This document shows, piece by piece, positions 1 to 30,775 of a stretch of 30,775 bases of DNA. Source of the DNA: a virus; IMG/VR virus record IMGVR_UViG_3300044681_000956, positions 1 to 30,775 of that record, one strand, 5' to 3'. The position numbers were made by a program, and so were the translations under genes. The notes beneath the pieces were generated by a model that worked only from the letters and a program-made list of their open reading frames with translations, did no database searches and had not been told where the DNA came from. Each line of letters starts with the position of its first letter. Position 1 is the first letter of the stretch.

Positions 1-176
1 ATGTCCAGTATGTGCCTGGGCTGTATGCGCTCCAGATGTGGTAGGACTTTTCTCATGGCCTGACAGGCTACACTTTCACGGCCTGTTGCGAAGAATTGAT
101 CAATATTTTTGGCAATGTTTGATCCCCCGTGCTGAGGTACAGGATCGGGCCAGCTATTTGTAAAAGTCACGGGCAT
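1..176 (-). CDS. Partial hypothetical protein (N-terminus only)
   Basis: An ATG at 176-174 opens a frame that runs off the left edge of the window after 58 codons. The visible protein begins MPVTFTNSWPDPVPQHGG and ends near RIQPRHILD. The ATG lies one base after the TAA of the cupin gene upstream, the same tight coupling seen through the sugar cassette, so it is probably the next gene of that operon. No family is recognisable from this N-terminus; a glycosyltransferase or sugar-related protein would fit the context, but that is only inference. Confidence 0.6.
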   Translation of the reverse strand, partial: MPVTFTNSWPDPVPQHGGSNIAKNIDQFFATGRESVACQAMRKVLPHLERIQPRHILD

Positions 177-177
177 G

Positions 178-507
178 TTATTTCCAATCTAGATTACGTT
201 TATCATTTTTTATACCAGGAACACGAACACAGACAATCCAGGTATCTTCCAGAAATTCTGGGTTACTGATCTCCCAGGGATGCACTACAAAGACATCACC
301 AGTTCGTAGTTCGCGATCCTGGAATCGCATGTGCCCCTGTGTTACCAGATTTATTTCAGTGGTCTGCAGATGCGTGTGCATGTCCCAGACTTCTCCCTTG
401 GGATGCACCCTATAACAGACTTCACAGGCATCGGTTTTGAATGCCGAGGGCTCAAAGGTTCCAACAAACCAGCCCGCTTTCATGTCAGCAAGTTTATATA
501 CGTCCAT
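178..507 (-). CDS. Small single-domain cupin protein
   Basis: The 109-residue product has a cupin-like beta-barrel pattern. A histidine-rich first motif (HPKGEVWDMHTHLQTTE) is followed by a G-H-M-R-F turn and a second motif ending in a conserved-looking V-H-P-W. The histidines and the glutamate could bind a metal. The ATG at 507-505 overlaps the TAA of the upstream gene by one base; an in-frame TTG seven codons earlier is less likely. It closes a cassette of glycosyltransferases and a sugar nucleotidyltransferase, so it could be a sugar epimerase or isomerase or a sugar-binding protein. Cupins are too diverse to name the substrate. Confidence 0.7.
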   Translation of the reverse strand: MDVYKLADMKAGWFVGTFEPSAFKTDACEVCYRVHPKGEVWDMHTHLQTTEINLVTQGHMRFQDRELRTGDVFVVHPWEISNPEFLEDTWIVCVRVPGIKNDKRNLDWK

Positions 508-1616
508 TACAGTCCCAATCCTTCCCAATCAATTCCGCCAAAACCTCGGTTCGTAATTACATTCACAGCCTGTGCTCGATCAAGATCAGAGGGTTGTATT
601 TTATCGTTTATGACAATCCTGGGTCCTCCTGTAAGTCCCATGATTAGCTGATCATAGGCTATGCCAAGTTCAGCCAGATGCTGTACTGTTATGGCTCGAG
701 TGCTTTCTTTACGAGCCGTGGTAATGATAATTCTGTGACCCGCACTGTCCCAGGCATTTAGTTTTTCACGTACTCCTGGCAACAACTTCGGTGGTTTTTC
801 ATAGACATCACTAATGGTATGAACATGATCCAGTACAGTACCATCCAGGTCCAGAAAAATGGTCCTGGGTTTGTTATTTTTGAATTCGTTGTGCTTGCCT
901 ATGTACCTGGCAACATCCTCGGGAGTTCCCAGAGGTATGTACTGATGATTGGGAATGTGATACGCCAGTATGTTTTTAGTAGGTATTAGATAATTATAGG
1001 TTTCGCTTACATAGCATTCAGGCTGTCCAGTCTTGCGAAATTTCTGAAGTAACGTTTCAGCACTCTGAACAAAATCTTTGCCTGATTTCCAGTAATGAAA
1101 ACCTATGAGGGCGTGATTGCTAATAGCCTTCTTTTCTTTGATTTCTGTGATTCGCCCAGCAACGTTTACATCGGCGAAACTATTCTTGGGGTCGTTACTG
1201 TTATAACAGACAACTGCACCATCGGCCTTCTTTTCGGAAACCCATTCTATAAACTTATCAGGTTCCCAATCAATGATCTGATCGCAGTTGTATACAACTA
1301 ATTCTTCATTGAAGTTTATAATTGACTTAGCAGCCAGAACAGTTTCTGCTGCGCCGCTGGTTACTTTGTCCAGGGTAATGATATACGCAGTTGGGCCGCA
1401 ACGTTGGGTTATGATATTTCGAATCCTAAGATTGTGCAGATCATCAAATTTGCGGACAATGAATATGAATCTATGCGAAATGCTGGGTCTGAAGCTGTCT
1501 ATGCTATGTTCCAGCAAACTCTTGCCCTGTACATCAATCAGTGGCTTGGGTAATGTAACTCCAGTCTTGGCGAATCTACTTCCCAACCCAGCCATGGGAA
1601 TAACAATATTCATCAT
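507..1616 (-). CDS. Sugar-phosphate nucleotidyltransferase fused to a HAD phosphatase
   Basis: The 369-residue protein has two domains. Residues 1-240 look like an NTP-transferase of the RmlA/GlmU type: PMAGLGSRF (7-15) is the nucleotide-binding loop, followed by TLPKPLIDV, with N110-C-D112 as the metal-binding position. Residues 250-369 form a HAD-type phosphatase with the DLDGT nucleophile motif (D256, D258) and a later TTAR motif, resembling capsule-biosynthesis phosphatases of the EcbF/BcbF type. Such a fusion could both dephosphorylate a sugar phosphate and activate it as a nucleotide sugar. The ATG overlaps the upstream TAA by one base (TAATG). It sits among glycosyltransferases and probably supplies their donor. 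The exact sugar is unknown. Confidence 0.82.
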   Translation of the reverse strand: MMNIVIPMAGLGSRFAKTGVTLPKPLIDVQGKSLLEHSIDSFRPSISHRFIFIVRKFDDLHNLRIRNIITQRCGPTAYIITLDKVTSGAAETVLAAKSIINFNEELVVYNCDQIIDWEPDKFIEWVSEKKADGAVVCYNSNDPKNSFADVNVAGRITEIKEKKAISNHALIGFHYWKSGKDFVQSAETLLQKFRKTGQPECYVSETYNYLIPTKNILAYHIPNHQYIPLGTPEDVARYIGKHNEFKNNKPRTIFLDLDGTVLDHVHTISDVYEKPPKLLPGVREKLNAWDSAGHRIIITTARKESTRAITVQHLAELGIAYDQLIMGLTGGPRIVINDKIQPSDLDRAQAVNVITNRGFGGIDWEGLGL

Positions 1617-2305
1617 TAGTATAGTACCTTGTTCCAGGGTTTTCTTAGGCTGATTTTACTGGGTCGTCCAATGTCATGGAAAGTAAGTGGAATGCCAAGG
1701 TCCAGACGTTCAACCAGGTGCAGTATACTACTGTCTATGCAATGTATTTCAGAGGCACCCATGATGGTTTTGGTCCAGTCCATGATAGTAAAGCCAGGAA
1801 TCTTTTCAACCCTAATCTGCGGGAATTCTGAATGAATTTTTAGATTCTGTCGACCTATACTGGCTTCGTCATGTACCAAACAGTACTTGGTCATGCCTCG
1901 GGTTACCTGGTCATGTAACTCTTGCATCTTGTCATCTTCGGGCACAGGTGTGAACCAGTCATAGCTGACCGAAAAGTCAATGCCCAGACTTTCATAGAAA
2001 CGTCGATCAAAGGGATAGTCATTTCCGCTCTGACTAACCTTTAGCATGGGAACACTGAATTGTGTGCTTAGATTGGCAATGCTTACAGATTCATGTACCA
2101 TACCCGCGCCCGCGGTCTCTAGACTAATAACCTTGACATTCTTGGTCATGCTGTACATTCTTTGCACACTCTCGAAGTTGTGTGCATATGCTGGCAACCA
2201 GATCTCATCAGCCATGTTGGCGTTGAGCCAGTGTACCATTCCATTGCAGATGATATGGTCACCCAGACCAAGGTGGTGGTGTACTATAAGTTGTGGAAAA
2301 GCCAT
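1616..2305 (-). CDS. Putative GT-B glycosyltransferase (heptosyltransferase-like)
   Basis: The 229-residue product starts with a short strand and a glycine loop, HHHLGLGDHIICNGMVH, reminiscent of GT9/ADP-heptose-type transferases (G-x-G-D near the N-terminus). It has a C-terminal segment with I-H-C-I-D-S-S-I-L-H-L-V-E, like the donor-site helix of that class. It is shorter than typical GT9 enzymes (about 320-350 residues), so it may be a reduced or divergent form. It lies 13 bases after one glycosyltransferase gene and overlaps the nucleotidyltransferase-HAD gene by one base. An AGGA ribosome binding site precedes the ATG. Function in glycan assembly is inferred from the motif and context. 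Confidence 0.55.
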   Translation of the reverse strand: MAFPQLIVHHHLGLGDHIICNGMVHWLNANMADEIWLPAYAHNFESVQRMYSMTKNVKVISLETAGAGMVHESVSIANLSTQFSVPMLKVSQSGNDYPFDRRFYESLGIDFSVSYDWFTPVPEDDKMQELHDQVTRGMTKYCLVHDEASIGRQNLKIHSEFPQIRVEKIPGFTIMDWTKTIMGASEIHCIDSSILHLVERLDLGIPLTFHDIGRPSKISLRKPWNKVLY

Positions 2306-2318
2306 GACAAAATTCCTT

Positions 2319-3026
2319 TTAGAGACCAGGATTATAGGCGCTTTTGATCTGGCCTTTGTTTAGTTTACGACTTGGCATGTCGAAGCTATACAGTGGTGTA
2401 TTGTCCTCGTGCCAGCCCTCGCCTACGAAGTTATAACCGACATCGGCTCGTGTGTCTGCAAACCAGCCGCCCTCTCGCATGCCATGAACCAGCACACTCT
2501 GCTGAACTGCAGGCCAGATCTCACGAGCCAGGAAAACCTGGTCAATGGTGTAGAATGTTGCCTGCCAGTACTGCTTTAGTTTTTCCTGAAAGAATGGATG
2601 CACGACTCCACGCATGCCCCACATGCCAGCCAGCACAGGCCATTCATAATGGGCTTCATGATCTCTGATTGTGTGAAAGGTGCGTCCTGAGGCTACCCAT
2701 TCATTGACAGCTCGAGCCTCACGAACCGTAAGTCTACTATCGGTATCACGAACAATGAAATGACCTTCGCGTTCAAACATGGGCAAGAAGCGCCAAAAGG
2801 CACCAAATACCAGCTTGTAGCCTGGATCCTTTTCTTCGATGTTGATGACTTCAACATGGCTCATGTTTTTTAGTACCTTGGGGTACTTGGGATCAACACT
2901 GTTATCATGATACATGATAACTTTCCAATCAGGAAAGTGTCGTTTGGCCAGCTCGGCATTCTGCAAGGCACCAACGCCAAAGCGTTCATCATTGCCCCAG
3001 AAGCTGTAACAGATGTATTTTGACAT
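2319..3026 (-). CDS. Glycosyltransferase with DxD motif
   Basis: The 235-residue protein begins with a beta strand (KYICYSFWG) and carries an acidic D94-T-D96-S motif within HFIVRDTDSR, placed like the metal-binding DxD of GT-A enzymes. Aromatic and histidine-rich segments follow (FHTIRDHEAHYEW, LAGMWGMRG), as in polysaccharide glycosyltransferases that accept nucleotide sugars. It follows the GT2 gene after two bases and precedes the heptosyltransferase-like gene. Acceptor and donor cannot be told from sequence. Its neighbours suggest host-surface, virion or DNA glycosylation. Confidence 0.7.
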   Translation of the reverse strand: MSKYICYSFWGNDERFGVGALQNAELAKRHFPDWKVIMYHDNSVDPKYPKVLKNMSHVEVINIEEKDPGYKLVFGAFWRFLPMFEREGHFIVRDTDSRLTVREARAVNEWVASGRTFHTIRDHEAHYEWPVLAGMWGMRGVVHPFFQEKLKQYWQATFYTIDQVFLAREIWPAVQQSVLVHGMREGGWFADTRADVGYNFVGEGWHEDNTPLYSFDMPSRKLNKGQIKSAYNPGL

Positions 3027-3028
3027 GG

Positions 3029-3745
3029 TTATTCCTTGCTACAGTTTTGTCTGAAAAAGTCGATAAGATGATCTGGACAAGTATGATCAATGGTTGCCTT
3101 GTTTGTCCTGGCCAAGGGCCCTGCATTTGATTTCATCCACTGATAGAAAAATCTATCATCTCCTGGACCCTGCATGCTACGGTACAGGTGTGCTGCCTGA
3201 ACGCCCAGAGTGCGGTTGAACAACATGCAATTATTATCTATCATTTCATAGGGAACTCGACGTCCTGGATCGTCGCCTACGCTTTCGAATCTGTCTACGC
3301 CCAGGTAATCTCCTCGACCCTGCTCCTCAAACCTACCACCTGTGCCTGGAGCATACATGTGTCTCAGACAGGCAACCCAATTGTAACCTGCTCCAGCCCG
3401 AAGCATGCTCTCGGCATGATCAGGCCTCCAGGTGACATCGTCATCGGCAAAGGTTATCCAGGGAGTTGGAGCAGCCATGAGTGCCACGGCTCTGAGACTA
3501 CTACCAGGGGCGCCCATGTAGCGACCCAGGCCCCAGGGCAAGACAATGCTATACCTGTTGGGGCTGTTGTATGACATGGGATCAATTCCAGGATCGATAC
3601 GCTTTTCGTCCCACATGATCAGATGAAAAATAGCGGCACTGATTGTCTGTCTTTCCAGGCTTTCAATCTGCCGCTCTAGGGTATCCCGACCAATGGTCGG
3701 GGTTATGACTGTTACATGTGCGTGTTCTGAAATCTTATAGGTCAT
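3029..3745 (-). CDS. Family 2-type glycosyltransferase
   Basis: The 238-residue protein has the GT2 layout: an N-terminal V-T-V-I-T-P-T-I-G-R strand-loop (11-20) for nucleotide binding, the stretch LERQIESLERQT, and the acidic triad D101-D102-D103 in WITFADDDVTW, which is the metal/nucleotide diphosphate site. The ending is cysteine-containing and has no membrane segment, so it is predicted to act in the cytoplasm. The ATG has a GAGGTG ribosome binding site that overlaps the stop region of the AAA+ gene seven bases upstream. It heads the sugar cassette and may be co-transcribed from the sigma70-like promoter before the AAA+ gene. Confidence 0.82.
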   Translation of the reverse strand: MTYKISEHAHVTVITPTIGRDTLERQIESLERQTISAAIFHLIMWDEKRIDPGIDPMSYNSPNRYSIVLPWGLGRYMGAPGSSLRAVALMAAPTPWITFADDDVTWRPDHAESMLRAGAGYNWVACLRHMYAPGTGGRFEEQGRGDYLGVDRFESVGDDPGRRVPYEMIDNNCMLFNRTLGVQAAHLYRSMQGPGDDRFFYQWMKSNAGPLARTNKATIDHTCPDHLIDFFRQNCSKE

Positions 3746-3752
3746 TCACACC

Positions 3753-4958
3753 TCAGAATGGTATTTCTTCATCTCCCTGAATCGTAGTTACTTGTGCAGG
3801 ATTGGAAATCGTTGCATCAGAACTGGGTTCTGGAGAGTCTAGTTTTGTATATAAATCACGAAATGCTGCTTTGGTTTCTTCGTCAAAACGATTTGTGCAG
3901 AGGTCAATGGCTTTCTTACGATCGCCAAACTTACTAAAGGTCTTGACCACATCAACAACACGACGTGTACTAATGATCTCATCTACACCACCTTCGCTGA
4001 AGGTACGGCGAATGATGTCGGCCCAGGCTACAAGTTTGTCGCCGAACTCGGCGTCCTGGACGTTGTATTTAGCCATGTAGTTGGCAACAATCTTCTTCTC
4101 GATGCTTGGAGTAGCATACTGTTGCTCCACAGTAATGCTAAAGCGCTCTAGGAAGGCCTCATCCAGAATCTGAGCTGCAATAAACTTACCATCGTCGGTA
4201 CCACGACCCTTGGTATTAGCAGTAGCAACTACGGTAAAGCCAGGAGCAGGTTTGATAACCTCACCAGTCTTCTTGTTCAGATAGGCCTTGCCTTCTAGCA
4301 CACTCTGCAAGCACATGAGCTTGTTGGAGCCGCGGTCAACTTCGTCTAGAAGTAATACTGCACCACGACGCATGGCTGTTAGTACTGGACCTTCACGGTA
4401 CACAACGTTACCGTCGATCAGAGTTGCACCACCGATGAGATCGTCTTCATCAGTCTCGATGCTGATGTTCACACGAACCATCTCACGCTTTAGACGTGCA
4501 CAAACCTGCTCAACCATGCTGGTCTTACCATTGCCTGAAAGGCCTGTAATATAAACAGGGAAGAAATCCTGGCTTTTCAGGATGGTTGAAAGATCCTTGA
4601 AGAATCCATGAGCAACAAAATTCGCATCCATGTCAGGTACCATGTTGTCGAATTCATTTTGCAGACGCTTCTGGCGCAGTTTTGGAGCTTCTTCGATCTG
4701 AGTTACCGTAGCGGCCTGAACAACAGTGCTCACAGCATTCTGTACTTCAGCAACAGGTGAAGTAGTAAGGGGATCAAAATTGCTAAGATCCCATAAGCCA
4801 CGACCTTGCTTGAGGGACTTATTGTCGATGATAAAACGCGGATACGGGTAGCCCATTTCTTTGGCAGCATTTTCGATCTCGGCTCTGGTATGAGTGCTGC
4901 TGGTCTGCAACAGGGACTTCACAAAGGCCTGCTTGAGGCTGTCGGTAAACTTGGTCAT
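3753..4958 (-). CDS. cobS-like: CobS/MoxR-type AAA+ ATPase
   Basis: The 401-residue ATPase has Walker A G-L-S-G-N-G-K-T-S (139-147), Walker B V-L-L-L-D-E-V-D (201-208), a sensor-1 A-T-A-N-T near 245-249 and a sensor-2-like S-T-R-R. It has the order of CobS/MoxR proteins, which in cyanophages are often annotated as cobaltochelatase CobS. The first 60 residues form a separate alpha-helical region. The ATG at 4958 is preferred over an in-frame TTG at 4982, because a GGAG lies upstream and the TTG falls within the promoter region. It follows the VWA gene, as CobS follows or precedes CobT, so the two probably form a MoxR-VWA machine. No CobN subunit is present, so cobalt chelation itself is doubtful. 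Confidence 0.85.
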   Translation of the reverse strand: MTKFTDSLKQAFVKSLLQTSSTHTRAEIENAAKEMGYPYPRFIIDNKSLKQGRGLWDLSNFDPLTTSPVAEVQNAVSTVVQAATVTQIEEAPKLRQKRLQNEFDNMVPDMDANFVAHGFFKDLSTILKSQDFFPVYITGLSGNGKTSMVEQVCARLKREMVRVNISIETDEDDLIGGATLIDGNVVYREGPVLTAMRRGAVLLLDEVDRGSNKLMCLQSVLEGKAYLNKKTGEVIKPAPGFTVVATANTKGRGTDDGKFIAAQILDEAFLERFSITVEQQYATPSIEKKIVANYMAKYNVQDAEFGDKLVAWADIIRRTFSEGGVDEIISTRRVVDVVKTFSKFGDRKKAIDLCTNRFDEETKAAFRDLYTKLDSPEPSSDATISNPAQVTTIQGDEEIPF

Positions 4959-4989
4959 GATATAGTAGCTCCGTGGTGTCAATTCATCG

Positions 4990-5018
4990 ATATTAATAGA
5001 TATGTATCAGTTTGTCAA
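4990..5018 (-). promoter_or_regulatory. Sigma70-like promoter before the AAA+ gene
   Basis: The minus strand shows TTGACA (5018-5013), a 17-base spacer and TAATAT (4995-4990). The -35 box overlaps the TGA of the VWA gene. The start codon of the AAA+ gene follows 31 bases after the -10 box with a GGAG site. The boxes and spacing are close to ideal for host polymerase, so this gene can be made independently of the VWA gene. Confidence 0.7.
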
Positions 5019-7354
5019 GCAATTTCTTGGATAAAATGGCTCAAAAGAACCCTGGATTTCCGGCGATCCATGTGATTTTTCATGAAATTCTTACGAATCT
5101 TGCTAACATCCTGGTAAGTGTCTCCATCTTCCTGATCCTCGACAAAGGTTTTCATGGCCATGTTGAAGCTAGGAACCCAGAAATGCTTACGATAGCCAGG
5201 TGTCTGGGTTGTTAGGTAACCAACCTGATTGACTTCGCGCATCTCTGCTTCAACACTGAGGCGAGGGATATCATAGTACATGGTTTCGGTACCATTCAGA
5301 GCCAGACTCTTGGCCTTGGCAGTCCTAAGCAGATTACCGCTGGGCTTGTTTTTTCCAGAGCGTGCAATAAAGTAACCAATGTTGCGAGCACCTGTATTCT
5401 GGCCAACCAGGCTTAGCAGGGCATCAGTCAAACGATTGTTGTTCCAGTTGTCACGACGGTTGGTTGACTGAATTACACTAACTTCATGCCCAGTTTCTGG
5501 ATCACGAACGACCAGTTTATAATTACGAGCTTTGATCCCATAATCCCAGAGGACATGTCTCTTGGCATTTGGTGAGTTTAGATCAGGACTCAATTGCCAG
5601 ACCTGGTCAATGGCATCAGCATCGCCATCGGTAAGATAAATGGCATTTACAATATCAACACGAGTCTGTTCTTTGAACGCCCTGAGCACATAGTTCATGC
5701 CCATGATAGCCTGGTTCAATGGCGTGCTTTGCAGGCGCTCGCTGCTGGGCATGTAAGACATTCCACCGCCGCGGCTGTAACCGTATCTTAGTCCGAAACT
5801 ATTGGTTTCGGGATTGTAACCTCCAGCCATGGCAACCGCAATAAGTTGCATGTTCCGAACTGCCTGCTTATAGTCTCGGGTAGACATGGTTGAACTCAGA
5901 TACTGTCTGAGACGGAATCCACTGCCAAAGACAGCAATGTCGCCAACGTTATTGGAAAACGGCGTCGCATCGCGACGGCCATAGAATTCCCTGACCTGAG
6001 GCTTGGCGTAGGAACCGATGTGGTCAGTATTGCTGGTAAAACCATAGACCTCGAAAGGAATGTTGATCCTACGACAAAACATGGTTAGTAAAACTATCTG
6101 CTGAATGCTATAGGTGTAGGTGTTACCATCGGCCATGCTACCGCTTTGATCAAAGATCAGAACAAAACCATGGCTCTTGCCCTTGGGCACCACGGTAAGT
6201 CTCTGGAAGATATCGTCGGTAAGTTTGTGCTGATGAAGTTTTTTCAGGTTCAGCTCGCCAGTCTTGCTTGTAGCAGCACGAGCCAGCTGTCGGGCATTGC
6301 GACGGATTTCAAATTCACGACACAGATGCTCAACTAATTTCTTGTTGTCCATTTCAAAACGATCCAGGTACTGCTGGAAGTTCATCTGTTGTTCAAGTTG
6401 AAGAAATTCTGCGTCGCCAGCAACACTGCCTGGGCGGGTAGCTATGAATTCGAACAGTACCTGCTTGTATGGAACAATCAGGTTCTTGGGAGTTTCTACT
6501 TTGGGAAGATTTACATAGACCCAGGGCAGAGCATTGTGGTCAATGAGCTCATGCTCGCGGTTGCGAAAATTTTCGTCGGTATAGGACCTGGGGTTGACGG
6601 TATAATCTCTGAGTTCTGGAAGCTCTTCACGATCCAGATCCATGTCATCCTGGTCGGTACCACCAAGAGGGCCATTGCTAGTGTCGTCCGAATCGTTGTT
6701 GCCATCTTTGGCATCGCCTTGCTGTCCTTGGCCTTCCTGGCCATCGCCTGGTTCGCCGTCGCCAAAACCCAACGACTCCTGTTCTTCTTCCTGTTGTTGC
6801 TTCTTCAAATCTTCCTTGTCCAGGTCGAAAATTTCCTGAGCCAGGGCAACAACATCTTCCCAGGTTTCGCAGAGCTCAATACGCTTCACAATCTTCTGTT
6901 CGGATTCGGTAAAATTGATCTGGAAGTAGTTGCCAACCTTGAAGTGAAGGTTGATTCGATCAACGAGCAAAAGGTCGTCTGTATTGTTGAAATCTACATG
7001 ACCAAAGAATCCACGATCCAAAAGCTCTTTGTAGCCTCGGACAAAACTGGGACGAACACCAGGATAACGACTCTTGATCATGCGCTCGATTCGAGCATCT
7101 TCGACTACGTTCAGAAACGAACGCAGAGCAGGATTCTTGTATACTGTACCATGCCAACCATCCAGGGGAGTTTCAAGAGCATGGCCGATCTCATGAGCAC
7201 GGAGCATGTCGTATAGCTCGGGGCTCATGTCTTTCCAGATTGGGAGATATAGTACACGATTGGCTACATCGAAAGCCGCAGTAGACATGTTTTTATGCTC
7301 TACTCTGAGGTTTTCGATTGCCATTAGACGGGCGATAGCTTGATTGTGTTGCAT
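5015..7354 (-). CDS. CobT-like VWA protein with HExxH metallopeptidase-like N-terminus
   Basis: The 779-residue protein has three parts. Near the N-terminus, H54-E-I-G-H58 followed by N-V-V-E85-D-A-R-I-E90 looks like a zinc-peptidase site of gluzincin type. Residues 186-250 are a long acidic, glutamine- and glycine-rich linker. Residues 395-640 are a von Willebrand A domain with the MIDAS motif D402-Q-S404-G-S406-M and later T-D-G-D. An acidic linker before a C-terminal VWA domain is the hallmark of CobT/ChlD-type partners of MoxR ATPases. The ATG at 7354 has a good AGGAG; a TTG 17 codons earlier lies in the -35 box of the promoter. The AAA+ gene follows directly. A role in remodelling or cleaving a phage or host protein is inferred. 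Confidence 0.8.
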   Translation of the reverse strand: MQHNQAIARLMAIENLRVEHKNMSTAAFDVANRVLYLPIWKDMSPELYDMLRAHEIGHALETPLDGWHGTVYKNPALRSFLNVVEDARIERMIKSRYPGVRPSFVRGYKELLDRGFFGHVDFNNTDDLLLVDRINLHFKVGNYFQINFTESEQKIVKRIELCETWEDVVALAQEIFDLDKEDLKKQQQEEEQESLGFGDGEPGDGQEGQGQQGDAKDGNNDSDDTSNGPLGGTDQDDMDLDREELPELRDYTVNPRSYTDENFRNREHELIDHNALPWVYVNLPKVETPKNLIVPYKQVLFEFIATRPGSVAGDAEFLQLEQQMNFQQYLDRFEMDNKKLVEHLCREFEIRRNARQLARAATSKTGELNLKKLHQHKLTDDIFQRLTVVPKGKSHGFVLIFDQSGSMADGNTYTYSIQQIVLLTMFCRRINIPFEVYGFTSNTDHIGSYAKPQVREFYGRRDATPFSNNVGDIAVFGSGFRLRQYLSSTMSTRDYKQAVRNMQLIAVAMAGGYNPETNSFGLRYGYSRGGGMSYMPSSERLQSTPLNQAIMGMNYVLRAFKEQTRVDIVNAIYLTDGDADAIDQVWQLSPDLNSPNAKRHVLWDYGIKARNYKLVVRDPETGHEVSVIQSTNRRDNWNNNRLTDALLSLVGQNTGARNIGYFIARSGKNKPSGNLLRTAKAKSLALNGTETMYYDIPRLSVEAEMREVNQVGYLTTQTPGYRKHFWVPSFNMAMKTFVEDQEDGDTYQDVSKIRKNFMKNHMDRRKSRVLLSHFIQEIA

Positions 7355-7376
7355 CTGGGCTCCTATGTATACTGCA

Positions 7377-7405
7377 ATTATGACATCAATGAGCCCAGTT
7401 GTCAA
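7377..7405 (-). promoter_or_regulatory. Sigma70-like promoter before the VWA gene
   Basis: The minus strand shows TTGACA (7405-7400), a 17-base spacer and CATAAT (7382-7377). The VWA start codon follows 22 bases after the -10 box with an AGGAG site. The match suggests early transcription by host polymerase. Confidence 0.7.
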
Positions 7406-7434
7406 GCATTACTTCCATCAATGAAATCAATGAC

Positions 7435-7743
7435 TTAGAGGTTCTTGGGTATTCTTTCTGAAAGTTTATCTAGCTGATAGCCCAGTTTTTCCACGGTATC
7501 CAGAGCTGTTGACACTTTCTGCTCCAGCGGGCTTAGATGAAATTTTGCGGAATCCAGGGGTGGGCTATAGATACCCTTGGGCTTGAGCACGGGCTCCAAA
7601 CGTTCAGTCAGAGCCTGTAGCTTGGTTTCCAGGGCCTGCATTTCTCTCAGCATACGATCCAAGGGACTGGGCTCGGGAGCAGCAACGGTCATGGGACGGT
7701 GGCTGTATTTGACTTTGGTTAGTACCTGATTATCCCAGGGCAT
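7435..7743 (-). CDS. Hypothetical protein with C-terminal coiled coil
   Basis: The 102-residue product begins MPWDNQVLTKVKYSHRP. It contains two heptad-like helical stretches (about 39-58 and 72-98, rich in L, E, K), so a coiled-coil protein is likely. The ATG at 7743 has an AGGAGAGCAAAC leader and overlaps the end of the upstream gene by 14 bases; a GTG six codons earlier is possible but less well placed. I do not recognise the family. It is the last gene before the sigma70-like promoter of the VWA gene. Confidence 0.6.
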   Translation of the reverse strand: MPWDNQVLTKVKYSHRPMTVAAPEPSPLDRMLREMQALETKLQALTERLEPVLKPKGIYSPPLDSAKFHLSPLEQKVSTALDTVEKLGYQLDKLSERIPKNL

Positions 7744-8092
7744 GTTTGCTCTCCTGCTCACGCTTTTGCTTGCGGTATTCCTTGGCCTGTTCTGCTGGCA
7801 CCAGGCTGATTCTGCACTTGCACCTCCAGTCTAGGCTAATAGGATCATGTACTCGGACGAACTCTAATAGACCCGAGTCCTGTGCCTGGCTAATGAGTTT
7901 ACTGGTCATCAACCCCATGAGATGCTGTTTGATTCTTACTGGGTCCAACCTCATTAGATCTTCAGCAGATACCGAAGCTTCGACCTCCAGTGTTATAAAA
8001 TTTCCAGCTTCAAATTTGTTTACGTCGCTGGTCTTGTAATCGCCAATATTTTCTGCATTTGAGACTCTATGACTGAAACTCGGTTTGGCCAT
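7730..8092 (-). CDS. Hypothetical protein, 120 residues
   Basis: The product is mixed alpha/beta with a strand-rich middle (NFITLEVEASVSAEDLMRL) and a second strand pair (DWRCKCRISLV), then a highly charged tail (EYRKQKREQESK). The ATG at 8092 has an AAAGGA nine bases upstream, but it lies 73 bases inside the upstream gene. No later ATG is convincing. I do not recognise the family. Position between gene 46/def and the VWA gene suggests it belongs to the early or middle block. Confidence 0.55.
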   Translation of the reverse strand: MAKPSFSHRVSNAENIGDYKTSDVNKFEAGNFITLEVEASVSAEDLMRLDPVRIKQHLMGLMTSKLISQAQDSGLLEFVRVHDPISLDWRCKCRISLVPAEQAKEYRKQKREQESKHALG

Positions 8093-8436
8093 TTTATATA
8101 ATCCTTTTCAGGGTTTTTCATAAGGTTGATAAGCAGGGGAAGGATCAGACCTTCTAGCTTCTTCAGTTTTTCCTGACTTTCACGTTCAATCAGAACTCGG
8201 TGAGCATCGGCATCAAAAGATCCCGAGCCAACACTGGCCTGTACAAATTCTTCAAGTCTGTCTATCTTGCCGTAGAGATCCTGAAGTATACGACCAAATT
8301 TTTCTAGCTCTTCGCTAACAGGTTGAACAATTTCTTCGGTTTTGACTACAGGTTTTTCTACAACCTGTTCTTCGCTGTCTACTGCGGTAAAACCAAAATC
8401 AAAGTTATCATACTCAGCCAGTATGTTTTTGTCCAT
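8020..8436 (-). CDS. Conserved phage protein of unknown function
   Basis: The 138-residue protein has an acidic, disordered-looking N-terminus, a helical centre (LEKFGRILQDLYGKIDRLEEF) and a C-terminal block LPLLINLMKNPEKDYIKWPN followed by a short helix. The K-N-P-E-K-x-Y-I-x-W-P-N-R block resembles one I associate with T4-like marine phages, where function is unknown; that link is from memory. It overlaps the end of def by 23 bases and its own 3' end overlaps the next gene by 73 bases. Confidence 0.65.
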   Translation of the reverse strand: MDKNILAEYDNFDFGFTAVDSEEQVVEKPVVKTEEIVQPVSEELEKFGRILQDLYGKIDRLEEFVQASVGSGSFDADAHRVLIERESQEKLKKLEGLILPLLINLMKNPEKDYIKWPNRVSVIESQMQKILAITRPAT

Positions 8437-8995
8437 CTTCGTGTGCCTTTAGCAATGTTTGTAGGGCGTGTTTCCTGATTAGTTGTTTACGCTGTTTTTC
8501 ATAGCGTTCTTTGGCCATCCTGAGTTTGAGCTTGCTGGCTCCAACTGTAAAATCACGTCCTTGCATGTGTTCATATTCATGCTGGAAAATTCTGGCACTA
8601 AGACCAGCATACTCTAGTTCTCTGAGCTCGCCCTCAACGTTCTGATAACGAACAAGAATTCGTGGAGGTCTCTTGATGTACATTTGCAGGCCTGGATAGC
8701 TAAGACATCCTTCTCTGAAGGTGTCGGGCTCGCCACGAAACTCTACAATCTCGGGATTGACGATAACCACGTTATTGTCTGCTGTGCCCATGACGAACAT
8801 TCTATAGGGCAAACCCACCTGGTTGGCACTTAGACCAACACCGCCGAGCTCAACCATCTTGTTGGCCAGAACCTGCCCCAGTCTTTTTACGTCATCGGGG
8901 TCGTGTTCGGCAAAATTGAATGGCAACAGTTGGTTGCGCATAATCGGAGTTTCTGGATCTACAAGATTGAGCTGGTCCTGACGAATAAGTATCAT
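8414..8995 (-). CDS. def: Peptide deformylase
   Basis: The 193-residue enzyme removes the formyl group from N-terminal methionine of new proteins. All three family motifs are visible: G-V-G-L-S-A-N-Q-V-G (52-61), E-G-C97-L-S-Y-P (95-101) and Q-H139-E140-Y-E-H143-M-Q-G. C97, H139 and H143 are the metal ligands and E140 is the catalytic acid. The start codon overlaps the gene 46 stop as ATGA. Phage deformylases are common in marine T4 relatives, where they are thought to sustain protein maturation late in infection. This copy has the usual length for a full enzyme. Confidence 0.95.
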   Translation of the reverse strand: MILIRQDQLNLVDPETPIMRNQLLPFNFAEHDPDDVKRLGQVLANKMVELGGVGLSANQVGLPYRMFVMGTADNNVVIVNPEIVEFRGEPDTFREGCLSYPGLQMYIKRPPRILVRYQNVEGELRELEYAGLSARIFQHEYEHMQGRDFTVGASKLKLRMAKERYEKQRKQLIRKHALQTLLKAHEDGQKHTG

Positions 8996-10713
8996 GATAG
9001 TTTGATCTGGCTATAATTTTGATGTTTTTCAAATCGGATCTGGCTTCTGAACTTATCGAAAAGCTGATCCCCCTTATGACTAATTACAAACACATTGGTT
9101 TCTTCGCCCAAGGTATTCACAAGATTCATGACATAATCTGTACCATTGTTGTCCAGGCTGCTGTCAAATACTTCGTCCAGGATGAGTAAATTGCTGCTGG
9201 CACTGTTCTTCATCTTGGCTATGGTACGCCAGGTGAACAATAGGGCCAGGTCAATGCGTTGCTTTTCACCTTCGCTGAAGCTGGCATAGCTAAAATCGTC
9301 TCTGTGGCGACTACGAATTACTTCCTTGAAGGTCTCATCCAATTCAAAACTCACAAAGAAGTCCATGGCGGCTAGGTATTTATTGACCAGCTTATTGATC
9401 ACAGGCAGATATTGTCTAATGATCTTGGTCTTGATACCTGTGTCCTTGAGCAGACTACTGGCGGCTTCGTGGTAATATCTATCTTCGTTGAGCTTGGTTT
9501 TTTCCGTGGCCTGATCAACAACTTCCTTGGCCATGGTTTTGAGCTTGGCTCTTTCTTCGGTTAGTAAAACTAACTCTTGCTCGTCATTGTTAGTATCGAC
9601 CTGAATTTTTCTGAGGTAGTTCTGACTGGCAATGATCTCACTATTGGTATGCACAATCTCACTCTGAATTTCAGCCATGCGTTCCCGAGTATCAAGTATG
9701 GTTTCCAGACGTTCCTCGATGGCCTGCATCTTGGTGGTTATGCTCTGTATTGCAGTTTCTACTTCGGAAATCTTGTGTGTATGCTTGCCTATGGTTGTTT
9801 GCTTTAGTTCTTCGCTTATGCCCTGATTACAGGTAGGGCAGTTGTCATGATCTTCATAAAAGGCAATTTCGTCCTGAGCTCTTTGTAGTCTGGTTCTGAG
9901 TTCTTTGACCAGTCTCTGGTACTCGACTCTTTTCTCTGCAATGTCATCGTTGTCGGCAATGCTCTCTTCCAGGCTGACAAAATTAGTATTCAGAATGGTA
10001 ACATGAGCCTGTAGGTTTGCAATATTGCCGCTTAGATCAGTCATGCGAAGTTCGGCTTCGTCTCTGCGCTTCTTTTCGTCAGCCTCGAGCTTTTTGATAT
10101 AATCCTGCTGTATACGAGCCTTTTGTTTACCTACTTCGATGCGGTTATCCAGATCCTTGATCTGGTCCTTGAGAGTGCTGAGTTTGTCTTTTAGAACATT
10201 GTTCATGACAGTGAAGATCTGAATATCCAGAATATCTTCGATGATTTCGCGTCTATGGCTAGGCGGCAACTGCATGAACGGCGTAAAACTAGCACTACCC
10301 AGAATAACAATCTGAGTAAAAGACTTGTAGTTCAGCTTTAGGATCTGCTCTTCCAAAATCTTTTGATAATCTCGACTGGCTGCATCCTGATTCAGGATTT
10401 CATCATTGCAATAGATTTCAAAGATAGCTGGCTTGATACCACGACGGACCAGATAGGATTTTTTCCCTACACTGAACTGCATTTCCACAACACAGTTCTT
10501 CTGGTTGATGGAGTTGACTAACTGTGGCTTATTGATATTTCGGAATGGCTTTCCAAACAAAGAAAAACAGATGGCGTCAAGTATGGTACTTTTACCTGCG
10601 CCATTCTCACCAACAATCAGTGTGCTAAAACTACGATCTAATCTGATTTCGGTAAACTGATTTCCTGTACTTAGGAAGTTCTTCCATCGAACAGTATGAA
10701 ATTTTATACTCAT
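8992..10713 (-). CDS. 46: gp46 recombination endonuclease subunit (Rad50/SbcC-like)
   Basis: The 573-residue ATPase pairs with gp47 to resect DNA ends for recombination-dependent replication and host DNA breakdown in T4. Walker A G-E-N-G-A-G-K-S-T is at 35-43. Two long coiled-coil arms flank a zinc-hook C-P-T-C near residue 293. The ABC signature S-F-S-E-G-E-K-Q-R and Walker B L-L-I-L-D-E-V lie near the C-terminus. The ATG overlaps the gp47 stop by four bases, so translation is coupled, as in T4. Confidence 0.96.
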   Translation of the reverse strand: MSIKFHTVRWKNFLSTGNQFTEIRLDRSFSTLIVGENGAGKSTILDAICFSLFGKPFRNINKPQLVNSINQKNCVVEMQFSVGKKSYLVRRGIKPAIFEIYCNDEILNQDAASRDYQKILEEQILKLNYKSFTQIVILGSASFTPFMQLPPSHRREIIEDILDIQIFTVMNNVLKDKLSTLKDQIKDLDNRIEVGKQKARIQQDYIKKLEADEKKRRDEAELRMTDLSGNIANLQAHVTILNTNFVSLEESIADNDDIAEKRVEYQRLVKELRTRLQRAQDEIAFYEDHDNCPTCNQGISEELKQTTIGKHTHKISEVETAIQSITTKMQAIEERLETILDTRERMAEIQSEIVHTNSEIIASQNYLRKIQVDTNNDEQELVLLTEERAKLKTMAKEVVDQATEKTKLNEDRYYHEAASSLLKDTGIKTKIIRQYLPVINKLVNKYLAAMDFFVSFELDETFKEVIRSRHRDDFSYASFSEGEKQRIDLALLFTWRTIAKMKNSASSNLLILDEVFDSSLDNNGTDYVMNLVNTLGEETNVFVISHKGDQLFDKFRSQIRFEKHQNYSQIKLS

Positions 10714-11768
10714 GAGCCTTCATAATCCTGAGCTTCAACATACAGGGTTTTCAGTAGAGTTTTTAGACGTTCTTTGTCAGCATCAGTTTCAATGCTGTCT
10801 ACATATTCACCTAGCAATGTCATGGTATCTTCGAGGTTTAGATTTTCTTCATCTATGGCTTCGCTCTCAAACTCACTGAAGTCCTCGATGATTTTCAATT
10901 CTAAGGGATTTACCTGATAGAGTCGATCTACCAAGGCATCAAACTCAGAAAAATTTGTCTTGTTAGCCACAATGAGCTTGACACTGCGATCCTGATAATG
11001 TGCTAGGTTTTTTATGGGCTCGGGGTTGTTTTTGTCGTCGTAAACAATTCGGTAAAACATTGAATTAGGATTTTCAATGAACTCAAGTTCATTAGAATCA
11101 GAACACCATATATGAAACCCCCTAGGATCATCGTAGTCGTTCCAGGTAAGTTCATAAGGATTCCCCAGATAGGTAATATTGCCCTTGGTACTGCGATGAT
11201 GGAAATGTCCTGAGAATACACGATCAAACTTTTCAAATGTCTGGGGATCAAAGCCGCCTTCACATTGCTGTCCGCGATGCATGATAAATCCTGTAATTTC
11301 CAGATGGCCAAACATGGTCTTGGCCTTGGTGTTTTTGATCATGTCCATGCAGTGCGCATAGTTATCAGTACAGATCCAGGGCATGAATAAAATTGGTCCG
11401 CACCGTAGGGTTTCTTCCCTGGGTGTATCAATCACTGTAATGTTAGGGTAGCTGTCCAGTAACAATCTTGGACTGTTTACGTCGTTGGTATTCTTGAAAA
11501 AGGTGTCATGATTTCCAACCAATAAGAACATCTGAATATTTCTTCTCTGAAGTTCGTCAAAGAAATACTCACGACAGTTCTTGAGTGTATTGAAATTTAT
11601 GTATTTGCGTCGATCAAAGATGTCACCTAGATGAATAATGTTCTTGATATTTCTGCGTTCAAGCTCAGGAAAGAAAGTCTCGGTATAAAACTTCCTAAAG
11701 TAATCATCGTATGATTGGTTGTCTGATCTTGCTCCGAAATGCGTATCTGTTATGAGAGCGAATTGCAT
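10710..11768 (-). CDS. 47: gp47 recombination endonuclease subunit (Mre11/SbcD-like)
   Basis: The 352-residue nuclease has the calcineurin-type phosphoesterase motifs in order: D8-T-H10-F-G, H-L-G-D49-I-F-D-R-R, L-V-G-N-H-D-T, and later G-H-L-E and S-G-H-F-H-H. These residues bind two metal ions for 3'-5' exonuclease and endonuclease activity. It forms a complex with gp46 encoded directly downstream. The ATG lies 19 bases inside the dadA-like gene, a compact but plausible overlap, because the protein begins with the canonical strand MQFALITDTHFG. Confidence 0.96.
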   Translation of the reverse strand: MQFALITDTHFGARSDNQSYDDYFRKFYTETFFPELERRNIKNIIHLGDIFDRRKYINFNTLKNCREYFFDELQRRNIQMFLLVGNHDTFFKNTNDVNSPRLLLDSYPNITVIDTPREETLRCGPILFMPWICTDNYAHCMDMIKNTKAKTMFGHLEITGFIMHRGQQCEGGFDPQTFEKFDRVFSGHFHHRSTKGNITYLGNPYELTWNDYDDPRGFHIWCSDSNELEFIENPNSMFYRIVYDDKNNPEPIKNLAHYQDRSVKLIVANKTNFSEFDALVDRLYQVNPLELKIIEDFSEFESEAIDEENLNLEDTMTLLGEYVDSIETDADKERLKTLLKTLYVEAQDYEGS

Positions 11769-12937
11769 ATTTGATTGATAACCTTCATGGCTGTGGCGGG
11801 GGCCAGTGTCCAGCCCAGATGTCCATGACCGCCATTATAATAAACAGAATCTGAATTTCTAAACTTACCCCAGATAGGAAGCATGTCTGGACGCATGGGT
11901 CTCAAACAGGTCCAGCTTTCTGCATGGTGTGAGGTACGTATACCAACAAAATTACGATCCACCCAGTCATACAAGGGTTGCATTCGTTTCTGGTTCATGG
12001 TTTCATCATGCCCAGTAAACTCTGCTGTACCTGCTACTCTGAATCGATTGCCAAGAGTACTGCTTACAATCTTGGCATGTTCGTCTAAAAGACTAATCTT
12101 GGGTAAGTTATTGACATCGGACTCTATGGTAAGGCTGTATCCTTTTACAGGATAGATATTCAGGTTTTCTCCGAACCAGTGTCCCATCTGCTGTAACCCA
12201 GTGCCAGTGCAAATAACATAACGATCGGCCTCCAAGCCCAGAAGTTCATCTAGGCTGTTTATGGTCTGATTGAATGCAAGCTCAACGCCATGCTGGTCTT
12301 GCAGGTATTTCAATAGACTTCGACAAAATCTATGAGCATCTCCAGTGCTGTCCTCGGGTGTGTAAATACCGCCTACTAGGCCTACGAAGCTGATAAGTCT
12401 GGGTTCTAGACTAACTAATTTACTCACTGGGACATCGGTCCAGGTCAGCCCTGTCTGTTCAAATTCAGTCTGCAATTCCAGGGCAGCTGTATAGTCTTTC
12501 ATCTGTGTATACAGATGCAGTATTCCATGTTTGGCGTGATCTGTATCAGAAGCCAGGCCTGGAACAGTATCAAAGATTTCAGAATAAAGGTGACGTGCCT
12601 CTAGGCCTAGCTGTATTGTCTTGTGTGTATTTTCTCGTTGTCTGCCCAGGAATATCTCACCCATGAATTTCATGAGCCAGACATAACGATCAGGATCAAA
12701 ATCTGGACGAATTAGTAATGGAGCATTTTCCTTGCCTAGCCACTCCATGGCTTTACGAACATTGCTCCAACTATTCCAGACCTGACTATTACAAACACTT
12801 ATTTGGCCACCATTTGCATAACTACATTTGTTTGCCGCTGTTATGGCATCTACAACCTTGACTTCAAAACCTTTTTTTGCTGCATAATAAGCTGTGGTAA
12901 CTCCTACTACACCACTTCCTACAATTACAATTTTCAT
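11750..12937 (-). CDS. dadA-like: D-amino acid dehydrogenase-like FAD oxidoreductase
   Basis: The 395-residue protein matches DadA in layout. It has an N-terminal FAD-binding G-S-G-V-V-G (7-12) with the acidic V-V-D ending the second strand, then Y-A-N-G-G-Q-I-S, which is the DadA flavin-contact motif. The middle carries P-V-K-G-Y-S-L-T-I, and the C-terminus carries C-L-R-P-M-R-P-D and G-G-H-G-H-L-G-W-T. DadA oxidises D-amino acids to keto acids and ammonia and passes electrons to quinone. The ATG at 12937 overlaps the upstream stop as ATGA and has a GGAGG nine bases away; an ATG three codons earlier is too close to that site. Length is near that of bacterial DadA (about 430). Finding it between a MazG-like gene and gene 47 is unusual for a T4 relative. 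Confidence 0.88.
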   Translation of the reverse strand: MKIVIVGSGVVGVTTAYYAAKKGFEVKVVDAITAANKCSYANGGQISVCNSQVWNSWSNVRKAMEWLGKENAPLLIRPDFDPDRYVWLMKFMGEIFLGRQRENTHKTIQLGLEARHLYSEIFDTVPGLASDTDHAKHGILHLYTQMKDYTAALELQTEFEQTGLTWTDVPVSKLVSLEPRLISFVGLVGGIYTPEDSTGDAHRFCRSLLKYLQDQHGVELAFNQTINSLDELLGLEADRYVICTGTGLQQMGHWFGENLNIYPVKGYSLTIESDVNNLPKISLLDEHAKIVSSTLGNRFRVAGTAEFTGHDETMNQKRMQPLYDWVDRNFVGIRTSHHAESWTCLRPMRPDMLPIWGKFRNSDSVYYNGGHGHLGWTLAPATAMKVINQICNSLS

Positions 12938-13281
12938 GAAGCACATGCCTCCGAAACTATGGTCATCAAATTAGTATGTGAACACTTGATAAACTTCTTG
13001 TGTATGGTAATTGGTAAATCTGCAGGTCTCTCTGTGGACTTTTTCTTTTCTCCTTTGAGATCCAGATAATCGTCGCTTAGACCTACGGTAAACTTTTCTC
13101 CGTACTGAGCATACACCCAGGCCGCGCTCATGAGCAGACAGGCTATGACAGTACTTGGATTCTCAATATTGTTATCGTCACAAAATTTTAGAGTTAGTTT
13201 CTTATATCTAAGAAGCTCATCAACCAAAAAAATCTGAAATGCGATATACTCAACAGTATCTTGTCGTTCCCAGGGTTGCAT
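12934..13281 (-). CDS. Hypothetical protein, 115 residues
   Basis: The product has an alpha-helical first half (VEYIAFQIFLVDELLRYKKL), a small hydrophobic segment (VIACLLMSAAWVYAQ) too short for a sure membrane anchor, and a lysine-rich loop (LKGEKKKSTERP). An AGGACTAGT leader precedes the ATG and the stop overlaps the dadA-like start as ATGA. I do not recognise the family. Tight coupling to the MazG-like gene and the dehydrogenase argues that it is real and co-translated with them. Confidence 0.6.
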   Translation of the reverse strand: MQPWERQDTVEYIAFQIFLVDELLRYKKLTLKFCDDNNIENPSTVIACLLMSAAWVYAQYGEKFTVGLSDDYLDLKGEKKKSTERPADLPITIHKKFIKCSHTNLMTIVSEACAS

Positions 13282-13289
13282 ACTAGTCC

Positions 13290-13679
13290 TTAGTTATTGT
13301 CGTCTGGTATAGCCTCGTCTACAAAAGGTTCCAGATTTGGAGGTAGCCAGCCCTCGGGCTTTAGAACTTTGCCGTCATGCCGCTTGGTTACCTTACCTGT
13401 TTCTGGATCGATTTTATCGAAATTACTTCTCATAACTTCGAGCCACGCTCCTTCTCCAAATGCACCTAGACTGTGGATTGCTCCTACAGTAACAACTAAA
13501 ATATCAATCAGAGCATCTAACTGTTCTACTCTGTTATTATCAGCAATGGCCTGATCTAGTTCAGCCTTTTCTTCACCAATGAGGTTATGATATAATTGGA
13601 ATTGTTTGGCATTATACACGCCTACGGTCTGATCGCAGGCCTGCATAAAGGATGATTGATCTTCAAAAACATTGGGCAT
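13290..13679 (-). CDS. MazG-like / all-alpha nucleotide pyrophosphohydrolase
   Basis: The 129-residue protein has the all-alpha NTP-PPase pattern: E36-E37-x-x-E40 on one helix and D55-x-x-x-D59 on the next (EEKAELDQAI, LDALIDILV). These carboxylates bind magnesium for cleavage of nucleoside triphosphates to monophosphates. The C-terminal tail, with N-F-D-K-I-D followed by G-K-V-L-K-P-E-G-W-x-P-P, is typical of phage members of this group. Such enzymes may clean nucleotide pools or adjust (p)ppGpp. It follows queD after seven bases with a GAGG ribosome binding site overlapping the queD stop. Confidence 0.82.
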   Translation of the reverse strand: MPNVFEDQSSFMQACDQTVGVYNAKQFQLYHNLIGEEKAELDQAIADNNRVEQLDALIDILVVTVGAIHSLGAFGEGAWLEVMRSNFDKIDPETGKVTKRHDGKVLKPEGWLPPNLEPFVDEAIPDDNN

Positions 13680-13686
13680 GATTACC

Positions 13687-14205
13687 TCAGATAAGTTCTT
13701 CGTTCCAGTGTCTGTATCCTTCTCTGAAAGCCATGTTGCTTTGTGTTTCGCGAACTTCTACTCGAAAACACCAGAGGCGATCTGCTTCTCCAGGACCCCA
13801 GCAATCAGGAATATACACACCATTGACAAATTTATATAACATGTCAGCCAGGCCTTCGCAACCCAGTCTGGGCAGGATGGTTAGCTTGGCCATTTTCTTT
13901 TCTTGCAGCAGCTTGAAGGTTTCAAGCTCTGGATCATCTTCGGCCACCAGCAAAGTATGATCAAACTGATCTTCTAAAATTCCCTTGAGTTCTTTTAGTC
14001 CGCCGTAGTCTGCTGCCCAGTTACGAACATCCAGATTATCAGTACCAAAAAAGAACTTCATGCTAAAACTGTAACCATGAATTAGATTACAATGACTGTC
14101 TGCCCTCCATTGTCTATAAGCACAGGGAAACGCGTCATGATATTCCTTGGTGCTAACAAACTTGTATGGATGAGGACTATGAGCTGGGGCTGGCGGTAGG
14201 TACAT
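13687..14205 (-). CDS. queD-like: QueD/PTPS-type 6-carboxytetrahydropterin synthase, divergent
   Basis: The 172-residue T-fold enzyme should convert dihydroneopterin triphosphate to 6-carboxytetrahydropterin on the way to preQ0. Visible motifs are H38-C39-N-L-I-H43-G-Y45 (in place of C-x-x-x-x-H-G-H), D-Y-G-G-L-K-E-L-K (the V-D-F-x-x-L-K element), F-D-H-T-L-L with the catalytic His, C-E-G-L-A and V-E-V-R-E-T. The usual second H of HGH is Tyr and the segment F-P-C-A-Y-R-Q-W has Tyr where related enzymes usually have a zinc His, so the metal site is altered. It is preceded by a CATAAATA late-promoter variant and a leader shared with dpdA. Function in 7-deazaguanine synthesis rests on its company with folE, queE and dpdA. 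Confidence 0.8.
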   Translation of the reverse strand: MYLPPAPAHSPHPYKFVSTKEYHDAFPCAYRQWRADSHCNLIHGYSFSMKFFFGTDNLDVRNWAADYGGLKELKGILEDQFDHTLLVAEDDPELETFKLLQEKKMAKLTILPRLGCEGLADMLYKFVNGVYIPDCWGPGEADRLWCFRVEVRETQSNMAFREGYRHWNEELI

Positions 14206-14218
14206 CTTTTCTTCCTAG

Positions 14219-14226
14219 TATTTATG
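14219..14226 (-). promoter_or_regulatory. Variant late promoter before queD
   Basis: The minus strand reads CATAAATA, one base off the late consensus, 14 bases before the queD ATG. The AAATACTAGGAAG that follows is shared with the dpdA leader. Confidence 0.4.
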
Positions 14227-15274
14227 AAATTAGTAGGTTGTACATGACATTGGCGTTTAGGTAATTCTCACTAAGTATTCTTTGTTGTTCTTTTAGTGCG
14301 TCCTGATACTTTTCGGGGTGCATGAGTCTGTCATTGATTACATTGATTAGATCATACTTGTGTATCTTATAATTTTCTGGTGTATCCGTCCAGTTGCTGG
14401 GATACAGGAATTCAGGCAAATACATTTCTGCATAGCTGCACCGCTTTGGCAGTACAGGTATGGTATTTAGCATAACTGCTTCCATGATGCTAATGCCCAG
14501 ATTTTCATGCAGACTGCAGCTAAAGATTACCTGACTACGAGCCAGTTTTCTATAATAGGCATCCTTGTCCAGTCCTAGCTTCTGAGTAATAATCCAGGGA
14601 ACTTCTTGCCCATAGGTCTGGGCCAGATCTTCGGCAATCTCGGGCTGCTTGTCGGCATTGTATCTATGCGGCCAGATTACACTGGTGTCTTTGTTGGATG
14701 TAGCATTTCGAATTGCGTTCAGGCCCCCAATGAGTTCCTGATGTGGTTGTCCAGAGACTATGGCCTTTTTACTGGGCTCTCCCTGAAGATTCAGAACTCT
14801 GAGAAACATGTTTTTGTGAAACTCAGTGGCAAAATAGTTATAGTCACAGGCATGGAACCAGGCCTTTTCCTGATGCCAGGGCCAGGGCTTGGTCATCTTC
14901 ATGCCCAGAATGTCAGTGGCATCATAGGCACCAGCATGCCAGATACCATGAATCTCTACGGGTATGTCCAAAAGGTCGCTCATGTATCTAATAGCAGTCA
15001 CAGCAAAATTCCAGGCGTCAGTTACCAAAAACTTGTCGCCTGGTCTAACTTTTCCTGCACTAAACAATTCGCTAATCTTCTTGACCTGACTGGCCTTATA
15101 AAAATTTGTAGCACCAAAATCCAAGAAGGCACCAGTACTGGTTCCTTCGGGAATGGCGTCGCCTGCAATAGTCTCTACCTGAGCATTTAGCTTCTGTAGA
15201 TCGATTGGAATATTATGAAACCATTGCAGGGTATAACGCTGATCAATAGGCTCAATGGGAACTATGTAGATCAT
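14222..15274 (-). CDS. GT-B glycosyltransferase (GT4-like)
   Basis: The 350-residue protein has two Rossmann-like halves. The C-terminal half carries the GT4-type donor site: V-I-F-S-C-S-L-H-E-N-L-G-I-S-I-M-E-A, with the E-x7-E spacing, followed by N-T-I-P-V-L-P. The ATG at 15274 overlaps the stop of the nucleotidyltransferase-cupin gene as ATGA; an earlier in-frame start would sit inside that gene. Because its direct neighbour makes an activated sugar and the surrounding genes concern DNA modification, it may glycosylate modified DNA, but a lipopolysaccharide or virion target is equally possible. Confidence 0.78.
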   Translation of the reverse strand: MIYIVPIEPIDQRYTLQWFHNIPIDLQKLNAQVETIAGDAIPEGTSTGAFLDFGATNFYKASQVKKISELFSAGKVRPGDKFLVTDAWNFAVTAIRYMSDLLDIPVEIHGIWHAGAYDATDILGMKMTKPWPWHQEKAWFHACDYNYFATEFHKNMFLRVLNLQGEPSKKAIVSGQPHQELIGGLNAIRNATSNKDTSVIWPHRYNADKQPEIAEDLAQTYGQEVPWIITQKLGLDKDAYYRKLARSQVIFSCSLHENLGISIMEAVMLNTIPVLPKRCSYAEMYLPEFLYPSNWTDTPENYKIHKYDLINVINDRLMHPEKYQDALKEQQRILSENYLNANVMYNLLIS

Positions 15275-16050
15275 GATTTTCTTTCGATATCCTCTTCCTG
15301 GCAAATATCTCCATATTGTATCTCAACTAGGTGCAAAGGTCGATTACTATTATTGATTAGCTGATGCCATTCTCTCTTTTGAATTGTAATTATTTCATGT
15401 TTGCGAATTGGCATGTAAAGACCGCCTGCACCAGAATCTGGTTCATCCAGGCTACTTCGAACCAGTGCGCCTTCGCCTTCGCTAACCATCCAGAGTTCAT
15501 TTCTAAGAAAATGTCTTTGCATACTTAGTTTCTGGCCTGGCTCCACAACCAACTCCTTGACCTTGGTTCCGCCGAGCTCGTACATAACTCGGTAATGTCC
15601 CCAGTTACGCTTGGTTATGGGCTGTTTCCATTCTTTGAGAATGGCACTACTGCTATTGGCCTTGTTTGAGCCTCCAACCCCAAACAGGAAACTCAGATTA
15701 TCATCCTCATAATCCATTTCGGGAATATTGTCTCGAGTTCTGTCTCCTCCATTGCAAAAGAATATCCTAGCTTCAGGATACATGCTACGCACAGTTTTGA
15801 TTGCATTTATAGCAGTTCCATTGGCATCATTGGGAAAGGTAATGGCATGATCTACCATGTTCAAATGACTTAGAACCGTCAGCCTTTCAGCCATTGGCAT
15901 AAAAGGCTTACCTTTTTTCGCAGTAAGCCATTCATCGCTGTTGGTTGCCACAACCAGTTTGTCTGCCATGCGTCTGGCAGAATCAAATAACTGAATGTGA
16001 CCACTGTGTACTGGATCAAATCCGCCTGAAACTAGGGCAATCTTTTCCAT
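15271..16050 (-). CDS. Cytidylyltransferase-like domain fused to a mannose-6-phosphate isomerase-type cupin
   Basis: Residues 1-147 form a nucleotidyltransferase of the HldE-C/TagD type: G-G-F-D-P-V-H15-S-G-H18 is the HxGH site, and an S-S-S segment near 133-137 replaces the usual I-S-S-T-x-x. Residues 150-259 form a cupin like the isomerase end of ManC: an H-x-R-x-E-x-W-pattern (QRHFLRNELW), H-Q-L-I-N-N and a terminal E-I-Q-Y-G-D-I-C-x-E-E-D-I-E-R. The combination suggests one polypeptide that makes and activates a sugar phosphate. An AGGAGT precedes the ATG. It is translationally coupled to the GT4-like gene, which likely uses its product. Confidence 0.82.
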   Translation of the reverse strand: MEKIALVSGGFDPVHSGHIQLFDSARRMADKLVVATNSDEWLTAKKGKPFMPMAERLTVLSHLNMVDHAITFPNDANGTAINAIKTVRSMYPEARIFFCNGGDRTRDNIPEMDYEDDNLSFLFGVGGSNKANSSSAILKEWKQPITKRNWGHYRVMYELGGTKVKELVVEPGQKLSMQRHFLRNELWMVSEGEGALVRSSLDEPDSGAGGLYMPIRKHEIITIQKREWHQLINNSNRPLHLVEIQYGDICQEEDIERKS

Positions 16051-16071
16051 GTTTTTACTCCTTATTTTTCC

Positions 16072-16476
16072 TCATGCCTGGTAAACTTTGAGAGCCTGAT
16101 TCCTGTCATAGATCAGAATAGCTCCATTCTCGTTGTCCTCATAGACACGAACTTCGATATTACGACCAGGATACTTTTCGTGAATACGTTCAATCATGTC
16201 CTCGGCCATCATTTCGCAACTTTTGAAACTAGCCTGCATGGTACCCTGATCAAAGAGACGCTCTAGCCAACGCTTGAACTGAATAAATTCAACTTCACGA
16301 TCATTATGAAATACTTCTAGCTTGGCATAGAAATGAAAAATATGACGATGCGGTACTCCCAGGAAACTTACATCATCCCAATCACCTGTGGCTAACTTGG
16401 GGTCTGTATCAGCACCAGGGTACTTGTGAATACCTTCTTTCTGTAAACTTACCTCGATCCATCTTTGTAGGTTCAT
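16072..16476 (-). CDS. Small T-fold-like protein (QueD-related?)
   Basis: The 134-residue product resembles the QueD/PTPS fold in order of elements: H43-R-H45-I-F-H48-F-Y in place of H-G-H-x-Y, a strand and helix V-E-F-I-Q-F-K-R-W-L-E (compare V-D-F-x-x-L-K), K-S-C87-E88-M-M-A-E at the P-T-x-E-N-x-A position, and a terminal V-R-V-Y-E-D-N-E-N-G-A. The N-terminal zinc histidine is not obvious. It overlaps dpdA by four bases (ATGA), so it is co-translated with it. It could be a second pterin-related enzyme or a DpdA helper. The assignment is inference from motif order only. Confidence 0.5.
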   Translation of the reverse strand: MNLQRWIEVSLQKEGIHKYPGADTDPKLATGDWDDVSFLGVPHRHIFHFYAKLEVFHNDREVEFIQFKRWLERLFDQGTMQASFKSCEMMAEDMIERIHEKYPGRNIEVRVYEDNENGAILIYDRNQALKVYQA

Positions 16477-17759
16477 GCAAATAACTCCTCTAAATTAAAT
16501 TCTGGTGACATGACTTTGACAGGTTCGGACTCTATGGTCTTGCCAATATGTCGTAACCAATTATCAAAATCATTGGTGTTCTTGACGTCATATAAAAACT
16601 TGAAGGCATTCTTGTCTGTGCCTCTGGCAAAGTCAATCAGATTTTCCTGACTCTGATTTACACGCTCTACATGACGCATAAAATTCTTGATACAGGCACT
16701 TACATAGGCAATATAGATCTGAATGCTGGGGTCAATGTTCCCATACTTTTCTTCATAGGTTCGGGCGCTGATCTGCAGCACTTCGTAAAAAGTATCCAGA
16801 CTGTATTGCTTCATGCAAGGAAATAAATCACAGATATCTTCCCAGATGATTCTATAGTTGTCGTCAAATACACGATTGAATGTCATCTGATAATCAGCAA
16901 ATCTATACTTGCCATTGAGTACACGATCTCCGCTGATATAGTATCTGCCCTGTGTTACTCCGCTGGTGTGCGTGGTACTATCATAGCTTAGCTGAACACC
17001 CTGGTACAGTCCATTCTGTATGAATACTATGTTAGGCAACATACGATACACACTGCCCACACCCAGTAAGTGCAGATGTCGACTTTCTAGTTCAATGGGC
17101 AGTTGTGTGAAATAAAATGCGCGCTTGATATCTTCGAGCGGTCCTTTGCCCAGAGCAGCAGCTCCCATGGCGATACCGCCAATGCGACCAATGTGATAGG
17201 GTGTGAGTTCAGCTGCCACATATTCAACCCATTTCATGTAGCTGTCATAATCATTACCCTGGGTAATTAGCATGGGACGAGCCGAGCTTTTCTTTTCGTC
17301 AAAATGGTCAATCTGGCGTCTTAGATTTTTTCCAGTCTCACGAGCACAGGATTCCAGCATACTGGGATCAAACCTGCGATTTTCCAGATCCAGTCTTTCG
17401 GATCTATCACTTAGAACTCGTACTGGTATCATATCAAAGCACATGGCAATGTCTGAATTCTGTGCCTGATTGGCATAGATTTCTTCTTTGAGCTCGGGTG
17501 TGATTGTTTTACCCAGAGTAATGATCTGCAGACCACCTGAGTCTGCATGAATGCTATGCAGATACTTGGCATAGTTTTCTTTTAGTCTGGGACCAGTACG
17601 TCGTTCAGTAAAAGCATTGTACAAGAGACTAATCTTGTGATCATGCTGACCATTTAGACTGCCATAGGTCTGTGCAAACACGTCCATGTTTTCTGGACGA
17701 TAGCTTTCTTCATACATGAGTTTGAAATAACTTGTACCGCTTCCAACGTATTCAAACAT
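16473..17759 (-). CDS. dpdA-like: DpdA-like DNA 7-deazaguanine transglycosylase
   Basis: The 428-residue protein belongs to the tRNA-guanine transglycosylase superfamily. It has H-A-D73-S-G-G-L-Q, the counterpart of D-S-G-G-F-Q with the catalytic Asp, then M-C-F-D-M-I-P, Y-H-I-G-R-I-G-G-I-A-M-G and H-L-H-L-L-G-V-G-S, in the order found in the family. The C-x-C-x-x-C zinc site of bacterial TGT is absent, as is usual for DpdA. In phages, DpdA swaps guanine in DNA for a 7-deazaguanine base and so blocks host restriction. folE, queD and queE in the same window supply the precursor pathway, which supports DNA rather than tRNA as the substrate. It shares an AAATACTAGGAAG leader with queD. Confidence 0.85.
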   Translation of the reverse strand: MFEYVGSGTSYFKLMYEESYRPENMDVFAQTYGSLNGQHDHKISLLYNAFTERRTGPRLKENYAKYLHSIHADSGGLQIITLGKTITPELKEEIYANQAQNSDIAMCFDMIPVRVLSDRSERLDLENRRFDPSMLESCARETGKNLRRQIDHFDEKKSSARPMLITQGNDYDSYMKWVEYVAAELTPYHIGRIGGIAMGAAALGKGPLEDIKRAFYFTQLPIELESRHLHLLGVGSVYRMLPNIVFIQNGLYQGVQLSYDSTTHTSGVTQGRYYISGDRVLNGKYRFADYQMTFNRVFDDNYRIIWEDICDLFPCMKQYSLDTFYEVLQISARTYEEKYGNIDPSIQIYIAYVSACIKNFMRHVERVNQSQENLIDFARGTDKNAFKFLYDVKNTNDFDNWLRHIGKTIESEPVKVMSPEFNLEELFA

Positions 17760-17760
17760 A

Positions 17761-18261
17761 TCAACTTCCTAGTATTTTTATTAGATGCAGAGCCTGTGTT
17801 TTGGCGTCATCAAACGCATTGTGATTCAGACCTGATTCGGGTCGAGGAACATCTACCAGCCTGGACATGGTACGATAGCAACGATACTGTCTAAATGTCC
17901 AGGGAGGATTGTCTCCCAAAAGTTCAAAGGCCTGACTAAGTATGACTAGATCAAAATCAGGACCATTGGCCCAGATATTTGGTTTACCTGGACCTATCCA
18001 CATTCTAAGACTTCTCAGAGCTTCTGTCAATGGCTTCTGGTCTACCAAAAGGCTATCTCGTACCTGTTTTGGCTGACCCTTCCACCATTCGACCGTAGAC
18101 TTGTCTATGGTCATGCCAATCTCTTTACAGGTTGCTGGATCGACATTGACATAGAAGCCATCCTTGAGCTCAGTGTCTGTAAACCGTACAGCACCGATGC
18201 TTAGTATGCAGGAATTAGGCTGAACACCCAGAGTCTCAATGTCAATCATAATATTATTCAT
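17761..18261 (-). CDS. DEDD-type 3'-5' exonuclease (Rv2179c-like)
   Basis: The 166-residue protein has Exo I M-I-D7-I-E9-T-L-G, a middle acidic motif N-G-P-D-F-D and Exo III H-N-A-F-D-D-A-x-x-Q-A, giving the DEDDh set of metal-binding carboxylates and the catalytic His. The length and the W-A-N-G-P-D-F-D motif resemble the Rv2179c-like/phage exonuclease group rather than DNA polymerase proofreading subunits. Substrate could be RNA or DNA ends. The ATG follows folE's TGA by seven bases with a GAGG site, and the stop is one base before dpdA. Its last codons contain part of the dpdA leader element. Confidence 0.85.
   Translation of the reverse strand: MNNIMIDIETLGVQPNSCILSIGAVRFTDTELKDGFYVNVDPATCKEIGMTIDKSTVEWWKGQPKQVRDSLLVDQKPLTEALRSLRMWIGPGKPNIWANGPDFDLVILSQAFELLGDNPPWTFRQYRCYRTMSRLVDVPRPESGLNHNAFDDAKTQALHLIKILGS
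17773..17780 (-). promoter_or_regulatory. Variant late promoter before dpdA
   Basis: The minus strand reads TAAAAATA, one base off the late consensus, again 14 bases before the ATG, with the same AAATACTAGGAAG following. It lies in the last codons of the exonuclease gene, so chance is possible. Confidence 0.35.
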
Positions 18262-18268
18262 GACAACC

Positions 18269-18940
18269 TCAGCTATTTGCTATGGCCATGAACTCTGCAC
18301 GAGCTGCGGGGTCAGACTTGAAACAACCACCAAGTTTAGCAGTAACGGTATGACTGCCAGTATCTTCAACACCACGACTCTTGACACAGTAATGCTGTGC
18401 CTTGACAACAACAGCAATGTTATCTGTATCCAGAATATACTGTAATGCAAAGTATACTTGTTCGGTTAGACGTTCCTGAATCTGCGGACGCTTGCTAAAG
18501 TACTCAACAATGCGATTGATTTTACTCAGTCCCAGAACCTTTTGGTTTGGAATATAGGCCACGGTTGCCAGACCATCAATAATCACGAAGTGATGCTCGC
18601 AGTTGCTTTGAACAATGACATTTTTCTCCACAACCATTTCGTCGTATTTCATCTTGTTGTCGACTGTGGTACACTTGGGAAATGCGTCATAGTCCAGACC
18701 CCAGAAAATTTCATTGACATACATCTTGGCCACACGCTTAGGCGTCTCTGCCAGACTATCGTCAGTCAGATCCAGACCCAGTATGGTCATGATAGCAGTA
18801 AAGTTCTGCTCAATCTTTTCGATTTGGGTTTTGCGATCAAAGCCTGATTTGGTTACGGGAGTTTCAACACCCATCTTGACCAAATGTTCGTGAACTCTTT
18901 GACCCAGTTCAGGGTCGGTTTTTGTCTTGTTATATGACAT
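18269..18940 (-). CDS. folE: GTP cyclohydrolase I
   Basis: The 223-residue enzyme turns GTP into dihydroneopterin triphosphate, the first step to pterins and 7-deazaguanines. Zinc ligands are visible as N-C114-E-H116-H117 and A-Q-H183-Y-C185, followed by R-G-V-E-D-T-G-S-H-T-V-T. The ATG at 18940 is chosen because an AAGGAAGGA site precedes it and the family begins near here. The frame stays open for a further 60 codons upstream, but that stretch is arginine-rich, unlike any FolE, and contains a late promoter. It is part of the queE-folE-dpdA-queD set. Confidence 0.95.
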   Translation of the reverse strand: MSYNKTKTDPELGQRVHEHLVKMGVETPVTKSGFDRKTQIEKIEQNFTAIMTILGLDLTDDSLAETPKRVAKMYVNEIFWGLDYDAFPKCTTVDNKMKYDEMVVEKNVIVQSNCEHHFVIIDGLATVAYIPNQKVLGLSKINRIVEYFSKRPQIQERLTEQVYFALQYILDTDNIAVVVKAQHYCVKSRGVEDTGSHTVTAKLGGCFKSDPAARAEFMAIANS

Positions 18941-18977
18941 CTTGAATCCTTCCTTACGCGGACTTGATAATTGAATT

Positions 18978-18995
18978 TGCCACCTTTGTGTGGCA
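18978..18995 (-). promoter_or_regulatory. Small hairpin in the folE leader
   Basis: On the minus strand TGCCAC-ACAAAG-GTGGCA forms a perfect 6-bp stem with a 6-base loop. It begins about five bases after the last A of the late promoter, so it would sit at the very 5' end of the folE late transcript. Such a 5' hairpin could protect the RNA or influence translation; both are inference. Confidence 0.5.
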
Positions 18996-18999
18996 CTTG

Positions 19000-19007
19000 T
19001 ATTTATA
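19000..19007 (-). promoter_or_regulatory. T4-type late promoter before folE
   Basis: The minus strand reads TATAAATA, the exact octamer recognised by gp55-type sigma factors in T4. It lies 60 bases before the folE ATG, leaving room for a leader with a hairpin and an AAGGAAGGA ribosome binding site. A gene for gp55 is in the window, so the recognition factor is present. Confidence 0.75.
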
Positions 19008-19077
19008 CGCCTAGGTTGTCTTGGTCCCTGTGTGGGTCCTGACATTGATGATACCGTGGTAACAGAAACGCGAAAAT

Positions 19078-19106
19078 GCGGCCGAGCCATCCTATGTGCT
19101 CGCCGC
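19078..19106 (-). terminator. Strong hairpin downstream of queE, possible terminator
   Basis: On the minus strand GCGGCGAGC and GCTCGGCCGC pair over 9 bp with one bulged G around a 10-base loop. The stem is followed by ATTTT and then CGCG, so the U-tract is short. It lies about 80 bases after the queE stop and could end the queE transcript, or act as a structured RNA element. The weak U-tract keeps confidence low. Confidence 0.4.
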
Positions 19107-19185
19107 AGATTCGACAACACCAGCTTGGAAATACTACCTTTTTACCCACGGTCGGGCTTCTACTATTTCGTTACTCTGCGCATAA

Positions 19186-20031
19186 TCAGGTACCCCAGGC
19201 GTTCTTGAAAAGTGGTACTTGCAATCTATCGCTGTATCTGAACCCTTCCGACATTGCAAGCTCAGCAACGGCCCTGTTGTTGAGGAAATACAGCTGGTCA
19301 GTACCACCGCAGGGCATAAGATACACAGGACCTTTGAAACCAGCCTGACGATACTCGCTGACTGCTTGTTTGGCTTCATCTAGATCTTCCTTGGTAGCTA
19401 CAACAAACTTCAAATAAACATAACCATGTTCTTCATAATTTACAATGATGTCAGGACGAATTGCCTCTGACCATTTCTCACCACTGATACTTAGCTTTGG
19501 ACTTACACTAAAAGTAAGACGCTCCCAACCCTTGCGCCAATGAATTTTCAGATACTCAGAAAACTCTCGGCTTAGTTCTTGTGATCCGTTGGTTTCAAAT
19601 GTCAGCTCTTTCAGAGCAATCATTCGCGGTTCCTGTAAAAGGTCTGGATATGATCTTTGCCAGCCCAGCAACGGCTCACCTCCTGTAATGACAAGATGTT
19701 CATCTTTCCACTGACCATGAGGTAACATACCCATAATGGACTCAACAATAGAGTCAGTACTAAGAACAGGAGACAGATGCTTAAAACGAACATCCCAGCT
19801 AGCATAAGAGTCACAGCCAGTATGTACGAGAGGCAGGCTTCGATAGTCCGTAAAAGTATCTGCCTGGACCGCGATAACATTTCGCTCATTGGATTTCTCT
19901 CCTTTGGGCATTCCAAAGCCGTCACAGGTAAAGTTGCAACCAAAAGTTCTGAGGAAAACACTGGGGACTCCCATGTATCTTCCCTCACCCTGGATGCTAT
20001 AAAATAATTCGGAGATTTTTAGTTTTGCCAT
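19186..20031 (-). CDS. queE: QueE, 7-carboxy-7-deazaguanine synthase (radical SAM)
   Basis: The 281-residue radical SAM enzyme converts 6-carboxytetrahydropterin to 7-carboxy-7-deazaguanine. Its N-terminus, E-L-F-Y-S-I-Q-G-E-G-R-Y-M-G-V-P-S, is diagnostic of QueE. Cysteines C32 and C36 (G-C-N-F-T-C) are followed by a third, C73 (T-G-C-D-S-Y-A-S-W-D), after a 36-residue insertion, and T-G-G-E-P-L-L (116-122) binds SAM. It is longer than most bacterial QueE (about 210-250). A sigma70-like promoter overlaps the end of gene 55, so it can be transcribed independently. It provides the second step of the deazaguanine pathway with FolE and QueD. Confidence 0.92.
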   Translation of the reverse strand: MAKLKISELFYSIQGEGRYMGVPSVFLRTFGCNFTCDGFGMPKGEKSNERNVIAVQADTFTDYRSLPLVHTGCDSYASWDVRFKHLSPVLSTDSIVESIMGMLPHGQWKDEHLVITGGEPLLGWQRSYPDLLQEPRMIALKELTFETNGSQELSREFSEYLKIHWRKGWERLTFSVSPKLSISGEKWSEAIRPDIIVNYEEHGYVYLKFVVATKEDLDEAKQAVSEYRQAGFKGPVYLMPCGGTDQLYFLNNRAVAELAMSEGFRYSDRLQVPLFKNAWGT

Positions 20032-20054
20032 GATTTTCCTTGTTCAGAGCCTGA

Positions 20055-20083
20055 ATTGTATTGTATTTAGTTGTCGGTGTCAA
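20055..20083 (-). promoter_or_regulatory. Sigma70-like promoter before queE
   Basis: The minus strand shows TTGACA (20083-20078), a 17-base spacer and TACAAT (20060-20055). The -35 box lies in the last codons of gene 55 and the -10 box between the genes, about 24 bases before the queE ATG. The perfect -35 and ideal spacing indicate use by host RNA polymerase early in infection. Confidence 0.65.
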
Positions 20084-20663
20084 TAGAGGAATCATCCTCT
20101 TCGGCTAAAACATTACTTTTCGGTTTTTTCATGGTTCGTTTGTCTATGTCAATCTGATCCAATTTCTTCTTCATGTAGTCTAGGAATTGGTTGCTAAAAT
20201 CGTTTAGGTCGGCATCTTCACTGGTTAGGATATCATCCAGATCCAGGTTTTCGATCAAACGGTATTTGGTTGCCTGCTGTTTCTTTTCCTTTTGAATCCT
20301 TCGGATAAAGGCAAAGTAAACGATCTGGGTATAATAGGCAAAGGGATTGGTTGATTTACTGGGGTCAAATTTATCGGCAGCAGACAGACAATTTTCAATG
20401 CCATCCGATATCATATCGTCTTTGAATGTATAATTTATAAAATTGGCCTTGTAGCTCAGATGTGTTGCAATCTTGATAAAACAATCGCCCAGATAGTTGC
20501 TTATCTGCGGTTTTTCACGTCCCTCTAGTATGGCCTGATCAACACTTTCACGATACTTTTTTAGTTCTTCGTAGAATTTTTTATTGTCTACGTAATGTGC
20601 ACCTGCTTTCTTAGTGGAGGGTGCGGCCTGTACCTGTTGCTCTGAGCCAGCTGTCATCGTCAT
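20067..20663 (-). CDS. 55: gp55-type late sigma factor
   Basis: The 198-residue protein is the T4 gp55 type of minimal sigma factor, which with the clamp-bound co-activator directs host RNA polymerase to TATAAATA promoters. The central block from about residue 50 to 130 (S-Y-K-A-N-F, D-M-I-S-D-G-I-E-N-C, F-D-P-S-K-S-T-N-P-F-A-Y-Y-T, A-F-I-R-R-I) is the sigma region 2 core. The acidic C-terminal tail is typical. The ATG lies 53 bases inside the preceding gene; the only alternative is an ATG two codons later. Exact TATAAATA sites in the window fit its expected target. Confidence 0.94.
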   Translation of the reverse strand: MTMTAGSEQQVQAAPSTKKAGAHYVDNKKFYEELKKYRESVDQAILEGREKPQISNYLGDCFIKIATHLSYKANFINYTFKDDMISDGIENCLSAADKFDPSKSTNPFAYYTQIVYFAFIRRIQKEKKQQATKYRLIENLDLDDILTSEDADLNDFSNQFLDYMKKKLDQIDIDKRTMKKPKSNVLAEEDDSSIDTDN

Positions 20664-21093
20664 CTTCCTGTTCCTCTAAAATTTCATCAAGATCTACATC
20701 CATGTCACCGACAAGTGCCTTCATGAGCTCTTGTGCGTTACTTAGATCCCGAGCTGTTTCTCTTTCTTCAGCAGGTATGAGTTTTTCATTGTTCATCTGA
20801 TCAATAAAGTTTTCATACTGTTCTCTGAAGCTTGCTTTGGCTTCTACTGCACTGATGATACAGCTTGTATTGATCTCCATGATTTTATCCTCGCTCAGAG
20901 GCATCCAGGGATGTAATACATAACTATCAACTACGCCAACACCAAGGCGAGGTACACGAACTAAACTAACCATCATGGGGTCGGTAATTAGGACACGTCT
21001 ATTCGTTTCCAAATTTTCCATGTTATCGTCGGTCAGACAAATAATATTTTCTCCATTGCTAAGTTTGATATACTTGCAGTTGAGATTACTCAT
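20611..21093 (-). CDS. Conserved phage protein with Sm-like N-terminus
   Basis: The 160-residue protein opens with a strand-turn-strand pattern (KYIKLSNGENIICLTDDN), followed by hydrophobic strands up to I-I-S-A-V-E, which resembles the Sm1/Sm2 layout of Hfq/LSm RNA-binding proteins. A helical middle (FREQYENFIDQMN) and an acidic tail (LDEILEEQEDDDDS) follow. Proteins with this start are, as I recall, found next to gene 55 and uvsW in marine T4-like phages, with no known function. It overlaps uvsW by eight bases and gene 55 by 53. RNA binding is inference from fold pattern only. Confidence 0.6.
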   Translation of the reverse strand: MSNLNCKYIKLSNGENIICLTDDNMENLETNRRVLITDPMMVSLVRVPRLGVGVVDSYVLHPWMPLSEDKIMEINTSCIISAVEAKASFREQYENFIDQMNNEKLIPAEERETARDLSNAQELMKALVGDMDVDLDEILEEQEDDDDSWLRATGTGRTLH

Positions 21094-22594
21094 CTAATTT
21101 TACCTTTACAAGTTGATAGTTGAACTGCTCTTCATTATATATTTTCACACGCTCGATCATGTGCAGTAGCGTGTAGTTCTTATGTGACTTCCAGCTTAGG
21201 TCATCGGCAATATCATAGAGCCTGGCACTTTGCTTGGTTTCGCTGGTTCGTAGACCACGACCAATACTTTGCAGATTTCGAACTCTGCTCTTGCTCGGAC
21301 TGGCGAAAATAATGTTGTGCAGGTTTTTGATATTGATGCCTGTACTGAATGTCCCATAACTTGCTACAATAATAGCACCATCTTCTTGTTCTGTCAATTG
21401 ACGAATTTGCTCACGCTGTTCAGTATCGGTTCCGCCATAGACGAAAAATACCGAACGATCACCTGATCGTTCCTGTATCATATCAAACAATTGCTTGCCG
21501 TGTTTTTCAACGAACTGAAACAGGACCAGGGTATTGCCCTTTTGATCTAGAGCCAGGTTTCGAATGAAGATATTTCGTTTGGCATAGTTCACCAAGAAAT
21601 CCATTTCTTGCTGATAGGTCAGTCCCTTGTTGTTATTGTATTTCTTGCAGGCCTGTCTAACGGTATCTGGATACTCCAAGACGATATTGAAGATTTTGAG
21701 CTCGGCTAACTGCTGATTGGTCATCAGAGTTTTGGTAGTAGTGACCTTGTACACTGGATCAAACATGCCCTCCAGAACCAGTTTATGAGTCTTGAGCCCA
21801 TCCAGTGTACCTGTAGTGCCAAAACGGTAATAGGCATTCACACACTTGTTCATGATATTACTCAGACTCTTGGCCTTGAATAAATGAGCCTCATCACCAT
21901 AGACTGCATGAAACGGTGCAAAGAATTGTTTAGGCAATTTATACAGGCTTTGCCAGGTGCTGATTACTACGGGAAACTGATTGGATTTTTCTGTACCGCC
22001 ATAGATTCTATGAACATTGTTGCTGGCTTTCCAACCGTTCAGACAACTATAATCCTGGAAGTCGCTGTATAACTGCTCAACCAGACTTGTTGTTGGCACT
22101 ATGATTAGTTGGCGGCAATTCTGTTCCAGGCACCAGCGAACCAAACAGTATATGATCAGGCTCTTGCCCGATCCTGTTGGGCTTAGCAATAATTTTCTAC
22201 CCATTTTCAGAGCCTGGTATACTGCATCGACCTGATAATCACGAATCTCCAGAGGCTGGCCGCGACTGCCTAGTTTGAGACTCTGGCAAAACTCAACCAC
22301 CTGGGCTCGAGTTGGACCCGTTGTATATTCGACATCGGAACTGTCATAAGCATAGTCGCGGTCAGCACAAAATTTCTCAACATAGGGTAGTAGTCCGACA
22401 TATATCTCCCGCGCCATCATATTGAATAATCTGGCCTTACCATCCCACATTCTGGACTTGTACAACGGATGGAACTTGGCTCCAGGAACATCAAACGTGA
22501 AGTGATCGGAGATCTCTTGCAGAACTCCGACATCTTCGCAGTTTACTTTTGCATACGCTGCATCCCTGTGTGAGATTTTTACAACAGTTGGCAT
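21086..22594 (-). CDS. uvsW: UvsW-type DNA/RNA helicase
   Basis: The 502-residue superfamily 2 helicase unwinds R-loops and branched DNA and switches T4 from origin- to recombination-dependent replication. Motifs in order: a Q-like element R-D-Y-Q (118-121), Walker A S-P-T-G-S-G-K-S (138-145), D234-E-A-H, S-T-W-Q-S-L, T-G-T-L-D near 265 and motif VI S-I-G-R-G-L-R. Length matches T4 UvsW (503). The ATG shares one base with the uvsY stop, so the two recombination genes are coupled. Confidence 0.95.
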   Translation of the reverse strand: MPTVVKISHRDAAYAKVNCEDVGVLQEISDHFTFDVPGAKFHPLYKSRMWDGKARLFNMMAREIYVGLLPYVEKFCADRDYAYDSSDVEYTTGPTRAQVVEFCQSLKLGSRGQPLEIRDYQVDAVYQALKMGRKLLLSPTGSGKSLIIYCLVRWCLEQNCRQLIIVPTTSLVEQLYSDFQDYSCLNGWKASNNVHRIYGGTEKSNQFPVVISTWQSLYKLPKQFFAPFHAVYGDEAHLFKAKSLSNIMNKCVNAYYRFGTTGTLDGLKTHKLVLEGMFDPVYKVTTTKTLMTNQQLAELKIFNIVLEYPDTVRQACKKYNNNKGLTYQQEMDFLVNYAKRNIFIRNLALDQKGNTLVLFQFVEKHGKQLFDMIQERSGDRSVFFVYGGTDTEQREQIRQLTEQEDGAIIVASYGTFSTGINIKNLHNIIFASPSKSRVRNLQSIGRGLRTSETKQSARLYDIADDLSWKSHKNYTLLHMIERVKIYNEEQFNYQLVKVKLDE

Positions 22595-23031
22595 TACATT
22601 CCGTTTTGCATTTTATACCATTCAATACTGTTCTTCACGTCCCAGGTTCGACTATTGATGCTGCGCAAGATTTGTTCGAGCTGATTTAGAACAGTCTTGA
22701 AGTATTCAATCTTGTCCTGCTGAACAATGAGGTCAGGATCGGTAGTCAGGAATTCATCCATTTCGTTTTTCAGAGGTTTGTTTCCCTGGTACTGACCCCA
22801 GCCTTCGGCTTCGAGTTCGTCTCTGGTCATTTCGCCACGATAGTAGCGATATTTTTTACGACGTAGTGAAAGGTATTCGCTTTCGGCCTTTCTGAGATTT
22901 AGACGGACACTGCCCATCCAATTCACGTACTTGGCATGCAGGAGCGGTGTACGAACCGACTCCTGCCCTAGGTTAGTAAAATCAATTTTACTATCAGCTT
23001 CCCAGGCATCCTGGAGCTCCGATAATTTCAT
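22594..23031 (-). CDS. uvsY: UvsY recombination mediator
   Basis: The 145-residue protein helps load the UvsX recombinase onto SSB-covered single strands. It shows the UvsY pattern: an N-terminal L-x-E-L-Q segment (MKLSELQDAWEAD), a central R-K-x-x-Y-R-Y-Y-R-G basic stretch and a C-terminal helix ending S-R-T-W-D-V-K-N-S-I-E-W. Length is close to T4 UvsY (137). It is followed at once by uvsW, the usual marine T4-like order after the capsid genes. Confidence 0.9.
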   Translation of the reverse strand: MKLSELQDAWEADSKIDFTNLGQESVRTPLLHAKYVNWMGSVRLNLRKAESEYLSLRRKKYRYYRGEMTRDELEAEGWGQYQGNKPLKNEMDEFLTTDPDLIVQQDKIEYFKTVLNQLEQILRSINSRTWDVKNSIEWYKMQNGM

Positions 23032-23045
23032 AATATATCCTACGA

Positions 23046-24014
23046 TTAGGTAAAGTTTATGATCTGGGCTGGATTGCCCTGGAAGCAGAAACTACCATAA
23101 TGGTTTAGGCTAATGGTTGGATCAAGGAAAATGTCACCGCCCAGAGCCTGCCAGCGACGGCAGAAGGTATAGTCTTCGCTCAGGTAACGACGATCCCTGG
23201 GATCGATCATGGTGTCAAAGAAACTATAAAACAGTCCTTTGAGATCTGCGCCAATGTTCAGATCATTGTTATAGGCAAGCTCGGGATAGGCAGAAATCAT
23301 TTTATCAATAACACTGCGCTTGATCATCATGAACCCTGTTCCTGCATCATGCACTTTGACCAATCCACGCTCAACAGCAATCTGACGCTTTTCCTGATCT
23401 ACAAACTTGAAATTGACTGCATAGTCACTACCAAAGCTGGCGATGTCACGCTCAGTCCATTGTTCGGCATCTGGAGCTTTGCGGCTGGCATCGCGAATAC
23501 GACTCCAGTTTACGCCCTTCTTGGGATAGGCTCCGACCGCAATGTCACGGTCATGATACAGAAGTTTGACAATATCTTCAACCTGATATTCAATGTCTGC
23601 ATCAATGAACATGAGTCTGGTAAAGTTGCTTTGCAGAAAGTAAGCAACCAGAACATTACGTGCTCGTGTTACCAGACTTTCGTTGGCAATGGTACCAAAG
23701 GCCAGGGGAATTTTATGCTGATTGCAGAAAGTCAGAAGCTTGATGGTGCTTCTGAAATATGGTTCAGTGAGTGCGCCACCATAGCAGGGTGTGGCTACAA
23801 AGATTCGTTCCTTTTGCAAATCTTCGAGCTTTACACTAACCATTTGCTGATTGGGACCTGGTGCGCCAGGAGGAAGCGGAGCGATACCAGCCTGGCTGGC
23901 TGGATTGCCAGGCGTACCAGGCAACATTTTGCTGGGGTCAAACCCTGGAGGAAAAGTACTTAGACTTACAGGGGGCACTGATGTAGGTGCTGTTGGTTTT
24001 TCAGATTCTGACAT
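23046..24014 (-). CDS. Glycosyltransferase (GT-A, DxD) with proline-rich N-terminus
   Basis: The 322-residue protein has a disordered proline/glycine-rich stretch of about 60 residues before a GT-A domain. The domain starts I-F-V-A-T-P-C-Y-G-G (71-80), continues with an N-E-S-L-V-T-R-A-R-N segment, and has the metal site F-I-D137-A-D139. Similar enzymes are common in T4-like aquatic phages, beside the structural genes, and may glycosylate virion proteins. An unusual point is the N-terminal tail, which could tether it to a partner. A GGAGTAATT leader precedes the ATG. Confidence 0.78.
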   Translation of the reverse strand: MSESEKPTAPTSVPPVSLSTFPPGFDPSKMLPGTPGNPASQAGIAPLPPGAPGPNQQMVSVKLEDLQKERIFVATPCYGGALTEPYFRSTIKLLTFCNQHKIPLAFGTIANESLVTRARNVLVAYFLQSNFTRLMFIDADIEYQVEDIVKLLYHDRDIAVGAYPKKGVNWSRIRDASRKAPDAEQWTERDIASFGSDYAVNFKFVDQEKRQIAVERGLVKVHDAGTGFMMIKRSVIDKMISAYPELAYNNDLNIGADLKGLFYSFFDTMIDPRDRRYLSEDYTFCRRWQALGGDIFLDPTISLNHYGSFCFQGNPAQIINFT

Positions 24015-24048
24015 AATTACTCCAATTCAATAACGAATTATAAGTTAG

Positions 24049-24618
24049 TTATAATACTTCAACATCAAATCTTTTATATCTAAATGATGCTATAGCAGTG
24101 AAATATTCCAGTGTTGAGCCTGTTACATCAAAATCCAGAGCTTCAAGACTTATAGGAAATAGGTCATGAAATCTAATCATGATGCCAGGATTGTTCGAAC
24201 TGTTCATAATCAATAGTGTGCCATCGCTATGAGCGCCAGCTTCAAGTCTGTTATATGGAAAACGATCTTTGCGCGAATCAACAAATGCGCTATACTGATC
24301 ATAGTCATAGGGAAATCCCAATGCTATGAGCCAGCGATACAGTTCTAGATAATTTCCCATGTCCTCCGAGATAATGAATCTAATGGTGAAGTCACCAAAA
24401 TTCATTTTGTCTCCTATTCTAGACAAATCTGTAAAAGGTGTCGATTGAATTGCGAACCCTAAATTCAGACCTGGTAGATTGGCACTCTGACATGTAAAAC
24501 TAGCGTTGGGCAGATCCTGGACCAAAAACTGGAAGCTGTTTGGTCTGAGGAAGTTTACCGTAGTTGGACGTGAATTAGTCCAATTACTAGTGAGTGCTGA
24601 TACGTTGGCTGTGTACAT
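24049..24618 (-). CDS. gp19-like tail tube family protein (tube or tube-initiator)
   Basis: The 189-residue protein shares the tail-tube layout with gp19: a first strand N-S-F-Q-F, then F-T-C-Q-S-A-N-L-P-G-L-N-L-G, D-L-S-R-I-G-D-K-M-N-F-G-D-F-T and a hinge helix E-D-M-G-N-Y-L-E-L-Y-R-W. It could be a second tube protein or a gp54-like tube initiator. In marine T4-like genomes the gene after 23 is often annotated gene 3 (tail completion), so that name is an alternative. It is preceded by a late promoter only five bases from its ATG. Confidence is high for a tail structural role and low for the exact position in the tail. Confidence 0.7.
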   Translation of the reverse strand: MYTANVSALTSNWTNSRPTTVNFLRPNSFQFLVQDLPNASFTCQSANLPGLNLGFAIQSTPFTDLSRIGDKMNFGDFTIRFIISEDMGNYLELYRWLIALGFPYDYDQYSAFVDSRKDRFPYNRLEAGAHSDGTLLIMNSSNNPGIMIRFHDLFPISLEALDFDVTGSTLEYFTAIASFRYKRFDVEVL

Positions 24619-24623
24619 ACTTG

Positions 24624-24631
24624 TATTTATA
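24624..24631 (-). promoter_or_regulatory. Late promoter before the gp19-like gene
   Basis: Exact TATAAATA on the minus strand, directly after the gp23 terminator. The octamer ends five bases before the ATG at 24618, so transcription would start at or next to the start codon, leaving no room for a ribosome binding site. Confidence 0.75.
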
Positions 24632-24637
24632 CCCGAT

Positions 24638-24660
24638 AAAAAAGGGGCCCTAAGGCCCCC
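24638..24660 (-). terminator. Rho-independent terminator after gene 23
   Basis: On the minus strand GGGGCC-TTAG-GGCCCC forms a perfect 6-bp G/C stem with a 4-base loop, followed by TTTTTT. It lies about 45 bases beyond the gp23 stop and just before the next late promoter, so it would end the abundant capsid transcript. Confidence 0.9.
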
Positions 24661-24705
24661 TAAATTTCTACCGATCTTGACGCCGGTTTAAAATCTAATG
24701 CAAAA

Positions 24706-25998
24706 TTACATTAGGTTTACAACGCGGGTCTTACGGTAGTAGTGGTTACGGTCAGCAGTGAATGTCGATGCGTCAACTGTACCGTTAGCCTGTGTAACAT
24801 ATGGGTTAGCGATCAGACCATAACGTGTCTTGAAGCCGATCTTTGGCTGGAAGCTGTTAGGATCGATAGCACGAACCATCTGAAGAGGAACGTATGGGCA
24901 GTAGAAGATACCTGCGTCATATGGGCTTGAGCCTTTGTAACCAACCATGTAGAACTGGTTAGCTGCACCAAGGTTGCCTGTGTATGGGTCGATGTAAACA
25001 CGGAAACGACCGTTCAGTACACCAGCAAATGTATTGCCTGTGTCATCAACGTTGAGGCCTGTGCTTAGAGCAGGAGCATAGTCAAGAACACCAGCCATGG
25101 CCAGGGCACTTGCAACGTCTGCTGAGCAAACGATCAGGTTACCTTTACCGCGACGTGTATCTTGTGCAATATGGTTAGCATCGCGTTCCATATTGAACAG
25201 CAGACCCTTGAAGCGCTCGACGCTCCAACGACCATTTGAGTCAACGTCAAGGTCAAAAGTACCAGGAGCTGCAGTAGCTGGGCTACCAACTTTGGCTACC
25301 TTATAGATCAGGCGAACAACTTCGCGGTTGATCTCAAACATGAACTCTTGGCTGAGGATGTTGCTTAGTTCAGCTTCGGCATCAAGACCATGGATTGCCT
25401 TCAGATCTTGTGCAAGTTCAACTGTGTACTCTGCCTTTAGAGCACGGCTCTTAGCAGTAACAGTTGTCTTGTCGATACCAAATGACATCTCGTTGTAATC
25501 AGAAGCAGCTTCCATGTTAGCTGTGGTATTTGCTGTACCTGTGGTATAGCTACCAGTTGCTAGGATGTTGCTGATTGCACCACTGTGTGTACCTGCACCG
25601 CTGAAATCGGTATCGGCTTCGTTAAACAAAGCTTCTGTACCGCTTGCTGGAGCACGATCGGAACCATAGAAAGCGCGCATTGCGAAAATAAGGCCTGTAG
25701 GACCAGTCATTGGCTGAACGCCGCAGATGTCATAAGCCATTAGGTTTGGCATTGCACGGCGAACTAGACCAATCATAATTGGATCATAGGTACCGATGGC
25801 TGTGGAACCACTGTTGCCTTGTACTGCGTTAGCTGGGGTCTCTTGCAGAAGTGCTGAACGCTCTTCACGCAGAGCTTTTTCTTGGTTCTCAAGAAGAACT
25901 GCAGTTACCTGACGCTTATAACTTTCCTTGATCTCTGGAAGATCAGGGTGGTCAAGAACTGACGCCCACTTGGTTTGAAGTTGTTCGGAAAGAAACAT
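24706..25998 (-). CDS. 23: Major capsid protein gp23
   Basis: The 430-residue protein forms the capsid hexamers. It shows the marine T4-type gp23 pattern: an N-terminal helical delta-region, A-V-Q-G-N-S-G-S-T, Y-D-P-I-M-I-G-L-V-R-R-A-M-P-N-L-M-A-Y-D-I-C-G-V-Q-P-M and G-P-T-G-L-I-F-A-M-R. A likely gp21 cleavage site is L51-Q-E53 before T54. An exact late promoter and a TTAGGAGA ribosome binding site precede it, and a strong terminator follows, consistent with high late expression. The gene 24 vertex protein is not in this window. Confidence 0.97.
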   Translation of the reverse strand: MFLSEQLQTKWASVLDHPDLPEIKESYKRQVTAVLLENQEKALREERSALLQETPANAVQGNSGSTAIGTYDPIMIGLVRRAMPNLMAYDICGVQPMTGPTGLIFAMRAFYGSDRAPASGTEALFNEADTDFSGAGTHSGAISNILATGSYTTGTANTTANMEAASDYNEMSFGIDKTTVTAKSRALKAEYTVELAQDLKAIHGLDAEAELSNILSQEFMFEINREVVRLIYKVAKVGSPATAAPGTFDLDVDSNGRWSVERFKGLLFNMERDANHIAQDTRRGKGNLIVCSADVASALAMAGVLDYAPALSTGLNVDDTGNTFAGVLNGRFRVYIDPYTGNLGAANQFYMVGYKGSSPYDAGIFYCPYVPLQMVRAIDPNSFQPKIGFKTRYGLIANPYVTQANGTVDASTFTADRNHYYRKTRVVNLM

Positions 25999-26027
25999 TA
26001 TTGGGTCTCCTAAGGGATTCTTTCGAT

Positions 26028-26035
26028 TATTTATA
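26028..26035 (-). promoter_or_regulatory. Late promoter before gene 23
   Basis: Exact TATAAATA on the minus strand, 30 bases before the gp23 ATG and three bases after the gp22 stop. The predicted leader contains TTAGGAGA, a strong ribosome binding site, matching the gene 22 arrangement. Confidence 0.85.
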
Positions 26036-26037
26036 AA

Positions 26038-27153
26038 TTACTTACGTTTGATGGATCTTGAGAGAGCCTGGGCATACTTGGCAACCGTGCTATCCTCGGC
26101 CATGGTTGGAGCAGCGGACTCGACATCCTCGACCAGAGGCTGTGCACTAACAGCAGGAGCAGCAGCTTTCTTGGGGAAGTAGTTCTCCTTGATAACTTCG
26201 ACTTTCTGCTTGTATGTTGCTTCGTCATCAAATTTCACGCCTTCAAGAAGTTTACCAAGTTTGGAAACTTCGGTGTCAGCTAGATCTTTGCTCATCTCTT
26301 CGATAACAGCCAGGCGTTTCATCTCAACAACCTGTTGTTTCAGCTCGACATTTTCACTGATTGCACTGTTCAGTCTAGTGTTCAGTTCATCTGCCTTGGC
26401 TTCTAGGTCACCTAGTACATCATATTTCTCTTCAGGTACTTCAATGTAATGTTCTTTGAATAGTACCTGGAGACCTTGGATAAAGTCCTCGGCAATCTCG
26501 GTGCGGAGACCTGACTCGATTGCAACTTCGTTTTCCTTCATCCAGTTTTCTACCACATAGTTGAGGTAGGAATCTACTTTCTCCACGATTTGCTGTTGGA
26601 ACTCAGCAACGTCTTCAGCAAACTTTTCGTCTAGCTGTGCGTTGATTTTCTCAACTTCGTGGTTTACACGGGCAACAACAGCAGCTTCAAAAATGCTGGT
26701 TGCTTTCTCTTTGAATTCTTCGCTAAGTTCGGCACCAAAGATTGGGCTGAGATCGATGGCTTCGACTACTGTCTCGGCAACTTCTTCGGTTTCTTCGGCT
26801 ACGACTTCTTCTTCGGTTTCTTCGGCTACGACTTCTTCTTCGGTTTCAGTTTCTTCTTTGGCAACTGTCTTGAAGTTAGGTGCATCGCCTGCGCCAGTGG
26901 CTGCGGGGGCAACTGCTTTGGCCATGGAAGCGCTTGCCTTGGCGCCCTGATTTTCATCAGCTTCGCCGTCGCGGTCTTCGTGGCTTGCATGCTCGCTGCT
27001 ACCCTGCATTGGAGCAGTGGTGTCGCCAGCATTTGCTGCCTTGATGGTTGTGTCTTTGCTAACAGAGCCAGCACCCATTTCCTCGGCTTCGGCAACAACC
27101 TTCTTGCCTTCCAGGCGCTCTAGCAACTGTTTGATTTTACTATCTACTGACAT
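26038..27153 (-). CDS. 22: Prohead core scaffold protein gp22
   Basis: The 371-residue acidic, helix-rich protein forms the inner scaffold of the prohead and is later degraded by gp21. It shows long glutamate-rich segments, a 9-residue repeat (E-E-E-V-V-A-E-E-T) near residues 105-130, coiled-coil heptads around 260-285 and a basic end R-S-I-K-R-K. It is longer than T4 gp22 (269) because of an Ala/Glu-rich N-terminal insertion. Identity rests on position between genes 21 and 23 and on composition. A late promoter and TTAGGAGA site precede the ATG. Confidence 0.9.
   Translation of the reverse strand: MSVDSKIKQLLERLEGKKVVAEAEEMGAGSVSKDTTIKAANAGDTTAPMQGSSEHASHEDRDGEADENQGAKASASMAKAVAPAATGAGDAPNFKTVAKEETETEEEVVAEETEEEVVAEETEEVAETVVEAIDLSPIFGAELSEEFKEKATSIFEAAVVARVNHEVEKINAQLDEKFAEDVAEFQQQIVEKVDSYLNYVVENWMKENEVAIESGLRTEIAEDFIQGLQVLFKEHYIEVPEEKYDVLGDLEAKADELNTRLNSAISENVELKQQVVEMKRLAVIEEMSKDLADTEVSKLGKLLEGVKFDDEATYKQKVEVIKENYFPKKAAAPAVSAQPLVEDVESAAPTMAEDSTVAKYAQALSRSIKRK
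26781..26849. repeat. 27-bp tandem repeat inside gene 22
   Basis: A 27-base unit (CTTCTTCTTCGGTTTCTTCG plus GCTACGA on the plus strand) occurs about two and a half times in a row and encodes the 9-residue acidic repeat E-E-E-V-V-A-E-E-T. The unit keeps frame, so copy-number change would only lengthen the scaffold linker. Confidence 0.8.
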
Positions 27154-27190
27154 TTAGAATCTCCTAAATGAATCTTATTCTGTTACCGTT

Positions 27191-27198
27191 TATTTATA
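27191..27198 (-). promoter_or_regulatory. Late promoter before gene 22
   Basis: Exact TATAAATA on the minus strand, 38 bases before the gp22 ATG and just after the gp21 stop. It is followed by a leader with TTAGGAGA, like that of gene 23. Confidence 0.85.
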
Positions 27199-27205
27199 AG
27201 AAAGT

Positions 27206-27853
27206 TTACCTTGAAAGGATTTTCATGAATGATTCCCAGACCTGTAGCTTGGCCTCATCCAGTTGCGCTGCCGAAGCTTTTTTCATGTGCTTCTGCGCTG
27301 CTTCAACCTGAACACTGGTCCAGACTCCATTCTGGAGTACCCATTCAGCACCTTCCATGATGCCAGCCACGAATGCATCGGGAGCACTTGGATCGGCAAC
27401 AATGTCTACTGTTGCTAGATGAAAGTCGTCCTGGACTTCCATGATTCCATCGCGCCCTTCTTTTAGACTTCCCAGTCCGCGACTACTGACACCCAGGCGC
27501 ACTCCCTCTTCGATAAAGTTGCGAGCAATCTTACCCATGGGTGTTTCCAAGATCTTGGCACGTCCAATGATGTCCTTGCCTTCGAATCTTAGATTTGTAA
27601 TCAGGTGGCTAACCTGATTCAAATTGATGCTGGGATTATCGGGATGGCCCAATTCACCCAGGCTACGCTTCTCGTTGATCATGGACTGATAACGATCCAG
27701 CTCTTTTTCCATGACCGACATGGGATAGCGTCGGCCGTTGCGATTGTTTTTGTCTGCCTGCATGAAAATACCTTCGATGAAAACCGACTTCTTACCGTTG
27801 GCTTCCTCGTTTAGGTACTGCAGGTCCTGAAATGCTTCTTTGATTAGTTTCAT
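27206..27853 (-). CDS. 21: Prohead core protease gp21
   Basis: The 215-residue serine protease cleaves the scaffold and capsid precursors during head maturation. The herpes-type/T4 prohead protease motifs are visible: G-E-L-G-H70-P with the catalytic His and G-V-S123-S124-R-G with the nucleophile Ser, followed by D-I-V-A-D-P-S. The start M-K-L-I-K-E-A resembles the self-cleaved N-terminus of this family. It follows a small structural gene by four bases and is placed before gene 22 as in T4. Confidence 0.95.
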   Translation of the reverse strand: MKLIKEAFQDLQYLNEEANGKKSVFIEGIFMQADKNNRNGRRYPMSVMEKELDRYQSMINEKRSLGELGHPDNPSINLNQVSHLITNLRFEGKDIIGRAKILETPMGKIARNFIEEGVRLGVSSRGLGSLKEGRDGIMEVQDDFHLATVDIVADPSAPDAFVAGIMEGAEWVLQNGVWTSVQVEAAQKHMKKASAAQLDEAKLQVWESFMKILSR

Positions 27854-27857
27854 GGCT

Positions 27858-28247
27858 TTACCACTTAGACGCTATGTTAGCGGATTGGTTGTCGGGTTCG
27901 GTATAACCTGCAGATTTATGCAGTGTCATAATTACTGTACCAACATTGGAACCCATGTTTATCACAACATTGGAGTTCGCATTCTGATTTAGGACAAATC
28001 CGCCTGTTTGGTGGAAATCCCAGTTATCCATGGCACCGGCACCAACTGATAGTACCTCAGAACCATTTCTTGAAATATTGCCAGCGTCGGTGAATGAGAA
28101 CCAGATATGCGCTATAGTTACTTTACTGTTGGCTCGGTCAAAGGTTTCGTCAGCCAATTTCAGATCAGCGAGATCAATGACGTCTGTACCTGTGCCTACA
28201 AAAGAGACTACGGCCTGTTGTCTTACCTTTTTTAGTATTGTTGCCAT
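27858..28247 (-). CDS. Putative small virion protein between gene 68 and gene 21
   Basis: The 129-residue product is beta-rich, with many glycine, serine and asparagine residues and no lysine-rich or catalytic motif (V-V-S-F-V-G-T-G-T, I-A-H-I-W-F-S-F, V-V-I-N-M-G-S-N-V). Its start, M-A-T-I-L-K-K-V-R-Q-Q-A-V, resembles small structural proteins I recall from marine T4-like phages. No counterpart exists at this site in T4. Expression with the head genes suggests a capsid decoration or accessory protein; this is inference. An AAGGAC site precedes the ATG. Confidence 0.65.
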   Translation of the reverse strand: MATILKKVRQQAVVSFVGTGTDVIDLADLKLADETFDRANSKVTIAHIWFSFTDAGNISRNGSEVLSVGAGAMDNWDFHQTGGFVLNQNANSNVVINMGSNVGTVIMTLHKSAGYTEPDNQSANIASKW

Positions 28248-28264
28248 GTCTTTGTCCTTAGCCC

Positions 28265-28486
28265 TTATTGAGCCTTATCTTTGCGCATGGCGCCATACTT
28301 GGCTCCCAGCGCCATGCGGATACGTTCCTTTTTGCTTTTATCAGCAAACTTGGGATTTTCGCTATGAACGAAATCGTGGATCCATTTACCTGCAGGATCG
28401 TCAGCACTTAGCTTTTCCAAAAGGTCGTCTAAACCACCCAGTTCATATTCTAGTGTTTCTTGTCTGAGTTGTTTGAATTTTTTCAT
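28265..28486 (-). CDS. Small gp68-position prohead core protein
   Basis: The 73-residue protein has an acidic helix (LGGLDDLLEKLSADD) and a basic end with F-A-D-K-S-K-K-E-R-I-R-M-A-L-G-A-K-Y, a motif seen in several small phage proteins (compare S-K-E-K-R-x-x-M-A-x-A). In T4, genes 67 and 68 (prohead core) lie between 20 and 21, so a core role is likely by position, but sequence similarity to gp68 cannot be claimed by eye. Its start is three bases after the upstream stop. Confidence 0.65.
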   Translation of the reverse strand: MKKFKQLRQETLEYELGGLDDLLEKLSADDPAGKWIHDFVHSENPKFADKSKKERIRMALGAKYGAMRKDKAQ

Positions 28487-28489
28487 GTT

Positions 28490-28669
28490 TTACTCGGCGG
28501 CTTGTTCTTGTTCTGAACGATAGAAACTCTGTGCAACTTCGGCTTTCTTGCCGTCAATGGCAGCGGCGATCTTGGCAGTCATGATATCATGGAACTTTTC
28601 CTGTGCATCAGCACCGTTGTCGTTCATGACATCAAAAATCATGTTGTTTATATGTGTTTGGTAATCCAT
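28490..28669 (-). CDS. Small gp67-position protein, 59 residues
   Basis: An ATG at 28669-28667 with an AGGAGAATTCC leader opens a 59-codon frame ending in TAA at 28490. The helical, charged product begins MDYQTHINNMIFDVMNDNGA and ends with E-Q-E-Q-A-A-E. It fills the gap between genes 20 and the gp68-position ORF. T4 gp67 (prohead core) is of similar size (80 residues) and position. The AATAAATA late-promoter variant upstream supports it as real. The function is inferred from location only. Confidence 0.65.
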   Translation of the reverse strand: MDYQTHINNMIFDVMNDNGADAQEKFHDIMTAKIAAAIDGKKAEVAQSFYRSEQEQAAE

Positions 28670-28690
28670 GGAATTCTCCTATGCATCGTT

Positions 28691-28698
28691 TATTTATT
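28691..28698 (-). promoter_or_regulatory. Variant late promoter before the gp67-position gene
   Basis: The minus strand reads AATAAATA, seven of eight bases of the late consensus, 21 bases before the ATG at 28669. It overlaps the portal stop codon. The leader contains AGGAGA. Confidence 0.5.
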
Positions 28699-30283
28699 GT
28701 GACGGTTCGGCTGGCCGATTTTCAGCACTGGTAGCCTGAACGGCTGTGGCTGTTGGCAATGGGGTCGAATCATCTGCGGGCTCAGGCGTCTGAGCCTTTT
28801 CTTCTTCAATTTCCTCTTCCATGTCCTCAATATCTTCATCACTGAGACGCAGAATATTGCGCTGAACATATTTCTTACTGAAATAGAAACCAACATAGGG
28901 CTGAATCTGATTCAGAACATCGATACGATTTCTGGTAACCTCGGCCTCTTTGAGTTCCTGAAAATACTGATCCTGAGCATACTGATACTGGATCTGTTCT
29001 TCGATTAGATCCCAGTCAGAGTCAGTAACAATGCCCTTGAGTATCAGCTGAGTGCGTAAAATGTCATTGAACAATGTATTGAACTTCTTACGCATCCTGC
29101 CTACAAACTTGGCAAACTTGAGCTCGTCTCGGGTAACTTCGGCAACACGGCCAAAGCTCATGCCAGTCTGACCTTCCATGCGACTAAGGGGAACATTCAG
29201 TGACTGATAGAGCTTCTTCTGAAAATACTCGATATCAGCAATCTGTCCCAGATTCTCGCCGCCCTGCAATGTAGAGATTTCAGTGCCCTTGCCGCCTTCA
29301 CGACGCGGTAACCAAAAATCTTCTAGCATGCTCATGACTTTGCGATCGTCTTTGATCTCGCCAGTGCTTGAATCATAGATGATCTTGTTACGGTAACGAG
29401 CCATGATGTCTTTCATGTACTGCTCGGCCTTGACCTTGGGCAGTGTTCCAACATCAATATAGAAAACACGTCGCTCAGGAGCACGAGCCAGACGGTAGAT
29501 AACTAAACCGTCTTCCATCATCTTGAGCTGGTTTACTGGTTTCAGTGCCTTGTGTAGATAGCTAAGCACAACATTACGTTCCAGGTCTAGCAAGCCGCTG
29601 GGAACATAGGTAATGCTATCCACGGAAATTTTCAGACCAGATTGTGTACTGTTGGCCGAAGAACCAATGTTTACACCTGTGTTGGTGTTCACACCCTTTT
29701 CATTATAGATAAAAAATTCTTCGACCTTGTTGATCACTTCGACACCAGTGGATAATTTTTCCTTGGTGACATTACGAACTTTTCGTATTTTACGTGGGTC
29801 GATCTGTCTGAGCTCGACAATACCACGTCTGAGATTCTTGGTGTCTACGACTTTCTGGAAGTATAGACGTCCGTCTATGTACCAGCGTCTGAATGTTTCA
29901 AAACCTTTGGTATTGAATTCAAGTAAACGCATGACGTTCTTGAATTCTTCCCGTATGGTTTTCTTGATTGTTTCATCTAGATCAAGTTCGTCTAGATTGA
30001 TGTCTACAGGGTTTTCGTCATCTACGGCAGCTATGGCCTCGGATACGATTTCATCAATGGCATTGCTACAATCTGCGTACATTGAGGCTTCACGATAACG
30101 TGTTATAAGCTCTGACTCAGATTTAGCAGTTGCGTCTAGGTCTACAAAGGTGCCGAAGTAGCCACCGGCCTGAACGACCGAGGCTCCATCGTCGGACTGA
30201 GGAGCCACAAAGCCTTGCGACTTTGTGCCCTCAGATTCGTCTTTCTGTCTACCTATGGTAAAACCAAACAAATTGATCGCCAC
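28694..30283 (-). CDS. 20: Portal vertex protein gp20
   Basis: The 529-residue protein forms the dodecameric portal through which DNA enters the head. It shows the T4-type portal order: an N-terminal tail with F-G-F-T-I-G-R, Y-A-D-C-S-N-A-I-D-E-I-V-S-E-A, L-E-F-N-T-K-G-F-E-T-F-R-R-W-Y-I-D-G-R-L-Y-F, R-A-P-E-R-R-V-F-Y-I-D-V-G and L-N-V-P-L-S-R-M-E. The acidic C-terminus is longer than in T4 and proline/threonine-rich. The first codon is GTG, preceded by GGAGA at eight bases. Size equals T4 gp20 (524). Confidence 0.97.
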   Translation of the reverse strand: MAINLFGFTIGRQKDESEGTKSQGFVAPQSDDGASVVQAGGYFGTFVDLDATAKSESELITRYREASMYADCSNAIDEIVSEAIAAVDDENPVDINLDELDLDETIKKTIREEFKNVMRLLEFNTKGFETFRRWYIDGRLYFQKVVDTKNLRRGIVELRQIDPRKIRKVRNVTKEKLSTGVEVINKVEEFFIYNEKGVNTNTGVNIGSSANSTQSGLKISVDSITYVPSGLLDLERNVVLSYLHKALKPVNQLKMMEDGLVIYRLARAPERRVFYIDVGTLPKVKAEQYMKDIMARYRNKIIYDSSTGEIKDDRKVMSMLEDFWLPRREGGKGTEISTLQGGENLGQIADIEYFQKKLYQSLNVPLSRMEGQTGMSFGRVAEVTRDELKFAKFVGRMRKKFNTLFNDILRTQLILKGIVTDSDWDLIEEQIQYQYAQDQYFQELKEAEVTRNRIDVLNQIQPYVGFYFSKKYVQRNILRLSDEDIEDMEEEIEEEKAQTPEPADDSTPLPTATAVQATSAENRPAEPSQ

Positions 30284-30320
30284 TTATATTTTCTCCATAA
30301 TGTTTAGGTACAGATTTATT

Positions 30321-30775
30321 TTATCGTGAGAATACACTAGCGATATCAAGAATCTGTTGTGAGCCAGCATTGGTTACAGTAAATGTCTGGTATGCCCAGG
30401 TACATGTAAACTGGCTGATCTGATCATTCGCCTGGAAATCAACACCAATAGGACTGATGTTGGTTGGGAATGCGCTGCGAAGCTTGTAACCCTTTAGTAC
30501 TCGGCCGTTACGATCTAGCTGAAATACTTCGAGGTCACGCTGGTAGTCGCTTGGATTCAGACGGCCTGTCTTATTTACCAGATCTTCCATGCCGTTCATC
30601 CACTGTTCCATGGCAGTGCGAATGCTGAAATCTGAATCATTCAGCACACTAACTGTCCAGGGAGCGAACACACGATCGCCAGCAAACTTGACTTCACGAC
30701 CACGGTAAAATACAGTGGTCTGACCAATGTCCTGTCCTGGCAACTCAGCAGTGGTTACCAGGAATGGAGCACGGG
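30321..30775 (-). CDS. 19: Tail tube protein gp19, 5' end outside window
   Basis: The frame enters the window from the right with R-A-P-F-L-V-T-T-A-E-L-P-G-Q-D-I-G and ends at TAA 30321, giving about 150 residues. A TTG start at 30743 is not the true start because coding continues upstream and the family needs an N-terminal domain. The tail-tube pattern L-P-G-Q-D-I-G, Y-R-G-R-E-V-K-F-A-G-D-R and W-T-V-S-V-L-N-D-S-D is clear. The protein stacks as hexamers to form the tube around which gp18 contracts. Confidence 0.93.
   Translation of the reverse strand, partial: RAPFLVTTAELPGQDIGQTTVFYRGREVKFAGDRVFAPWTVSVLNDSDFSIRTAMEQWMNGMEDLVNKTGRLNPSDYQRDLEVFQLDRNGRVLKGYKLRSAFPTNISPIGVDFQANDQISQFTCTWAYQTFTVTNAGSQQILDIASVFSR

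Follow-up and report, generated by a model that had tools for sequence, protein, structure and literature searches.

In marine T4-like cyanophages, cobS belongs to the core genes and is commonly listed as a vitamin B12 auxiliary metabolic gene. MoxR–VWA pairs, NorQD and CobST among them, act in support of metal centres, and we know of no peptidase domain in the NorQ–NorD, CbbQ–CbbO and midasin-type systems, which likewise combine a MoxR ATPase with a VWA/MIDAS partner. For the phage pair, two published proposals are available. Liu et al. named it CobST, stated that cobT is mis-annotated as a peptidase and proposed that the host CobN is hijacked (PMC8651126), whereas the MoxR–vWA pair of group 2.2 jumbo phages, in which the VWA protein carries an N-terminal metallopeptidase, was proposed by Iyer et al. 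to act in virion assembly (PMC7824862). The second source also cites a report that a MoxR–vWA pair is necessary for the assembly of an archaeal virus tail.

The window analyzed here, a 30,775-base (30.8-kb) IMG/VR record, is a fragment of a marine T4-like phage and holds every recognised gene on the minus strand. It encodes a metallopeptidase–VWA (CobT-like) protein of 779 aa at 5015–7354 and, 32 nt downstream, a MoxR/CobS-type AAA+ ATPase at 3753–4982, both of which were full-length profile matches to known phage families, namely phrog_459 "peptidase" (E 6.5e-163) and phrog_249 "porphyrin biosynthesis" ("cobS"; E 7.8e-110), respectively. The VWA open reading frame starts at an ATG preceded by an AGGAG box (mechanically, the frame extends to 7405), and the likely start of the ATPase is the ATG at 4958. 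The identification of this neighbour as a MoxR/CobS-type ATPase, made in the initial annotation from the letters alone, was borne out by the phrog_249 match, by a match to AAA_5 (E 3.7e-19) and by intact Walker A (GLSGNGKT, 4521–4544) and Walker B (VLLLDE, 4341–4358) motifs; paired with a VWA protein holding a full MIDAS, this ATPase places the two genes among the MoxR/VWA systems. Neither Pfam nor NCBIfam gave anything useful for the VWA protein, and a phmmer search of it against the PDB found no relative.

The window pair belongs to an already known kind of phage gene pair. The peptidase was detected by tblastn in 463 phage records, nearly all of them cyanophages or other marine T4-like phages, and the cyanophage record counts by organism name were equal for peptidase and cobS (365, 61, and 24). 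The gene order gp47, gp46, peptidase, cobS, gp45, gp44 is found in P-SSM4 and others, and the families, the order and the gp46-to-gp45 neighbourhood of the window are like those of the cyanophage core "peptidase" and cobS, although the window VWA protein is just ~30% identical to the cultured cyanophage versions; a second IMG/VR contig encodes an identical one (100% identity). Among the 63 viral contigs that could be tested, i.e., those with at least 1.5 kb downstream of the peptidase gene, 50 carried cobS on the same strand within 600 nt downstream, while in the remaining 13 it was not found nearby (L074, L075, L080, L081, L083, L084, L092, L094, L095, L098, L099, L101, and L106), one of these, the 87-kb L101, having cobS ~18 kb away. 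A search for the same pair and its neighbours, as first suggested for this locus, recovered the pair repeatedly, with replication genes alongside it in several phage groups. The evolutionary distance-matrix correlations were alike for peptidase, CobS and gp46 (~0.8) and so lend no special support to a peptidase–CobS complex, partners not being told from shared inheritance by this measure. A scan of genome contigs yielded 20 loci, mostly on phage-looking contigs in metagenome-assembled bins, and no clear cellular homologue.

Within the VWA protein, a HEIGH motif (H54, E55, and H58; 7181–7195, in the helix 45–61) is followed by NVVEDARIE (N82 to E90; 7085–7111, in the helix 75–96), in which E85 is the candidate third ligand; the coordinates and the numbering of H54, E55, H58, and E85 given initially were reproduced exactly. 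The same succession of an acidic linker and a VWA MIDAS that had been read from the translation was also recovered, the linker spanning residues 199–251 (6602–6760), with 18 D/E and 3 K/R in 53 residues, and the MIDAS being complete, with DxSGSM (here DQSGSM; D402, S404, and S406; 6134–6151), T544 (5723–5725), and the TDG containing D576 (5624–5632). The HEIGH residues were invariant in A1, A2, and A3. Across 58 aligned relatives, which are ~30% identical to the VWA protein of the window, H54, E55, H58, N82, E85, D86, R88, and I89 did not vary, and neither did the MIDAS residues D402, S404, S406, T544, and D576; moreover, 36 of the 779 residues hold 9 of the 37 invariant columns (p ~2e-5). As judged from the alignments, this conservation of the motif residues argues for function. 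Both motifs occurred in 80 of 80 viral loci, a count that is biased because one or the other motif had served to retrieve these contigs, and the motifs were also present in 11 T4-like phage records from an unbiased tblastn search and in a distant Ochrobactrum phage relative. The HExxH with its downstream ED motif extends to SSU5-type, Rhizobium, haloarchaeal, Gordonia, and Ochrobactrum viruses as well. Three relatives, from an Acinetobacter plasmid, Pseudomonas phage phiK7B1, and Stenotrophomonas phage ANB28 (L022, L179, and L180), have no HExxH although the ATPase gene paired with them is retained; activity as a peptidase would hence be dispensable in some lineages.

Structure prediction, which had been put forward as a check on the putative zinc site, gave a confident AlphaFold2 model for the N-terminal zincin-like domain (residues 1–190; 6785–7354), with a pLDDT of 91.9 and a pTM of 0.86, in which the HExxH and E85 are placed on adjacent helices. 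The best Foldseek matches of this domain in the PDB were the minigluzincins selecase, abylysin, and jannalysin, together with ArdC, and the lower ones (IrrE/PprI, M61, and BlaR1) were mixed with unrelated folds; probabilities reached 0.99 with weak E-values of 0.1–1. The matches among viral structures included phage metallopeptidases and CobT/VWFA proteins, the latter from several phages and from haloarchaeal viruses. The domain thus shares a predicted HExxH zincin fold with the minigluzincins and ArdC, whereas the former are stand-alone small peptidases, ArdC is an antirestriction protein, and the window domain is fused to VWA. Confidence is lower for the full-length model (pLDDT 75), in which the acidic linker is disordered (pLDDT <50) and the VWA region matched the NorD VWA of NorQ–NorD complexes, the MIDAS of Rea1/MDN1 midasin, and other VWA folds. 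Taken together, the invariant HExxH with its downstream Glu and the zincin fold obtained by prediction, at modest PDB E-values, are those of a putative gluzincin-type metallopeptidase, and the first reading of a zinc-peptidase-like N-domain with three candidate ligands (H54, H58, and E85) fused to VWA is supported by conservation and by the model.

We consider it probable that the pair constitutes a two-component ATP-driven machine, composed of a MoxR AAA+ ring and a CobT-like VWA protein with a gluzincin-type peptidase. The observations that speak for it are the motifs, their conservation, the predicted fold, the pairing, the homology to CobST, and the absence of HExxH from cellular CobT; a cutting or remodelling machine is the more likely reading because the VWA protein keeps a zinc-peptidase signature that CobT lacks. 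The CobS-like MoxR protein would form the ATPase ring, on which the CobT-like protein may dock directly by way of the helical linker and the VWA/MIDAS; its N-terminal domain would bind metal through H54, H58, and E85, with E55 as the base. The ATPase would then pull on or remodel a client held by the VWA domain, at the cost of ATP, and the peptidase may cut the client so captured; an ATP-driven proteolytic machine is plausible. Most speculatively, and from the gene neighbourhood alone, the clients might be proteins of the replication and recombination phase, such as those of the phage replisome, DNA-bound proteins or host proteins.

This neighbourhood also bears on virion maturation, one of the roles suggested in the initial annotation. 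A machine in which a chaperone and a peptidase process structural proteins, as proposed for the group 2.2 jumbo phages, would accommodate the peptidase domain and the archaeal tail-assembly report cited above, and the three-domain architecture of the jumbo phage pair, compared by its published description, is like that of the window. In the T4-like phages, however, the pair lies with gp46/gp47 and gp45/gp44, and in unrelated phages with polymerase or primase genes; it adjoins replication genes in P-SSM4, DLP6, E. coli phage Cyrano, Rhizobium, Pseudomonas, and Stenotrophomonas phages, and Vibrio ICP2 phages. In the window itself, the conserved upstream neighbours are gp46 (SbcC-like, 8992–10713) and gp47 (SbcD-like, 10710–11768), while the gp21 prohead protease is encoded separately, ~20 kb from the pair, near the portal, scaffold, and major head genes (gp20, gp22, and gp23). 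Since replication genes, and not those for head or tail, surround the pair in several unrelated phage groups and this phage brings a prohead protease of its own, we hold a virion assembly machine to be unlikely and virion maturation is disfavoured; a replication-phase role is favoured, neighbourhood being weak evidence for substrate or timing. The published cyanophage and pelagiphage transcriptome text, as far as available, does not give the expression timing of the pair.

Two further features of this region were recorded. A peptide deformylase gene (8414–8995, minus strand) adjoins gp46 and is present in 38 related viral loci too, and homologues of QueD (13687–14205), GTP cyclohydrolase (18269–19120), and QueE (19186–20031), all on the minus strand, lie between gp47 and gp55. 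The latter set (13687–20031) suggests a preQ0/7-deazaguanine cassette, perhaps used in DNA modification.

A metal-insertion chaperone, in which the His-His-Glu site would hold a metal for a phage or host metalloenzyme and no proteolysis would occur, appears quite improbable to us. The similarity of the VWA region to the NorD VWA and the 2OG-Fe(II) oxygenase genes near the pair in some relatives are in keeping with it, and MoxR ATPase–VWA/MIDAS architecture is common to the NorQ–NorD, CbbQ–CbbO, and midasin-type systems. In zincins, however, the Glu of HExxH is the catalytic base and no metal ligand, and this residue (E55) is invariant here; the structure matches, too, are peptidases.

Quite improbable as well is the reading under which the pair would stand in for, or strengthen, the AAA+ motor of the aerobic cobaltochelatase and work with the host CobN to raise cobalamin (PMC8651126). 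The two-gene architecture is the same, and in comparison with aerobic CobST (PF06213 and TIGR01650; PDB 9uka and 21vu) the window pair has a homologous N-domain, a VWA domain, and a paired CobS ATPase; two cyanobacterial genomes, furthermore, contain CobN/ChlH-type genes and no CobT. Profile comparisons with hhalign aligned the N-domain of T4-like phages with that of SSU5-type phages (97.7%, E 1.4e-12), SSU5-type with cellular CobT (94.0%, E 1.4e-7), and T4-like with cellular CobT (62.8%, E 7e-5), against at most 1% in shuffled and unrelated controls, and by these profiles the link to cobaltochelatase CobT appears real but distant. What is new here is that, by profile comparison, the cellular CobT N-domain is homologous to the phage one and yet has no HExxH, an intact motif being found in 0 of 48 cellular CobT proteins, whereas the window protein retains both the motif and the catalytic Glu. 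The window CobS scored 91.1 bits against TIGR01650, far under the cut-off of 558.55 for true CobS, and the VWA protein had no match to PF06213 (CobT), to which one of 58 relatives aligned at E 0.037, or to any CobT profile of NCBIfam. In a CobS tree with long branches and weak deep nodes, the phage clade (99/91) stood apart from the cellular CobS clade (100/99). Related pairs also occur in phages of E. coli, e.g., Cyrano, a host for which the control genomes showed no match to CobN. Since cellular CobT lacks HExxH (0/48), phage CobS forms a separate clade and its score is 91 bits vs 558, a B12 role for the pair is unlikely, and the original preference for a function other than cobalt chelation is upheld by the CobS score, the missing CobT profile match and the absence of HExxH from CobT. 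Cellular CobST may itself act independently of CobN, given that 56 of 107 CobT-bearing genomes of Alphaproteobacteria, of completeness not known, had no CobN/BchH match, which also counts against a CobN-dependent viral CobST; Caulobacter vibrioides has CobT and no CobN match.

Host takeover or defence evasion, in which the pair would degrade host or defence proteins, is very improbable, since, despite the structural similarity of the N-domain to ArdC-type antirestriction and IrrE proteins, which are zincins, the pair is core in all cyanophage groups seen, unlike most anti-defence genes, it neighbours replication genes, and PADLOC gave for the window one marginal match that was not credited and no meaningful defence match, so that this part of the initial annotation found no specific support.

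The comparison with CobST suggests that both published labels are partly right, the architecture being CobT-like and the N-domain peptidase-like, and that the cobaltochelatase CobT N-domain is an inactivated zincin. A broader version of the peptidase-machine reading, which we regard as rather unlikely, would make it an old and widespread peptidase-armed AAA+/VWA machine of bacterial and archaeal tailed viruses that strips or cuts DNA-bound proteins for replication; CobST would then have lost the peptidase site in descending either from this machine or from an ancestor common to both. If the partner of CobS is an active metallopeptidase, the B12 reading would misname a gene that is very abundant in the ocean, and a protein machine conserved among viruses would have been overlooked.
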